From the NCBI GenBank assembly GCA_002794105.1, contig PHFL01000065.1:1-64000 (forward strand): a DNA stretch of 64,000 nucleotides, in the 5' to 3' direction. The stretch comes from Candidatus Thermochlorobacter aerophilus (lineage in GTDB: Bacteria > Bacteroidota > Chlorobiia > Chlorobiales > Thermochlorobacteraceae). The notes under the pieces are model-generated. The model did no database searches. It saw nothing but the letters and a program-made list of their open reading frames with translations, and was not told where the DNA came from. The position numbers were made by a program, and so were the translations under genes. Below, piece after piece: positions 1-64,000 of this stretch (its first letter is position 1; each line of letters opens with the position of its first letter).

Positions 1-2
1 CT

Positions 3-665
3 GTCGCCGATGAATTTTCAATCATTCAAGTCATCAGTCGCAATAGTTTAGACAATCCAATTTTTGCGCGTCGCGGCTCCGATGTTTCGCTTACTGCACA
101 AATTTCTGGCGGTCCTTTCCTTCCCGGAAGCGTCGATTTCTATAAGTTCATCTTCAAAAATCAATGGTTTACGCCGATTGTCGGCAACCTCGTCTTCATG
201 TTCAATAGCGAGTTTGGCTACCTTGGTCGCTTTAGCGAGAGTGATTTTGTCTTTCCACAAAATTTCTTCTTCATGGGCGGCAGTGGCATTTCCTTCATTC
301 CAACTATTCCCTTGCGTGGATACCTTGACCAAAGCATCGGCAATTTTGAACCCGGTCTGAACATCCCTACAGGCAATGTCTATACCAAATTTACTGCTGA
401 AATCCGTTATCCTATCTCACTCAATCCGCAAGCGACAGTATTTGCACTGCTGTTTGCAGAAGGTGGCAATGTCTGGCGTAGATTTGGCGATGTAAATTTG
501 GCTGACCTCAAACGCTCTGCGGGTATCGGCTTACGACTGTTCTTACCTATCATAGGTCTTGTGGGGCTCGACTATGGCTTTGGGTTCGACCCAGTGATTT
601 CACGCCCTGGACAGGCTAATCAAGGCTGGAACTTTATCTTTACCTTTGGACAGTTTGCACGCTAA
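3..665 (+). CDS. bamA: Outer-membrane assembly factor BamA/Omp85, C-terminal part (5' end outside window)
   Basis: The open frame enters at the left edge and stops at 665, giving the last ~220 residues. It begins with a stretch of the form SRNSLDNPIFARRGS, typical of the Omp85 barrel start (aligns to 'SRNSxDNPxFPxxGS'). A conserved lid-like segment follows (FFMGGSGISF, then PLRGY, the RGY/RGF loop of BamA), then strands such as KFTAEIRYPIS, and the protein ends in a beta-strand with terminal aromatic residues (NFIFTFGQFAR). BamA folds and inserts beta-barrel proteins in the outer membrane. The N-terminal POTRA domains lie outside, so a TamA-like or other Omp85 protein is the main alternative. 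Confidence 0.85.
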   Translation, partial: VADEFSIIQVISRNSLDNPIFARRGSDVSLTAQISGGPFLPGSVDFYKFIFKNQWFTPIVGNLVFMFNSEFGYLGRFSESDFVFPQNFFFMGGSGISFIPTIPLRGYLDQSIGNFEPGLNIPTGNVYTKFTAEIRYPISLNPQATVFALLFAEGGNVWRRFGDVNLADLKRSAGIGLRLFLPIIGLVGLDYGFGFDPVISRPGQANQGWNFIFTFGQFAR

Positions 666-774
666 AAGAGCATCAATACGGACTGTTCTAATGTCACAAT
701 ACGGTAAAACGGGTTGCGCATCATACTACTTTTGCTAATGGGCGCACTAACTTTTTGCATCCAAATCCAGCATT

Positions 775-1794
775 ATGACCAAACGTCTTCTTAGCGGCAT
801 GCGCCCGACAGGCAAGTTACATTTAGGACACTACACTGGCGCTTTAGAAAATTGGGTTGCGCTCCAGAATGAATCCTTGCCCAACGGCGAGCGAGCTTAC
901 CAGAGTTTTCACCTCATTGCCGATTATCATTCGCTTACGACCAATCTGGATACCTCGCAGCTCTACGCCAATTCAATTGAAATGGTCATTGATTGGCTGG
1001 CTGCTGGCATCAATCCTGAGCTTAGCCCCATATTTCGTCAGTCGCAGGTTAAAGAGCATACTGAACTGTTTCTGATTTTCTCAATGCTGATTACGACCTC
1101 TCGCTTGGAGCGGAATCCATCTCTCAAAGAACAAGTGCGGGACTTGGCACTTGATACTGTGACTTACGGTCACTTAGGCTATCCTGTCTTGCAAGCCGCT
1201 GACATTTTGCTCTACAAAGGTGAGGTGGTGCCCGTCGGCGAAGACCAATTGCCACACATTGAAATCACTCGCGAAATCGCACGACGGTTTAATCAGCAGT
1301 ATCCCAAGCCAAATGGTCAAGCTGTGTTTCCTGAACCTGAAGGTAGGCTGACGAAATTTGCTCGCCTTGTCGGGCTTGATGGTAAAGCTAAAATGTCTAA
1401 ATCACTAGGCAATACGATTCTGCTCTCTGACTCGCCGGAAGAGGTCATGGCAAAAGTGCGCCTTGCTGTAACAGACCCACAAAAAGTGCGCAAGCATGAC
1501 CCTGGCAATCCTGACATTTGCACGGTGTTTAGCTATCACAAAAAATTCACGCCGGAGGCGCAACAAGCTGAAATTGACCGCGATTGCCGCAGTGGGGCGC
1601 TGGGTTGCGTGGAGTGCAAAAAAATTTGTGCCAGCCATATCTCACAATTTCTCGCTCCAATTTTGGAACGTCGTCAGGAATTTGCTGCAAAGCCAGAAAC
1701 CGTGCATGAAATTCTTCTTGCTGGCGAGGCGCGTGCGCGTGCAGTTGCTTGCGAAACGATGCAAGAAGTCCGTGAGGCTATGAAACTAGGATAG
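775..1794 (+). CDS. trpS: Tryptophanyl-tRNA synthetase, probable [4Fe-4S] type
   Basis: A 339-residue class I aminoacyl-tRNA synthetase that charges tRNA-Trp. The HIGH motif appears as HLGH near residue 16, inside MRPTGKLHLGHYTGAL, and the KMSKS loop as KAKMSKSLGN near residue 205. The C-terminal third has a cysteine cluster: one Cys in DICTV, then 21 residues later a C-x6-C-x2-C run (DRDC, ALGC, VEC) and one more Cys after KKI. This closely resembles the cluster ligands of the Fe-S TrpRS known from Thermotoga maritima. ATG start with no clear ribosome binding site. It probably stands alone behind bamA, with a hairpin just downstream. Confidence 0.95.
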   Translation: MTKRLLSGMRPTGKLHLGHYTGALENWVALQNESLPNGERAYQSFHLIADYHSLTTNLDTSQLYANSIEMVIDWLAAGINPELSPIFRQSQVKEHTELFLIFSMLITTSRLERNPSLKEQVRDLALDTVTYGHLGYPVLQAADILLYKGEVVPVGEDQLPHIEITREIARRFNQQYPKPNGQAVFPEPEGRLTKFARLVGLDGKAKMSKSLGNTILLSDSPEEVMAKVRLAVTDPQKVRKHDPGNPDICTVFSYHKKFTPEAQQAEIDRDCRSGALGCVECKKICASHISQFLAPILERRQEFAAKPETVHEILLAGEARARAVACETMQEVREAMKLG

Positions 1795-1801
1795 AAAAAA
1801 T

Positions 1802-1830
1802 AAGGTCGCCGACTTGGGGTCGGCGACCTT
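1802..1830. terminator. Strong hairpin between convergent genes trpS and the metallophosphoesterase
   Basis: A perfect 12-bp stem (1802-1813 with 1819-1830, loop 1814-1818). An A-run directly upstream on the plus strand becomes a T-run on the minus strand, so the classic terminator shape fits best for minus-strand transcripts leaving the 1974-3329 gene. It can also stop trpS transcripts. Confidence 0.75.
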
Positions 1831-1844
1831 TAAGGAGGTGCTCT

Positions 1845-1958
1845 ATGAAAAGCCTTGCAGAAACCATAAACTGCAGGGCACTTACATCTAACGAAAGTGC
1901 CTATAAAAAAGTTTTACCCTATCACATTCTTTTTTGTGTTTTGGCGCATACGGTATGA
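1845..1958 (+). CDS. Possible 37-residue small protein with strong Shine-Dalgarno
   Basis: An ATG at 1845 follows AAGGAGGTG (1833-1840) at good spacing, the best ribosome binding site in this part of the window. The frame stays open for 37 codons to TGA at 1956-1958. The product starts MKSLAETINCRAL and has a mildly hydrophobic end. It lies just behind the hairpin of trpS, and there is no homology I recognise. It could also be a chance reading frame. Confidence 0.25.
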   Translation: MKSLAETINCRALTSNESAYKKVLPYHILFCVLAHTV

Positions 1959-1973
1959 CACGGCTCACATTCC

Positions 1974-3329
1974 CTACAAATCCGTCAGCGTGATGACAGC
2001 AATCTCAGGCGACACGGTGCGAATGGGGGTAGCTGAAAAGCCCACGCCTAGGTTAACGTACAGTTTCTGGCGACCACCTTCACCCTCTTCGTATAGCCCA
2101 CGCGGATACTTGTAGAACAAATCTATCGGATAGATTTCCACGCCTGCTAAGTCCAAAGAAATCTGACCGCCATGCGTATGACCAGCTAACATCAAATCAA
2201 TTCCAGCGGCTTTGGCGATGGTGAAATAGTCAGGGTAGTGGCATAGCAGCAGGTTGAACCCTTCAGGGTCTGCCTGTTTGAGCGCCTTCTCCAACAAATT
2301 CGGATTTGAGCGCGTAAAGTCAATGCCGATGACATTCAGCTTATCCCCACCGATTTTGAGCACGACGGTCTCATTGCGTAGCAGGCGCTCTCCATGTGCC
2401 TGCATAGGTTCTGTGAAATACTCAAGTCCTACCCATTCATCATGATTACCAGCGCAGGCAAAGGTGCCGAATGTCGACTTGAGGCGCCGAAACCCTTTGA
2501 CAAACGGCGCAATTTCATCTTTTTGAGTGGCAACAAAATCACCCGTGAGCGCCACAAGGTCAGGATAACATGCATTAATGACTTCAGTAATTTCCTCCAT
2601 GTTGCGCTGCGTCATGTAAGGACCGGAATGAATATCGCTAACCTGCACAATTTTCAAGCCGCGTAGTGAAGCAGGCAAATTGGGAAAACGCAGTGTCATG
2701 CGATGGATGATAAAATCCGTGCGATTGTTGATGATGCTGTAGCCTGTAATCACGCTGGGTGCTGCAAACCCCAGTGACAACGGCGCTACTTTTTTCAAAA
2801 ACTCTCGCCGTGAGCGGTGAATTGCGTTGGCATGATGGTCTTGCTTTGCTTCCAACGCAAGTGCTTCACTTGCATGGTCATGCTCTATCACCGGCGCCTT
2901 ATGAGCGTGCGTCTTGAAACGTTGGGCGATTTTCTTTGCAAGAGCAGATATGCTTCGGAAGAGCATCACTGCTGCGTCTGCAGGCACAAAAGTGGCAAAG
3001 GCAAGAAGTAGCCAGAGAATCCATGCGCTACCAACAAGAAAGACTGCTTGAGTGAGCAGGGAACCGCGCAGTGTTTCCATACGGTTGAGTGCAAAGCCAA
3101 GCGTAGGTAGCGCCATGAGAAGCGCAATGATACTTGCTGCTATACGCTTGCTTCGTTTCAAGTTTTGAGGGTGGAAATGCTCCAACAATTGAGCTGCTTT
3201 GCGATAAATGTAAAATCCCGCTGCAAGGTGTAAGCTGAGATACAGCAGAAACGACAGAACCGTAAATTTTGGCATAGCTGTTTTTTGTATGCAATGCGAA
3301 TCGGCGGATGCCTTGCTAGTGTTCGGCAC
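1974..3329 (-). CDS. Membrane-anchored calcineurin-like metallophosphoesterase (YaeI/YkoQ type)
   Basis: 451 residues from a GTG start at 3329. An ATG at 3275 (MPKFTVLSF) would give 433 residues and a cleaner membrane start. The N-terminal ~150 residues hold three hydrophobic helices. A basic loop ends in a twin-arginine-like SRREFLKK followed by a fourth hydrophobic stretch. The C-terminal half has the complete two-metal phosphoesterase set: VSDIHSG, LTGDFV, AGNHDE, LCHYPD and AGHTHGGQ. The family removes phosphate from lipid or nucleotide substrates; YaeI-like enzymes act at the membrane. It follows the recQ-family gene by 14 bp, so it is probably the last gene of that operon. Confidence 0.88.
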   Translation of the reverse strand: MPNTSKASADSHCIQKTAMPKFTVLSFLLYLSLHLAAGFYIYRKAAQLLEHFHPQNLKRSKRIAASIIALLMALPTLGFALNRMETLRGSLLTQAVFLVGSAWILWLLLAFATFVPADAAVMLFRSISALAKKIAQRFKTHAHKAPVIEHDHASEALALEAKQDHHANAIHRSRREFLKKVAPLSLGFAAPSVITGYSIINNRTDFIIHRMTLRFPNLPASLRGLKIVQVSDIHSGPYMTQRNMEEITEVINACYPDLVALTGDFVATQKDEIAPFVKGFRRLKSTFGTFACAGNHDEWVGLEYFTEPMQAHGERLLRNETVVLKIGGDKLNVIGIDFTRSNPNLLEKALKQADPEGFNLLLCHYPDYFTIAKAAGIDLMLAGHTHGGQISLDLAGVEIYPIDLFYKYPRGLYEEGEGGRQKLYVNLGVGFSATPIRTVSPEIAVITLTDL

Positions 3330-3343
3330 TGGTAACCTGATTG

Positions 3344-5179
3344 TTACACTGTGCGTTCCTCATGCGAGTCCGCTCGCTGATGCCGCCCCAAGCAATTGTC
3401 ACAGATGCCGCATTTTTCTGTGTAACGTGCTTCGCCAAAGTAGTCCAAGATAAAATTACGACGGCATAGCTTGTAGTGTAAGTAGCGTTCCATGGCACGG
3501 AAGCGCTTAAGTGTAACTTCGGCTCGACGTGCCAGCAGGTTCCAATCTATTGGGAGCTTCTTGGGTAAAAGATGTGCAGCCAGCATGGTCAGCGATAGCC
3601 ATTCTTTTGACGCAAATCTGATAATGCCACGCTCGTGAAGCGCTCTGAAGGTTTGCAATGCCTCTGATGCCGATACACCAGCTTTCTCTGAAAACGCATT
3701 CAGCGAAAACATAACCTCACGACTGAAACATTCGCTGCCGAATGAGCGGAGCATTTGCTCCAGAATTCTTTTCTCGGCAGGCTGCGTGGCTTGCTGAAGT
3801 AGCATGTTGAACTCGCTTCGGCTCACCTCTACTTTCATGGTTTCGCTTGTAGCTTCACCCGAGTGATTATGCACGAGATTATGGCGTTCTAACAGTTCAA
3901 GTATTGCCTCGACTTTGAGACGGTTAAACTGCTTGCCATATTTTTCATAGAGTTGCTCCAAGAGTGCTTCTTGCGCGATTTCAATGTGTGTGCCTAATGC
4001 GCGTAGCTCTCTGAAGAATATCTCCACATCGGCACGCGAGAGCAAACTATTTTCCAAAAAGTATCGGCGGCGCTCAAGGTCGCTCTTGGAGAAGAGTAGC
4101 ACGGCAAATGCCTTTTTTCCATCACGACCAGCTCGCCCTGCCTCTTGGTAATAGGCTTCAAGGGTATCGGGCGGCTCAAGATGCACTACAACACGCACAT
4201 CGGGCTTGTTGATGCCCATACCGAATGCACTTGTAGCACATATTACTCGATAGTGATTTTTGAAATACGCTTCTTGAATGCGGTTTCGCTCTGCATCGTG
4301 CATTCCAGCGTGATAGTATGCCGCTGAAATGCCGTGATGGATGAGAAATTTAGCCGTCTCCTCCGCCAATTGTCGGCTCATGGTATAGACCATAGCGGCA
4401 CCGCTGACCTTGTGCAAAATCTCCAACAGTTTTTGGCGCTTATTTTCCAGTTGGAAGACCGACAAGCTCAAATTGGGTCGCTCAAAGCCACCGATGTAGA
4501 GATAGGGCTGTTGCAGGTCAAGATAGGTTTTGATGTCCTCGAGCACTTCTTCGGTTGCCGTTGCCGTCAGGGCCAGCATGGTAGGACGCTTAGGCAAGCC
4601 AAGTTGAGCAATGCCTGTGGCAATTTTTTGATAGCTTGGTCGAAAGTCGTATCCCCATTCAGAAATGCAGTGAGCTTCATCGACAGCGACCAGAGAAATC
4701 TCGGCACCATAAGCAGCTTGGATGAATGATGGACTATGCAAGCGTTCTGGTGCTACAAAAAGCAGTTTGAGTGATTTTTGACGCAGTTCAAGAAAAATTT
4801 TTTGTGCGGCGCCCGGACTGGTTTGGCTGTTTAATGCAGCGGCTGGCACACCTCGTGCTTTGAGGGCATCGACTTGGTCTTTCATGAGCGCAATAAGCGG
4901 CGAAATGACGAGTGTCGTGCCCGGTAGCATCAGCGCAGGCACTTGGTAGCAGAGCGACTTACCTTGACCCGTTGGCATTACTCCCAGCGTATCGCGCCCA
5001 CTAAGCAAGCTTAGAATGACACTTTCCTGCCCACCACGAAATGCTTCGTAGCCAAAGACGTTTCTGAGTATGGCTAAAGCTTTTGCGGCAAGCGTCGCCT
5101 GCATGGGTTCTGACGAGGGTACTGTGCATTTTTCCCGTGCAGAAGACGGCTTTAGCTGTGCATTGGCAGCGTTGCTCAT
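3344..5179 (-). CDS. recQ: RecQ-family ATP-dependent DNA helicase
   Basis: 611 residues. The helicase core has Walker A MPTGQGKS (~residue 69), motif II VDEAH, motif III ALTATAT, and motif VI features FGMGINKPDVR and QEAGRAGRDGK. A four-Cys zinc site (CRRNFILDYFGE ... CGICDNC) sits at the extreme C-terminus, with ~150 residues of helical sequence between it and the helicase core. E. coli RecQ places zinc directly after helicase domain 2 and adds an HRDC domain, which I cannot see here, so this is the RecQ-like variant common in Bacteroidota and relatives. Its start codon overlaps the stop of the upstream histidine kinase (5176-5179), showing translational coupling. Confidence 0.93.
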   Translation of the reverse strand: MSNAANAQLKPSSAREKCTVPSSEPMQATLAAKALAILRNVFGYEAFRGGQESVILSLLSGRDTLGVMPTGQGKSLCYQVPALMLPGTTLVISPLIALMKDQVDALKARGVPAAALNSQTSPGAAQKIFLELRQKSLKLLFVAPERLHSPSFIQAAYGAEISLVAVDEAHCISEWGYDFRPSYQKIATGIAQLGLPKRPTMLALTATATEEVLEDIKTYLDLQQPYLYIGGFERPNLSLSVFQLENKRQKLLEILHKVSGAAMVYTMSRQLAEETAKFLIHHGISAAYYHAGMHDAERNRIQEAYFKNHYRVICATSAFGMGINKPDVRVVVHLEPPDTLEAYYQEAGRAGRDGKKAFAVLLFSKSDLERRRYFLENSLLSRADVEIFFRELRALGTHIEIAQEALLEQLYEKYGKQFNRLKVEAILELLERHNLVHNHSGEATSETMKVEVSRSEFNMLLQQATQPAEKRILEQMLRSFGSECFSREVMFSLNAFSEKAGVSASEALQTFRALHERGIIRFASKEWLSLTMLAAHLLPKKLPIDWNLLARRAEVTLKRFRAMERYLHYKLCRRNFILDYFGEARYTEKCGICDNCLGRHQRADSHEERTV

Positions 5180-6687
5180 GCTTGCACGACTTCGGTGATG
5201 GGCGAAGTTTCGTAGCTAGTCTTGAATGTCAAGGGCAATTTGACCGAGACGACAGCGCCTCCTTCTGGCGCATTGCTCACATCAATTCGCCCGCCATGTT
5301 CATTGATAATCTTGTAGCAAATGGCAAGTCCCAAGCCAGTGCCGTTGGGTTTTGTCGTGAAAAATGGGTCAAAAATTTTAGTTAGGATGTCTTCTGGCAC
5401 GCCCGGACCAGTATCCTGAAATTGGATTTCTAAGCATCCGACTTCCTCTTTGCCCTGCTTGAATGCACTGGGTTTGACCGAGAGAAACAGTTGCCGTCTT
5501 TGAAGCTCTTTGGCTGACATGGCTTCTATAGCATTGAGCATGATGTTGAGAAAGACCTGACGAATTTGTTCAGGGTCGATGCGCAAGGTTGGCAAGTCTT
5601 CGGCATAGTCGCGCACAACCTCAATGCCGCTGCGCTTGAAGTTTTCAGAAAGTAATGCGATGACTGATTCCAAAATGTCGGGGATAGAGCTGCGAATGAT
5701 TCTCGGGCGTCGGTGACGGGCAAAGGCAAATGTGCTTTCGATGAAATTGTTGATGCGGTCGACTTCCTGCAAGATGCGCTTAAGATATTGATACGGTTCA
5801 GTGTTTTCATCCATGTCAATCAAGACGGCTTGCACCATGGATTTGATGCCTGCTAGTGGGTTTTTTACTTCGTGCGAAATGGCAGCGGCGATTTCACCAA
5901 GGGTTTGCATTTTTTCGGCTTTTTCAGCTTGCTGGCGGCGACGGCGAACTTCTGTGATGTCTTTGAGAATCATCACAGCACCATCGAGCTCGCCATTCTC
6001 TTTGACGCGTGGCGAAATGGAATAGCCAATGGTCTTCATTTGTTCGCCATGTTGGATGAGCATTTCACTTCTGAAGCTATACCCAGATAGAATTTTTTCG
6101 CGCTCTTCGACCGAAATGCTAAAAAGTAGAGACACATCCTTGCCACAGGCACTTTGCTCACTGATGCTGATGATTTCTTCTGCCGCTGGATTTAGTGCCA
6201 TGATACGCAGCAGCCTATCCATTACAATGATAGGTTGTGGCAATTGGTAGATGGAGTTGGTCTGTGCAGGTGCAGTAATGGAAGGAAATGGAGTAGTTAG
6301 GGCATAATGCTGAAGAAGCATTTTCTGCCGTTGTCGTAGCGCTCGATGCACGGAGTCAGCCGCTTCGATGCTGTTGCGTGTCACATCATTTGAGTATAGC
6401 AACACATCGCTTGCCCCTGCACGAAAACTTTTGACCACTAAATCTATGCTTGGCGTTGACACAAAGCTAACGATAGGCGTCGTCCAAAGCTTTTCTCTCA
6501 ATTGCCTAATCATCTCTAGGTCACTTTCTTCATTGAGCACCTCAATGTAAATGATGTCTGTGCCGAACTCAATTGCATCGACAAAGTCAGGCGTATAGAG
6601 TTCGGTCTTCATGGACTGCAAGTTAAGAACTCGCATCAAGAAAGCTGTGCGTACAGAAGGATAGGCTACAATCGCCACCTTTGGCAT
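5176..6687 (-). CDS. NtrB-like PAS sensor histidine kinase with degenerate N-terminal receiver domain
   Basis: 503 residues, cytosolic. Residues 1-~120 look like a response-regulator fold that has lost its chemistry: no acidic pair after strand 1, Glu (YIEV) where the phospho-acceptor Asp should be, and no Lys after strand 5. A PAS domain follows (~150-260, starting [13 protein letters not shown]). The HisKA box contains [12 protein letters not shown] with the phospho-His, then the ATPase N-box [11 protein letters not shown]1 DTGPGVP and G2 GTGLGLAI. The best comparison is to NtrB/AtoS-type kinases. No partner regulator is adjacent, and recQ follows with a 4-bp overlap. The signal sensed is unknown. 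Confidence 0.88.
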
Positions 6688-6773
6688 AGTTTCATCACCG
6701 ATTGAGTCTTTTCAAAAAGCTAACTTAAGATACGCTCTCGCTTCAGCATAGCCACATCTTGTGCGCAGTGATG

Positions 6774-7634
6774 TCATAGACTCATGGCTTTAACAGCACA
6801 TCCAATGGCTTTGAGATATTTTTCAGGCTCTGTGATTTGTGCATCCAACACAAAGTTCTTAGGTAATGTGGCTCTTGTAACTGGCACTTTTACCGCATTT
6901 TGGATAAAGGAAATCACATCATCAGTTATGGCGCTGCCAATCAAGCTAATTGAGCTTGGTGCAGGTAACTTACGAAGAGCAGTGAGCGCAAAATATGCAG
7001 CGTCAGTTTCTGCTTCCAGTGTCCAGTAGTTTAGTGTCTCGATATTGGGTATAGACGAGGAGCTGAGGGCAAGATAGTTGGGTTCAATTTCCAAGAGCAC
7101 CATGCGCTTGTTGGTATGGCTTTGCAAGTAATGCATGGCAATATGCCCAATGTCAATGAGATTGATTTCTTTACGCAATGGTAGCAACAGCATCCTTAGG
7201 CGTGTCAGGTACCGCCGTGGCAGAAACACCAAAACATAATGTTCATACTTACCGTTTAGTGCGCTACTGACTTGCACAGCTTGCCAGATGTAGTCGTTGG
7301 GCTGACGCAAAAACAGCGCCGCTTCAGCTTGGCACTCTTCTTCGAAGAGAGCTTCTGGCAAATTTTTCTCCACTTGTATTTTTAGAAACTTTGCACCAGT
7401 CAAATTTAGGCAGACAGCCACTTTTTGAGGGGTAAGCTGCAAAATTGCCTTGCTTAATTTCTGTGTTACTTCAGAGACCAACTTTGGATAGCCCTTGTCC
7501 AGTAGGTCGCTGTAAAGGTCGGCATTGAAGAGTAGCTCATCACAGCACTGCACATAATACCATCCTGTCTCTCCACGATTAACATGTGCTAGGCGAACAG
7601 AGGTCCTTTCTATCGAGATACCAATTTGGGACAT
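6774..7634 (-). CDS. PilM-like actin-fold protein
   Basis: 286 residues with the order of strands expected for the ASKHA/PilM family: IGISIERTSVRLAHV at the N-terminus, AVCLNLTGAKFLKIQ, EECQAEAALFL (like the 'E...A...' helix of PilM), and VLLEIEPNYLALSS before the second half. The first phosphate motif of PilM (DIGTSSIK) is changed to SIERTSVR, so nucleotide binding may be weakened. PilM normally sits on the cytosolic side of type IV pilus or type II secretion machines with PilN/O/P. None of those are here, but a ComEA-like gene ends 12 bp upstream. Function is inferred from fold only. Confidence 0.55.
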   Translation of the reverse strand: MSQIGISIERTSVRLAHVNRGETGWYYVQCCDELLFNADLYSDLLDKGYPKLVSEVTQKLSKAILQLTPQKVAVCLNLTGAKFLKIQVEKNLPEALFEEECQAEAALFLRQPNDYIWQAVQVSSALNGKYEHYVLVFLPRRYLTRLRMLLLPLRKEINLIDIGHIAMHYLQSHTNKRMVLLEIEPNYLALSSSSIPNIETLNYWTLEAETDAAYFALTALRKLPAPSSISLIGSAITDDVISFIQNAVKVPVTRATLPKNFVLDAQITEPEKYLKAIGCAVKAMSL

Positions 7635-7646
7635 GGTTGATTTGGA

Positions 7647-8096
7647 TTACTCCACTGTAAGATAGGCTTTGAGCACTGATAATCGTTCCGGTGTGATGCC
7701 TTTGACTTCTAATAGTTCATCAAGAGAACGGAGTCTGCCACCTTTATAGTTGCGAAAGCGAATGAGGCGGTCTGCTAACACTGTTCCGATTTCAGGGAGC
7801 GCTTCAAGCTGCTCTACCGTTGCGATATTAAAATTGAGCTTTCGTGTTGGTTCAGGTTTCTGAAACTCTGCAAGGCTTTGTTCATAGCGCTGTTCTTCTG
7901 CTGCAAGCAGGCTATCGGATTCTGCGCCTATGAAAAGTTCAGCCTGTGCCTTTTCTATGAGCTCGCTCCGCTCGCGGTAGCCCGCTATGAGCTTGAGTGC
8001 TACCCCTGCTAAGAAAAACAGCAGAAGGCAACACAACACGGCGACTTCGGCACGCAACAATCCTAAGCGAGTGGAGAGTTGATTGAGCCAATTCAT
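7647..8096 (-). CDS. Membrane-anchored helix-hairpin-helix protein (ComEA-like)
   Basis: 149 residues from ATG 8096; an in-frame TTG at 8129 would add 11 residues. One transmembrane helix occupies about residues 15-38, followed by a charged linker. The C-terminal ~60 residues are a double helix-hairpin-helix of the ComEA kind: NIATVEQLEALPEIGTVLADRLI and then LDELLEVKGITPERL. ComEA proteins bind double-stranded DNA outside the inner membrane during uptake. Here the protein lies between an aminopeptidase gene and a PilM-like gene, which hints at DNA uptake or a pilus link, but no comEC or pilin is in the window. Confidence 0.75.
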   Translation of the reverse strand: MNWLNQLSTRLGLLRAEVAVLCCLLLFFLAGVALKLIAGYRERSELIEKAQAELFIGAESDSLLAAEEQRYEQSLAEFQKPEPTRKLNFNIATVEQLEALPEIGTVLADRLIRFRNYKGGRLRSLDELLEVKGITPERLSVLKAYLTVE

Positions 8097-8164
8097 TTGC
8101 GCAGAATAAAGTGGTCGTAAATATCGCAAAAATCTGCAGGGTGGGCAAAAATAATTGCTCCTGT

Positions 8165-9580
8165 TCAGGGTTGCAGCTGGATACTAAGGTTCCCAATTCC
8201 CTTTTTCTGCATTAAGGCTTCCAGCTCTTGTGTAGTCTTTGGAAGAGCACCAGACAGCACAACACAACCATCTTTCGTGATAAGTACCATGTCTTCAATG
8301 CGCACACCAATATTCCACCACTTTTTGTCACATGGCGACCCCTCAGCAATATAGATACCGGGTTCTACCGTGATAATTTGATTTTCGGCTAATACGCCTG
8401 TGCTTGGGTCGTGCACATCTAAGCCAACATGATGACTTGTGCCGTGCATGAAGTATAAGTGGTAATCTTTGCGCTCTCGGATGAGACCCAGTTTAAGCAA
8501 GCCTTCTGCTATGACTTCTACAGCTTTAAGGTGTGGAGCGTGGAAGGGTGCGCCGGGTTTGCACTCTGCAATAGCAGCGGTCTGCGCCGCCAGTACCAGT
8601 TCATAAATCTGGCGCTGTGCATCGGAGAATTTTCCATTGACTGGAATCGTGCGGGTAATATCTGCTGCATAGCCACGATACTCACCACCCATGTCCATGA
8701 CGACAAGCTCGCCATCTTGCATTTTTTTGCGTGTCGCATCGTAGTGAAGAATCACACTATTTTCGCCTGCCCCGACAATGCTCGGATACGCTGTGTATTC
8801 ACATCCCATTTTCTTGAAAACATACTCTGCCACAGCAGCCAGTTCGTACTCATACATATTCGGCTCGCACGACATAATGGCTTGCATGTGCGCTGCCATG
8901 GCGATTTCTACTGCCTTGCGAATCAAGCGTATTTCTTCGGGGGATTTTGTGACGCGCAGTTTTGCTAAAATGGGCAGGGCATTTTGCACGGTAAAGCCTT
9001 CAGCCCTGAAGCGCAGTTCTGCTTTGCGCTGTGCCTCAGGAAATGAACGGCTTGTTGGGTGGTAGGGGAACATGACAACCTTGAAACGTGCTTTTTCCTC
9101 TTTGAAAAATTTATCGAGAAAGATTTCAAAGTAATCAACTGTTTCTGTTGCTGCCAGTTTCAAGATATCTTTTGCTCCCTCTTTGCCCAAGCGACGGCCT
9201 GTCCAAATCTCTTCTTTCGGATTGCGTGGCTGGACAAATAGCAGCTCTTGTGTCGTTGTCGTGCCTACTGAAATCGGGTATTTGAAAAGCATCAGCACGC
9301 CTGCAGGCTCGCGCAAGCCTGAAAGGTAGTAGAGCGAGTTATCTTGGCGATATGAGTAATTTACATCGTTACTGCGGTTTTTGACATCGGCGGCAAAAAA
9401 TAGCGCTACAGCACTATCTGGCATGTGTTGAATGAACCGCTCACGATTGCGCTGATGAAATTCAGGTGGCAAGGCATCTTCATCTTGCCACATCGCTACT
9501 AACGGCACTGGCCTATGGCATAAGCCCAGCAACACAATGCATAGGACACTGATATACAGAGATAGACTTGTTCGTCGCAT
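8165..9580 (-). CDS. pepP: Exported Xaa-Pro aminopeptidase (aminopeptidase P family, M24B)
   Basis: 471 residues from ATG 9580, which begins a good signal peptide (MRRTSLSLYISVLCIVLLGL). An upstream ATG at 9631 would overlap the previous gene by 20 bp and bury the signal. The N-terminal aminopeptidase P domain starts with FHQRNRERFIQHMPDSAVALFF. The pita-bread domain supplies the metal ligands: MDMGGEYRGYAADITRT (two Asp), HGTSHHVGLDVHD (His), VEPGIYI (Glu) and IGVRIED (Glu). It removes N-terminal residues in front of proline, here probably in the periplasm. It sits between phzF-like and comEA-like genes on the same strand. Confidence 0.92.
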   Translation of the reverse strand: MRRTSLSLYISVLCIVLLGLCHRPVPLVAMWQDEDALPPEFHQRNRERFIQHMPDSAVALFFAADVKNRSNDVNYSYRQDNSLYYLSGLREPAGVLMLFKYPISVGTTTTQELLFVQPRNPKEEIWTGRRLGKEGAKDILKLAATETVDYFEIFLDKFFKEEKARFKVVMFPYHPTSRSFPEAQRKAELRFRAEGFTVQNALPILAKLRVTKSPEEIRLIRKAVEIAMAAHMQAIMSCEPNMYEYELAAVAEYVFKKMGCEYTAYPSIVGAGENSVILHYDATRKKMQDGELVVMDMGGEYRGYAADITRTIPVNGKFSDAQRQIYELVLAAQTAAIAECKPGAPFHAPHLKAVEVIAEGLLKLGLIRERKDYHLYFMHGTSHHVGLDVHDPSTGVLAENQIITVEPGIYIAEGSPCDKKWWNIGVRIEDMVLITKDGCVVLSGALPKTTQELEALMQKKGIGNLSIQLQP

Positions 9581-9611
9581 ATCTGGTCCGCTACCTACGG
9601 TTTGGAAAGTG

Positions 9612-10514
9612 TCAGATGTAAATTTCTGCATTCATTACCGTTACGGCGTAACCGCTAATCCAAAGATTGCATACTTCACCATTTTTGACCTCTAGTTCTG
9701 CCCATACTCTTCCGCCGCGGTCAATTTCATAGCCTTGCTCGAGCGTAACAGGCACTCGCCCTTCACCTGTTACTCGACCATTCTGATAGAGATACACAGC
9801 AAGCGGACCTTGCGCCGAACCTGTAACAGGATCTTCATCAATGCCTAGCGAAGGCGCAAAAAAGCGTGAATGTGCAGCACTTGTCTCGTACTTGGTGTCG
9901 GTTGTGAAAGCACAGAATCCTGTGATGTGGTATTTCTGCGATAGCGTTTTCAGGTCGGTGATGCTCGGTTTCATCTTGAGTAGCGGTTCGCGATTGACAA
10001 ACGGAATGTAGATGTAGCCGTTGTCGGATAGCCAGATGGGCAGACTGCTATCCAACAGCTCAGTTGGTATAGCAAAAGCTTGGCAGAGCTCAAACTTGTG
10101 TCCCTTGTATGGTACGAACTTTGGCAAGGGTAATCCCATGGTAACGCGGACCTTGCCTTCACTTTGATGCACACGAACAGGCAGTATCCCTCTACGAGTT
10201 TTGACTCGCAGTTCCCGCTCGCCATCCTGACCCAAATCATAGAGTTTAACTTCAGCCAGAGCGTGAAAGGCGGCAATTGTGGCATGACCGCACAAGTCTA
10301 CTTCTGTGCGCGGTGTCATCCAACGCAACTCAAGGTCATAGGAATCATCTTTTGCTGGAAGCACGAATGCTGTCTCCGACAAGTTTATCTCTCGTGCAAT
10401 TTTTTGCATCTCCTCGTCAGAGAGTCCTTCTGCATGCATGATTACTGCGGCAGGATTGCCAGTATAGGCACGGTCAGTAAAAGCATCAATGTGCTTAAGT
10501 TTATAGGTTCTCAT
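9612..10514 (-). CDS. PhzF-family epimerase/isomerase-like protein
   Basis: 300 residues, the normal size of the PhzF/DapF-like fold. Visible hallmarks are HIDAFTDRAYTGNPAAVI at the N-terminus, the catalytic Glu in NLSETAFVLP (~residue 47), the VDLCGHATIAAFHAL segment, and GIDEDPVTGSAQGPLAVYL in the second half. True phenazine genes are absent nearby, so the substrate is unknown. Family members act as isomerases or hydrolases on small carboxylic acids. ATG start at 10514; it is probably the first gene of the seven-gene minus-strand run, since 322 bp without genes precede it. Confidence 0.88.
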   Translation of the reverse strand: MRTYKLKHIDAFTDRAYTGNPAAVIMHAEGLSDEEMQKIAREINLSETAFVLPAKDDSYDLELRWMTPRTEVDLCGHATIAAFHALAEVKLYDLGQDGERELRVKTRRGILPVRVHQSEGKVRVTMGLPLPKFVPYKGHKFELCQAFAIPTELLDSSLPIWLSDNGYIYIPFVNREPLLKMKPSITDLKTLSQKYHITGFCAFTTDTKYETSAAHSRFFAPSLGIDEDPVTGSAQGPLAVYLYQNGRVTGEGRVPVTLEQGYEIDRGGRVWAELEVKNGEVCNLWISGYAVTVMNAEIYI

Positions 10515-10836
10515 TATTGCATTGAGTTAGTTTTAAGTAAGTGTTTAGCTGCAAAAGTAATCATCTCTTCTTTTGTGCAAAAGTATAGCTACAACTACAG
10601 AGGTATGCTAACCAACTGAACCGATAAGCTAACGCAGGGCTACTTTTTGGCACACTCTGGCTACGGCGTAGCACTCAGGGTAGAGCCGCAAGCAGAGCTT
10701 GAGAAGGGCAATTCGATATGCTGCTGTAGGCAAGTTGGCAATGGTAGTAAAAGTTGGCTGATGCAGCTGCTCTTCGCCTCTGATTTAGCTACGAAAGCTC
10801 TATCCCTCTTCTCTTTGTGAGAAGAGGGATGAGAGG
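10515..10836. other. Gene-free stretch between phzF-like gene and metY
   Basis: 322 bases with no supported gene. The right end holds the metY terminator hairpin (10802-10830). A short palindrome, GCTAC-GGC-GTAGC, lies near 10660. The part next to 10514 is A/T-rich and is the likely promoter of the phzF-led genes. No tRNA or known riboswitch was recognised. Confidence 0.5.
10802..10830 (-). terminator. Hairpin downstream of metY
   Basis: A perfect 12-bp stem (10802-10813 with 10819-10830, loop 10814-10818) lies 6 bases past the metY stop codon on the minus strand. The arm sequence (CCCTCT.../...AGAGGG) resembles one arm of the cloverleaf element at 37246-37325, so it may be a reused repeat. 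No strong T-run follows. Confidence 0.55.
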
Positions 10837-12584
<1,748 letters not shown>

Positions 12585-14891
12585 GTGGGTCTGCAAGATG
12601 ATGTCGCATTGCTTGAATTCCAAGCTATTTACGCTCTCGAGTACCTTGCCGAGCAAGTTAACTTAGCCTTCAGTACTGCCGCACTTCACGAGCGTTTTCG
12701 TCACACTGCTCTTTCGCAGGCAACGCTTCTGCAGCATCTTGAGCACGAGGGACAGGTGCTTGGGTTATCTTTGCGTCGGATGGGGATTGCGGCTAAAGAT
12801 TTTGTGCGCCGGCAGCCTACCAATTCCCTGATTCTCCGTGGGAATGAGCTGCTGCTGGTCAAACAAGTCTTCAGAGATGAGCATGTCAAGGTTTACAATT
12901 TTTATACCCGTGCCGAGCAAAAACTCTCTGTAGCTGATATTTTCCAGGGCAGAAGCGTTATTGAAATTCTCATCTTTGATGGGGCTATTCAGACCTTTAT
13001 GACTCGACGCTCGCCGCACCACCAGCACAGCCACAGTGGCTATGGCAAAAAGCCACAAGACCAACACAGCATCGGCTTTGAGCACAAAGATCACCTCAGC
13101 GTAATACTTAGTCGCCTATTTGAGTTGCTCAAGGAAGAACGGCGCGACTTCAGCGTTGTAATTGCCTACGCAGCCATTGTCGGTGTGCTCTCGCTCATTG
13201 TGCCACTTTCTGCCTCGGCGATTGTCAACTCCGTTGTGTTGGGAGTCTTTACCAATCAACTGGTGTGGCTTTGCATCATTGCTGCTATTGGATTGCTTAT
13301 TATCGGCGTGTTTGATGTGATGAAGCAGTATGTTGTTGATGTCTTGCAACGCCGCATTTTCGTGCGCACGGCTTTTGAAATTGCGCACCGCTTACCCAAG
13401 ATGAAGCAATCCTCTCTAGAAAATGAGTACCCGCCAGAGCTCATCAATCGTTTCTTCGATGTTCTGACCATTCAGAAGACCATTGGCAAATTCTTGCTCG
13501 ACGGTGTCGGTGCCACGCTAACGATGGGGATTGGCTTATTTTTGTTAGCTATTTATCACCCATTCTTCATTCTCTTCAATTTTAGTTTGCTAGCGTTTAT
13601 CCCTGTGCTGATTTTTGTCTTGGGGCGTGGGGGGTTGGTTTCCAGCATTAAGGAATCCAAGAAAAAATATGCGCTGGCGTCATGGCTCGAAGAAATTGGG
13701 CGCTGCCAGACGAGCTTCAAACTCTTCTCGACTCCTGAATACATCTACGAGCGTGTCGATGGTATTGCAGTCGAGTATGTGAAAGCGCGCCATGCACATT
13801 TTATGGTATTGGCGCGTCAGATTGCTGGCTCTGTCTTCTTCCGAGCGTTAGCTATTGTGGGTGTGCTTGGCATTGGTGGCTCATTAGTCATTCAAGGGCA
13901 ACTCTCGATTGGGCAACTGGTTGCGGCAGAGTTGATTATCGTTGCCATGCTGAGCTCCGTTGAAAAATTGGTCTCCCAGTTTGCAGAGCACTACGATTTG
14001 CTCACCGCTATTGACAAACTCTCATACCTGATTGATAAGCCACTTGAGAAAGAAGGTGGTCTTGCCTTCGAGCGCAAACCTGTGCCACCAGACATTCGCA
14101 TTACCAATCTGTCGTTCAAATACCCTGATGGTCCTGAGGTATTCAAAGGTCTTTCACTTTTTATCAAGAGTGGCTCTCGTGTGAGTTTGGTTGGAGAGAG
14201 CGGTGCAGGGAAAACTACCTTAGCGTCTCTGCTTGTCGGAATTTATCCACCAGATAAAGGGCTCATAGAGTTTGATAACTACGACATTACACATTTGAAT
14301 CTGCGTGATGTTCGTCAGGCAGTCGGGGTTGTTATGGCGGAAAATGAAATTTTTGAAGGCACCATTGCTGAAAACATCTTGATGGGACGGCACTTTTCGC
14401 AAGAGCAGTTGGATTGGGCACTCAAGACGGCACAAATCTACGATGCTATCCGTGCCCTGCCCGACCGCCTTGATACCATGCTGACCTCTACGGGTAACAA
14501 TGTGCCGCTTGGGCTGATTCGCCGCATCATCTTTGCGCGTGTCATCATCTCCAAGCCCTGTATCCTCATCTTGGATGAAGCCTTCGGCGGCTTGGAGGAA
14601 CGCACGAAATTGCAGCTCATTCAGTCGCTTTACGCAGAACGATGCTGGACAATTATTGACATTTCGCATGACGCTGAACTTATCCGTCGCTCCGAGACGG
14701 TCTTCGTCTTAGATAAAGGCATCATCTGTGAGCAAGGCTCACCGCGTGAATTGTCGTTCCGTGCCCATAGCCGATTTGCGGAACTTTTCCCTGACCTTGT
14801 GCGTCAAGTCATCTCCGAAAAAGAGGCAATGGACTTGGCAGACAAAACCATACAACTGCGGATTAGTAGTGACACGAACAAAAACTCTTAA
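12585..14891 (+). CDS. HlyB/LapB-like ABC exporter with degenerate peptidase-like domain and degenerate ATPase signature
   Basis: 768 residues, GTG start with GGGAGG nine bases upstream. Residues 1-~150 have the strand and helix pattern of a C39-like domain but no catalytic Cys, as in RTX-toxin exporters. A His-rich linker (HHQHSHSG) follows, then a six-helix transmembrane domain (~185-480) and an ATPase. Walker A GESGAGKTT, Walker B ILILDEA and the H-loop ISHD are intact. The Q-loop Gln is replaced (VMAENEIF), the LSGGQ signature reads VPLGL, and the D-loop ends GGLE. The next two genes encode HlyD and TolC proteins, so the set should be a type I secretion route. The cargo is not evident. 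Confidence 0.85.
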   Translation: MGLQDDVALLEFQAIYALEYLAEQVNLAFSTAALHERFRHTALSQATLLQHLEHEGQVLGLSLRRMGIAAKDFVRRQPTNSLILRGNELLLVKQVFRDEHVKVYNFYTRAEQKLSVADIFQGRSVIEILIFDGAIQTFMTRRSPHHQHSHSGYGKKPQDQHSIGFEHKDHLSVILSRLFELLKEERRDFSVVIAYAAIVGVLSLIVPLSASAIVNSVVLGVFTNQLVWLCIIAAIGLLIIGVFDVMKQYVVDVLQRRIFVRTAFEIAHRLPKMKQSSLENEYPPELINRFFDVLTIQKTIGKFLLDGVGATLTMGIGLFLLAIYHPFFILFNFSLLAFIPVLIFVLGRGGLVSSIKESKKKYALASWLEEIGRCQTSFKLFSTPEYIYERVDGIAVEYVKARHAHFMVLARQIAGSVFFRALAIVGVLGIGGSLVIQGQLSIGQLVAAELIIVAMLSSVEKLVSQFAEHYDLLTAIDKLSYLIDKPLEKEGGLAFERKPVPPDIRITNLSFKYPDGPEVFKGLSLFIKSGSRVSLVGESGAGKTTLASLLVGIYPPDKGLIEFDNYDITHLNLRDVRQAVGVVMAENEIFEGTIAENILMGRHFSQEQLDWALKTAQIYDAIRALPDRLDTMLTSTGNNVPLGLIRRIIFARVIISKPCILILDEAFGGLEERTKLQLIQSLYAERCWTIIDISHDAELIRRSETVFVLDKGIICEQGSPRELSFRAHSRFAELFPDLVRQVISEKEAMDLADKTIQLRISSDTNKNS

Positions 14892-14907
14892 CTTTTGAGC
14901 ACCGAGA

Positions 14908-16254
14908 ATGGCAGCAGAAAAAATTCAAATGGTTAAGGTTGAGACTGGCGTTACGAATGGTCACAGTCCCGTGCATCGGGAGAAAGTTATCATTGAAGAT
15001 GTCGTGCCCTACTACTACACCACGGCGCTTCGTATGGCTCATGCTCCGAAAACGGCTGAACCACTGGCGCGTGGGTTTGGCTTAACACTACTGGTGATTA
15101 TCCTGATTGCTTTCATTCCAAACACTTGGCAACAAAACGTTGCTGGGTCAGGCACGGTGACATCGTTTGTGCCTGCTGCCCGACCGCAGACCATTGATGC
15201 ACAAATCGATGGGCGAATTGTCAAATGGTATGTAAATGAAGGTGCTATGGTTAAGCCTGGCGATACGATTGTTACCTTGCGCGACATTGACACCAAGTTC
15301 CTTGCTGACAACTTCGTAGAGTATCAACGGGCAATTCGTGAAAATACGGTTCGTGAAGTGGAGCTTGAGGTGGTGCAAGCCGAAAACAAGGTTCGGCAAG
15401 CTGAACAGAAACTATTGGCAGCAAAGCAAGTTGTCAGCCAAGCCAATGTGGATGTGCAGATTGCCCGCATACAGTATTGGCGTGCTGTGGATTTAGAAAG
15501 CCAAGGGTTGGTGGCGCGTAAGGATTTGGAAAATGCTACCATCAAGCTACAAAAGGCAATTGCCGATTCTGCTAAAGCGGCTGCCGATTTGCAGGTTGAA
15601 ATTCAAGCTGTCGAGAACGCAAAGGCTGAACTTGCAGCAAAACAGCGGAAAGCTGAAGCCACGATTGCAAAAGCCGATTTGGAATTTGGCACAGTGGCAG
15701 TGCGCCGCAACTTGAGTGTGGTCATCTCGCCGATTGCTGGACAAGTGACACGCATAGCACAAGCTGGTCCCGGTCAAACGGTTAAGAAAGGTGAAGCGCT
15801 TTGCGTGGTTACGCCCAGCTCGACCGAAGACATTGCGGCTGAGATTTTCGTCAGCAGCTTAGATGCCGCTATTATTGATACGGGTCGACCAGTGCGACTG
15901 CAGTTTGCAGGCTTTCCAGCCATTCAAGTGTGGGGTGGCGGCTGGCCATCGCTCTCTGTGGGAACCTTTGGCGGCAAAGTCGCCGTCATCGATGCCGTCA
16001 ATGATGGCTCGGGCCGCTTCCGAGTCCTTGTGGTGCCTGACCCTGAAGATAAGCCATGGCCGAACCGTACTTACCTCCGGCAGGGCACAGAAGTGACAGG
16101 TTGGATTTTACTCAATGAGGTCAGCTTAGCCTATGAAGCTTGGCGGCAGCTTTGCGGATTTCCACCCATCATTCCAGTGCGACCGAGTGGCATAGACAAA
16201 AAGAAACTCGGTGCTGAAAAAGCAAAGACTTCATCCGATAAAGAAAAAGAGTAG
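14908..16254 (+). CDS. HlyD-family membrane fusion protein of type I secretion
   Basis: 448 residues. It has a short cytosolic N-terminus, one transmembrane helix (~55-73, LTLLVIILIAFI), a first biotinyl-lipoyl half (IDAQIDGRIVKWYVNEGAMVKPGDTI), a long coiled coil (~120-260, rich in Ala, Glu and Lys), then the second lipoyl half (VISPIAGQVTRIAQAGPGQTVKKGEAL) and a beta domain. The C-terminus ends in a charged tail (KKLGAEKAKTSSDKEKE). It bridges the ABC exporter (16 bp upstream) and the TolC-like channel (40 bp downstream). Confidence 0.9.
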   Translation: MAAEKIQMVKVETGVTNGHSPVHREKVIIEDVVPYYYTTALRMAHAPKTAEPLARGFGLTLLVIILIAFIPNTWQQNVAGSGTVTSFVPAARPQTIDAQIDGRIVKWYVNEGAMVKPGDTIVTLRDIDTKFLADNFVEYQRAIRENTVREVELEVVQAENKVRQAEQKLLAAKQVVSQANVDVQIARIQYWRAVDLESQGLVARKDLENATIKLQKAIADSAKAAADLQVEIQAVENAKAELAAKQRKAEATIAKADLEFGTVAVRRNLSVVISPIAGQVTRIAQAGPGQTVKKGEALCVVTPSSTEDIAAEIFVSSLDAAIIDTGRPVRLQFAGFPAIQVWGGGWPSLSVGTFGGKVAVIDAVNDGSGRFRVLVVPDPEDKPWPNRTYLRQGTEVTGWILLNEVSLAYEAWRQLCGFPPIIPVRPSGIDKKKLGAEKAKTSSDKEKE

Positions 16255-16294
16255 AGTAGTCCCACAAAACTCTATTTCTGATTACAGGAGGAAA

Positions 16295-17722
16295 ATGGTT
16301 GCTCAAGGCCTGAAGTCCTTTTTGCCCTTTGCTATCCTTTTGCTGCTTACTGCTAATGCTTGGTCTCAACAATATGCATCGTCTAACACAGTGCCTTTAG
16401 ATTCCTTGTCGCTGGAGCAATACTTAGACCTTGTTCTTGCGGCAAATCCGACAGCTATCTCTGCGGCTTTGGAAGCCGATGTTGCCGAAGCGACAGTGCA
16501 AGATGCATACGGTGCATTCGATCCAATTTTTGAAGGCACGGTTGAACGCAAGACGAAAAGCGGCTTGCCTACTGTGGATTTCATTAGTGCTGGCATCGAG
16601 CTTCCGATTGGTTCACTTTTCGGTCCGAAATTCGTTGCCAAATACAAGCGCGGAGCAGGCAGTCGCGTGGATTTTGTGAATAGAACAGACCCGAGCGGAG
16701 AAGCTGAAATTGGCTTGAAACTTCCACTTTTGCAGGGCATTTTTTTGGACAAACGTCGCGCCCTTTTCGAGAAAGCCGCCCTGCGCCCCGACCTTTCGCG
16801 TGCAAATGAGAAGCAAATCAAGAACAATCTGCTGCTCACCGCATCGGAACGCTATTGGGATTGGGCTGAGGCATATTCGCAGCTTCGCATAGCTCAACAA
16901 GTCTATGACATTGCCGTTGTGCGTGCTAATGCCATAGCCGAGCGCGTTCGGCGCGGAGAGACGGCAGCACTCGACAGCATTGAGGCTTTGCAAGAAGTCG
17001 CCAAGCGCTACGGCGATGTGTTGAAGGCGCAGCGCAAGTATGAATCGGCGACCATCAAAGCCGGGGTTTTGCTGTGGAATCAAGATGGGACGCCGCGGGC
17101 ACTTACGGCAGTGCCCTATTCTCTGCCTCCAGCCCCAATGCTAACACCGGAACAAATTGAACTTGACCGCATGCAAGCCTTAAAAAATCGCCCCGAATTC
17201 ATGCAGATTGATGTCGAGCAACGCTCGGCGGATATTGATGTGCGCTTTTCTTACGAATTTTTGAGACCGAATCTGGAAGCACAGTTTCAAGCGTTGCAGT
17301 ATTTTGGCTCTGCTTCTGGTTTTGATTATCGCATTGGGCTCTCAATTTCTCAGCCACTCTTCTTCCGAGAGGCTAATGCACAACTTCAACTTTCGCAGAT
17401 TAAGGCGACACGCACAACACTGAAGCGTCTGGAAATTGAGCGTAAAATCCAAGCTGATATTGACGATGCACTTTCTGCTATCGGTCGCGCTCTGGAGCGC
17501 ATTGAAGCTGCTGAACGCGAAACGCGCTATGCTTACCTCGTCCAAGAAGGCGAACGCAAACGCTTTCTTATGGGAGAAAGCTCTCTGCTCATCTTAAATT
17601 TGCGCGAGCGAGCCACTGCTACAGCAATGCAAGGACTTATTAATGCACAAGCAGATTATTTGCGTGCTATTAGCAACTACCTCTGGGCAACGGGCAAAAT
17701 TCAACAACGCTGGATACGCTAA
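16295..17722 (+). CDS. TolC-family outer-membrane efflux protein
   Basis: 475 residues from ATG 16295, chosen because AGGAGG ends four bases before it and the product starts with a clear signal peptide (MVAQGLKSFLPFAILLLLTANAWSQ). An in-frame upstream start at 16211 would overlap hlyD. The LSLEQYLDLVLAANP segment, paired helical repeats with IRAQ/IEAL-type heptads, and the strand pairs (FRLGISISQPLFFR-like near residue 370) are typical of TolC. It should form the outer-membrane duct for the exporter encoded by the two previous genes. Confidence 0.9.
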   Translation: MVAQGLKSFLPFAILLLLTANAWSQQYASSNTVPLDSLSLEQYLDLVLAANPTAISAALEADVAEATVQDAYGAFDPIFEGTVERKTKSGLPTVDFISAGIELPIGSLFGPKFVAKYKRGAGSRVDFVNRTDPSGEAEIGLKLPLLQGIFLDKRRALFEKAALRPDLSRANEKQIKNNLLLTASERYWDWAEAYSQLRIAQQVYDIAVVRANAIAERVRRGETAALDSIEALQEVAKRYGDVLKAQRKYESATIKAGVLLWNQDGTPRALTAVPYSLPPAPMLTPEQIELDRMQALKNRPEFMQIDVEQRSADIDVRFSYEFLRPNLEAQFQALQYFGSASGFDYRIGLSISQPLFFREANAQLQLSQIKATRTTLKRLEIERKIQADIDDALSAIGRALERIEAAERETRYAYLVQEGERKRFLMGESSLLILNLRERATATAMQGLINAQADYLRAISNYLWATGKIQQRWIR

Positions 17723-17908
17723 AATCTTCCTTGCACCGCCCTACTAAACATGATGCGATGCCATCATGGGCAGAGCAAGAATCATTCACGGCAAGACTTC
17801 AAAGCGATAATGTGTATCCCGCATGGACTAAAACTACTGTCAGCATGAGTTTGATTGAACCAAAAATAGCTTGGTGGTGCAAGATATGTAGTAACTCATG
17901 CAGTGCAA

Positions 17909-18811
17909 CTACTCTCTTACTATCAAGGTACGCTGCGAAGTCCAGCCTACGCCAAAATAACCTAACGGGAAGCGGTCTGGGTTGCTGATGTTCCTGACAT
18001 TAGAGCGAATTGGAGCAGGTGGTGGGTTAAAAGTGCCGCCGCCACCGCCTTGCGTTTGAGCAAATAATGCGCGCAGATACTCATAGAGCGATTCTCCTAT
18101 TGAGATAACTTTCACTAAGGCTGTGTCGCCGGGCTGGAAGACGATGTTGCTCTGCGGCTCTAATCCACGCAAAGTTTGTCCATTGAAAAATTTGTCGGAA
18201 CGAACGGTTGCAAATTGGTTGCCTGGTCGGATTTCCAGTGCATCACGACCGTTTTTGAAAAGCTTGATAAAGTAGAAATTGGTTACATCGGCTGGGTCTG
18301 TAAAGTCTGCTGCTATTGTCAGGCCGCGCGTGGTATCAAACGGAGAGGTGCGTCGAGGACGTGCATAGACGGAATCCAACGTGCCGCCGCGGCGTGCCGA
18401 ATCAAATCCAGTCTCATAGATATCGCCATTGTACTGGATTTGTAGCTTGTAGCCAAGCTTCTCTTCTACGACGAGATTATTTGTGATAAATGCGCTGTCG
18501 CGCTCTGAAAAGTTCAAGCGCCACTGTCGTCCGTCTGAACTGATGATGCGCACTTCGGCGTCGCGCACCAGTGGCGGTCGCACCCCATCAAAAAAGCCGA
18601 TGCTGCGAGTAAGTTTGATGCGTTGAAATGCAGAGTCTGGTTCTCCCGCTTTGCGTTCAATGATGCCCTCTACAACTAGGCGAGGCTGGTCGCTTGGCAG
18701 CGTAACATCTATGACATCTTGGCATGCTGAACAGAGCAGCAGGCAAAGCGCTGCTACATACTTTAGCACAGTGGTCTTTCTACCCCTTGGATGAATTGCT
18801 GTGCGATTCAT
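17909..18811 (-). CDS. DUF4249 lipoprotein, partner of the TonB-dependent receptor
   Basis: 300 residues with a lipoprotein signal (AALCLLLCSAC, lipobox LCSAC). The body is the Ig-like and beta-rich DUF4249 pattern: LVVEGIIERKAG near the start, IKLTRSIGFFDG, VRDAEVRIISSDG, YKLQIQYNGDIYET, and a C-terminal NPDRFPLGYFGVGWTSQ, all typical of this Bacteroidota family. These lipoproteins are nearly always found next to a TonB-dependent receptor, here 24 bp upstream on the same strand. The substrate is unknown. A Gly-rich run (GGGGG) lies near residue 258. Confidence 0.85.
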   Translation of the reverse strand: MNRTAIHPRGRKTTVLKYVAALCLLLCSACQDVIDVTLPSDQPRLVVEGIIERKAGEPDSAFQRIKLTRSIGFFDGVRPPLVRDAEVRIISSDGRQWRLNFSERDSAFITNNLVVEEKLGYKLQIQYNGDIYETGFDSARRGGTLDSVYARPRRTSPFDTTRGLTIAADFTDPADVTNFYFIKLFKNGRDALEIRPGNQFATVRSDKFFNGQTLRGLEPQSNIVFQPGDTALVKVISIGESLYEYLRALFAQTQGGGGGTFNPPPAPIRSNVRNISNPDRFPLGYFGVGWTSQRTLIVRE

Positions 18812-18835
18812 GCTTGGGTTAATGTTTTTAATGTT

Positions 18836-21232
18836 TTAGAACTTGAATTCCCATGATACGCTTGGCACAATACCAAAGAAAGCTAAGCGTACAGCTTCCC
18901 CTTGGAAGCGATTATCACGATTTTGACGGAAAGTGATAGAGGCAGCGTTGCGGCGATTGTAGGTATTGTACAGACCAAATACCCATGCTGATTTGAAGCG
19001 GGAATCTGGTGCGCTAGCATCCCATCGGACTGAGATATCTAAACGATGATAAAGAGGCAAGCGCTCTGCGTTGCGCGTGTCGGGAAACTGCCTAATGATT
19101 GCACCTGAGATTTCATATGCTCCGATTGGGAAATTGGTCGGAATGCCTGTCTGTAAGACGAAATCAGCAGAAATAGTCCAAGCATCATTTAGCTTGTAGA
19201 TGCCTACGATGTTCAGATTATGCGTGCGGTCAAATGGGGAAGGGTACCACTCGCCGCGATTGATGCCCGGTCCGCCATCGACACCTTCGACCTTTCTTTC
19301 GGAGCGAGAGAGTGTGTAGCTGAGCCAGCCAGTCAGTTTGCCTGTATTTTTCCGTACAAAGAGCTCCAAACCATATGCTCTGCCAATGCCGCGCAGTACC
19401 TCGGTTTCAATGTTGTTGTTGCCAAAGAGATTAGCACCGTCGACAAAATCAATAAGATTGCGTAGGTCTTTGTAATACGCCTCGAGTGAGATTTCAATAT
19501 CGTTATTGAATAGGTTCTTGAAGAAGCCGAGAGAGACTTGGTCAGCTACTTGTGGCTCAAAAAACGGTCCGCTGGGCGTGTATAGGTCCAGCGGGGTTGG
19601 GGAAGCCGTGTTGGAAACAAGATGCAAGTTTTGACGCGTGCGGTTGTAGCTTGCTTTAAGTGAAGTAGTCTCATCTAGCAGCCATCTGGCGGCAAGACGT
19701 GGCTCAAGACCGAAAAATGCGCTAATAATTTGCCCACGGCTGAACTCTGTAGTGCGTAACACTATGCCATTCTCGTAGCGTCCTGTAATTTCGCTGAATC
19801 GTAAAGGTTTGCCGTCAACATACTCACGAATTGGCTCGGGACCGAAGCGGTAGAAGAAGTTGAATCGCAAGCCGTAATCCAAACTAAGTTCTTTGGTCAG
19901 AGCAATTTCATGACGAATGTAGAACGAGGGCTCGAACGCATATTTTTCATCGAGTGCAGTTGGACGAATAGGCGAGTCGCGTAGCGGTTGCACCCTACCT
20001 GGCACAAATTGGTAGTAAATCAGCTCCGCGCCCACATCAATTTGGTTGTCTTCATTGATAAAATATGTGAAATCGGCTTTGAAGGTTGGACTGATGATGT
20101 TGGAGTTGACCTGCAATTCTGAGCCCGGCGCTAAGACTCGCAGTTCATAGTCGTAGTTGCTATAGACTGCAGTAAAGTTTGAAAAGAGACTGCGGCTGAA
20201 GAGATGATTCCAGCGCACGGTGAAAGCGACATTGCCGTATGCATTGCCGAAAAAGTCTGCTAACCCAAAATCATCGCGCCCAAGATAGCCAGAGAAAAAG
20301 AGACGGTCATTTTCTCCGAAATTGTAATTGGCTTTGAGATTGAGGTCGTAGAAGTATAGCACTGTGCCGCGAAACTCACGAGAGAGGTTCAGGAATAAAT
20401 CCGCATAGGAACGCCGAGCAGCAATGAGAAACGAGCCACGCTCTTTGACAATTGGGGCTTCAACCAGCAAGCGGCTACTCAAGAGCCCAATACCGCCATT
20501 GAATCCAAACTCACTCGGGTTACCATCGCGCTGACGCACATCCAGCACCGATGAAAGTCGCCCACCGAAGTTAGCAGGAATCGCTGCTTTATAGAGCTTG
20601 AAATCCTTGACTGCATCGGCATTGAAGACAGAGAAAAAGCCCAACAAGTGCGAAGCGTTGTAAATGGTTGCTTCATCCAACAGAATAAGGTTTTGGTCAG
20701 CACTGCCGCCACGCACACTAAACCCTGTTGACCCTTCTGGTGCCGACACACCCGGGAGCAACTGCAATGTTTTGAGAATATCAGTCTCGCCTAAAACAAC
20801 AGGCACGCGCTTAGCCGTCTCGGCATCCAGCTTGGTGGCACCCATCTCAGTGCTGGTCACGTTGCTGGACACGCGTTCTGCCGAGACTGTTACTTCCTCG
20901 GCTTGAATATCGGCTGGCTCTAAGAAGAAATCCTTGTTCAGGTTGCGCGTGAGGGAAATTTTCTCTTGCTGTTCCTTGTAGCCTACGCTGCGTACAATAA
21001 CCGTGTAGACACCCGGTTCAACTGTTACGGAGTAAAATCCATATACATTCGTGGCAGCACCTTTGGCGATTTCCTTGAGCTGGACGGTTGCCCCGATGAG
21101 TTCTTCTCCCGTTTTGGCATCGCGCACATATCCGCTTATGGTAACCGTTTGTGCAACCGCCTGACTCATCAGACAAACGAAGAAACTTAGCAAAAACAAA
21201 CTCTCCCTTTTGAAACCGGTCATGCCCATCAT
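18836..21232 (-). CDS. TonB-dependent receptor with carboxypeptidase-like regulatory domain
   Basis: 798 residues. A signal peptide (LFLLSFFVCLMSQAVAQ) is followed by a CarboxypepD-reg-like Ig domain (~30-110: TISGYVRDAKTGEELIGATVQL, VRSVGYKEQ). The plug domain has GVSAPEGSTGFSVRGGSADQNLILLDEATIYN, and a 22-strand-type barrel ends with VPSVSWEFKF (terminal Phe). It imports a bulky ligand across the outer membrane using TonB energy. Three ATGs cluster at the start (21232, 21229, 21223). With the DUF4249 lipoprotein it forms a receptor pair whose ligand is not revealed by the neighbours. Confidence 0.93.
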   Translation of the reverse strand: MMGMTGFKRESLFLLSFFVCLMSQAVAQTVTISGYVRDAKTGEELIGATVQLKEIAKGAATNVYGFYSVTVEPGVYTVIVRSVGYKEQQEKISLTRNLNKDFFLEPADIQAEEVTVSAERVSSNVTSTEMGATKLDAETAKRVPVVLGETDILKTLQLLPGVSAPEGSTGFSVRGGSADQNLILLDEATIYNASHLLGFFSVFNADAVKDFKLYKAAIPANFGGRLSSVLDVRQRDGNPSEFGFNGGIGLLSSRLLVEAPIVKERGSFLIAARRSYADLFLNLSREFRGTVLYFYDLNLKANYNFGENDRLFFSGYLGRDDFGLADFFGNAYGNVAFTVRWNHLFSRSLFSNFTAVYSNYDYELRVLAPGSELQVNSNIISPTFKADFTYFINEDNQIDVGAELIYYQFVPGRVQPLRDSPIRPTALDEKYAFEPSFYIRHEIALTKELSLDYGLRFNFFYRFGPEPIREYVDGKPLRFSEITGRYENGIVLRTTEFSRGQIISAFFGLEPRLAARWLLDETTSLKASYNRTRQNLHLVSNTASPTPLDLYTPSGPFFEPQVADQVSLGFFKNLFNNDIEISLEAYYKDLRNLIDFVDGANLFGNNNIETEVLRGIGRAYGLELFVRKNTGKLTGWLSYTLSRSERKVEGVDGGPGINRGEWYPSPFDRTHNLNIVGIYKLNDAWTISADFVLQTGIPTNFPIGAYEISGAIIRQFPDTRNAERLPLYHRLDISVRWDASAPDSRFKSAWVFGLYNTYNRRNAASITFRQNRDNRFQGEAVRLAFFGIVPSVSWEFKF

Positions 21233-21366
21233 ATATGCAACGCTGATTTAGGTGATTTCGGATGCTGATATGGCTGCGTAAGGAACATCGGCAGCAGAAG
21301 TGCCAGCCCCATAACAATACGCAGGGCAACAAACGTTTCAGTGTGTTAGCACCTTTTCATTTCAGG

Positions 21367-22074
21367 CTATTCGAGGCTGCTGTTGCACATTCTGCTGATA
21401 GCAGGCTTCGTGGCGAAAAGCACCAACACGTCGCCACGCTGGACGACCATGTCAGGAGTAGGTATACCCAAAATTTTTTCAACGGTGCGAGAGCGCAGAC
21501 CCAAAAGCCGTGGCTCCTGCTCAACACGCTTGATGGTGATAAGATTGACATCAAAGTTTTCACGCAATTGCAACTCACCTAAGGATTTACCGATGAATGC
21601 TTCTGGTGCACTCACCTCCACGATGGAGTAGTCGGAAGACAGTTCCAACGAATCAATGACACCGCGATACATGAGGCTATCGGCTAATCGCTCTGCTGCT
21701 TCCACCGCTGGAGAAATCACTTCCTCAATACCCAAATGCCGCAAAATGCGTTCATGCGTTTTCGTTGTTGCACGAGCAATGATACGCTTTACCCCGATGT
21801 TCTGCAGTGCAACAATTGTCAGCAGTGTTGCCTCAAAATCATCACCAATCGCTACGATAACTGCATCTAACTCTGTCAATCCTTGGTCGCGCAGAGCTTT
21901 TTCTTCGGTCGAGTCTAAGCGAACCGTGTATGTGACTTTATCCTTGATATCCTCCAAGCGGTCCATGGAGGAATCAATCGCCAAGACTTCTGCACCTTGC
22001 TTGGCAAGCGTGACGGCTAAATGCGCACCGAAATTTCCAATGCCAATGACAGCGACTTTTTTGGTCATGGTCAA
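21367..22074 (-). CDS. ktrA: KtrA/TrkA-type potassium channel gating subunit (RCK)
   Basis: 235 residues. The N-terminal Rossmann fold has VIGIGNFGAHLAVTLA, the acidic end of strand 2 (AIDSS) and AVIVAIGDDFEATLL. The C-terminal RCK_C domain (~150-225: SLGELQLRENFDVNLITI) binds c-di-AMP or similar ligands in relatives. It controls the KtrB channel, whose stop overlaps its start by four bases (22071-22074), which shows translational coupling. Confidence 0.93.
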   Translation of the reverse strand: MTMTKKVAVIGIGNFGAHLAVTLAKQGAEVLAIDSSMDRLEDIKDKVTYTVRLDSTEEKALRDQGLTELDAVIVAIGDDFEATLLTIVALQNIGVKRIIARATTKTHERILRHLGIEEVISPAVEAAERLADSLMYRGVIDSLELSSDYSIVEVSAPEAFIGKSLGELQLRENFDVNLITIKRVEQEPRLLGLRSRTVEKILGIPTPDMVVQRGDVLVLFATKPAISRMCNSSLE

Positions 22075-23894
22075 GAGACAAGAACGGTTTCTTCTGCATA
22101 ATCATACGAGGCGCGGCTTTGCTGCCGCATCAGCGCAATAATGACATTGAGAAAGCCTACGCGCCCTACAAGCATAGAAACAATGATTACCAGCTTTCCG
22201 GCATTGCTAAGTTCAGACGTAATGCCTGTCGATAGCCCAACGGTGCTGACTGCCGAGACCACTTCAAAGAGCAAGGCTTCGAACTTAAAATTTTTCTCTT
22301 GCTCGGTGATAAGTAAAATGAAGAGTGCCATTACAATGTAGAGCAGTGACAGTAGCGTCGTGCTGAAGGCACGTGTAATCACACGGTCAGGAATGCGGCG
22401 ACGAAACAGCTCGATTTTCGTTTTGCCAGACGCAATAGCAACGATGTTGAGAATGGCTAAGGCTGCCGTTGTTGTCTTAATACCACCGCCTGTGGAACTT
22501 GGCGATGCCCCAATCCACATGAGTGCCACAATAAGAAACAGCGTCGGCGTAGCTAAGGCACCAATGTCGAGAGTGTTGAAACCCGCCGTGCGTGCAACGA
22601 TGGAGTGAAAGCAAGCTGCAAACAGCCCTTCTCCGATGCTCATCTCTTTCATCGTGTGCGAGGCTTCCAAAGCGTAGATGCCTACCGTGCCAAGTCCAAT
22701 CAAAATTGCTGATGTCAAAAACACAAGTTTGGCGTGAATCGATAAGCGAGCATTGGGTTCACGACGCAATTTTGCAAACACAAATCCAGATAGACTTGCC
22801 AGCGCAGGAAACCCTAAGCCGCCAATTACTACGAGACACATGATGACCGAGAGAAACAGCAGGTTATCCTTGCACATTGGCGCCGCCAAGTTTTCAGGTA
22901 GCAACGCAAACCCAGCATTGCAAAACGCTGAAATCGCATGAAACCCTGCAAAAAACGCCGACGACATTGGCAACTGCACCTCATCAAGATTCAAAGTGTG
23001 ATAAATCAGCACGGCGCCGATTGCTTCTACGACAGTGGTGTATAATCCGATTTGCAGCAGAATCAGGCGAATTTTACCCAGACTTTCTTCGCCAATCAGT
23101 TCTCGCAATGCAATGTATTCTTTGAGCCGTGCGCTGGTGCCTGCCGCAGCGGCAAAAAATGTGGTCAGCGTCATAATGCCTAATCCACCAATCTGAATCA
23201 GCACCAACAAAATCCAGTGTCCTGTGTGAGAAAATGCTGTAGCGACATCGAGCGTCACCAGCCCCGTGACGCAAACGGCACTTGTTGCCATAAACAGCGC
23301 ATCAATGACAGCGATAGGCTCACCTGCCGTGGCTTTAGGCAAAAGTAGAAACCCTGTGCCGACCACGGTCAGTAGCAGAAAACTTGCCAGCAGAATTGTG
23401 GCAGGCTGAATGTTTGCGGTCATCACACTTGCGCTGTAGCGCAGTGTCGCGGGAAGCAGTGCCAGAATCACAAAAAACTGTGTAATTACAAGGTAAAGAC
23501 TGGTGAGGTTTTCGGGCGTCAGTTGCGGGTTGAGCGATGTCAGCATGCGCTCGACGGCAAAGGGAAATAGCAGATAGAGCAAAATTACCGTGAAAATGCT
23601 AAGTTCCAACCAGTGTTTTTTGAGATGCTCTACTTTGCTGGGCGAGAGCACCAACTTCAGAAAGGCTTGCAGGGCAAACAGATACAGCATCGTCAGTTCA
23701 AGATAACTTGCCCATTTTTCCTGTTCAGGCGATAGGAAAAATCCAATGCGCGCCACCAGCGATAGCACGGCTATAATTCCCAAAACTATCAGCAGCTTGT
23801 CAATTGTCTTGAGTAGCGTTTGCCGATGCGTGTCTATCCAGTCTGTAATCGTTTTCAAGCGCAAGGTGCGTTCTTGGGCGATTGGCTCAAGCAT
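22071..23894 (-). CDS. ktrB: KtrB/TrkH-type potassium (or sodium) translocation subunit with extra N-terminal helices
   Basis: 607 residues, well above the ~450-480 of typical KtrB/TrkH. The four pore loops are present: TSAVCVTGLVTLD, FHAISAFCNAGFAL, ARTAGFNTLDI and VSAVSTVGLSTGITS, each with the conserved Gly of the selectivity filter. The extra ~150 residues at the N-terminus form about four additional hydrophobic helices (starting KLLIVLGIIAVLSLVARIGF) before the core begins at TANIQPATILLASF. Together with ktrA downstream it should take up K+. The N-terminal module has no clear assigned job. Confidence 0.92.
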   Translation of the reverse strand: MLEPIAQERTLRLKTITDWIDTHRQTLLKTIDKLLIVLGIIAVLSLVARIGFFLSPEQEKWASYLELTMLYLFALQAFLKLVLSPSKVEHLKKHWLELSIFTVILLYLLFPFAVERMLTSLNPQLTPENLTSLYLVITQFFVILALLPATLRYSASVMTANIQPATILLASFLLLTVVGTGFLLLPKATAGEPIAVIDALFMATSAVCVTGLVTLDVATAFSHTGHWILLVLIQIGGLGIMTLTTFFAAAAGTSARLKEYIALRELIGEESLGKIRLILLQIGLYTTVVEAIGAVLIYHTLNLDEVQLPMSSAFFAGFHAISAFCNAGFALLPENLAAPMCKDNLLFLSVIMCLVVIGGLGFPALASLSGFVFAKLRREPNARLSIHAKLVFLTSAILIGLGTVGIYALEASHTMKEMSIGEGLFAACFHSIVARTAGFNTLDIGALATPTLFLIVALMWIGASPSSTGGGIKTTTAALAILNIVAIASGKTKIELFRRRIPDRVITRAFSTTLLSLLYIVMALFILLITEQEKNFKFEALLFEVVSAVSTVGLSTGITSELSNAGKLVIIVSMLVGRVGFLNVIIALMRQQSRASYDYAEETVLVS

Positions 23895-24079
23895 GGTGGT
23901 ATTAGCTCACTTTTAGAAGCGATTAGGCTTGACTGGCTGCAGGGCAATTTTGCACACAGCGTCTATGCTTTTGAGTAAGATACAACTCTGCTTTAGAATG
24001 CGGCAATTTCAAAATAGCGTCATGCTTATCGCTCTTTGCACGGTCCTGTGTTAAGTTTGGCGCTATTCTTTTTTGCATC

Positions 24080-25492
24080 ATGGTTGAACTGCTTTCACCA
24101 CTTGCGCTGACTGGTCTATTTTCTTTGGCGGTGCCGCTTGCCATTCACTTGCTGAGTCGGCATTATGCGCAGGTCATCAAAGTCGGCTCAATTAAGTTTC
24201 TCAAGGCGGCAGAGCCAGCTACGTTTCGCCGTTTTGCGCTTTCGGAGTGGTGGCTATTGGTCTTGCGCCTTTTGTTGCTAACCTTGGCTACTTTGGCGCT
24301 GGCGCGTCCCGTTTTGCGCGCACGCCTTGAGAGTCGCTCTGCGCCCGGTTGGGTGCTTGTCAGTCCTGACCTCTGGCAGCGTGCCACCGACCCGCATTTC
24401 TACCACTGCATCGATTCGCTGCGTGCAGTGGGCTATGAACCTCATTTGCTCTTGCCCACTTTTCCCGCTCTCCCGCCCGATAGCGTTGCCACTGAACCTG
24501 TTGATGCTTGGTCTATGCTCGAAGAACTTGACCACTTGCTGCCTCAAGATACTCGCCTTGTTGTGCTGACTGGTGAGCAAGTGGCTTTGCTACATGGCAA
24601 GCGTCCCACGCTCTCACGTGAAGTGGTTTGGCTTACTTTCCCTCATACCGAGAAAAAAACATGGGTTCATCATGCCAAACATGTTGGCAAGGATAGCGTG
24701 TGGGTCGTGCTGGGCGAAAGCCACAGAGATTACACCCGTTTTCAGACCAAACTTATTTCGTCGCTTGCGGCTGCCCAGCAGCGATACAGCATTCCACCGC
24801 CAGCGCCACTGCAGCGCTTTGCCATCTTTTTTGACGACTCCACCCAGCACGATGCCGAATACTTGCGCTACGCCTTGCAGGCCATCCAACAACAATTTTT
24901 CCATGATTTCCAACTTACGATGCGCCCCATCCGTGATACGGCGGCACTCCGCTTGTTGCCAGACATGCTCTTTTGGCTTTCAGCGCATCCCTTGCCTACA
25001 TCTCTCATTTCAACTCCATTCATCTTGCGATATGGTGGCAGTCGAGCTTCATCTATTCAAAGTGTGATAGTGCTGCCAAGTGGCGAGTTGCTCCAAATGC
25101 GCCAGCGGACATTCAGCTCGCAATACCGCCATGCACTTTGGACCGATGGATTTGGCGAGCCCATCTTAGAGCAATGCCGCACAGCTAACGGCAACGAATA
25201 CATTTTTTACAGCCGTTTTTCGCCCGAATGGAATCAGCTTGTCTTTTCACCGATTTTCCCCGAATGGATTGCGCAACTTGTGCTTCATGAACTATATCAA
25301 CCGAATATGCCCGACCTGCGTCGCACGACCGACCTTCAACGCTTGCCGCACCATGCGCCTACTGCGCCACCTTCAGCGTCTGCATCCGCATTCGCAACCG
25401 CAGCACAGACACCGCTTGCCTTGCCACTCTGGATTTTCGTAGCGATTTTGTTTATCATTGAGCGCGCACTTGCGCATCGCATCTCAACATAG
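24080..25492 (+). CDS. BatA-type membrane protein (aerotolerance-related N-terminal domain)
   Basis: 470 residues. The first ~80 residues match the BatA N-terminal domain: LLSPLALTGLFSLAVPLAIHLLSRH, then IKFLKAAEPATFRRFALSEWWLLVLRLLLLTLATLALARPVL, two transmembrane helices with the typical LLS-H/LALARP signature. A large periplasmic domain of unknown fold follows, and one C-terminal helix (LALPLWIFVAILFIIERALA). The usual partners MoxR, DUF58 and VWA proteins are not here. Two further membrane genes follow at 18 bp and 6 bp, so the three form an operon. Role in envelope stress or secretion is inferred from the family only. Confidence 0.8.
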   Translation: MVELLSPLALTGLFSLAVPLAIHLLSRHYAQVIKVGSIKFLKAAEPATFRRFALSEWWLLVLRLLLLTLATLALARPVLRARLESRSAPGWVLVSPDLWQRATDPHFYHCIDSLRAVGYEPHLLLPTFPALPPDSVATEPVDAWSMLEELDHLLPQDTRLVVLTGEQVALLHGKRPTLSREVVWLTFPHTEKKTWVHHAKHVGKDSVWVVLGESHRDYTRFQTKLISSLAAAQQRYSIPPPAPLQRFAIFFDDSTQHDAEYLRYALQAIQQQFFHDFQLTMRPIRDTAALRLLPDMLFWLSAHPLPTSLISTPFILRYGGSRASSIQSVIVLPSGELLQMRQRTFSSQYRHALWTDGFGEPILEQCRTANGNEYIFYSRFSPEWNQLVFSPIFPEWIAQLVLHELYQPNMPDLRRTTDLQRLPHHAPTAPPSASASAFATAAQTPLALPLWIFVAILFIIERALAHRIST

Positions 25493-25510
25493 AATCGGAC
25501 TGGAACTATC

Positions 25511-27730
25511 ATGTCGCCACTTCATCGGCTTGCCTCATACTGGAATCGACGAGTGCTCATGAGCCTTGGGCTTGTGGCTGCTTCAGTGGCATTAGCTATC
25601 GTGCTGCCCGTTGCCGCCTTTCTTGAGCGACCGACTGTGCATGCCGCATGGATGTGGATAGCGCTATCGGTTGCAGGATTTTTTTTGCTCTACTTGCTTT
25701 GCAAACATCGATTGGCGACTCCAGAAAAAATTGCCGAGCATCTGAATCGCACCGACCCGCGATGGGAAGAAAGTGCGCAACTTTTGCTCAAACCAGCATC
25801 TGAACTTTCGCTCTTGGAACTTAGGCAACTTCAGCGATTGCAAGCACAGCCTTTGCATGCCGAGGCACTTTTGCCTAACCCTTTTCGCCCAGCTTTGCAA
25901 GTGGCTCTGGTCAGCATACTGTGCGGCGCATGCGTGATGTGGCTTGGTTACAGTTTGCGCACTGAACAGACTCGTGCTACCCAAGCACCGCCGCTCTCTC
26001 GCACCGCCACTCTTTTGCCTACGGTAACTCGCCTTAGCGTAGAGCTTGTGCCGCCGCGCTACACCCAGCGTGAACGCCTCACCTCACCTTCGCTTGACCT
26101 TCGCACCATTGAACAGACCACAGCGACATGGACACTTGAACTTTCGCAGCCTGCACGCACTGCCCGACTCATCTTCAATCATGACGATACGCTTTACTTC
26201 CCCGCACAAGGGCTCATGCGGCAAGTGAGCACTACACTGTCTCGCAGTGGATTTTATTTTTTGGAAGTGGAAACGGAACACGGCATAGAGCGAAGCCATT
26301 ACTACAAAATTTTCCTTGAGCGTGATGAGCCGCCAGCGATTACCATTCTTGAGCCGCATCAGCGCATCGAAGTAGATTTGCTTAGGCACTCGCGCCTGAC
26401 GCTGGTTGCTCGCATTCACGATGATTTTGCCGTGCGTGAGAGCAATGTGCAAGCCGTGCTTGCGCAAGGCAAAGGCGAAAATATCCGATTCAAAAAACTC
26501 TTCTTCCCCTTCGATGCGGTTCATCGTGAGCAGCATACCAAGACGCTTGACCTTCTGGCGTTGGGCTTGAAGCCGGGCGATGAGCTCTATCTTACCGTTG
26601 AAGCACAGGACAATCGTGAGCCTCAACCGAACCGCACACGCTCCGAGACAGTGCTGATTACCACGAAAGACACCGCCGAAGTGGAAACAGATTTCAGCAT
26701 GTCGTTACCTGTGGCAGCGCAACCAGATTATTTCCGCAGTCAGCGCCAGATTATCATTGATACCGAGAAACTTTTGCGAGAGCGGCGCACGCTTTCGCCA
26801 GCGGCATTTCAAGCCCGTTCTGAAGCCTTGGGCGTCGACCAAAAAGTGTTGCGCCTGCGCTATGGCAAATTCTTGGGCGAAGAGTTTGAATCGGCTATTG
26901 GCGGCGCGGCGATGGAAGAAATTGAGCGAAGTCTTGCGCCCAAGGACTCTACGCCGCATCCCTTGCTAAAATTCATCCGTCATGTGCATGATGAAAACTG
27001 CGGGCATCTTTCCAAAGCCTCTTTGGCCGCCTTAGAGAAAAATCCGAACGAAACTGCTGTGGAAAAATTGATGAGCCAATTCGTCCATGCTCACGATACC
27101 GAAGAGGGCGCTACATTTTATTCCGATGCTATCAAAGCGCAACTCAAAGCGGCATTAGCCGAAATGTGGGACGCTGAACTTTACTTGCGCATGCACAAAC
27201 CCGAAGAAGCCCTGCCTTACGAACTGAAAGCACTCAAGCTGCTCAAAGCGTTGCAACAAAACTCGCGGCTGTATGTGCAACGCATGGGCTTTGAGCCGCC
27301 GACGCTAAAACCCGATGAAAAGCGCCTCAGTGGCAAGCTCGATAAGGTCGTGTCGCGCACCGTGTCGCAAACGCTGACTGTGCAAGATGAGTTTGCCGCC
27401 GTGCGCAAGGCTTTAGCCGTCATTTCTAATCTGCGCGCTGGTCAAGAGCTGGTATCTGGAACGGCGTTGCAACACCTGACACAAGGCGGCACAGCACTGG
27501 CACGTGCTGCCGAGAGCGACCCCTTGCGTTACCTTGATGCTTTGCAAGCCTTGCGCCAGTTTCTTGATGCAGCCGAGCAGCATGGGCGCGCTCCGCTTGT
27601 CTATCTTGAGCCTGTCGAGCGTGCTTTGTGGTCGCTTTTGCCCCAGCCCGAGTCACGCCCTGAACGCCATCATTTGCACATGCCCACACTGGCGAAATCA
27701 TATTTTCAACACTTTAGCTACGCCCGATAG
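25511..27730 (+). CDS. Large membrane protein, DUF4175-like
   Basis: 739 residues. Two N-terminal transmembrane helices (~15-35 and ~47-63) are followed by RLATPEKIAEHLNRTDP, ELLLK/LLEL-type helices, a third helix (~128-150), and a long soluble region with beta-rich repeats (SRTATLLPTVTRLSVELVPPRYT, VEAQDNREPQPN), then helical segments to the end. This is the architecture of DUF4175-like proteins found beside BatA operons in Bacteroidota. It sits between the BatA-type gene and a second membrane gene, all tightly packed. No enzymatic motif is visible. Confidence 0.6.
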   Translation: MSPLHRLASYWNRRVLMSLGLVAASVALAIVLPVAAFLERPTVHAAWMWIALSVAGFFLLYLLCKHRLATPEKIAEHLNRTDPRWEESAQLLLKPASELSLLELRQLQRLQAQPLHAEALLPNPFRPALQVALVSILCGACVMWLGYSLRTEQTRATQAPPLSRTATLLPTVTRLSVELVPPRYTQRERLTSPSLDLRTIEQTTATWTLELSQPARTARLIFNHDDTLYFPAQGLMRQVSTTLSRSGFYFLEVETEHGIERSHYYKIFLERDEPPAITILEPHQRIEVDLLRHSRLTLVARIHDDFAVRESNVQAVLAQGKGENIRFKKLFFPFDAVHREQHTKTLDLLALGLKPGDELYLTVEAQDNREPQPNRTRSETVLITTKDTAEVETDFSMSLPVAAQPDYFRSQRQIIIDTEKLLRERRTLSPAAFQARSEALGVDQKVLRLRYGKFLGEEFESAIGGAAMEEIERSLAPKDSTPHPLLKFIRHVHDENCGHLSKASLAALEKNPNETAVEKLMSQFVHAHDTEEGATFYSDAIKAQLKAALAEMWDAELYLRMHKPEEALPYELKALKLLKALQQNSRLYVQRMGFEPPTLKPDEKRLSGKLDKVVSRTVSQTLTVQDEFAAVRKALAVISNLRAGQELVSGTALQHLTQGGTALARAAESDPLRYLDALQALRQFLDAAEQHGRAPLVYLEPVERALWSLLPQPESRPERHHLHMPTLAKSYFQHFSYAR

Positions 27731-27736
27731 CATCAG

Positions 27737-29572
27737 ATGGAATTTGCACTTCGTGGCTGGTGGCAATGGGGCGTTTGGCTTGCCGTCGCCTTGATTTTGG
27801 TCTACCTTGTTCGCTTAGAACTTCGCCGTCCTAATCGGCGCCAATTGCTCCTACGCTTGCTTGCCGTTGGTATGGCGACGCTTTCATTAGCCATGCTATG
27901 TTTAGAACCCATGCATCGCCAACCTATACATGCCAGCGACGCTTTTCTGCTCACTTCTGGTTTTGGCGCCAAGCAAGTTCAGCGTGCTGCCGATTCGATT
28001 CATCCTGCACGTGTTTTTGCTCTGCCGCGCGCCGTAGGAGCAGACACGCTTGCCAATTTGGAACTTTTGCCGAATGTTGCCATGCTTTTGCGCCGCTACC
28101 CGCACATTCGTCATGTTCACATTTTTGGTGATGGTTTACGCCCCGATGAACTTGAAAGCATTGCTTCTTTGCAAGTGAGCTTGCATCTTGCACCATTGCC
28201 TGATGGTCCGATTGCTGCGACCTACCCGCACCGCATTGTGCTTGGCGAGCCTTTTCACGTTCAAGGCACATGGCATACTACGCGCCGCGATTCGCTTTGG
28301 CTATATCTTGCCCTGCATGGCGAGCGCTGTGATTCGCTTTTGCTGGTTGGCGAAGGGCAGCTACTTTTCGCACTCAACGCCTTGCCGAAGCAAGCAGGCA
28401 CATGGCTCTACACACTTTGCGCTCTGCGTGCCGCGCGCGATACAGCATTTGTGGGCACAGTTCCCATCCATGTCGTGCCGCCGCAACCCATCCGTGTTTT
28501 AATTCTGGAAAGCGCCCCCAGCTTCGAGACCAGAGCCCTGAAACAGTGGGCTTCCGTCACTGGCAACGCCTTGGCAATTCGCAGCATGGTCAGCCGCGAA
28601 AAATTCTTCACCGAGTTCTTGAACATGGCACCATTTGCGCTTGAGAGGCTGACTGCCAGCATTCTTGAAAAGGTTGATGTGGTCATCACCGATGTTGAGA
28701 CCGTGCTACGTCTATCGGCACCTGAGCAAGCCGCCTTGCGTCAAGCTGTGGAAGCTGGGTTAGGACTTTTGATGGCGCTCTCTGACGCACCGGCAAAGAG
28801 GTTACGAGAGCATGATTTTTTCTTGGGGTTTTTTACGGCAGTGCCAGAGTCAAATGAGGGGCGCTTTGTCAGACCGCAAGGATTTTCTTTGCGGCAGTCA
28901 TCGGGCACAGCGTTGCCTATTGCGCCACTTCGGCTGCGCCATCGCTTTGGTGCAGAAGTTTTGGTGCAGGATGAAGCGGGACGAGCGCTGGTTCTTGCGG
29001 CGGCAAGGGGCTTGGGCAAAGTCGCCGTGAGCATTGTGCAGGAGACCTTTCGCTGGGCTTTGGAAGGACGGCGTGAGCTTTATGCCGACTACTGGAGTCA
29101 TATCCTAAAGCGCCTTGCTCGTCCGAATTTGGAAACGGACCTTTGGGCGCATAGCATGCTGCCTACGGTGGATTTGCCTTGTCAGCTTACCCTGCGCACA
29201 CTTTCCGCTGCACCTTTTGCAATAGTCAAGTTGCCCAGCGGTGCGTATGATACGCTTTTCTTCCGACAACATCCTATTGAGCCCACGCAATGGGAAAGCA
29301 TGTTTTGGTCTCGCGAACCGGGCTGGCATCAGGTCTGGCGCATGGGCACAGCAGATAGTGCATCGGCGGCATTCTATGTGCATGCAAGTCATGAGTGGGC
29401 ACCGCTTCGGCGTGCGCTCATGCAGCAAGCGACGCAGGCATTTGCTCATTTGCATCCCCGTGATAGTGTGCGTGCCAGCGTGGTGCAAACTTACGAGCCA
29501 GTCTCGCCGTGGTGGTTCTTTATGCTGTTTGTGGTCGCCGCCGCGTATCTGTGGGCAGAGCGGAAATTCTAA
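27737..29572 (+). CDS. Membrane protein of the BatA operon, large extracytoplasmic domain
   Basis: 611 residues. Two N-terminal helices (~8-28 and ~38-57), a large soluble part, and a C-terminal helix (PWWFFMLFVVAAAYLWAERKF). In the middle, VRVLILESAPSFETRALKQWAS followed by VDVVITDVETVLRLSAPEQAALRQAVEAGLGLLMAL resembles the class I glutamine-amidotransferase-like/BatA-associated fold, without its catalytic Cys. It starts 6 bp after the previous gene and ends 13 bp before the convergent asd. With the two upstream genes it probably forms one complex; the job is not known. Confidence 0.55.
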   Translation: MEFALRGWWQWGVWLAVALILVYLVRLELRRPNRRQLLLRLLAVGMATLSLAMLCLEPMHRQPIHASDAFLLTSGFGAKQVQRAADSIHPARVFALPRAVGADTLANLELLPNVAMLLRRYPHIRHVHIFGDGLRPDELESIASLQVSLHLAPLPDGPIAATYPHRIVLGEPFHVQGTWHTTRRDSLWLYLALHGERCDSLLLVGEGQLLFALNALPKQAGTWLYTLCALRAARDTAFVGTVPIHVVPPQPIRVLILESAPSFETRALKQWASVTGNALAIRSMVSREKFFTEFLNMAPFALERLTASILEKVDVVITDVETVLRLSAPEQAALRQAVEAGLGLLMALSDAPAKRLREHDFFLGFFTAVPESNEGRFVRPQGFSLRQSSGTALPIAPLRLRHRFGAEVLVQDEAGRALVLAAARGLGKVAVSIVQETFRWALEGRRELYADYWSHILKRLARPNLETDLWAHSMLPTVDLPCQLTLRTLSAAPFAIVKLPSGAYDTLFFRQHPIEPTQWESMFWSREPGWHQVWRMGTADSASAAFYVHASHEWAPLRRALMQQATQAFAHLHPRDSVRASVVQTYEPVSPWWFFMLFVVAAAYLWAERKF

Positions 29573-29585
29573 CGCTGTAGCGTGC

Positions 29586-30638
29586 CTATCTGCCTTCGGA
29601 TACGCTCAATTTTGCAACTGCCTTTGGTTGAAGCCGACCGATAAGCTGTTCAGCAATTTGCACGGCATTGGTGGCGGCGCCTTTGCGTAGGTTATCGGCA
29701 ACAATCCACAGGTTGAGACTTTTTGGCTGCGATAAATCGCGCCGCACTCGCCCGACGAAGACCTCATCTCGCCCGTAACAATCTATCGGCATCGGATAGA
29801 GACGCTCGGCTGGATTATCCTTGAGCACCACACCCTTTGTGGAACTGAGAATCGCTCGCACTTCATCGAGCTCAAAATCATTTTCAAACTCGATATTGAC
29901 GGCTTCGCTGTGTCCCCCATAAACTGGCACTCGCACGGCTGTAGGAGATACCTGAATGGTGTCATCTCCCATAATTTTTTTCGTCTCGTTTATCATCTTC
30001 ATCTCTTCCTTGGTGTAGCCATGCTCGACAAATTCATCGATTTGCGGCACCACATTGAAGGCAATGGGATGAAAATGCGTGTAGCGTTCGGGCTTTACGC
30101 CTGCCAGTTCGGATTGCAGGGCTTCTAAGCCGGTTTTGCCTTTGCCTGTTACCGATTGGTAGGTTGAAACCACCACGCGTCGCACTCGGTAGCGGTCATG
30201 TAACGGCTTGAGCACCATGACCAGCTGAATGGTCGAGCAGTTTGGATTGGCAATAATCGGTGCGGGGCGTCCTGTTGCGTCAAAAATTTTTTCGGCATTC
30301 ACTTCGGGCACAACTAACGGCACATCTGGCACCATTCGAAATGCCGAAGAATTATCAATCACGATGGCGCCTTGTGCGGCTGCAATTGGTGCCCACTCTC
30401 GGCTGACTGCCGCACCGGCTGAAAAAAGTGCAATATCCACATCAGCAAATGCCTCCGCCGACGGCACACGCACCAAGTGCGACCGACCTTGAAATTCCAT
30501 CACCTGCCCAGCTGAACGCTCGCTTGCCAAAAGCACCAGCTCACGGACGGGAAATTGGCGTTCCTGCAGGCACGCCAGCATCGTGCGACCAACCAAGCCT
30601 GTGGCACCCAGTATGGCAACTTTGTAAGAGAGTGGCAT
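29586..30638 (-). CDS. asd: Aspartate-semialdehyde dehydrogenase
   Basis: 350 residues. It converts aspartyl phosphate to aspartate semialdehyde with NADPH, on the way to Lys, Met, Thr and diaminopimelate. Visible are the N-terminal dinucleotide motif AILGATGLVGRTML, the SAG segment FSAGAAVSREWAP, the catalytic Cys in ANPNCSTIQLVMVLKPL, VVSTYQSVTGKGK, and the substrate His in VPVYGGHSEAVNIE. Downstream of it, the BatA operon ends only 13 bp away in the opposite direction. Upstream is a 286-bp divergent region shared with the S9 peptidase. Confidence 0.96.
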   Translation of the reverse strand: MPLSYKVAILGATGLVGRTMLACLQERQFPVRELVLLASERSAGQVMEFQGRSHLVRVPSAEAFADVDIALFSAGAAVSREWAPIAAAQGAIVIDNSSAFRMVPDVPLVVPEVNAEKIFDATGRPAPIIANPNCSTIQLVMVLKPLHDRYRVRRVVVSTYQSVTGKGKTGLEALQSELAGVKPERYTHFHPIAFNVVPQIDEFVEHGYTKEEMKMINETKKIMGDDTIQVSPTAVRVPVYGGHSEAVNIEFENDFELDEVRAILSSTKGVVLKDNPAERLYPMPIDCYGRDEVFVGRVRRDLSQPKSLNLWIVADNLRKGAATNAVQIAEQLIGRLQPKAVAKLSVSEGR

Positions 30639-30689
30639 GGCAAATACGGTAGATTACTGAAGTTGTGATTGGATGATGCGTCAAGTGTA

Positions 30690-30734
30690 GCAATGCTGTT
30701 TGCTCAATCCCTTGCTATAGCATTGCGGTTTTTT
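30690..30734 (+). terminator. Hairpin plus T-run in the asd/S9-peptidase divergent region
   Basis: An 8-bp stem (30690-30697 with 30719-30726), a 21-base loop, then GG and six T. It has intrinsic terminator shape on the plus strand, but no plus-strand gene ends here. It could block antisense reading, act as an attenuator in the peptidase leader, or be chance. Confidence 0.3.
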
Positions 30735-30924
30735 GCAAATCTATGATTTTTTCAATTAATCTCTTAACCGATGTTCCCTGCCATGCAGATTTTTGCGCTT
30801 CAGGCAAAACCGAGCGAGAGTGCTCATGCCGTTTTGAGCCAAAATTTTCCGCTATTTTGATTTGGCAAAGTTTGAAAATTTATTAGCTTCCGAACCTGAG
30901 TTTTTATTCGTCAAAAAGTGAGCT

Positions 30925-33378
30925 ATGCACCATTACGCACACCTCTCTCGTTACCTTCTCATATTACTTTTTTGCCTTGTCATGAACGATTCTGCTTTCT
31001 CACAAGGGGGCACACGCTATCAATTGCCGCCCAAGGTCTTCATTGACCTCATTGATGCGCCGCCCACACCCACTGTGAGCCTCTCTCCGAGAAATGATGT
31101 AATGCTGATTATGGAGCGCCCAAGTCTGATACCCATTTCCGAGCTGGCTGCACCGGAGTATCGTCTTGCTGGCTTGCGTCTGAACCCGCTTACAAATGCT
31201 CGCAGTCGGGCGATGTATTTCACCAAATTTGTCATCAAAGTTCTCGAAAGCGGCAAAGAAATGGCAATTACCGGTCTGCCAAGTGATGCGCGTCTTGGCA
31301 TGCCGCACTGGTCACCTGATGGCAAACATTTTGCTTTCACGCTCACGCGTGCCCACGGTGTCGAACTCTGGATTGCTGAGGTCTCCACAGGCGCCGCAAA
31401 AAAGCTGCTTGATGCCCAACTCAATGACATCTACGGCACGACCTTCGTCTGGCTTCCCGATAGCAAATCGCTCATTGCCAAACTGGTTTCCGACAAGCGT
31501 GGTGCTATGCCTACGGCACCCACAGTGCCCTCTGGTCCGGTGGTTCAAGAAACTTCTGGGAAAACTGCCGCCGCTCCGACTTTCCAAGACTTGCTAAAAA
31601 ATGAGCATGACGAAGCCCTGTTCGAATACTTCCTTGCCTCAAAATTGGTGCGTGTCTCACTCTCGGGCAGCATCACCCCGCTAACCAAAGAAGGTTTGAT
31701 TACCAGCATTCAACCTTCGCCCAATGGCAAATACCTACTCGTAGAATCGCTTCATCGACCGTTTTCTTACCTTGTGCCTGCCTCGCGCTTTCCTCAGAAA
31801 ATCGAAGTGATTGACCTTACAGGCAAGCTCGTCAAAGAGATTGCGGATTTGCCGCTTGCAGAAGATATTCCACTCGGTCGCGATGCGGTGCGCAAAGGTG
31901 TCAATGCCTGCACTTGGCGCCCGGATGCGCCTGCTACGCTTTACTGGTCAGAAGCTCAAGACGAAGGCAATCCCAAAGTCAAAGCCGATGTGCGCGATAA
32001 GCTCTTTATGCTAAGCGAACCTTTTAGCGGCAAACCACAAGAGCTACTTGGGCTTGGCTACCGTTACCAAAACGTGCTGTGGAGCGACAGGGGCTTTGCG
32101 CTGGTTAATGAGACTTGGTGGTCAACACGCCGCATCCGCACTTGGAAAATTAACACCGCCTCGACACCCGCCTTGCCTGAACTGCTCTTCGACCGCTCTT
32201 TTGAAGACCGTTACACCGACCCAGGCACACCGGTCATGAAGACCCTGCCCAATGGCAGGAGTGTGCTGCATTTGGCTGATAATGGTCAATCGCTCTTGCT
32301 TATCGGTGATGGCGCTTCTCCCGAAGGCGATAAACCATTTATTGATAAATTTACCCTTTCTTCAAAGCGAAGTCAGCGCCTGTGGCAATCTGAAGCGCCC
32401 TACTACGAATACCCTGTTGAAGTGCTCGACGACAACGGCACAGTAATTCTTACCAGCCGCGAGTCGCAGACTGAACCGCCGAACTATTTCATTCGCAATC
32501 TTTCCAAAAACACTCTGACACCGCTGACGGCTTTTCCGCATCCTGCGCCCGCTTTAGCCAAAATTCAAAAGGAGCTTATCAAGTATAAGCGCGAAGATGG
32601 GGTCGAGCTTTCTGCGACGCTCTATCTTCCCGAAGGCTATACGCCTGATAAGGGTCCATTGCCAATGCTGATGTGGGCGTATCCGCGAGAGTTCAAGAGT
32701 GCACAGGCTGCCAGTCAAGTGGTCGGCTCGCCGTATCGATTCTCACGCATCAATTGGGGGTCGCCGCTCTTTTGGCTGACTCAAGGCTATGCAATTCTCG
32801 ATGGTCCAACGATGCCCATCGTTGGCGAAGGCGGCAAAGAACCTAATGATACATATGTGGAGCAGTTGGTTGCCAGTGCCAAAGCCGCTGTCGAAGAAGT
32901 AGTGCGCCGTGGCGTTGCTGATAGAAAACGCATCGCTATTGGCGGACACTCCTACGGTGCCTTCATGACTGCCAATCTTTTAGCACACTCTGACCTTTTC
33001 TGCGCTGGTATTGCACGCAGTGGCGCTTACAACCGCACCCTTACGCCTTTTGGATTTCAGAATGAAGAACGCACGCTGTGGCAAGCACCTGATACCTACA
33101 TCAAAATGTCGCCCTTCATGCATGCCGATAAAATCAATGAGCCGATTTTGCTCATTCACGGCGAAGCCGATAACAACCAAGGCACTTTCCCTCTCCAAAG
33201 CGAACGGCTCTTCAATGCGCTCAAAGGGCTTGGCAAAACCGCTCGCTTCGTACTCCTGCCCCTTGAGTCGCATGGCTACCAAGCACGTGAGTCAGTTCTG
33301 CACATGCTCTACGAAATGCATCAATGGCTGGAAAAGTATGTCAAACAGGCAAATACCAACACCTCGCTGGCAGATTGA
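30925..33378 (+). CDS. Secreted prolyl-oligopeptidase-family serine peptidase (S9, glutamyl-endopeptidase-like)
   Basis: 817 residues. A signal peptide (LLILLFCLVMNDSAFS) is followed by a beta-propeller (~60-560; WSPDGKHFAFTL, TWRPDAPATLYW) and a C-terminal alpha/beta-hydrolase. The nucleophile Ser is in GGHSYGAFMTAN; the acid is likely Asp in LIHGEADNNQGTFP, and the base His is in ESHGYQARESVLHMLYEM. The N-terminal 'PPKVFIDLIDAPPTP.VSLSP' and 'RMNPLTN.RSR' pattern are typical of the S9D glutamyl endopeptidase-like group. It probably digests peptides in the periplasm. It stands alone with its own divergent promoter region. Confidence 0.92.
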   Translation: MHHYAHLSRYLLILLFCLVMNDSAFSQGGTRYQLPPKVFIDLIDAPPTPTVSLSPRNDVMLIMERPSLIPISELAAPEYRLAGLRLNPLTNARSRAMYFTKFVIKVLESGKEMAITGLPSDARLGMPHWSPDGKHFAFTLTRAHGVELWIAEVSTGAAKKLLDAQLNDIYGTTFVWLPDSKSLIAKLVSDKRGAMPTAPTVPSGPVVQETSGKTAAAPTFQDLLKNEHDEALFEYFLASKLVRVSLSGSITPLTKEGLITSIQPSPNGKYLLVESLHRPFSYLVPASRFPQKIEVIDLTGKLVKEIADLPLAEDIPLGRDAVRKGVNACTWRPDAPATLYWSEAQDEGNPKVKADVRDKLFMLSEPFSGKPQELLGLGYRYQNVLWSDRGFALVNETWWSTRRIRTWKINTASTPALPELLFDRSFEDRYTDPGTPVMKTLPNGRSVLHLADNGQSLLLIGDGASPEGDKPFIDKFTLSSKRSQRLWQSEAPYYEYPVEVLDDNGTVILTSRESQTEPPNYFIRNLSKNTLTPLTAFPHPAPALAKIQKELIKYKREDGVELSATLYLPEGYTPDKGPLPMLMWAYPREFKSAQAASQVVGSPYRFSRINWGSPLFWLTQGYAILDGPTMPIVGEGGKEPNDTYVEQLVASAKAAVEEVVRRGVADRKRIAIGGHSYGAFMTANLLAHSDLFCAGIARSGAYNRTLTPFGFQNEERTLWQAPDTYIKMSPFMHADKINEPILLIHGEADNNQGTFPLQSERLFNALKGLGKTARFVLLPLESHGYQARESVLHMLYEMHQWLEKYVKQANTNTSLAD

Positions 33379-33530
33379 GCGCAATAGGTTAGGTATGAAT
33401 CCCTGCACGCCGTCTTCGCGCCTTGGTTGCACGGCTGCAGAGTACCACCAGCTGACACCAGTGTTCTTAAGTCAAAATTGTATCTTCGCACAAGCGCTAT
33501 TTCCAATCAACATTTGTCTGTATTACGCTT

Positions 33531-33899
33531 ATGCCAAATACTTCACTGAGTCCCCGTTGGGCACGATTGCAAAAAGTCGAGGAAATCGAGACTGACCAAT
33601 ACTTTATCGATGTCTATGTCTGTCCTATTACCACTGAAGAGTTGCGTGAAAAATATCTCAATGAGCCGCCCGTTCTCTACGCTTTTGCGGTGTTCGATAA
33701 ACAAAATACCTATCTGCTTAGCTATGCACTTGAGATGCGTGAAGCCATACGCATTTTGCCCGATGAAACAGAGGAAACCTACATTGGCTATTTCCTTGAA
33801 GCCTTTTGTGAGCATCAGCATTTTACTTGCAAAAACTTCAAGGAAATTGAACCTGATTTAGAAACCTGTGCGTACAACTGTTATTTCCCTTATTGTTGA
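33531..33899 (+). CDS. Hypothetical protein with Cys-rich C-terminus
   Basis: 122 residues, soluble and acidic; no family recognised. The first 110 residues look like a compact alpha/beta protein (YFIDVYVCPITTEELREKYL, PPVLYAFAVFDKQNTYLLSYALEMREAIRILP). The last 25 hold cysteines in CEHQHFTCKNF and CAYNCYFPYC, a possible metal or disulfide site. It lies between the S9 peptidase and the convergent response regulator. No clear ribosome binding site. Confidence 0.6.
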   Translation: MPNTSLSPRWARLQKVEEIETDQYFIDVYVCPITTEELREKYLNEPPVLYAFAVFDKQNTYLLSYALEMREAIRILPDETEETYIGYFLEAFCEHQHFTCKNFKEIEPDLETCAYNCYFPYC

Positions 33900-33975
33900 G
33901 TATAATGCAGTAGAGAAAATGTTAGAATACGACCGCGAGATGGCGCAAAGTCAGAGCAAGGTCAATGACAACCTC

Positions 33976-34341
33976 TCATGAGCGCGCTGCACATATTTCT
34001 TTTAAGACGCTAGAGAGCTGTTCGAGGTCAAATGGCTTCGGCAGCACCTTGGAACTGGAGAGATACCGAATTTCTCGCTCTTCATCATCAGAGAGTGTTC
34101 GCCCTGTCATCACCAGCACGGGGATGGTGTTATTCTTTGCACATAGCCATCTTAAAAATTCCAAGCCGTTGCAGAGTGGCATCTCATAGTCTGTTATGAT
34201 GAGCTTCACTTTATCTGCAAACTGTTCATACAGTTGGATAGCCTCCTTGCCATTTTGTGCGGTTACAACATCACACACTTCCAAAAACCAGTCTCTGAGT
34301 AACTCCCGTAGCATAGGGTCATCTTCAACTATCAGCAGCAT
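33976..34341 (-). CDS. Single-domain response regulator (CheY-like)
   Basis: 121 residues from ATG 34341; the longer frame upstream runs into the divergent gene and is not believable. It is one receiver domain: acidic pair in LIVEDDPML, phospho-Asp in IITDYEMPLCNG, Thr in VLVMTGRT, and Lys in VLPKPFDLEQL. There is no output domain, so it works by protein contact or as a phosphate relay. It is divergent from an XRE-type regulator with 88 bp between the start codons. The kinase partner is not adjacent. Confidence 0.88.
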   Translation of the reverse strand: MLLIVEDDPMLRELLRDWFLEVCDVVTAQNGKEAIQLYEQFADKVKLIITDYEMPLCNGLEFLRWLCAKNNTIPVLVMTGRTLSDDEEREIRYLSSSKVLPKPFDLEQLSSVLKEICAARS

Positions 34342-34429
34342 GTTTGTTAAGAGTTTTTTGTTGCTTGAAAAGTAAAATTCTCTCTGCAGACAATTTAGGC
34401 TTTTTTCGCTAAAGAGAAAATTTTGTAAT

Positions 34430-34888
34430 ATGGAAGGCGACGAAACGAAAGAACGACTGACAACAACTACAACGAAGGAAAGGACCATCCAAGATGTGGG
34501 CACGCGCTTACGAGAGGTTCGTATGGCTCTTGGATACAGCCAGCAGTATTTTTCAGCACTACTCAATACCTCAGCAGGCTTTATCAGCGAAATCGAAGGC
34601 AATAAGAAATCTCCCGGTATTCAGCTTCTCTATTCGCTATGGCGAAAGTTTAATATCAACATTAATTGGCTACTGACCGGAAAGGGCAACATGTTTAATT
34701 CTCACTCTCGCATAGAGCACACACCACCTTCTCCAGAAGAGCGTTCTGACACAGAGCAAGAACTTTCTATTCACCAGCAGATTATTGCACTTCAGCAAGA
34801 GAACGAGAGGTTGCAGCAAAAGGTGCGAGAGCTGCAGTCGCAGGTTAATTTACTTTCCGACCTAATCATTAGAATTAAAAAGTCATAA
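34430..34888 (+). CDS. XRE-family helix-turn-helix regulator with C-terminal coiled coil
   Basis: 152 residues. After a Thr-rich start, residues ~25-85 form a Cro/C1-type HTH: VGTRLREVRMALGYSQQYFSALLNTSAGFISEIEGNKKSPGIQLLYSLWRKFNININWLLTGKG, which is the SinR/phage repressor layout. A leucine-rich coiled coil follows (~115-150, IIALQQENERLQQKVRELQSQ), likely for dimerisation. It is divergent from the single-domain response regulator; the short shared region may hold its own operator. Confidence 0.85.
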   Translation: MEGDETKERLTTTTTKERTIQDVGTRLREVRMALGYSQQYFSALLNTSAGFISEIEGNKKSPGIQLLYSLWRKFNININWLLTGKGNMFNSHSRIEHTPPSPEERSDTEQELSIHQQIIALQQENERLQQKVRELQSQVNLLSDLIIRIKKS

Positions 34889-34993
34889 AGACGGGGCAAA
34901 GACTTACCGCATGCGGTTGTTTTAGCACTTCTTCTTGGGCTCGTTCTACCATCATGCCACTTTGAGTTTGACAAAGGGCACTTTTCCTCCGCA

Positions 34994-35749
34994 CTACTTA
35001 CCTTTGATGCTCTCTAAAAGGTAGGCTGCTTCTTTTTTGCGCTCTTCGTCGCCATATTCTTGCACTTTGAGTGAGGCAATTTCTTTCAGCTGTTCGCGTG
35101 CTTGGTCGAGTTTATCGTCTTTTTGCAGGGCTCGGGCATAATCTAAGCGGAACATGATAAAGTCGCCGCGCAGCTCAACGGCTTTTGCAAGATACTTGAT
35201 GGCATCATCCAAGTTGCCCCACGCCAGCCCTAGCGGCATGCGCATCACTTCAGGAGTTTCCGAGAGCTTGAGATGCGTGCGTCCTAAAATGTAGTAGGCT
35301 GTTGCCAGCACTTGCGGTCCAGAGCTATTGAGTTGAATGGCTTTTTCGGCGTCAGCTTTCGTTTGCTTGACCAAGTCTTTTACACTCAGCACGCCTTTGA
35401 AGAGCGCTACTTTACCGTTCGCAGCGGCGCGGCGCACATATCCGACCGAAGCTTGCGGATTAAGCTGAATGGCTTTATCGGCAAATTCTTTAGCTTTAAC
35501 ATAAATCTGCTCTTGCTCACTTTTCGGTCGTGTGTCCCCATAGACCACATAGACACGCGAGGCGCGCCAGAGAACTTCAAAGTCGTTCGGAAATTTACTG
35601 AGCGCATCGTCGACTTTAGCCTTCGCCTCTGCAATTTTGATTTGTCCCATAAGTGCATCAATTTCATCGCATATCGCTTTGGACTCCTGAGCAAAGAGCG
35701 ACATGCTGTGCAATCCAACCAAGGCAAGTAGCAAAAGTAAGGTTTTCAT
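34994..35749 (-). CDS. Exported tetratricopeptide repeat protein
   Basis: 251 residues. A signal peptide (MKTLLLLLALVGLHSMSLFAQ) is followed by TPR-like helix pairs: AEAKAKVDDALSKFPNDFEVLWRASRVYV, AKEFADKAIQLNPQASVGYVRRAAANGKVA, and ISYLAKAVELRGDFIMFRLDYARAL-type repeats near the C-terminus. It should act in the periplasm as a protein-protein adaptor. The gene is single, convergent with the XRE gene and divergent from a barrel protein. Confidence 0.8.
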   Translation of the reverse strand: MKTLLLLLALVGLHSMSLFAQESKAICDEIDALMGQIKIAEAKAKVDDALSKFPNDFEVLWRASRVYVVYGDTRPKSEQEQIYVKAKEFADKAIQLNPQASVGYVRRAAANGKVALFKGVLSVKDLVKQTKADAEKAIQLNSSGPQVLATAYYILGRTHLKLSETPEVMRMPLGLAWGNLDDAIKYLAKAVELRGDFIMFRLDYARALQKDDKLDQAREQLKEIASLKVQEYGDEERKKEAAYLLESIKGK

Positions 35750-35913
35750 ATTCCGTGAAAATGGTTAGGTTACACAAGGCGCATATAAGTTTTGGCGAAG
35801 ATACAAAAAGCCTGATGTTTGCAAATTAAGGTCCCCTGCTGTTTTTGGATTGAGGCAAGCGCATGTAATTTCGTCAGCTTTTTGTCTTTATCAACAAAAC
35901 CATCCATACACCA

Positions 35914-36843
35914 ATGGCACATTTGCGACTTCTCATTTGCCTTTCTTTTGGCTTTTGCCTTTGCGCTAATGCATTTGCGCAGCGCGAACAGTTCGGCATT
36001 CGCTACGAGCAATACGGCGTTGTAAATTTGGACAAAGCTGAACCAGAACTATCGGGCAGTTCGTTTGGTGCCTTTGCGCTGACGGGCAATGCCTCGTTCA
36101 AGGTGTTTTTGGATAAGCGTGGGGCTTCGAGCCTCACACTTGGTGCGCAGTATCGCTATGTTCGGCTCGAGCCAGAGGTTCGTCTTCCTATTGTTACAGC
36201 TCCGCCGTCGTCATCTACGGTTAATGCGCCTCGTGAAGCACATCTGCTTTTTCTTGACCTTGTCTTGCAGCAACGGCTATCGGATATTTTTACGCTCCTT
36301 GTCGCCGTCCGTCCTGGTATTTTTTCTGATTTTCGCAACGTCGTTCTCGACCATACTCGTCTTGAAGGGGCGGCATTTTTGGATTGGCACGCTGGTGATG
36401 AACTCACGCTGGGCTTTGGTGCATCGCGCACCAGCAACTTCGGTCGAGTCTTGATTGTGCCCATTCTGCATGTCATTTACTTTGGCGGCGAAACATTTAT
36501 GATTGATGCTATTATTCCACGCAACCTTGATGTGATGTTTTATCCTTCCAAAGAGTGGGAGCTTGGACTAAGTTTTCTGCTTAACGGCAGTGAGTATCGC
36601 GTGGGGGATGCTACGCTCAATAGCCTGAACATGAACCAATTTGGCTTTGCAAACTTGACCGCTGGACCAATTGTTCGCTATCAGTTTTTGGAAAAGACCT
36701 ATCTCTCGCTCGAGGGCGGTTACACGCTACTGCGTCGCACAGAGCTTGCCGACAATCGGCTTTCAGGTGATGCACGGTTTCTGCAACAGTTCAATCCTGC
36801 CAATACATGGTTTTTGCGTGTCGGCATGCAACTGATGTATTAA
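35914..36843 (+). CDS. Outer-membrane beta-barrel candidate (DUF6268-like)
   Basis: 309 residues with a signal peptide (MAHLRLLICLSFGFCLCANAFAQ). The body is a regular run of amphipathic strands (SLTLGAQYRYVRLEPEV, FTLLVAVRPGIFSDF, LTLGFGASRTSNFGRVLIVPILHVIYFGG, LGLSFLLNGSEYRV) and it ends in FLRVGMQLMY, a barrel-like terminus. The family assignment is tentative. It is divergent from the TPR gene and followed by the 94-bp repeat array. Confidence 0.65.
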   Translation: MAHLRLLICLSFGFCLCANAFAQREQFGIRYEQYGVVNLDKAEPELSGSSFGAFALTGNASFKVFLDKRGASSLTLGAQYRYVRLEPEVRLPIVTAPPSSSTVNAPREAHLLFLDLVLQQRLSDIFTLLVAVRPGIFSDFRNVVLDHTRLEGAAFLDWHAGDELTLGFGASRTSNFGRVLIVPILHVIYFGGETFMIDAIIPRNLDVMFYPSKEWELGLSFLLNGSEYRVGDATLNSLNMNQFGFANLTAGPIVRYQFLEKTYLSLEGGYTLLRRTELADNRLSGDARFLQQFNPANTWFLRVGMQLMY

Positions 36844-36898
36844 GGTTGCCAGTGCTGGTTTTGCGGCACGGTTGCGCACTTGTGTTTTGTCATTCCCA

Positions 36899-37222
36899 GC
36901 ATTTTCTTTGTGTCATTCCGAACGCAGTGAGGAATCCAGTGCATGGATGCTTCGCTTCGCTCAGCATGACAAGAGCGGAAGTGTCATTCCGAGCATTTTC
37001 TTTGTGTCATTCCGAACGCAGTGAGGAATCCAGTGCATGGATGCTTCGCTTCGCTCAGCATGACAAGAGCGGAAGTGTCATTCCGAGCATTTTCTTTGTG
37101 TCATTCCGAACGCAGTGAGGAATCCAGTGCATGGATGCTTCGCTTCGCTCAGCATGACAAGAGCGGAAGTGTCATTCCGAGCATTTTCTTTGTGTCATTC
37201 CGAAACGCAGTGAGGAATCCAC
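36899..37222. repeat. 94-bp tandem repeats: three perfect copies plus part of a fourth
   Basis: Units start at 36899, 36993, 37087 and 37181; the first three are identical by eye. Each unit holds an imperfect inverted pair (TGTCATTCCGAACGCAGTG... and ...CTTCGCTCAGCATGACA), the pattern of small palindromic repeats widespread in Bacteroidota and Chlorobiota. The fourth copy has an extra A (CGAAACGC) and is interrupted after GAGGAATCC. Short 'proteins' read from it are artefacts. Confidence 0.9.
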
Positions 37223-37245
37223 TGCTAATGAAGAATTTCCCTTGA

Positions 37246-37325
37246 CCTCACCCTGTTTCGGCGGTGCCGAAACGTCCCTCTCCTTGCAAAGGAGAGGGAT
37301 GTCTGCGCCAGCAGACAGGGTGAGG
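37246..37325. repeat. 80-bp cloverleaf-shaped palindrome nested in the repeat array
   Basis: The outer 11-bp stem (37246-37256 with 37315-37325) encloses three hairpins: 37257-37262 with 37266-37271, 37275-37285 with 37289-37299, and 37301-37306 with 37311-37316 (the last shares one base with the outer stem). The right-hand part of a 94-bp unit resumes at 37330, so the element looks inserted into the fourth copy. It may fold as RNA or DNA; it resembles a miniature mobile repeat. Confidence 0.75.
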
Positions 37326-37416
37326 TGCTGGATGCTTCGCTTCGTTCAGAATGACAGCGCATCTGCAAGGCATCGGCACAACCTTTTCATCTACACGAGG
37401 GGCAGTGACTACTCTC

Positions 37417-38775
<1,359 letters not shown>

Positions 38776-38887
38776 TCAAGTTGGATAAGCGTTGGATAAA
38801 TTTTGCAACATTATGGGCAGGCTAAATATACGCCGTTTAAGCAGGATTTACAGGGTTTTAAGCCCATTTTTACTTTTGCTCAAAAAT

Positions 38888-39520
38888 CTACTCATGCTGG
38901 CGCTTGAGAATTTCTACTGGAACGCCATGTGCACCAAGTAGCGTGTTTAGCTCACGCTCCATCAGGGTTTGGGCATCGCGAAGCAAGCCTGATGCCAGCA
39001 CCTGTTGCCGTGCTTTTTCCTGCAAGCGATTGACAGCCGCTTCTCGTTCTTCACGCGTGATGTAGTTCCACCAGCCGCTTTCGTCGCGCACCACTTCGTA
39101 GCGCGCCATCTCCAGCGAGAGCAGTTTCGGTTCGGGAAACTCTGCGATGATTTTCGTCGGATTGGTGGTGATGCGGAGCAAAAATTTTTGCTTCAAGTCG
39201 TAGCCTGCTTTGGCATTAAAGATGCCGCGCACGACCAGAATTTTCGTGCTGCCCAAAAAAGTGTGCGTGTAAGTATCTTCCACCATGAGCGACTTGGAGA
39301 CGGTTGCCAGTTCCAGAATGGGTGCAGATTGCTGCACAACGACGATTTCATTGAGCCGCACTTCAGGGGTGAAGTTGAAGTTGCGCCGAATCCCCTCTGC
39401 TGCATTGTGTGCAAGGTCCGTTGGCACTTTTACAACAATCACATACACTGCCAACGCTATCGCCAGCGCTGCCACGCTCACTGCTGCACTGACCAGCACA
39501 ATTCGTGTCGAAAGGCGCAT
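38888..39520 (-). CDS. DUF4230-domain membrane-anchored protein
   Basis: 210 residues from ATG 39520, which begins the membrane helix (MRLSTRIVLVSAAVSVAALAIALAVYVIVV). An ATG at 39559 would add 13 residues but leave only 27 bp to the divergent gene. The outer part has the DUF4230 pattern: ELATVSKSLMVEDTYTHTFLGSTKILVVRGIFNAKAGYDLKQ, ITTNPTKIIAEFPEPKLLSLE. The function of the family is unknown. Confidence 0.75.
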   Translation of the reverse strand: MRLSTRIVLVSAAVSVAALAIALAVYVIVVKVPTDLAHNAAEGIRRNFNFTPEVRLNEIVVVQQSAPILELATVSKSLMVEDTYTHTFLGSTKILVVRGIFNAKAGYDLKQKFLLRITTNPTKIIAEFPEPKLLSLEMARYEVVRDESGWWNYITREEREAAVNRLQEKARQQVLASGLLRDAQTLMERELNTLLGAHGVPVEILKRQHE

Positions 39521-39586
39521 CTCTGACGCATTTGGATTTTCTATCTTGAACTTACACATTACACGGCAAAATGATTTGGACTTTTT

Positions 39587-40255
39587 ATGCGACGCTATGC
39601 TTTTCTTGCTCTTTCTTTTAGTCTGCTGAGTTCCTCTGCATTGGCTCAGACCATAGAGCATGATTTGGTCAACTGGTCTGGTGCGATGGTCACCGTTCGC
39701 TTTGGCGAAAGCCCATGGTCAATGCAGGTCTTTGCACAAAGCCGCATGATTAACGGGCTATCGCAGTTTCAGACTGTCGTGTTTTTGGTCTATGGGCTCT
39801 ACCGAGTAGTGCCTTCCACTTCGTTGGGCGCAGGCTACATCATTCTGACGCCGATTAACAACCGCATTTTGGATATTTTTTCATTTCAAGTCTGGCATGA
39901 TTTCAAAGTCGGTAAAGTGCCAGCCGTCCTTCGCTTGCGTGCAGAAAGTCTGGCATGGCACTCGCTACAAGATGCCTTCTTTGATGTGATTCGTTCGTGG
40001 CGACTTCGGATTCGTCCTGAAATTGCCCTGCCAGTAGGCGGCAATTACTCATGGCTTATCAACAACGAGTGGTTTCTGACGTTTGAAGCGCCAGTGTGGA
40101 ATCAGAATCGGTTTCAGACCGGGGTGCGTTATCGGCAGTCGGGCATCATTGTAGATGTGCTATACCAGAATCGGGTCATCAACCGCACGCCGCCGCTCCC
40201 GGTGCGAGTCGAGCACATCATTTTACTGAACTTTTTTTACACCCTCATGCTTTGA
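39587..40255 (+). CDS. DUF2490-like outer-membrane protein
   Basis: 222 residues. Signal peptide (MRRYAFLALSFSLLSSSALAQ), then alternating strands (VNWSGAMVTVRFGESPW, VYGLYRVVPSTSLGAGYIILTP, QVWHDFKVGKVPAVLRLRAES, RLRIRPEIALPV) ending in HIILLNFFYTLML. This matches DUF2490-type small barrels. Its last 19 bases overlap the tail of the convergent thioesterase gene. It is divergent from the DUF4230 gene with ~66 bp between starts. Role unknown. Confidence 0.65.
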   Translation: MRRYAFLALSFSLLSSSALAQTIEHDLVNWSGAMVTVRFGESPWSMQVFAQSRMINGLSQFQTVVFLVYGLYRVVPSTSLGAGYIILTPINNRILDIFSFQVWHDFKVGKVPAVLRLRAESLAWHSLQDAFFDVIRSWRLRIRPEIALPVGGNYSWLINNEWFLTFEAPVWNQNRFQTGVRYRQSGIIVDVLYQNRVINRTPPLPVRVEHIILLNFFYTLML

Positions 40256-40689
40256 GCATTTGCGTCGTGTGGCAAATAGGCTTTGAGAGCGTCAATGAGA
40301 GCGGCAGGCGGACGGGAGAGTTTGCCTGACCGACTAAGAAAAGCATGCGTGGTGTAGCCCTCAAACAGTTTTTGACCAGAGCGTTTCTCAAAGCCTTGGT
40401 AAGAGAGCGTGATGCGCACATTCTCGAGCTTTGCAACGTGGGTGTTGATGAGAATTTCGTCATCGTATCGAGCTGGCGCAAGATAGTCCAAGTGAGCTGA
40501 GACCACGGGGAGCATGATGCCAAGCGATTCAAGGTCTTTGTAAGCAAAGCCGCACTCGCGCAAAAGTTCGTTACGAGCCGCTTCAATGAACTCAAAATAG
40601 CGTGCGTAGTAGACGACTTGCATCTGGTCGGTGTGTGCGTAAATGACACGAAGCGAGTAGGTGAAGACTTTATGCGGCGGTTGCGACAT
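40237..40689 (-). CDS. Acyl-CoA thioesterase, YbgC/4-hydroxybenzoyl-CoA type
   Basis: 150 residues from ATG 40689 ([17 protein letters not shown]); the start overlaps the accA stop in the arrangement TAATG, showing coupling. The hotdog fold is clear: the catalytic Asp in YAHTDQMQVVYYARYFEFIEAARNELL, then LPVVSAHLDYLAPARYDDEI and ITLSYQGFEKRSGQKLFEGYTTHAFLS. It hydrolyses acyl-CoA or acyl-ACP thioesters. Position after accA points to fatty-acid metabolism. Its 3' end overlaps the convergent gene. Confidence 0.88.
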   Translation of the reverse strand: MSQPPHKVFTYSLRVIYAHTDQMQVVYYARYFEFIEAARNELLRECGFAYKDLESLGIMLPVVSAHLDYLAPARYDDEILINTHVAKLENVRITLSYQGFEKRSGQKLFEGYTTHAFLSRSGKLSRPPAALIDALKAYLPHDANAQSMRV

Positions 40690-41675
40690 TAATCTTCTCT
40701 CCACACGCCCATTTTCGCATACTTTTCAATGCGTTCTTCGACCAGCTGTTCTGGCGTTTTGCTCATGAGTGGCTTGAGCTCTTCCAGCAAAATACGCTTC
40801 AAGGTTGCTGCAGTCTCTTCAGGATTGCGATGTGCACCGCCGATAGGCTCGGGCACGATGCGGTCAATAATTCCCAGTTCCATCAGGTCAGGGGCAGTGA
40901 GTTTTAGCGCTTCGGCGGCCTGCTCTTTGAAGTTCCAGCTTCTCCACAAAATGGAAGAACAACTTTCTGGCGAGATAACCGAGTACCATGCGTTTTCGAG
41001 CATCAGCACACGATTTCCGACGCCGATACCGATTGCGCCACCAGAGGCGCCTTCGCCGATGATGACAGCGATGATAGGCGTGCGCAAGCGCGCCATTTCA
41101 AAGAGATTGCGTGCAATAGCTTCAGCTTGTCCGCGCTCTTCGGCTTCGATGCCGGGAAAAGCACCGGGCGTATCAATCAGCGTAATGACAGGTTTTTTGA
41201 ACTTCTCGGCTAATTTCATCAAGCGCAAGGCTTTGCGGTAGCCTTCTGGATTAGCCATGCCGAAATTTCGCATCAGGTTCGATTTGGTATCGCGCCCTTT
41301 TTGGTGACCGATAATCATGACTGTCTGCGCTCGCCCGTCTTCATCGATCATGCGTGCAAATCCGCCGACGATGGCTTTGTCGTCACCGAAGGCGCGGTCG
41401 CCTGAGAGTTCTATGAAATCCTGCGTCATCATGTAGATGTAATCCAGCGTGTAGGGGCGCTCGGGATGGCGTGCCAGTTGCACGCGCTGCCAGCGAGTTA
41501 GGTTGCGGTAAATCGACACGCGCAGTTCTTGCACCTTTGCCTCGAGCTGCTCAATGTCGCGCGCCAATTCTTCGGCTTTGCCATTGCCGCTTTGTAGGGC
41601 AAATTGGCGCATTTCATTGAGTTTCGTCTCAAGCTCTACAATCGGCTTTTCAAAATCTAAAACCACTTTTGCCAT
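40689..41675 (-). CDS. accA: Acetyl-CoA carboxylase, carboxyltransferase subunit alpha
   Basis: 328 residues. With AccD it moves the carboxyl group from biotin to acetyl-CoA, the first step of fatty-acid synthesis. Diagnostic segments are the N-terminal coiled region, [95 protein letters not shown], and [19 protein letters not shown]. AccD is not in the window. The thioesterase follows with overlapping stop/start codons. Confidence 0.96.
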
Positions 41676-41953
41676 AATGCTACCTTCATGAGTTATAGTT
41701 CTGGCAGGGTAAAATGATACGCAAAATCTTGCTTTTTAGAAACTTCTGCCATCGCAGGCGTCTCTGTCACCGGTAGCGGTTGTGGTATGCCAACCGCAGT
41801 TTGATGTTTGAAGGCATTTTCCTAAGTTTGCTGCCAAGTCAGACATTTGAAGAACATTGAAACGAATACCGCTCACTTGAGCGTTGTAAGGACGATTTCA
41901 GACTTCAATCTATCTCTCTTGAACAAAGCGTATCACCTCAAGAGGTATAACCG

Positions 41954-43753
41954 ATGAGACACCTTCATGCAAAAGTTTTGATACTTGCCACGGTGTGTTT
42001 TGCCGCGGTGCTTTCCTACGGTTTTCTGTTCAGCGATGCTACTCTCACATCTAAGTCAGATGCGGTCTCTGAAGCGGAGGTGCCCAAAGATGAGAGTGGC
42101 TGTTTTTCCTGCCATTCCCAGCTTCTTGGCAAGGCTGGCATTGGCGCGGAAATTTGGGAGCGCGATACGCACCACCGAGCTGGTGTAAGCTGCGTCGGAT
42201 GCCATGGCGGTAATCCAAGCAAAGACATCACCATGGCGAACTTCCAGTTAGCGCATCAAGACATCAAGGATGCCAAAGGCAAGGTGATTACACCATTTAT
42301 CGCACGCGGCGATGCCAAAAAGCAAATGGAATGGTGCGGCTCTTGCCACGAGAGCGCCGAGAAGATGCAAACCTACAAGCTCTCTAAGCCCGTTGAAAAA
42401 CTTGACTTGAACATCAATGCAGTCTATGCCGCCAGCTCACATGGTGTAGCGGCTTTGAAAGAAGGGAATGCGGCGTCGGCAAGTTGCGTTAGCTGCCACG
42501 GCGCACATGGTGCGATGACTGCCGATAACCCACTTTCGCTCACTTATCCGAAGAACATTGCCAACATGTGCGGCACCTGCCACGCCAGCGAAACTTACAT
42601 GGCAGCTTCCCTTGAAAAGAAGGGCAAGAGTTTTGAAAATCACATTGAGGCATACATGGAAAGTGTGCATGCCAAAGCCATGTATGTCAAGAATGACTTA
42701 ACCTCACCAACCTGCAACGATTGTCATGGCAAGCATGGCAATCATCCTGAAGATGTGGCTGATGTAACACATGCTTGCAACTCCTGCCATGCCTCTATTG
42801 CATCTGCATATGCAGAAGGACCGCATGCGTCGGCTTACTTAGCCGCTGGGAATAACGGCTGCATCAGTTGCCATGGTTCGCCAAATGGACACCGCATTGC
42901 AAACTGGGGGCATGAAAAAGTTGGGGTTCAGGAAGGAGCACAGTGCCTAAACTGCCACAACGCAAATGTGCCTGAAGCGCCTGCCTACAAGGTGGCTCTC
43001 GATGAGCTTATGGCACAGTTCAACGCCACACGACTTCTTGCTGGCGAATTGAAGACAGCGGCAGATTCAGTGCGCTATGCACGCTCACGCGGACTCTACA
43101 CCCGAGCCAAGTATTTTGCAGCCCCACTCAAGTCACTTGAAGACTCTCTGCAGATTGCTTGGAAATTCTTCGAAATCGACCGCTACAACATTGCACTCGA
43201 CACGCGTGAGGATTCACTCAACGCCCGCAAGCTGGTGCCTGTGCTACTTTCCTTTGTTAAGGACGAAGCCAAATTGAGCGAGTTGAAAACAGCCGACGAC
43301 TCTTTGGCTTTAGCTATTGAGGTGGCTGACTACGCCAATAGCTACCGCAAGTATCAAGCCAACTTGCGTGCTATGGGAAGCGCCACGAAACTGCATGCTT
43401 ACCTAACGGATTTTGAACGGACCTACAAAGAGGCGCGTGAGTTCTTCGAGGCTCGTGAAAAAGAGGCTATCCCTGTCAGCGAAGAACTGGCGTATCTGGA
43501 AGAGCTCAAGCGCCAAGCCGATGCTGCTGGCGGTAACCATCATGTGGTGCGAGCCGCTCTCTTTGAAGCCAAGATGGCTGAAGGCTTTGTGGTCAAAGAT
43601 TCAGTCAAGGCATTGGTGCATAAGACTGAGCAATTGGTCGCCACACGCAACACGGTCTTGCGTGTCACACTAATCCTGACTGGGTTGCTTATTGTTGGAT
43701 TGGGTCTTGTCGTATCCAGAATTAACAATGAAAACCGCGAGCGCGGGCGTTAG
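41954..43753 (+). CDS. Membrane-anchored nine-haem c-type cytochrome
   Basis: 599 residues. AGAGGT lies eight bases before the ATG. An N-terminal hydrophobic signal/anchor (~8-27) is followed by nine CXXCH haem sites with Cys at about 50, 80, 128, 178, 206, 254, 275, 303 and 331. A helical region of ~240 residues without haems follows, and a C-terminal transmembrane helix (~570-587, TLILTGLLIVGLGLVV). The haem domain resembles cytochrome c3/c7-type and NapC/NrfB-like electron carriers. No quinol oxidase or reductase subunit is adjacent, and no CXXCK site is seen. It should carry electrons in the periplasm or at the membrane. Confidence 0.88.
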   Translation: MRHLHAKVLILATVCFAAVLSYGFLFSDATLTSKSDAVSEAEVPKDESGCFSCHSQLLGKAGIGAEIWERDTHHRAGVSCVGCHGGNPSKDITMANFQLAHQDIKDAKGKVITPFIARGDAKKQMEWCGSCHESAEKMQTYKLSKPVEKLDLNINAVYAASSHGVAALKEGNAASASCVSCHGAHGAMTADNPLSLTYPKNIANMCGTCHASETYMAASLEKKGKSFENHIEAYMESVHAKAMYVKNDLTSPTCNDCHGKHGNHPEDVADVTHACNSCHASIASAYAEGPHASAYLAAGNNGCISCHGSPNGHRIANWGHEKVGVQEGAQCLNCHNANVPEAPAYKVALDELMAQFNATRLLAGELKTAADSVRYARSRGLYTRAKYFAAPLKSLEDSLQIAWKFFEIDRYNIALDTREDSLNARKLVPVLLSFVKDEAKLSELKTADDSLALAIEVADYANSYRKYQANLRAMGSATKLHAYLTDFERTYKEAREFFEAREKEAIPVSEELAYLEELKRQADAAGGNHHVVRAALFEAKMAEGFVVKDSVKALVHKTEQLVATRNTVLRVTLILTGLLIVGLGLVVSRINNENRERGR

Positions 43754-43793
43754 CCAAAGCACACGGAGTTTTATTAAAAAAGAGTACTTTATG

Positions 43794-43824
43794 ATGCACG
43801 CAATACCTAGCGTGCATTTTTTTT
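43794..43824 (+). terminator. Intrinsic terminator after the multihaem cytochrome
   Basis: An 8-bp stem (43794-43801 with 43810-43817), an 8-base loop, then a run of T through 43824. It closes the cytochrome transcript 41 bases after the stop and separates it from the next operon. Textbook shape. Confidence 0.85.
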
Positions 43825-43848
43825 AGGCGTGCAAAATCAACACGGAGC

Positions 43849-45183
43849 GTGAGACAACTTCTAACGCGAGAGCATCTGAATCAGATTTTTGCGGAAGCTA
43901 AGTCAGCAGAGCGCAGTAGTGGATGTAAAATATGGGCTATTAAAGTGAATTCTCCTGTGCAGCGTGTCAAGATTGTTGCCCAGCTTATTCAAGCTGCTGA
44001 ACGTGCCAAACTTGTCGCATGTGAGATTAGCTTAGCGCTGCAGCCTACAATTTTTCAGCAGATTGACAGAGCACTTGCCAAATCACAGGGTCATATTGAT
44101 TGTATTGTCGTCAACGGATATGTTCCCTCTGCGAAAGATGCTCTGACTGAAGAACAGGTCTGTCAGGTCTTGGAAGCATTTGCGCGCACGGTACAGCCTA
44201 GATTTGTTTCGTCAGCTATTTTCTGCTTGCCAGTATTTCTTTTGGACTTGGTGTATCGCAAGGCGCCAAGTTTCTGGCGTAGCATCAGTGCTCACATCAT
44301 TGACTTGAGATTAGCCTCTGAATTGCCCAGAGAGCTGGCGTACAACTATCCATCTGCTACGACTGAGCCACCAGATGCGCGTACAAAGCGCATACACTTG
44401 CTTGAACAGCAACTGACCGAAATTCGTCAGCGCTACAAGGCGACGCCACAAGACCAAATCCCCACCATGCTGCTTTTGGCACAGGCTTACTTTGATGACC
44501 GTCAGTATGAAAAGGCTTTTGAAGTCTATAACGACCTTCTGCTACTACTCAATGCTCCAGAGGATTTGGCGCACCGTGCATTGGTCTTGCACCGACTCGG
44601 CACCATCCTTCACTTGTGGGGCTACTACGAAAAGTCCCTACAGCATTATCGCGATAGTCTTGCTTTGTACACCAAAGCCGATAATGTGCCAGGCGCGGCT
44701 GAGCTGCTACATCAGATTGGTCTTCTGTATCAAGATTTGGGCGAATTTGATAAAGCCATTGATTACTACTCCCGTAGCATTGCGCATAACCGTGAACTTC
44801 AGAACTCGAATGCGTCTGCAGGAACCTTGCTCAATCTTGGCATGGTCTATGAAGAAATTGGCTTGCATGTCAAAGCTGTCGAGCACTACCGTGAAGCATT
44901 TGAACTCTTTCGCCAGAGAAACAATCTGCAAGGTATGGGCTTAGCCTTGTGGCATGCGGGCGAGGTATATGCCGAGCGTGGACTCTACAAAGATGCAGCC
45001 AAGTATTATTTTGCAGCACAGACTCTCTTTGAACGCTTCAGCAATCCGTATCTTGCTGTGGTGAAAAAACATCTTGCCGAGCTTGAGCACACAATTGGAA
45101 AACACGAGTATGAACAGCTCATTCAAAGCTTACGCTCGCGCTCTGGTTCAAAAAATTCTGCGACCTCACCAACGGCATCATAG
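43849..45183 (+). CDS. Tetratricopeptide repeat protein with degenerate STAND/NTPase-like N-terminus
   Basis: 444 residues, GTG start with GGAG just upstream. Residues 1-~170 resemble the core of STAND-type NTPases after the P-loop: an IDCIVVNGYVPSAKDALTEEQVCQVLEAF helix, then SAIFCLPVFLLDLVYRKAPSFWRSISAHIIDL, close to the '...LP...APDFWSWRSGVFEF' segment of TPR-linked NTPases. No Walker A motif is visible. Residues ~190-430 are six or more TPR units (RALVLHRLGTILHLWGYYEKSLQHYRDSLALYTKAD, DLGEFDKAIDYYSRSIAHN). It is the first gene of the operon with the MsbA-like exporter (6 bp later), deacetylase and kinase. Confidence 0.75.
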   Translation: MRQLLTREHLNQIFAEAKSAERSSGCKIWAIKVNSPVQRVKIVAQLIQAAERAKLVACEISLALQPTIFQQIDRALAKSQGHIDCIVVNGYVPSAKDALTEEQVCQVLEAFARTVQPRFVSSAIFCLPVFLLDLVYRKAPSFWRSISAHIIDLRLASELPRELAYNYPSATTEPPDARTKRIHLLEQQLTEIRQRYKATPQDQIPTMLLLAQAYFDDRQYEKAFEVYNDLLLLLNAPEDLAHRALVLHRLGTILHLWGYYEKSLQHYRDSLALYTKADNVPGAAELLHQIGLLYQDLGEFDKAIDYYSRSIAHNRELQNSNASAGTLLNLGMVYEEIGLHVKAVEHYREAFELFRQRNNLQGMGLALWHAGEVYAERGLYKDAAKYYFAAQTLFERFSNPYLAVVKKHLAELEHTIGKHEYEQLIQSLRSRSGSKNSATSPTAS

Positions 45184-45189
45184 TGCGAT

Positions 45190-46935
45190 ATGAAAAGTCT
45201 GCTTCGTTTGAATCCCTATCTGTGGCGCTACCGACGAGAACTCTTGGCAGGAGTCGTGTGCGTTTTACTGACAAACTTTTTCATGATGAGCGCACCGAAG
45301 TTTGTCGGACGCGCCATCGATACCATGAGCGGAAATTTTACCTCGTCAGATGTGTTGCGCTATGTTCTACTGGCATTGCTGTGCTCTGCCCTTTCAGGTG
45401 TATTTATGTTCCTAGTGCGTCAGTTCATTATTGTTGCCTCGCGCAAAATTGAGTATGACCTCAAGAATGATTTTTATGCTCACTTGCAACGGCTCTCACC
45501 GCAGTTCTTTCGGCAGAGCAACACGGGCGACCTGATGTCGCGCGCCACCAACGACCTCAATGCGGTGCGCAACTACTTAGGTCCGGGCATCATGTATTCG
45601 CTAAACACGGTCTTTCGCCTCATCTTTGCGCTCTCGGCAATGCTGACCGTTTCACCGATGCTGACGCTCTTTGCGCTCTTGCCTGCACCAGTGCTCAGCT
45701 ACCTTGTCTATCGCATGGGAAAAGCTATCCATGAGCAAAGCCAAATCCTACAAGCCAAATACGGCGAGCTTTCAACCAAAGTGCAGGAAAATCTCGCTGG
45801 CATACGCGTCGTCAAAGCCTATGCACGCGAAGAAAGTGATACGGCGGCGTTTGCGGCACTCAATCGCGAATACTACGACCAAAATCTGAAACTCGCACGG
45901 CTTCAAGCTCTCTTCTACCCCTCTATGTCCGCACTTCTTGGACTTTCCGTCATGCTGATTCTCTGGATAGGCGGGCAGTATGTGATTCACGGGAAGATGA
46001 CACTTGGCGACATTGCACAGTTTCTTGTCTACATGACCTCTTTGGCGTGGCCACTAATTTCAATTGGCTGGGTTACCAACATCTTGCAGCGCGCCGCAGC
46101 GGCACAACTGCGCCTCGATGAAGTCATGCTCACCCAGCCTGACATTGCAGACAAAGCCAGCGATGAGCAGGTTTCCATCGAAGGGGAGATTGAATTTCGT
46201 CAGGTTTCGTTTGCCTATCCCACGCAGCCAGAGCGGCTGGTGCTGAAAAATCTCTCGTTCAAAATTCCGAAGGGCTGCCGTTTTGCAATTGTTGGGGCAA
46301 CAGGGTCTGGCAAATCAACTTTGGTTAATCTTTTGCCGCGCCTCATTGAACCCACTAAGGGTGAAATTCTCATCGATGGTCGCCCGATTCAGACTTTGCC
46401 GCTTCGCTCGCTGCGTCGCGCCATTGGCTTTGTGCCACAAGACCATTTTCTTTTCTCCGATACCATTCGCCACAACATCGCTTTTGGCGTCCCTCACGCC
46501 AGTCTTGATGAGATTCGCAAAGCCGCATGGGTTGCCGCAATCGACGAAGAAATCGAGCGCTTCCCTGCTGGCTACGACACTCTGATTGGTGAGCGTGGCA
46601 TTACCCTGTCGGGCGGACAAAAGCAACGCCTCTCTATTGCCCGAGCCTTGCTCTGCCAGCCGAAAATTTTAATTCTGGACGACTCACTCTGTGCTGTGGA
46701 TACTCACACAGAAGACACCATTCTAAACCGCTTGCAAGCCGCCACTACTGCCATGACCGTGATTTTAATCAGCCACCGTATTTCTACTGTCCAGCATGCT
46801 GACCACATCATCGTGCTCGATAACGGCGAACTCGTTGAAAGTGGCACGCACGATGAGCTACTGGCTAAAGATGGGCTCTACGCCGCGCTCTATCGCAAAC
46901 AGCTGCTTGAAGAAGAACTTTCCACACTGGAATGA
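45190..46935 (+). CDS. MsbA-like ABC exporter (transmembrane and ATPase fused)
   Basis: 581 residues. Six transmembrane helices (~1-330), then the ATPase with Walker A GATGSGKST, Q-loop VPQDHFLFSDTI, signature LSGGQKQRLSIARALL, Walker B ILILDDS and H-loop ILISHRISTV. This is the lipid/drug exporter type used for lipid A or glycolipids, or for peptides. All catalytic motifs are intact, unlike the exporter at 12585. It lies 6 bp after the TPR gene and 12 bp before the deacetylase gene, which supports an envelope role. Confidence 0.9.
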   Translation: MKSLLRLNPYLWRYRRELLAGVVCVLLTNFFMMSAPKFVGRAIDTMSGNFTSSDVLRYVLLALLCSALSGVFMFLVRQFIIVASRKIEYDLKNDFYAHLQRLSPQFFRQSNTGDLMSRATNDLNAVRNYLGPGIMYSLNTVFRLIFALSAMLTVSPMLTLFALLPAPVLSYLVYRMGKAIHEQSQILQAKYGELSTKVQENLAGIRVVKAYAREESDTAAFAALNREYYDQNLKLARLQALFYPSMSALLGLSVMLILWIGGQYVIHGKMTLGDIAQFLVYMTSLAWPLISIGWVTNILQRAAAAQLRLDEVMLTQPDIADKASDEQVSIEGEIEFRQVSFAYPTQPERLVLKNLSFKIPKGCRFAIVGATGSGKSTLVNLLPRLIEPTKGEILIDGRPIQTLPLRSLRRAIGFVPQDHFLFSDTIRHNIAFGVPHASLDEIRKAAWVAAIDEEIERFPAGYDTLIGERGITLSGGQKQRLSIARALLCQPKILILDDSLCAVDTHTEDTILNRLQAATTAMTVILISHRISTVQHADHIIVLDNGELVESGTHDELLAKDGLYAALYRKQLLEEELSTLE

Positions 46936-46947
46936 TGAAGTGTAGCT

Positions 46948-47739
46948 ATGTTCGGTCTTGCTTCAGCTGCCATAGGGGTTGCCATATCTACCTTACGCTC
47001 ATGGCTTTGGCTCTCGCCCCAGCATAGAACCCGCACAACCCTCGTGGTATTGATGTATCACAAGATTTCTGACCGCACCTGCGACGCCCTTACAGTCCGA
47101 CAGCGTGACTTTGCCGCACAACTGCACTGGCTCGCGCAAAATGGCTACACACCCATTTCATTTGCAGAACTTATCGCTTACCATTTGCACCAAACCAACT
47201 TGCCCCAAAAACCTATCATTCTTAGCTTTGATGACAACTACCACAACAACTTTGTGTTGGCTTATCCCCTGCTCAAGCAGCTTGGGTTTAAGGCAACGGT
47301 CTTCGTGCCTGTTGGATATGTTGGCAAAACCAATGCATGGGACGATGGCTCTGAGCCACTGATGTCCTACGAGACCATGCGGCAGATGACTGACCTGATT
47401 GAGTTTGGCATTCATTCGCATTCGCACAAAGACTATCGCACGCTGACGGCTGATGAAATTGCCGCCGATATTGCTGCCGCCAGCCGAACTGCGGCTGAAA
47501 GTGGATTTCCCTATTCACCGATTTTTGCCTACCCATACGGTGGGCTACCGAAAAACCCGGTCTTGCGTCGGCAGGTCAAAACCTTGCTGGAGCGTCATGG
47601 GTTTCTTTGTGCCGCACGCATCAAAGGCACAGCAAATACTTTGCCCCTGCGTGATAGATATGAAATTTGCCGTATTGGCATTTCAGGCTACGACACCTTA
47701 GACGATTTTATTGCCAAGCTCGAGAACGGTAAAGCATAG
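46948..47739 (+). CDS. Polysaccharide deacetylase (NodB fold)
   Basis: 263 residues. After an N-terminal hydrophobic segment comes VLMYHKISDRTCDALTVRQRDFAAQLHWLAQNGYTPISFAEL, the catalytic Asp and metal site SFDDNYHNNF, the metal His pair in GIHSHSHKDYRTL, and AYPYGGLPKNPVL. It removes N- or O-acetyl groups from peptidoglycan or a surface polysaccharide. It sits inside the same operon as the MsbA-like exporter, with short gaps on both sides (12 and 7 bp). Confidence 0.88.
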   Translation: MFGLASAAIGVAISTLRSWLWLSPQHRTRTTLVVLMYHKISDRTCDALTVRQRDFAAQLHWLAQNGYTPISFAELIAYHLHQTNLPQKPIILSFDDNYHNNFVLAYPLLKQLGFKATVFVPVGYVGKTNAWDDGSEPLMSYETMRQMTDLIEFGIHSHSHKDYRTLTADEIAADIAAASRTAAESGFPYSPIFAYPYGGLPKNPVLRRQVKTLLERHGFLCAARIKGTANTLPLRDRYEICRIGISGYDTLDDFIAKLENGKA

Positions 47740-47746
47740 CTCTACG

Positions 47747-48931
47747 ATGAGCAGCACAACTCTCAAAGGTGGGTTCATCCTGATAGCTGTCATCGGCGCT
47801 ATTGTGGTGTTTGCTTTCACGCAGCAACTTATTAGCAAAGTGCGTGAGCAGCAGCGCCAGAAAGTTGACCTGTGGGTCAAATCGCTCAAAATGCTCGTCG
47901 ACACAGAGAACACCAGCGAGATTTCGTTTCTCTTTACAGAAATTGTTAGCGTCATTGATTTTCCAGCCATTCTTTCTGACAGCGCCATGACGCCACTGAC
48001 TTGGCGCAATGTTAAGCTCGATACCACCTTGCCATACTCGGCACAGATGCAATACTTGCGAAAGCTCATCGCCGAAATGGATGAGCAATATCCGCCCGTA
48101 GAAGTGCGCCTCAATTCCCATACTGTGCAGTATGTCCACTACGGCGATTCTGATTTGGTCAAAGCCTTGCAAATTGCGCCCGTGCTGTTGGGCATCGGCG
48201 TCGGCATGTTCATTTTGATTGCTTATCTCACCTTCAGCTACATTCGACGCACGGAAACCTCAAGCATTTGGGTGGGCATGGCAAAGGAAACGGCTCATCA
48301 ACTTGGCACACCACTCTCATCACTGATGGGCTGGATTGAATTGCTCAAACATGCCAGCGACAATCCTGAACGGCAAGCCCAGATTATCTTCGAGATGCAA
48401 ACTGATGTCAATCGGCTGAACCGTGTGGCGACACGCTTTTCCAAAATTGGCTCAAAGGTTACGGTCTCTCCAGAATGCGTTGCAGAGGTCATCAATAGCG
48501 TATTCGACTACTACCGCACTCGGCTGCCGCAGATGGGCAAAAATATCTCCCTTGAAGTCTCTGATGCCTCTGATGTGCGCGTGCCCATGAATCGTGAATT
48601 GATGGAATGGGTGTTTGAGAATCTTACCAAAAATAGCATTGACGCTATTGAGCGCCAACAGGGACGGATACAAGCTCGCATTACCGCTGAAGACCGCTAT
48701 GTTGTTATTGACCTAAGCGACGATGGCAAAGGCATTGAAGCCCAATATCGTGCCGAGATTTTTCGTCCGGGCTTTACCACCAAACCGCGCGGCTGGGGGT
48801 TAGGACTGACGCTGGCTAAGCGCATCGTAGAAGATTATCATGGCGGCAAACTCCTTCTCAAAGAGACGGCGGTCGACAAAGGCACAACCTTTCGGATTAA
48901 ACTGCCACGCTACACCCTGCGCCAATCCTAA
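47747..48931 (+). CDS. Membrane-bound sensor histidine kinase
   Basis: 394 residues from ATG 47747, 7 bp after the deacetylase; an ATG at 47711 overlaps that gene and is less likely. Two transmembrane helices (~10-28 and ~145-165) flank a ~115-residue sensing domain. The phospho-His lies in ETAHQLGTPLSSLMGWIELLK, followed by the N-box NLTKNSIDAIE, G1 DDGKGIE, and GWGLGLTLAKRIV. No response regulator is adjacent. It is the last gene of the operon and may sense envelope state. Confidence 0.88.
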   Translation: MSSTTLKGGFILIAVIGAIVVFAFTQQLISKVREQQRQKVDLWVKSLKMLVDTENTSEISFLFTEIVSVIDFPAILSDSAMTPLTWRNVKLDTTLPYSAQMQYLRKLIAEMDEQYPPVEVRLNSHTVQYVHYGDSDLVKALQIAPVLLGIGVGMFILIAYLTFSYIRRTETSSIWVGMAKETAHQLGTPLSSLMGWIELLKHASDNPERQAQIIFEMQTDVNRLNRVATRFSKIGSKVTVSPECVAEVINSVFDYYRTRLPQMGKNISLEVSDASDVRVPMNRELMEWVFENLTKNSIDAIERQQGRIQARITAEDRYVVIDLSDDGKGIEAQYRAEIFRPGFTTKPRGWGLGLTLAKRIVEDYHGGKLLLKETAVDKGTTFRIKLPRYTLRQS

Positions 48932-49020
48932 GGCGACCTGTTGGCGGCAATTGATGAAATTTTCCTAAATTTCTCGGCGCTACAAAGTCATCTTTCGTCA
49001 ATTAACTCATTTGCACAGCT

Positions 49021-50142
49021 ATGCAAGCGACTGAATCCGCTCATGCACCTGCCACAGCAACGGCGTTACGACTTCATGATTTTGACCATATCGAGTTTTA
49101 TGTCGGTAACGCCAAGCAAGCCGCGCATTTTTATCGTCTTGCCTTCGGTTTTGACATCGTAGCTTACTGTGGTCCAGAGACTGGCGTGCGCGATAGAGCC
49201 TCTTACCTATTGCAACAAGGCAAAATTCGTTTTGTGCTCACCTCACCACTTTCACCAGATTCTGACATTGCTGAGCATATCAAGCTACATGGCGACGGCG
49301 TCAGAGATATTGCCTTCGAAGTCAGTGATGCCGTGGCAGCGTACGAAACCGTAGTTGCACGTGGCGCCAAGAGTGTCCATGAGCCAATGACCTTTTCTGA
49401 TGAACATGGCACATTAGTTCGTGCCGCTGTTCATACCTTCGGCGACACTATTCACAGTTTTATTGAGCGCAAATCCTACAAAGCGTTCTTGCCGCACTTT
49501 GTACCATATGCCTCGAACCTGCCTTCACAATCTGTTGGGCTAAAGGCAATTGACCACATCGTCGGCAATGTGGATTGGTATCAGATGGAAACTTGGGTCA
49601 AGTTCTATGAAAATGTCTTTGATTTTCACCAGTTTCAGAGCTTCGACGATAAAGACATCTCTACAGAGTTTTCAGCACTGCGCTCCAAGGTAATGACTGA
49701 TGTCAGCGAACGCATCAAAATACCAATTAACGAACCAGCTGAAGGGAAAAAGAAGTCGCAAATTGAGGAGTATGTTCAATTCTATCGTGGGGCTGGGGTG
49801 CAGCACATTGCTTTGCTGACCGATGATATTCTCCGCACGGTTCAAGCATTGCGAGCGCGGGGCATAGAGTTTATCAGCGTGCCTGCAACCTACTACGATA
49901 CGCTGCTTGAGCGCGTGCCCGAAGTGCGAGAACCACTTGCCGAACTCAAAGCCCAGCATATTTTGGTAGATAAAGATGAACATGGCTATATGCTTCAAAT
50001 ATTCACAAAGCCCGTGCAAGACCGTCCTACACTGTTTTATGAAATTATCCAACGTCGTGGCTCGAAGAGCTTTGGCAAGGGCAATTTCAAGGCACTCTTT
50101 GAAGCCATTGAGCGCGACCAAGCCGCGCGTGGGAATCTCTAA
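49021..50142 (+). CDS. hppD: 4-Hydroxyphenylpyruvate dioxygenase
   Basis: 373 residues. It converts 4-hydroxyphenylpyruvate and O2 to homogentisate, in tyrosine breakdown. The N-terminal vicinal-oxygen-chelate half starts LHDFDHIEFYVGNAKQAAHFYRLAFGFDIVAYCGPETGVRDRASYLL. The iron ligands are in the second half: LKAIDHIVGNVDW (His), GAGVQHIALLTDDI (His) and LFYEIIQRRGS (Glu). The C-terminal FGKGNFKALFEAIERDQAARGNL is classic. An oxygen-requiring enzyme, it marks aerobic or microaerobic life. Downstream come a TlpA-like and an FAH-family gene. Confidence 0.96.
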   Translation: MQATESAHAPATATALRLHDFDHIEFYVGNAKQAAHFYRLAFGFDIVAYCGPETGVRDRASYLLQQGKIRFVLTSPLSPDSDIAEHIKLHGDGVRDIAFEVSDAVAAYETVVARGAKSVHEPMTFSDEHGTLVRAAVHTFGDTIHSFIERKSYKAFLPHFVPYASNLPSQSVGLKAIDHIVGNVDWYQMETWVKFYENVFDFHQFQSFDDKDISTEFSALRSKVMTDVSERIKIPINEPAEGKKKSQIEEYVQFYRGAGVQHIALLTDDILRTVQALRARGIEFISVPATYYDTLLERVPEVREPLAELKAQHILVDKDEHGYMLQIFTKPVQDRPTLFYEIIQRRGSKSFGKGNFKALFEAIERDQAARGNL

Positions 50143-50146
50143 TTTC

Positions 50147-50168
50147 AAGAACTTTTGAAGAAGTTCTT
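50147..50168 (+). terminator. Hairpin between hppD and the TlpA-like gene
   Basis: An 8-bp stem (50147-50154 with 50161-50168) and a 6-base loop, just after the hppD stop. Only a weak T content follows, so it may be a processing or attenuation structure rather than a full terminator. Confidence 0.4.
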
Positions 50169-50177
50169 CGTTACACT

Positions 50178-50744
50178 ATGCGCAGTCAATCAAAAAATTA
50201 TCTAAATGGTATGAAACCATTACGCACATTTGCTCCAATACTTGCACTTGCGCTATTGGCATTCGGTTTTGCAGCTTATCATCTCTCTACAGCGACAGTT
50301 ATTGCACGACACGCAGAGCCCGTGCTTGCGCCTGCTTTTACACTTGAGACCGTTGATGGCAAAAAGGTGAGTCTATCGGATTTCAAAGGCAAAGGCGTAA
50401 TTGTCAACTTTTGGGCGACGTGGTGCCCACCTTGCCGCAAAGAAATCCCAGACATGATTGAATTGCAAAAGGCGTATGCAGGCAAGTTTAGCTTCATTGG
50501 CATTGCAGTCAACGATAAGCTGGAAAATGTAGTAGCATATGTTAAAGAAAAAGGTATCAATTACCCAGTGGCAATGGGTAATGAAAAGGTGGTAGTAGAC
50601 TACGGGAAATTGTTAGAAGGCGGACAAATTCGCGGCATTCCAACTTCATTTGCCATCAATTCCAAGGGGGAAATCGTTACTGCCTTTGTTGGTGCTCGTG
50701 ATAAGCATGCTTTCGAGTCAGTCATTCAGCGCCTTGTTCAGTAA
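50178..50744 (+). CDS. TlpA/ResA-like membrane-anchored thioredoxin
   Basis: 188 residues; an alternative ATG at 50211 (MKPLR) would give 177. One N-terminal transmembrane helix, then the redoxin fold APAFTLETVDGKKVSLSDFKGKGVIVNFWATWCPPCRKEIPDM with the active CPPC motif, and the cis-Pro in RGIPTSFAINSKGEIV. These proteins reduce disulfides outside the membrane, often for cytochrome c assembly. The organism does have multihaem cytochromes, yet this gene sits between hppD and an FAH-family hydrolase. The role is not certain. Confidence 0.85.
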   Translation: MRSQSKNYLNGMKPLRTFAPILALALLAFGFAAYHLSTATVIARHAEPVLAPAFTLETVDGKKVSLSDFKGKGVIVNFWATWCPPCRKEIPDMIELQKAYAGKFSFIGIAVNDKLENVVAYVKEKGINYPVAMGNEKVVVDYGKLLEGGQIRGIPTSFAINSKGEIVTAFVGARDKHAFESVIQRLVQ

Positions 50745-50803
50745 CTGCTGAATGACCCTTCAGCTGCATTGCAGTCTAAGATTTGCACTGAGAGCCGCTT
50801 GCC

Positions 50804-51679
50804 ATGAAGCTTTGCACTTTTCGTCATCCACACACGGGCGCTGAACATGTTGGCTGTGTCGTTGATGAGCAAGTGTTTCCGACACAGTTCCAATCCATGC
50901 TGACACTTTTAGAAACCTGCCAGAATGATTTTTCTCGCATTGAGCTACAACCGTCAGCTTTTGACTTGAGCAGTGTGGAACTGCTGGCTTGTGTGCCGCG
51001 TCCGAAGTCGTTGCGCGATTTCTATGCGTTTGAAACTCATGTTCGGCAGGCGCGTCAAAAGCGCGGTTTAGATGTGCCGCCCGAATGGTACGAATTCCCA
51101 GCGTTCTACTTTTCAAATCATCACGCCATTACGGCGCCGTTTGCACCTGTCAAAAAGCCCCGTCATTCGCATATGCTCGACTACGAACTGGAAATGGCAT
51201 GTGTAATTGGCAAAGATGGCATGGATATTTCCCGAGAGGCGGCAGAGGACTACATTGCTGGCTACTGCATCATGAATGATTGGTCAATTCGTGATGAGCA
51301 GATGCGCGAAGTCAAAATTGGATTGGGTCCAGCAAAGGCGAAAGACTTTGCCACCACACTTGGTGCCTTTCTTGTCACCAAAGATGAACTTGCAGATAGG
51401 AAAGCTGGCAAGGGATTTGATTTGGAGATGGAGGTGTTTGTCAACGGCAAGCGATACGGCGGAGGTAATTTCAAGACCATTTACTATTCATTTGCTGAAA
51501 TGATTGAGCGCGCCTCTCGTGATGTGATGCTCTATGCAGGCGATGTGATTGGTAGCGGTACAGTGGGCACAGGTTGCTTGCTGGAACTCGATAACTCTCG
51601 CTTTCCTTATCTCGAGATTGGCGATGTGGTTGAAATGCGTATTGAGCGCTTGGGCATGATTCGCAATCAGGTGGTGTGA
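50804..51679 (+). CDS. Fumarylacetoacetate hydrolase-family protein
   Basis: 291 residues. The catalytic FAH fold is seen in SMLDYELEMACVIGKDG (metal-binding Glu pair), AEDYIAGYCIMNDWSIRDEQMREVKIGLGPAKAKDFATTLGAFLVTKDEL, and VGTGCLLELDNSRFPYLEIGDVVEMRIERLGMIRNQVV. Being two genes after hppD, fumarylacetoacetase, the last step of tyrosine breakdown, is the likeliest job, but maleylacetoacetate isomerase and homogentisate dioxygenase genes are not in the window. Many FAH-family proteins act on other acids. Confidence 0.8.
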   Translation: MKLCTFRHPHTGAEHVGCVVDEQVFPTQFQSMLTLLETCQNDFSRIELQPSAFDLSSVELLACVPRPKSLRDFYAFETHVRQARQKRGLDVPPEWYEFPAFYFSNHHAITAPFAPVKKPRHSHMLDYELEMACVIGKDGMDISREAAEDYIAGYCIMNDWSIRDEQMREVKIGLGPAKAKDFATTLGAFLVTKDELADRKAGKGFDLEMEVFVNGKRYGGGNFKTIYYSFAEMIERASRDVMLYAGDVIGSGTVGTGCLLELDNSRFPYLEIGDVVEMRIERLGMIRNQVV

Positions 51680-51775
51680 GTGACTTACACAGCGCCGTAC
51701 TGGCCTACACATTGGTTCCCGCTAGAGATTGTCGTAAATTGAGCACTTTCTTTAAGCAAACTGAAGAGAGGGCTC

Positions 51776-52630
51776 ATGGCAAAGACCATCAATGTGTTTT
51801 TCATGGCTGATATTGTCGGGCAACCCGGCGTCGATATTGTCGTCAAGTTACTCAAAGGCTACATCCAGAAATACGATGTGCATTTTACCATTTGCAATGG
51901 CGAAAATGCTTATCACGGCAAAGGCATGAGCGCTGAAATTTTGCATCAACTCCGTTCCGTAGGTGTCGATGTCGTTTCAGGTGGAAATCATATCTGGGAT
52001 AACTTCAAGTTTCACGAAGTGCTCAAGCGCGACCCTAATGTGCTGCGCCCGATGAACTATCCAAAGGGCACTTGGGGCACCGGCATGGGCGTCTACAATC
52101 TGCCGAAAGGACTTGGCAAAATCGCTGTGCTGAACCTGCAAGGTCGCACCTTCATGTACACAATTGACTGCCCGTTTCGCACAGCAGACTGGGCACTGGA
52201 AAAGTTGAAAGATGTCAAGTATATCATCGTTGATATGCACGCTGAAGCTACAGCGGAAAAAGTGGCAATGGGCTGGTATCTCGATGGACGCGTCTCTGCT
52301 GTGATGGGCTCGCATTCGCATGTTCCTACTGCCGATGAGCGTATTTTGCCAAAAGGCACGGGCTACTGCACCGACATTGGCATGACCGGTCCATATGACT
52401 CTGTAATCGGCATGGTTACCAAGTCAGCCATTGACCGCTTCATCTACCAAACTCCACACAAGTATGAATGTGCTACCAATGATGTGCGACTCTGCGCCAT
52501 GCTCATTCAGCTTGACCCTGAAACTGGCAAATGTGTCCGCTTAGAGCGCATCATCTATCCTGAATTTCCGAAAACTGCATCGTATGCCAAACCTGCTACG
52601 CCATCTGAACTTTCTCCTTCCACATCTTGA
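51776..52630 (+). CDS. ymdB: YmdB-type metallophosphoesterase (TIGR00282 family)
   Basis: 284 residues. It has the family's spaced motifs: FFMADIVGQPGVDIV (first metal), NGENAYHGKGMSAEI, SGGNHIWDN (GNH), VDMHAEATAEKVAMG, VMGSHSHVPTADERILPKGTGYCTDIGMTGPYDSVIG. Relatives are cyclic-nucleotide or 2',3'-cAMP phosphodiesterases that influence mRNA turnover and biofilm behaviour. The gene starts 96 bp after the FAH-family gene and is followed closely by a secreted relative of the calcineurin fold. Confidence 0.92.
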   Translation: MAKTINVFFMADIVGQPGVDIVVKLLKGYIQKYDVHFTICNGENAYHGKGMSAEILHQLRSVGVDVVSGGNHIWDNFKFHEVLKRDPNVLRPMNYPKGTWGTGMGVYNLPKGLGKIAVLNLQGRTFMYTIDCPFRTADWALEKLKDVKYIIVDMHAEATAEKVAMGWYLDGRVSAVMGSHSHVPTADERILPKGTGYCTDIGMTGPYDSVIGMVTKSAIDRFIYQTPHKYECATNDVRLCAMLIQLDPETGKCVRLERIIYPEFPKTASYAKPATPSELSPSTS

Positions 52631-52640
52631 GCAATATGCG

Positions 52641-53552
52641 TTGAAGTGTGTTCTGACTCTGGGGGCGCTCCTGTCGGTCTTCTCTGCAGTAGCTTGTGCA
52701 CAGTCGCTTGATACGCTGGTGGTGCTCTATACAGGCGGCGCATTCGGTTACCTTGAGGCTTGTCCGTGTTCCAAAGAAAACTTAGGTGGGCTGGCACGGC
52801 GCGCAACCGTGATTCAACAGGCACGTGCCGCGTTCGGCGATAAGGTGGTGCTTGTCGATGCAGGCAATCAATTTCCCACTTATCCAAAGTCAGCGCAAGA
52901 AGCCCAACTCTTAGCCCAGCTTCTTGGCGATATGCACTACGATGCGCTTAATCTCGCCGAATATGATTTTACCTACGGGCTGACATTTGCTCAACAGACG
53001 CTTTCTGCCTTGCCTACTGTCTCCGTCAATGTCTGCAGCACCGCTGGGCAAGCGCTGGCGCCAAAATATCGCCTCAAAACCGTCGGAGCGTTGCGTGTTG
53101 CCTTTCTGGGCTTGCTGACCGAAAGCGCACTCTCAAGTGCCAACGAAATGGCTCAACGCAGCATCCGTCTTCTGCCTGCTACTGCCGCACTTGCTCACGC
53201 TTTGGACTCGCTTGCGCATGAACGCCCCGATGTTATCATCCTGCTGCTACGCACGCAGGACATTGGTTACGAAAAAATGCTTGCTGAAAAATTTCCACAG
53301 CTTTCTGTCATCATCTCAAACTCGCCGGACTTGATGACGAATCCACCCACGGCGTTCGGTCAATGTCTTGCGCTGACTGCAGGCAACGATGGCGAATACA
53401 TTGGTCAGCTTATGCTTATCTTCAACGGGCGCGAAAGAATTGCGGCACAGAGCACCTTAGTGGCGCTCTCGCCCAAAGTGGCAAGCGACAAAAAAATTGC
53501 TGAAAGAATTCAAGCCTTCAAACAAGCACAAAAAAGAAAGTCATCACCATGA
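52641..53552 (+). CDS. Secreted calcineurin-like protein with lost metal ligands
   Basis: 303 residues from TTG 52641, which gives an ideal signal peptide ([21 protein letters not shown]); an ATG at 52584 would overlap ymdB by 47 bp. The fold order matches 5'-nucleotidase-type phosphatases, but the ligands are gone. Where the first motif (DxH) is expected there is [25 protein letters not shown]. The second reads VDAGNQFP instead of GD, the third [10 protein letters not shown] instead of GNHE, and the His motif reads [11 protein letters not shown]. Relatives with 'CPC.....GGLARR' are often next to haem genes. It may bind a ligand without catalysis. It is followed by hisI. Confidence 0.7.
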
Positions 53553-53962
53553 GTTCGAGCACGCCATACGACGATTTTCTTGCGGCGGTCAAATTCGATG
53601 CCGATGGACTTGTGCCTGTGATTGCACAAGATGCACATACTGGGAAAGTGCTTATGCTGGCATACATGAATCGCGAAAGTTTGCTCATTACGCTGACTGA
53701 AAGAAAAGCCTGCTACTGGAGTCGCAGCCGAAAAGAACTCTGGCGCAAAGGTGCAACATCGGGCAATACACAAGATGTGCAAGAAGTTCTTCTCGATTGC
53801 GATGGAGATGCAATTGTGTTGAAAATCACTCAGAAAGGCGGTGCATGCCACACAGGGTATGAATCATGCTTTTATCGCCGCCTTGCTCCAGATGGCTCGC
53901 TGCAAATTTGCGACCGCATTGTCTTCGATGCCGTAACCACCTACGGCAAAGTGAAAACTTAA
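53549..53962 (+). CDS. hisI: Phosphoribosyl-AMP cyclohydrolase
   Basis: 137 residues, the standalone HisI (without HisE). It opens the ring of PR-AMP in histidine synthesis. Marks are [27 protein letters not shown], then [56 protein letters not shown], with the conserved Cys and Asp zinc/magnesium ligands. Its ATG overlaps the stop of the previous gene by 4 bp. Other his genes are not in the window. Confidence 0.95.
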
Positions 53963-54029
53963 TTTTTGCAACGTAGGTTGTATCAGCTAGCAGTGTGAGC
54001 AAGCTCTTGAACCCTTGATTTAGCAAACC

Positions 54030-54755
54030 ATGTCTTCATCATTTGTAAAAGCCAAAGCATTAGCGGAGCAAAAGTCGCATGAGCGAATTCAAGCCATGTT
54101 TGATGAAATTGCTCCGGTGTATGACTTTCTGAACCGTGTGTTGAGCTTTGGCTTAGATTGGCACTGGCGCAAAGTTGCGCTGCGCATGGCTTATCGGCTG
54201 CTTCCGCCTTTGCGTCCCATTGCCGCGCTCGATGTAGCAACTGGCACGGGCGATTTTGCTTTGCTTTTGCGCACATTGCCGCAGGCTGGCGTCGTTGGCA
54301 TAGACCTTTCTGAAGAGATGCTTCGCCGTGCGCGCCGCAAAGTACCAGAGGCTCGTTTCATGCGTGCGGCTGCAGAAGCCTTACCATTTGAGGATGGCTC
54401 GTTTGACCTTGTAACCGTCGGTTTTGGCGCACGCAATTTCCAAGACTTGGAAAAAGGCTTATCGGAAATTCACCGCGTGCTCAAACCGGGGGGTGTAGCA
54501 GCCTTCCTTGAACCAATGATTCCAAGGCAGCGCACTTTCAGACGGATTTACCTTGCCTATTTCAAGCACATCCTACCGCAGATTGCTCGACTGTTCAGCA
54601 CATCAGATTTTGCATATCAGTATTTGCCACTTTCCGTTGAGACTTTTCCGCAGGGTGAAGCATTTTTGGAAAAATTGGGTCGCGCTCGCTTTTCAAGCGG
54701 CTGGCAATATGCCTTGACCTACGAGACTGCTATTCTCTACATCGCTCAAAAGTAA
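54030..54755 (+). CDS. menG: Demethylmenaquinone/ubiquinone methyltransferase
   Basis: 241 residues, UbiE/MenG family. Hallmarks are IQAMFDEIAPVYDFLNRVLSFGLDWHWRK at the N-terminus, SAM-binding ALDVATGTGDFALLL, VVGIDLSEEMLRRARRK, FDLVTVGFGARNFQDLEKGLSEIHRVLKPGG, and AYQYLPLSVETFPQGEAFLEKLGRARF. It methylates the quinone ring in menaquinone (the usual quinone of this group) or ubiquinone synthesis. It is followed by an alpha/beta hydrolase at 17 bp. Confidence 0.93.
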   Translation: MSSSFVKAKALAEQKSHERIQAMFDEIAPVYDFLNRVLSFGLDWHWRKVALRMAYRLLPPLRPIAALDVATGTGDFALLLRTLPQAGVVGIDLSEEMLRRARRKVPEARFMRAAAEALPFEDGSFDLVTVGFGARNFQDLEKGLSEIHRVLKPGGVAAFLEPMIPRQRTFRRIYLAYFKHILPQIARLFSTSDFAYQYLPLSVETFPQGEAFLEKLGRARFSSGWQYALTYETAILYIAQK

Positions 54756-54772
54756 TTCTTGCGTGGTCTCGC

Positions 54773-55414
54773 ATGTCGTTTTCAAAAATGCTCTTCTTAA
54801 ATGGCGAAGCAGGGAAACTGGAAGCCATTTTCAATCCTGTAGCGACGCCAAAGTTTTTGGCAGTAGTCTGTCATCCGCATCCGCTCTATCAAGGGACGAT
54901 GCACAATAAAGTTGTAGTTACGGCGGCACGCACGTTGCATGAATTAGGAGGCGCAGTGCTGCGCTTCAACTTTCGTGGGGTGATGGCAAGTGAAGGGCAT
55001 TATGCCGATGGCATTGGTGAGCAGCAAGATGTTAAAGCGGCTGTAGAGTTTCTCATCGCGACGCATCAGGGTATGCGTGTGCCAGTTGTCGTGGCTGGAT
55101 TTTCTTTTGGGGCATGGGTTGGCTTGACATACGGAGCGACCGACTCACAGGTCACGCATCTTATCGGTATCGGATTGCCTACGCGACTTTTTGGGCAGAT
55201 TCCTTTTGCAGACTCCAACAAACCGAAACTATTTGTCCATGGCACGGCTGATACTATTGCGTCTTTTGCAGATTTTCAAGCGCAGTATGCTCATCTGAGC
55301 GAGCCCAAAACTCTGCGCATGATTGAGGATGCCGACCACTTTTTTACGGGCAAACTTCACTTGCTGGCACAAGCTATTCATGACTGGATGAGCATACAGC
55401 TTTTGAAGAAGTAG
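54773..55414 (+). CDS. Alpha/beta hydrolase
   Basis: 213 residues. The HPHPLYQGTMHNKVV segment, then VLRFNFRGVMASEGHY, the nucleophile elbow VAGFSFGAWVG (Ser), FVHGTADTIASFADF (Asp), and the His in EDADHFFTGKLHLLAQAI. This is the OsmC-like/'dienelactone' small hydrolase group that often lies beside menG. The substrate is unknown. Confidence 0.82.
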   Translation: MSFSKMLFLNGEAGKLEAIFNPVATPKFLAVVCHPHPLYQGTMHNKVVVTAARTLHELGGAVLRFNFRGVMASEGHYADGIGEQQDVKAAVEFLIATHQGMRVPVVVAGFSFGAWVGLTYGATDSQVTHLIGIGLPTRLFGQIPFADSNKPKLFVHGTADTIASFADFQAQYAHLSEPKTLRMIEDADHFFTGKLHLLAQAIHDWMSIQLLKK

Positions 55415-55463
55415 TGCATTAGGAGCCCATCAGGTTCGGAAGAGTTTTGTGCAAAAAATCCTT

Positions 55464-55477
55464 TGCATAATTATGCA
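55464..55477. promoter_or_regulatory. ArgR operator (ARG box) 1 upstream of argC
   Basis: Perfect 14-bp palindrome TGCATAATTATGCA, 53 bases before the argC start. It matches the TGnATwwwwATnCA core of arginine repressor sites. A second box starts 20 bases later, the tandem arrangement expected for hexameric ArgR. Confidence 0.85.
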
Positions 55478-55483
55478 TTTCCA

Positions 55484-55497
55484 TGTATAATTATGCA
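55484..55497. promoter_or_regulatory. ArgR operator (ARG box) 2 upstream of argC
   Basis: TGTATAATTATGCA, one change from box 1, starting 20 bases after it. The pair should let ArgR repress argCJ. Confidence 0.85.
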
Positions 55498-55529
55498 CTT
55501 TTTTACATCAATCATTCAAAACTTGAAGA

Positions 55530-56555
55530 ATGAGCGGTACGGTTACAGTCTCTGTGGTCGGAGCGTCTGGGTATTCCGGCGCAGAGCTGGTGCAACTTCT
55601 TCTGCGGCATCGTGGCGTTCGGCTCCATAAGCTCTTTGCAAGTTCATCTGCGGGCAAAAGCTTTGCCGAGCTCTATCCACGGTTTCGCGGAGAAGTGGAC
55701 ATCGTGCTTGAAACCTATTCGCCTGAAGCGGCTTGCCAGAGCGATTGTGTGTTCCTTGCTCTGCCGTCTGGCGAGGCAATGCACCTTGTGCCAGAGTTAC
55801 TGGCGCGTGGCAAGAAAATCATTGACCTTGGCGGCGACTTTCGCTTGAAAGATGCGGCGCGCTACGAACGCTTCTACGCACACGCGCATGCTGCCACTGA
55901 ACTTCTGCCGCAAGCCGTCTATGGTCTTACCGAGCTTAACCGTGCCGCTATTCAGCATGCAACCTTGCTGGCAAATCCGGGTTGCTATCCGACCAGTATC
56001 ATTTTGCCGCTTGTGCCGCTACTCCAATCCGAAATCATTTCTCCTGAACGCATCACAATTACCTCCATGTCTGGCGTCTCTGGCGCAGGACGCCACGCCT
56101 CAATTGATTTGCATTTTTGCGAGGTCAATGAAAGTGTAAAAGCCTATAAAGTTGGTGAGCATCAACATCTGCCTGAAATTGAGCAAGCGCTTTTTGACTT
56201 CAGTGGCAAAGCTGTTTCCATTTCATTTGTGCCGCACCTGATTCCCATCACGCGTGGTATTTACACCACTATTCATGCTACGCTGTTGAAGGATGTCAGC
56301 GCATCAGATATTGAGCAAGTTTATGCCAACTTCTATGCCCATGAGCCCTTTGTCAGATACAGCGCCACGCTTGTGCCACATCTGAAAGGGGTGGTGCATA
56401 CCAATTTCATTGACATTGGCTTTAGGATTCGCAAAGAGACTCGGCAGCTTATTGTGCTTTCAGCGATTGACAATTTGCTCAAAGGCGCGGCAGGTCAAGC
56501 TGTGCAGAACTTCAATTTGATGTTTGGCTTTGAAGAAACGGAGGGGCTGAAGTGA
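55530..56555 (+). CDS. argC: N-acetyl-gamma-glutamyl-phosphate reductase
   Basis: 341 residues. Third step of arginine synthesis: NADPH reduction of N-acetylglutamyl phosphate. Motifs are VVGASGYSGAELVQLLLRHRGV, VFLALPSGEAMHLVPELLARGKKIIDLGGDFRLKD, the catalytic Cys in ANPGCYPTSIILPLVPL, and GVSGAGRHASIDLHFCEVNESVKAYKVGEHQHLPEIEQ. The stop overlaps the argJ start by 4 bp (56552-56555). Two ARG boxes lie upstream. Confidence 0.96.
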   Translation: MSGTVTVSVVGASGYSGAELVQLLLRHRGVRLHKLFASSSAGKSFAELYPRFRGEVDIVLETYSPEAACQSDCVFLALPSGEAMHLVPELLARGKKIIDLGGDFRLKDAARYERFYAHAHAATELLPQAVYGLTELNRAAIQHATLLANPGCYPTSIILPLVPLLQSEIISPERITITSMSGVSGAGRHASIDLHFCEVNESVKAYKVGEHQHLPEIEQALFDFSGKAVSISFVPHLIPITRGIYTTIHATLLKDVSASDIEQVYANFYAHEPFVRYSATLVPHLKGVVHTNFIDIGFRIRKETRQLIVLSAIDNLLKGAAGQAVQNFNLMFGFEETEGLK

Positions 56556-57775
56556 GCAATACCTTTCAAGATGTGGAGGGCGGCATCTGTGCACCAAAAG
56601 GGTTCAAGGCGGCAGGCGTTGAAGCGCGCATTCGCAAGCCCAAGAAAGACCTTGCGCTGATTGTCTCTGAGCCGCCAGCAAGTGTTGCCGCAGTCTTCAC
56701 GACCAACCAAGTTGCTGCTGCTCCCATTCAGGTGTGCCGAGCGCAACTTCAACAGCATCGCACCTGCTCTGCCATCTTTGTCAATAGCGGCAATGCCAAT
56801 GCCTGCACTGGCGCACGCGGACTGGACGACGCATGGGAAATTGTGCATTACACAGCGGCAGCGTTGCATGTGCCACGCAGTCAAGTCCTGCTGGCTTCCA
56901 CAGGCGTGATTGGGCAGTTTCTGCCTATGGACAACATTCGTCAAGGCATTTATGCAGCTGCCGCTTGTCTTGCTCGTAGCGCGCAAGCCAGCACCGATGC
57001 GGCTGAAGCCATCATGACCACCGATACCTTTCCGAAGCAAGTTGCTGTGCGTTTCATGCTGGGTAGCCATGAAGTGCACATCGGTGCAATTGCCAAAGGC
57101 TCGGGTATGATTGCACCTAATATGGCAACCATGCTCGCATTCCTGACTACGGATGCGGCGATTTCACCATCGGTGCTGCAACATGCTCTCTCTGCTGCCA
57201 CGCGTTGCTCTTTTAACCGCATCAGTGTCGACGGTGACTGCAGCACCAACGATGCTGTCTTCTTGCTCTCAAATGGACTGGCTGGAAATGCTCTCATTGA
57301 AGATGTTCACTCGGCTGACTACTCCACATTTTTTGCGACACTTCAAGCCGTCATGATACGCCTTGCCAAAATGATTGTCAAAGATGGCGAAGGTGCAACC
57401 AAACTCATTGAAATTCATATAAGCGGAGCTCATGATGAGGACGAAGCGGAACGCGCGGCACGCAGCATTGCAAACTCACTTTTGGTGAAAACGGCTTTTC
57501 ATGGCGCCGATGCCAATTGGGGCAGAATCATGGCCGCACTCGGATATTCGGGGATTCGCTTCAGCCCAGAAAAAGTTGAGCTATGGCTGGATGACCTTGC
57601 AATCTTGAAGCCCAACTTTCACATCGCGCTCGACGAAGCCAAAGCCAAGGCAGTGCTAAGTAAGCCAGAAGTGGTCTTGCATGTTCATTTGCACCAAGGC
57701 GACGCCAGTGTCACATTTTGGACATGCGACCTTTCTGCCAAGTATGTAGAAATCAACGGGAGCTATCGCTCATAA
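56552..57775 (+). CDS. argJ: Glutamate/ornithine N-acetyltransferase
   Basis: 407 residues, GTG start coupled to argC. The protein cleaves itself at the MATMLAF site inside GSGMIAPNMATMLAFLTTDA, making Thr the nucleophile. Also seen: GGICAPKGFKAAGVEARIRKP near the start, INSGNANACTGARG, LLASTGVIGQFLPMDNIRQGI, and C-terminal ADLSAKYVEINGSYRS. ArgJ recycles the acetyl group from N-acetylornithine to glutamate; bifunctional forms also use acetyl-CoA. Whether the start supply comes from it or from the GNAT gene downstream is open. Confidence 0.95.
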   Translation: MSNTFQDVEGGICAPKGFKAAGVEARIRKPKKDLALIVSEPPASVAAVFTTNQVAAAPIQVCRAQLQQHRTCSAIFVNSGNANACTGARGLDDAWEIVHYTAAALHVPRSQVLLASTGVIGQFLPMDNIRQGIYAAAACLARSAQASTDAAEAIMTTDTFPKQVAVRFMLGSHEVHIGAIAKGSGMIAPNMATMLAFLTTDAAISPSVLQHALSAATRCSFNRISVDGDCSTNDAVFLLSNGLAGNALIEDVHSADYSTFFATLQAVMIRLAKMIVKDGEGATKLIEIHISGAHDEDEAERAARSIANSLLVKTAFHGADANWGRIMAALGYSGIRFSPEKVELWLDDLAILKPNFHIALDEAKAKAVLSKPEVVLHVHLHQGDASVTFWTCDLSAKYVEINGSYRS

Positions 57776-57781
57776 CCACTT

Positions 57782-57795
57782 TGCATAATTATGCA
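57782..57795. promoter_or_regulatory. ArgR operator (ARG box) 3 between argJ and the GNAT gene
   Basis: Identical palindrome TGCATAATTATGCA, 7 bases after argJ and 38 bases before the GNAT ATG. It suggests a second ArgR-controlled promoter for GNAT-argB-argF-argR-argG. A looser inverted repeat (TTCACA ... TGTGAA, 57805-57827) follows. Confidence 0.8.
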
Positions 57796-57833
57796 TCGGA
57801 CACTTTCACATAACTTTTTCTTGTGAATGCAGA

Positions 57834-58343
57834 ATGACCACATCATCTACATCGCAGTCATCACGCTATCTGGTGAGCACCGACAAATCGCTGCTCAACC
57901 TTGATGTCATTCATGGCTTTCTGACCAATTGCCACTGGGCGAAAGGCATTTCGCGTGAGCTGGTGGCGCGCTCCATTGAGCATTCGCTTTGCTTTGGCGT
58001 CTATGAGGTGCTTCCCGATGGCAGGCTGCAGCAAGCTGGCTTTGCACGAGTGATTTCCGACTATGCCACATTCGCTTATCTCTCCGATGTCTTCATCTTG
58101 GAAGACTATCGCGGTCAAGATTTATCTGTGCTTCTGCTTGAGAAAATCATGAGCCATCCTGACTTGCAAGGTCTGCGCCGCTGGCTGCTTGTTACCACCT
58201 ATGCACATGGGCTTTATGAAAAGTTTGGTTTCTCGGCGCCCGCTCATCCTGAAAAGTTCATGGAAATTTTTATTCCCAATCTCTATGAAAAAGAGGCGGC
58301 GCTCACTGCGCTCATCAAGGAAGAAAAATCAGCCGTGAAATAA
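57834..58343 (+). CDS. GNAT-family N-acetyltransferase in the arginine operon
   Basis: 169 residues. The GNAT core is GFARVISDYATFAYLSDVFILEDYRGQDLSVLLLEKIMSHPDLQGLRRWLLVTTYAHGLYEKFGF, with the acetyl-CoA loop in EDYRGQDLSVLLL (R/Q-x-x-G-x-G/A form). This type is common and acts on diverse small amines or protein N-termini. The sequence is not the ArgA/short-NAGS type that I would recognise, but the ArgR box upstream and argB 15 bp downstream point to arginine metabolism. A role as N-acetylglutamate synthase is possible, not shown. Confidence 0.75.
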   Translation: MTTSSTSQSSRYLVSTDKSLLNLDVIHGFLTNCHWAKGISRELVARSIEHSLCFGVYEVLPDGRLQQAGFARVISDYATFAYLSDVFILEDYRGQDLSVLLLEKIMSHPDLQGLRRWLLVTTYAHGLYEKFGFSAPAHPEKFMEIFIPNLYEKEAALTALIKEEKSAVK

Positions 58344-58358
58344 ATCCAATCGTCAGCC

Positions 58359-59273
58359 ATGAAAACCTTTAGCTCGAAAGAAGAAGTGTTAATTGAGGCA
58401 CTGCCATACATCACCACCTACGAAAACAAAACCTTCGTGATTAAATACGGCGGCGCGGTTATGACCGACGACGCGCTCAAGCAGACCTTTGCGCAAGATG
58501 TTACGCTGCTGCGCAAAATTGGCATTAACATCATTGTCGTGCATGGCGGCGGCAAGGATATTACCAACCTTGCGCAGAAACTTGGCGTCGAGTCGCGTTT
58601 CGTCGATGGCATGCGCTACACTGACGAAAAAATGATGCAAGTCGTCATGATGGTGCTCGCTGGCACGCTCAACAAAGAAATTACGGGACTTATCATCAAA
58701 CATGGCGGCAATGCCATCGGGCTATGCGGCATTGACAATGGACTATTGCGCGCCAAAAAATTGCAAAGCGATGTGGATTTGGGTCTGGTCGGCGACATCA
58801 CGCAGGTCAACACGGCATTTTTGCAACTTCTCATGCAGCACGACATCATTCCTGTCATTGCGCCAATTGGTCTGGGCGAACAAGGCGAACTCTACAACAT
58901 CAATGCAGATGTGGCAGCCACAGAAATTGCTATTGCCATGAAAGCTGAAAAACTGGTCTATCTCTCTGATACAGATGGCGTCATTGTCGATAACACCTTG
59001 ATTCCAACGCTTGCCAAAAGTGAAGCCTTAGAGTGGATTGAACAAGGCAAAATTTATGGCGGCATGATTCCGAAGGTGCATTCAGCTTTTGAAGCCATTG
59101 AGGGCGGGGTCAATAAAGTGCACTTCATCAATGGTGGCATCAAGCATGCTCTGTTGCTTGAAATTTTTACCAATGAAGGCATTGGCACGGAAATCATCAA
59201 CGAAGATGCGCCCACTACTGCAGCGTCGCAGCGGCGGCGTGTGCAGCGCATCATGGAAGGAGCGGTAAAATGA
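58359..59273 (+). CDS. argB: Acetylglutamate kinase, arginine-sensitive type
   Basis: 304 residues. It phosphorylates N-acetylglutamate. Visible motifs are KYGGAVMTDDALKQTFAQDVTLLRKIGINIIVVHGGGKDI, FVDGMRYTD, GNAIGLCGIDNGLLRA, NINADVAATEIAIAMKAEKLVYLSDTDGV, and GGMIPKVHSAFEAIEGGVNKVHFINGGIKHALLLEIFTNEGIGTEI. The extra N-terminal helix (MKTFSSKEEVLIEALPYIT) is typical of the arginine-inhibited hexameric form. The stop overlaps the argF start by 4 bp. Confidence 0.96.
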   Translation: MKTFSSKEEVLIEALPYITTYENKTFVIKYGGAVMTDDALKQTFAQDVTLLRKIGINIIVVHGGGKDITNLAQKLGVESRFVDGMRYTDEKMMQVVMMVLAGTLNKEITGLIIKHGGNAIGLCGIDNGLLRAKKLQSDVDLGLVGDITQVNTAFLQLLMQHDIIPVIAPIGLGEQGELYNINADVAATEIAIAMKAEKLVYLSDTDGVIVDNTLIPTLAKSEALEWIEQGKIYGGMIPKVHSAFEAIEGGVNKVHFINGGIKHALLLEIFTNEGIGTEIINEDAPTTAASQRRRVQRIMEGAVK

Positions 59274-60238
59274 AGGCGGACTTCTTATCCCTCTATGACC
59301 TTGAAAGCCGCGAAGAACTCTTTCAGCTCTTTGAGCTGTGCGATAGGCTCAAGACAGACCACACGGCAAAGCCACTTTCGGGCAAAACAGCGGCACTGCT
59401 TTTTCAGAAACCTTCGCTACGCACGCGTGTTTCATTTGAGGTTGGGATTTATCAACTGGGCGGTCATGCCATCTATCTGGGTCAAGAAGCCATTGGCATT
59501 GGTGAGCGGGAAAGCGTGCCTGATGTGGCGCGCACGCTCTCGCGGTTCAATGACCTCATCATTGCGCGACTGTTTGAGCATTCCGTGCTTTTAGAACTTG
59601 CCGAATATGCAACCGTGCCCGTTATCAATGCGCTGACTAATCACTCGCATCCATGTCAGGTCTTGGCAGACCTCTACACGCTTCGGCAGCATGGTAAGCT
59701 CTTCGAGGGCGTCAAGGTCGTGTTCGTCGGCGATGGCAACAATGTGGTCAACTCATGGCTGGAGATGTCGACGCTCTATCCGCTGCATTTTGTCTTGGCA
59801 GCGCCTGCCGCTTACAATCCTCACATTGCGACGCTCAAAGCGGCAATGAAAGCTGGAGTTAGCAAAATTGAAATTTTGGAAGAGCCTGAACTTGCCGTGC
59901 GTCAAGCCGATGTGATTTACACCGATGTATGGACCAGCATGGGACAGGAGTCGGAAGCTGAAGCCCGTCGGCGCATCTTTCGTCCTTATCAAGTCAATGC
60001 CAAACTGCTCTCGCTTGCGAAGCCTGACGCTATTGTCATGCACTGCTTACCGGCTCATCGTGGCGAGGAAATCACCGATGAGGTCATCGATGGGGCGCAG
60101 TCTGTGGTGTTTGACCAAGCCGAAAATCGACTGCATGTACAGAAAGCCATTTTGTTCAAGCTCTTGCACACGAGTGCGCCGAAGACCACGCTCCACACAC
60201 ACGCTGGCAAACGCAAGAAACTTCTTTCCACTGATTAG
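59270..60238 (+). CDS. argF: Ornithine carbamoyltransferase
   Basis: 322 residues. It makes citrulline from ornithine and carbamoyl phosphate. Marks are KPSLRTRVSFEVGIYQLGGHAIYL (carbamoyl-phosphate site), NALTNHSHPCQVLADLYTLR, VVFVGDGNNVVNSWLEMSTLYPLHFVLAAP, YTDVWTSMGQESEAE, and the Cys loop MHCLPAHRGEEITDEVIDG. The HCLPAHRGEE signature fits ornithine and not the succinyl- or acetyl-ornithine enzymes of some Bacteroidota. Confidence 0.96.
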   Translation: MKADFLSLYDLESREELFQLFELCDRLKTDHTAKPLSGKTAALLFQKPSLRTRVSFEVGIYQLGGHAIYLGQEAIGIGERESVPDVARTLSRFNDLIIARLFEHSVLLELAEYATVPVINALTNHSHPCQVLADLYTLRQHGKLFEGVKVVFVGDGNNVVNSWLEMSTLYPLHFVLAAPAAYNPHIATLKAAMKAGVSKIEILEEPELAVRQADVIYTDVWTSMGQESEAEARRRIFRPYQVNAKLLSLAKPDAIVMHCLPAHRGEEITDEVIDGAQSVVFDQAENRLHVQKAILFKLLHTSAPKTTLHTHAGKRKKLLSTD

Positions 60239-60304
60239 CTCATGGCGAACTGTTTCGTATCTTTGAAGCTCATTTCTTATGGCACCGAATCTGAGCGTGA
60301 TGCT

Positions 60305-60766
60305 ATGTCTTCATCTGAAAAAGCGCAGCGCCAGTTGGCTATCAAAGAAATTATTTCGCAAAAGGATATTTCCAGTCAAGAAGAACTTGCGCGTGAGCTG
60401 GCTTTGCGCGGCTTTGAAGTCAATCAAGCCACGCTCTCACGCGACCTCAAGGAACTCGGCATTGCCAAGGTTTCTACGCCCGAGGGCGTCTGGTATCAGC
60501 TTCAGCCTGAAAATGAGGCGCATCGCTTGCGCTCGCTCATCAGCTATGAGATTGAATCCATTCATGCCAATGAAAGCCTCATTGTCATCAAAACCTTGCG
60601 TGGGCGTGCGTCTGGCGTGGCTGAAATTTTAGACCGATTGGATATTCCCGACATTTTGGGCACCATTGCTGGCGACGACACCATCTTCATTGCGCCAAGC
60701 TCAACGAAGAAAATCTCAACCATTGTGAGGCGCATCAAAGAAGCCATTTTTCAAACGGAATCATAG
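60305..60766 (+). CDS. argR: Arginine repressor
   Basis: 153 residues from ATG 60305 (MSSSEKAQRQLAIKEIISQKDISSQEELARELALRGFEVNQATLSRDLKELGIAKV), the usual ArgR size. An ATG at 60242 would add 21 residues and sits only 3 bp after argF. N-terminal winged helix with QATLSRDLKEL, C-terminal arginine-binding and hexamer domain with LRGRASGVAEILDRLDIPDILGTIAGDDTIFIAPSS. It binds the three ARG boxes of this cluster with arginine as co-repressor, by family knowledge. Confidence 0.95.
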   Translation: MSSSEKAQRQLAIKEIISQKDISSQEELARELALRGFEVNQATLSRDLKELGIAKVSTPEGVWYQLQPENEAHRLRSLISYEIESIHANESLIVIKTLRGRASGVAEILDRLDIPDILGTIAGDDTIFIAPSSTKKISTIVRRIKEAIFQTES

Positions 60767-60799
60767 GGCTCATTAACTCTAAACACGACTCTATCCACT

Positions 60800-62029
60800 A
60801 TGCCAAAAGAAAAAATTGCCGTGGCTTACTCGGGCGGATTGGACACTTCTGTCATCGTTAAGTGGCTTCAAGAAAAGTATGATGCTGAAGTCATTACCGT
60901 TACCGCCAATCTGGGACAGACCAAAGAACTGATTGGCGTCGAGGAAAAGGCTTACAAAACTGGTGCAAAAAAAGCCTTCATCTTAGACCTGCAAGAGGAG
61001 TTTGCGACCGACTTCATCTTCCCCGCCCTAAAGGCTGGTGCGCTCTACGAATGGAGCTACCCGATGGCCACTTCACTTGGGCGACCGCTTATTGCCAAAG
61101 CACTCGTCGAGATTGCAAAGCAAGAAGGCTGCACCGCTGTGGCGCACGGTTGCACTGGCAAAGGCAACGACCAAGTGCGTTTCGAAGCCACCATTGCGGC
61201 TCTGGCGCCAGAGCTGAAAGTCTACGCCCCGCTGCGTGAGTGGGAGTTCAAATCTCGTGAAGAAGAAATTGCTTACTGCGAGCGCCATGGCATTCCCGTC
61301 AAGGCGACCAAAGATAGCCCTTACTCCATTGATGAAAACATGTGGGGCACCTCCATTGAATGCGGTTTGCTTGAAGACCCCAAACTGCCGCCACCTGCTG
61401 ATGCCTATCAGCGCACCGTCTCGCCAGAGCAAGCCCCAGACCAACCCACGCAAGTTGAAATCGAGTTCGAGCATGGCGTCCCTGTGGCACTCAATGGCAA
61501 GAAGATGAGCCCTGTGGAACTTATCATGACGCTCAACACTATCGGCGGCGCCAATGCTATTGGTCGGTTGGATTTGGTTGAGAACCGTTTGGTTGGCATC
61601 AAGTCGCGTGAGCTATACGAAGCACCTGCCGCCACCATTTTGCACTTTGCTCACCGCGAGCTCGAGCGACTCACGCTGGACAAAGATACCATGCACTACA
61701 AAGCCAAAATCTCGCACGACTACGCTGACCTCATCTACAACGGCTTGTGGTATTCGCCATTGCGGTTTGCCCTCGACGCCTTTGTGAATGAGACGCAAAA
61801 AGTAGTTAGCGGCACCGTCGTGCTCAAGCTCTACAAAGGCAATCTGGAACTGCTCGGACGCTGGTCGCCCAACTCGCTCTATGATACCCGCCTTGCCACC
61901 TACACCGAAGAAGATACCTTCGACCACAAAGCCAGCATCGGTTTTATCAAAATCTACAGCTTGCCGCTCAAGACCTACTACCGTGTCAATGGCAATCCGC
62001 TTTCAGAACAGAAAGTCATTGCAAGGTAA
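60800..62029 (+). CDS. argG: Argininosuccinate synthase
   Basis: 409 residues. It joins citrulline and aspartate with ATP. N-terminal [17 protein letters not shown] (PP-loop), then [68 protein letters not shown], and [17 protein letters not shown]. Last gene of the cluster; argH is not in the window. A strong terminator follows. Confidence 0.97.
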
Positions 62030-62040
62030 GTCAATCATCA

Positions 62041-62061
62041 AGGCGGGCGATGTGCCCGCCT
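62041..62061 (+). terminator. Intrinsic terminator after argG
   Basis: A perfect GC-rich 8-bp stem (62041-62048 with 62054-62061) with a 5-base loop, followed by a T-rich stretch (CTTGCATTTTT). It ends the arginine operon 11 bases after the argG stop. Confidence 0.85.
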
Positions 62062-62124
62062 CTTGCATTTTTGGACGGCTTGATTTCAGTTTGACCTGCT
62101 AACCGCTTGCGCGCTTCTCATACA

Positions 62125-63282
62125 CTACACAGCGATGGGCTCTTCCAGAAAGGCTCTCATCACGGCAGAGACGCCGCTCCCGATTTCAAACGGATAATTG
62201 ATTTTTTTGAGCGTCATTTCCAATGCGCCGATAACGGTGAGCATATCGAGCTCGTCATAGAAGCCCAAATGCGAGATGCGAAAAATTTTGCCGGCGTAGC
62301 TATCCTGTCCAGCCGCGACGGTAATGCCGTGCTCGAGTTTCAGGATTTTGTTGAAGGTTTTCCACTCTACGCCTTCAGGTAGCCAAACGGGTGTTACCGC
62401 ATTTGAGGGCGAATTGCTGAAGAGTCGCATGCCTAATGCTTCGCAGCCCATGCGGCACGCCATGGAAAGTCGCTGATGTCGTTTCCAGATGTTTTCTATG
62501 CCTTCTTGTTTGATAAGTTGGAGCGATTCATCCAGACCGATGACGAGCGAGACCGCTGGCGTGAAGGGTGTGTCGTTGTCTTTGTATGACTTCAAGGCTT
62601 TTTTGAGTGAGAGGTAGTAGCTGGGCAGTTTGGCGGTCTCAATGGCGTTGATGGCGCGTTCGGAGAGGGCAACGAGTGCCAGTCCGGGCGGCATCATCAA
62701 GCCTTTTTGCGAGCCGGTTACGCACGCATCAATGCCCCAGTCGTCAAAGCGCAGTTCATGTGCACCGACGGCGGTTACGCCATCGACGCAAATGAGTGCA
62801 TCGGAGTGTTCGCGAATGGCTTTTGCCATGGCTTTAACGTCAGTTGCCGTGCCTGTGGAAGTTTCGCTATGTGTGAAATAGACGCCTTTGGTGTCTGGGT
62901 GTTCTTTCAGCGCTTTGATAATCTCTTCTGGCTGAATACTTGTGCCCCACGGCACTTTTAGCTCGATGCAATTGCCAGTGTATTTGCGCGCCATGTCTGC
63001 CCAGCGTTCGCCGAACTTACCGCCATTGACGGCAATGATTTTATCGCCCGGCGAAAACATTGAGACCATGGTCGCTTCCATGCCCCCTGTGCCTGAGCAG
63101 GTCAGCACCACAACAGGTTGTTTGGTTTGGAAAAGGTATTTCAAATTCTCGTGCACGCGGGTCAGAATTTCCATGAACTCTGGATTGCGATGATGAATCA
63201 TCGGTGCCGCCATGCGCAGCATCACTTGTTCAGGCACGGGGGTCGGACCGGGTGTGAAAAGTCGTTTTTTCATGCTTGCCAA
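62125..63282 (-). CDS. Class V aminotransferase (alanine/serine-glyoxylate type)
   Basis: 385 residues. N-terminal LFTPGPTPVPEQVMLRMAAPMIHHRNPEFMEILTRVHENLKYLF is the family start. PLP contacts are TCSGTGGMEATMVSM, CVDGVTAVGAHELRFDDWGIDACVTGSQKGLMMPPG with the Schiff-base Lys in SQKGL, and a C-terminal IRISHLGFYDELDMLTVIGALEM. Relatives are alanine-glyoxylate, serine-glyoxylate or (S)-ureidoglycine-glyoxylate aminotransferases. It is convergent with argG. The exact donor is not fixed by sequence alone. Confidence 0.9.
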   Translation of the reverse strand: MASMKKRLFTPGPTPVPEQVMLRMAAPMIHHRNPEFMEILTRVHENLKYLFQTKQPVVVLTCSGTGGMEATMVSMFSPGDKIIAVNGGKFGERWADMARKYTGNCIELKVPWGTSIQPEEIIKALKEHPDTKGVYFTHSETSTGTATDVKAMAKAIREHSDALICVDGVTAVGAHELRFDDWGIDACVTGSQKGLMMPPGLALVALSERAINAIETAKLPSYYLSLKKALKSYKDNDTPFTPAVSLVIGLDESLQLIKQEGIENIWKRHQRLSMACRMGCEALGMRLFSNSPSNAVTPVWLPEGVEWKTFNKILKLEHGITVAAGQDSYAGKIFRISHLGFYDELDMLTVIGALEMTLKKINYPFEIGSGVSAVMRAFLEEPIAV

Positions 63283-63450
63283 AAATGATGGTTAAATTTT
63301 TATGACTTGCAAATTTACAACTCATTTGAACTTCAATGCACAGCTTTGCATCGCTTTGGAAAGTCGCATGGCGGTTTGCTCAATTGCCTTACATCAGCTC
63401 TTGCATTGCATGCTAAAGATGTGTAGTTTTTACATACTCTCTTGCATCTT

Positions 63451-63524
63451 GCGCCCGTAGCTCAACTGGATAGAGTGTTGGTCTCCGAAGCCAAAGGTTA
63501 TGGGTTCGAATCCCGTCGGGCGCA
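63451..63524 (+). tRNA. tRNA-Arg (anticodon CCG)
   Basis: 74 bases. The 7-bp acceptor stem GCGCCCG pairs with CGGGCGC; D-arm, anticodon loop CTCCGAA (anticodon CCG, reading the Arg codon CGG), and T-loop TTCGAAT complete the cloverleaf. No 3' CCA is encoded (the genome continues ACA). The reading frame that overlaps it is an artefact. Confidence 0.95.
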
Positions 63525-63590
63525 CAAGCCTTTTCCACAGCTTAGTCCCCTGAGCTACTTGCAAGACCCTTCAAGAGAGAGGCTTTTCGG

Positions 63591-63998
63591 CTATGCGTAT
63601 GTGCGCTTTACGGACCCCCATTCGAAGCCATCAGGTTCACAAATAGCTACCTCAACGGATACGAGTTGAACAGTTGGATTTGCAGATAGAAAGTCTGTTG
63701 CCAGCCGTTTATTGAAGGCGTCAAAAAGAAATGCGCTGAGTGTCTCGCAAGTTGGGGCTGCTTGGGCCTCTGGGGACAGGTAGGTGTTTTCGTTGAGAAA
63801 GGTATTTCGCAAAGGGGCGAGAACATCCTCGAAAGCGCGACGCACATCGGGCAAGTTCAGAATCATGCCTGCACGCGTTTCCCCTGCAAGATGAACACCC
63901 ACGCGCCAAAGATGCTCATGCGGCACTTCACGCACAGAAAGCGAATGTGAGGCACAAAACTCAAACTTTAAGCATAACTCGGTTCGCACAGGTAACAT
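63591..63998 (-). CDS. 6-Pyruvoyl-tetrahydropterin synthase/QueD-like protein
   Basis: 135 residues. The family's metal-site pattern FEFCASHSLSVREVPHEHLWRVGVHLAG (His at the pterin zinc site and HEH) is seen, then MILNLPDVRRAFEDVLAPLRNTFLNE, ETLSAFLFDAFNKRLATDFL and VSVEVAICEPDGFEW. QueD makes 6-carboxytetrahydropterin for queuosine/7-deazaguanine; PTPS relatives make biopterin. The sequence from ATG 63998 seems complete, but the start is close to the window edge so an upstream start cannot be excluded. Confidence 0.75.
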   Translation of the reverse strand: MLPVRTELCLKFEFCASHSLSVREVPHEHLWRVGVHLAGETRAGMILNLPDVRRAFEDVLAPLRNTFLNENTYLSPEAQAAPTCETLSAFLFDAFNKRLATDFLSANPTVQLVSVEVAICEPDGFEWGSVKRTYA

Positions 63999-64000
63999 AG

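Follow-up and report, generated by a model that had tools for sequence, protein, structure and literature searches.

Introduction

In Escherichia coli, the ArgR regulon is based on palindromic operators of the form TGnATwwwwATnCA that occur in tandem pairs, and the consensus of these ARG boxes has A at position 3. The locus described here shares the palindromic form and the tandem pairing, but has C at position 3 and a centre spacing of 20 bp instead of 21 bp. According to the available text of PMC5839063, the 18-bp ARG boxes of E. coli are separated by 3 bp, whereas the boxes of Bacillus are contiguous and 20 bp long, matching the 20-bp spacing of the pair before argC in the present locus. 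The closest described arrangement is that of AhrC on the Bacillus subtilis argCJBD-carAB-argF operon, for which the accessible part of PMC9245794 describes a pair of operators at the argC promoter with one more downstream; thus, a three-box arrangement has precedent. The two systems also differ, since the third operator of B. subtilis lies inside argC (PMC9245794, in part), whereas here it is located 2.3 kb downstream, before a GNAT acetyltransferase gene, and carAB lies outside the operon without a box.

Streptomyces coelicolor ArgR provides another useful comparison. In the available sections of PMC5839063, its boxes are built from TGCAT...ATGCA half-sites and arranged as contiguous 20-bp boxes, and two gel-shift-tested examples, the argH box TCATGCATGAGTATGCAGAA and the argG box CTTTGCATGGTCATGCGTAA, have C at position 3. 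On the other hand, the S. coelicolor regulon is presented there as very wide with mostly degenerate boxes, whereas the genus studied here yielded only three operators that are conserved. In the literature searched on ArgR in Chlorobi/Chlorobium and on Thermochlorobacter with arginine, no account of the regulon was found. A precise, testable ArgR motif for this little-studied Chlorobiales family, whose members are relatives of the green sulfur bacteria, may be of value, and a change of ArgR half-site preference can be followed with it inside one order.

Organization of the arginine gene cluster

The window (the whole 64,000-nucleotide stretch of DNA that was analysed) contains genes of arginine biosynthesis in the order argC-argJ-GNAT-argB-argF-argR-argG:

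55530..56555, + strand: argC, N-acetyl-gamma-glutamyl-phosphate reductase (TIGR01850, 425.6 bits, cut-off 233.6)
56552..57775, + strand: argJ (NF003802, 511.1 bits, cut-off 351)
57834..58343, + strand: GNAT acetyltransferase, relative of XCC2953 (PDB 2OZH) (Pfam PF00583; PDB searches)
58359..59273, + strand: argB, acetylglutamate kinase (TIGR00761, 253.9 bits)
59270..60238, + strand: argF, ornithine carbamoyltransferase (TIGR00658, 373.8 bits)
60305..60766, + strand: argR, arginine repressor (TIGR01529, 142.2 bits, cut-off 130.45; PF01316 and PF02863)
60800..62029, + strand: argG, argininosuccinate synthase (TIGR00032, 534.1 bits)

The products of argC, argJ, argB, argF, argR and argG all scored above their NCBIfam cut-offs, which bears out the proposal of the initial annotation that the boxes lie in a cluster encoding ArgR itself. 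The longest argR open reading frame begins at 60242; because the alignment of relatives begins at 60305, the ATG at the latter position is most likely the start. Both Pfam domains of ArgR, the N-terminal winged helix-turn-helix and the C-terminal arginine-binding domain, were detected. In the alignment, the protein retains the GTIAGDDT stretch, which is reported in the available text of PMC5839063 to be indispensable for the binding of arginine by the corynebacterial protein. A gene for a class V aminotransferase adjoins argG at 62125-63282 of the window; the nearest model is BhcA, with 334 bits against a cut-off of 650.

Putative ArgR operators in the cluster

Three palindromes and one promoter-like sequence were located in this region:

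55464..55477, no strand assigned: ArgR box 1 before argC, TGCATAATTATGCA; exact match, with orthologous boxes in two genus relatives (G001 and G002)
55484..55497, no strand assigned: ArgR box 2 before argC, TGTATAATTATGCA; one mismatch, with the tandem pattern present in genus relatives
57782..57795, no strand assigned: single ArgR box between argJ and the GNAT gene, TGCATAATTATGCA; exact at this place in 8 of 9 family genomes
55462..55491, + strand: sigma-70-like promoter TTTGCA-18-TATAAT, overlapped by both argC boxes; a candidate by consensus match only

All three boxes fit the TGnATwwwwATnCA form with no mismatch, the two before argC are 20 bp apart from centre to centre, and the third one sits within the 58-bp gap between argJ and the GNAT gene. 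This confirms the earlier observation of three near-identical operators, two before argC and one before the GNAT gene. With at most one mismatch allowed, three matches were found in the window, compared with 0.01 expected from 100 dinucleotide shuffles. Under looser criteria, the excess vanishes: seven matches with three mismatches allowed are not unusual against 4.75 in shuffles, and TGNATWWWWATNCA at one mismatch gave four matches against 2.29 expected. What speaks for the boxes is therefore how nearly identical they are, where they lie and how well they are conserved, and loose motif counting, which gave numbers not above chance, was set aside as uninformative.

Based on the cluster context, the spacing, the promoter overlap and the conservation at orthologous places, it is highly probable (roughly 0.9) that these palindromes serve as operators for the ArgR whose gene lies in the cluster. 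Three features of ARG boxes were found here: a palindrome near an arg promoter, a spacing of the argC pair within 20-21 bp, and orthologous conservation. Binding, arginine dependence and repression are inferred from the ArgR family. In known relatives, ArgR is a hexamer. With arginine bound, the present protein would sit on the two adjacent boxes at 55464-55497, which overlap the promoter-like sequence, and could shut off argC-argJ together with read-through transcription.

The argC pair could also be read as an RNA hairpin instead of a protein-binding site. The hairpin would be either an attenuator or the intrinsic terminator for the ubiE-hydrolase genes that lie upstream. A terminator scan indeed returned the segment 55464-55497 as a stem of 15 pairs with CTTTTTTACA behind it, an inverted repeat of a kind that two tandem palindromes inevitably produce. 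However, only 3 of the 15 pairs in the stem are G-C, the number of terminator matches (3) shows no excess over shuffles (3.1), and the argC pairs of G001 and G002 are not followed by a T tract. Moreover, the most conserved site is the box before the GNAT gene, a single palindrome without a T tract. A hairpin thus appears very unlikely, and the ArgR-operator reading is retained below.

Conservation within Candidatus Thermochlorobacteriaceae

A total of 61 genomes, including that of the window (G000), were searched, of which nine belong to its own family, Candidatus Thermochlorobacteriaceae (f1), and three (G000, G001 and G002) to its genus. The initial annotation had proposed a motif for the lineage, and this holds for family f1 only: at least one exact box was present in all nine f1 genomes, whereas the argC boxes in other families of the order are of the TG[AG]AT type. 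The exact box lies before the GNAT gene in eight of the nine. In the ninth, G003, it stands farther upstream, with an antiporter gene between it and argC. By eye, this open reading frame between operator and argC (in the region 8465-10926 of G003 locus L104) looks like an NhaP-type antiporter, and the distance from the box to argC is 1.4 kb.

The argC box pair is orthologous in all three genus genomes. No box was detected in the approximately 200 bp before argC in the other six family members (G003-G008), which counts against the operator reading. In an anchored comparison of seven genomes at the GNAT box, 14 of 14 box columns were invariant, compared with 2 of 80 flanking columns; these boxes were found by a search allowing at most one mismatch, a filter that somewhat favours apparent conservation and exactness.

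Half-site preference in the order

For comparison, 21 argC loci were fetched from the other families of the order (f2-f4), of which 18 have a perfect TGnATwwwwATnCA box upstream, two have none and one was unreadable. The box thus occupies the same place before argC in these Chlorobiales families, but their clusters lack the GNAT gene and their half-sites differ at position 3, which is mostly A (A 31, G 7, T 3, C 1; n = 42) instead of the predominant C of f1 (C 27, T 3; n = 30). Since the argC boxes of the other families are of the TG[AG]AT type, C at position 3 is, as judged from these counts, a trait of family f1. The replacement of the usual A by C, to which the initial annotation had drawn attention, is correct with respect to E. 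coli-type boxes; it is not novel in a wider sense, as Streptomyces boxes also have C (PMC5839063, available text).

The ArgRs of f1 contain VNQATLSRD[LM][KR]E, and those of other families mostly have VAQ or ITQ followed by ATLSRD[FC]. This is a single clade-level contrast inseparable from descent, and an explanation of C at position 3 by these residues is not claimed.

A probable second target outside the cluster

The exact 14-mer TGCATAATTATGCA occurs twice in the 3.43 Mb of G000, both times in the arg cluster, whereas a second-order Markov model with parameters from the window predicts 0.02 occurrences. The pattern TGNATWWWWATNCA was found at seven places in this genome, comprising three in the arg cluster, two at a duplicated second target and two inside long open reading frames; as a point against the operator reading, regular-expression matches in four simulated genomes numbered 3, 2, 2 and 6. 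The genome-wide TGNATWWWWATNCA search would also reveal any perfect box at argD. No box with fewer than two mismatches to TGnATwwwwATnCA was present in the 400 bp upstream of argH, carA and both carB pieces. In G000, carB consists of two genes on separate contigs (C18 and C3), covering model positions 1-485 and 474-1049.

The probable second target is the following gene:

G000:C10, positions 6487-7113 of locus L120: gene for a 208-aa uncharacterised protein with ArgR-type boxes upstream and an invariant HDxxHx11E motif

The region is present on two G000 contigs (C10 and C57) with three differences in 3014 bases; the genome is listed at 12.13% contamination, part of which is therefore probably redundancy. 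Among 31 genomes searched, the gene occurs in five, all in f1, and each of the five has a box upstream: a tandem pair with 20-bp spacing that begins 180-185 bp upstream in the three genus genomes and, in G003 and G005, single one-mismatch boxes at a distance of 167-175 bp. The upstream neighbour of the gene differs between G000 and G001; therefore, the box goes with the 208-aa gene. Apart from Coq4, the protein gave no convincing match in Pfam, NCBIfam or PDB, and the match to Pfam Coq4 is weak and restricted to one of five members (E 0.25). The HDxxHx11E motif, invariant across these proteins, resembles the zinc motif of Coq4.

Sites with at most one mismatch numbered 32 in the genus; 15 of them belong to the three operators or to the duplicate on the second contig, and 17 lie at other loci. 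Among the latter, 16 were examined, 14 of them falling in open frames 100 or more codons long, and the seventeenth (G001:C10:28870) is inside a 514-aa open reading frame; blastn gave matches between no two of 15 of these loci. The 17 further sites are treated as chance occurrences.

These results only partly support the suggestion that the regulon is self-contained. The absence of boxes at argH, carA and carB agrees with it, but boxes also occur outside the cluster, upstream of the unrelated 208-aa gene in every carrier. The cluster itself is divided in some relatives. On contig C4 of G001, argR-argG lies 140 kb from argC-argJ-GNAT-argB-argF and has no box of its own upstream, and in G005 an argC without a box is on a different contig from GNAT-argB-argF-argR-argG, whose box array is kept.

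A second target without a recognizable role in arginine metabolism, together with a position 3 unlike that of other families of the order, might suggest that the boxes are bound not by the neighbouring ArgR but by another regulator of amino-acid or nitrogen metabolism, with the 208-aa gene among its targets. This is extremely improbable, because the form, spacing and position of the boxes fit ArgR boxes, the corresponding place before argC is taken by canonical ArgR boxes in the outgroup families, and C at position 3 is found in the Streptomyces ArgR boxes mentioned above. With ArgR as the regulator, the system is an ordinary feedback system in a new lineage, and its only unusual part is the two unexpected targets, i.e., a GNAT gene that forms part of the arg operon and the gene of the conserved 208-aa protein, both with an unexplained link to arginine.

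The acetyltransferase gene and its probable operator

Through the box at 57782-57795, ArgR would also act on the downstream block GNAT-argB-argF-argR-argG. The box would either serve an internal promoter or share one hexamer with the argC pair by way of a DNA loop. Such a control point would place argR within its own feedback. Within the ArgR reading, it is somewhat more probable than not that the box works independently, as a weak operator at an internal promoter and without looping to argC. Its location in the gap between argJ and the GNAT gene is consistent with this, as are the box array of the separate G005 block and the g3/g4 genomes, in which further half-sites flank the GNAT box on both sides in steps of about 10 bp (about one helical turn) and no box precedes argC. 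The free-standing arrays in G004-G008 argue that the GNAT site can also work alone. However, in the genus the box is solitary, with no partner at +/-20 bp (2-4 of 10 consensus matches there), so its binding could be weak; the stretch from 57436 to 57900 gave no promoter-like match; and the B. subtilis set, two operators at the argC promoter plus one inside argC (PMC9245794, in part), is comparable. A loop over the 2.3 kb between the GNAT box and the argC pair is speculative.

A broader scenario may be offered tentatively, and as a whole it is rather doubtful. In family f1, the ArgR operator would have moved from TG[AG]AT to TGCAT, and a small regulon would have taken in two proteins, an acetyltransferase of the XCC2953 type encoded within the arg operon and an HDxxHx11E protein of 208 aa encoded elsewhere. 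In the genus, the two argC boxes and the GNAT box would then account for all six DNA-binding domains of a single hexamer, and the 2.3-kb loop could be closed in this way.

The GNAT gene is present in all nine f1 genomes, and a weak match only was obtained in 1 of the 52 other genomes. Its product matched only Acetyltransf entries in Pfam, and the only NCBIfam model matched, ArsN2, scored 23.2 bits against a cut-off of 125. In a PDB profile search, XCC2953 (2OZH) was the nearest solved relative, being the first of nine matches; neither an NCBIfam model nor any structure among these nine matches was an N-acetylglutamate synthase. The simplest reading of these matches is that a generic acetyltransferase was recruited. 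A scan of named genomes gave 142 loci encoding GNAT relatives, of which 80 were kept. Neighbouring argC, argJ, argB and argF genes were found at only five of the 80, all of them in family f1, and one more locus has a weak argF-like neighbour.
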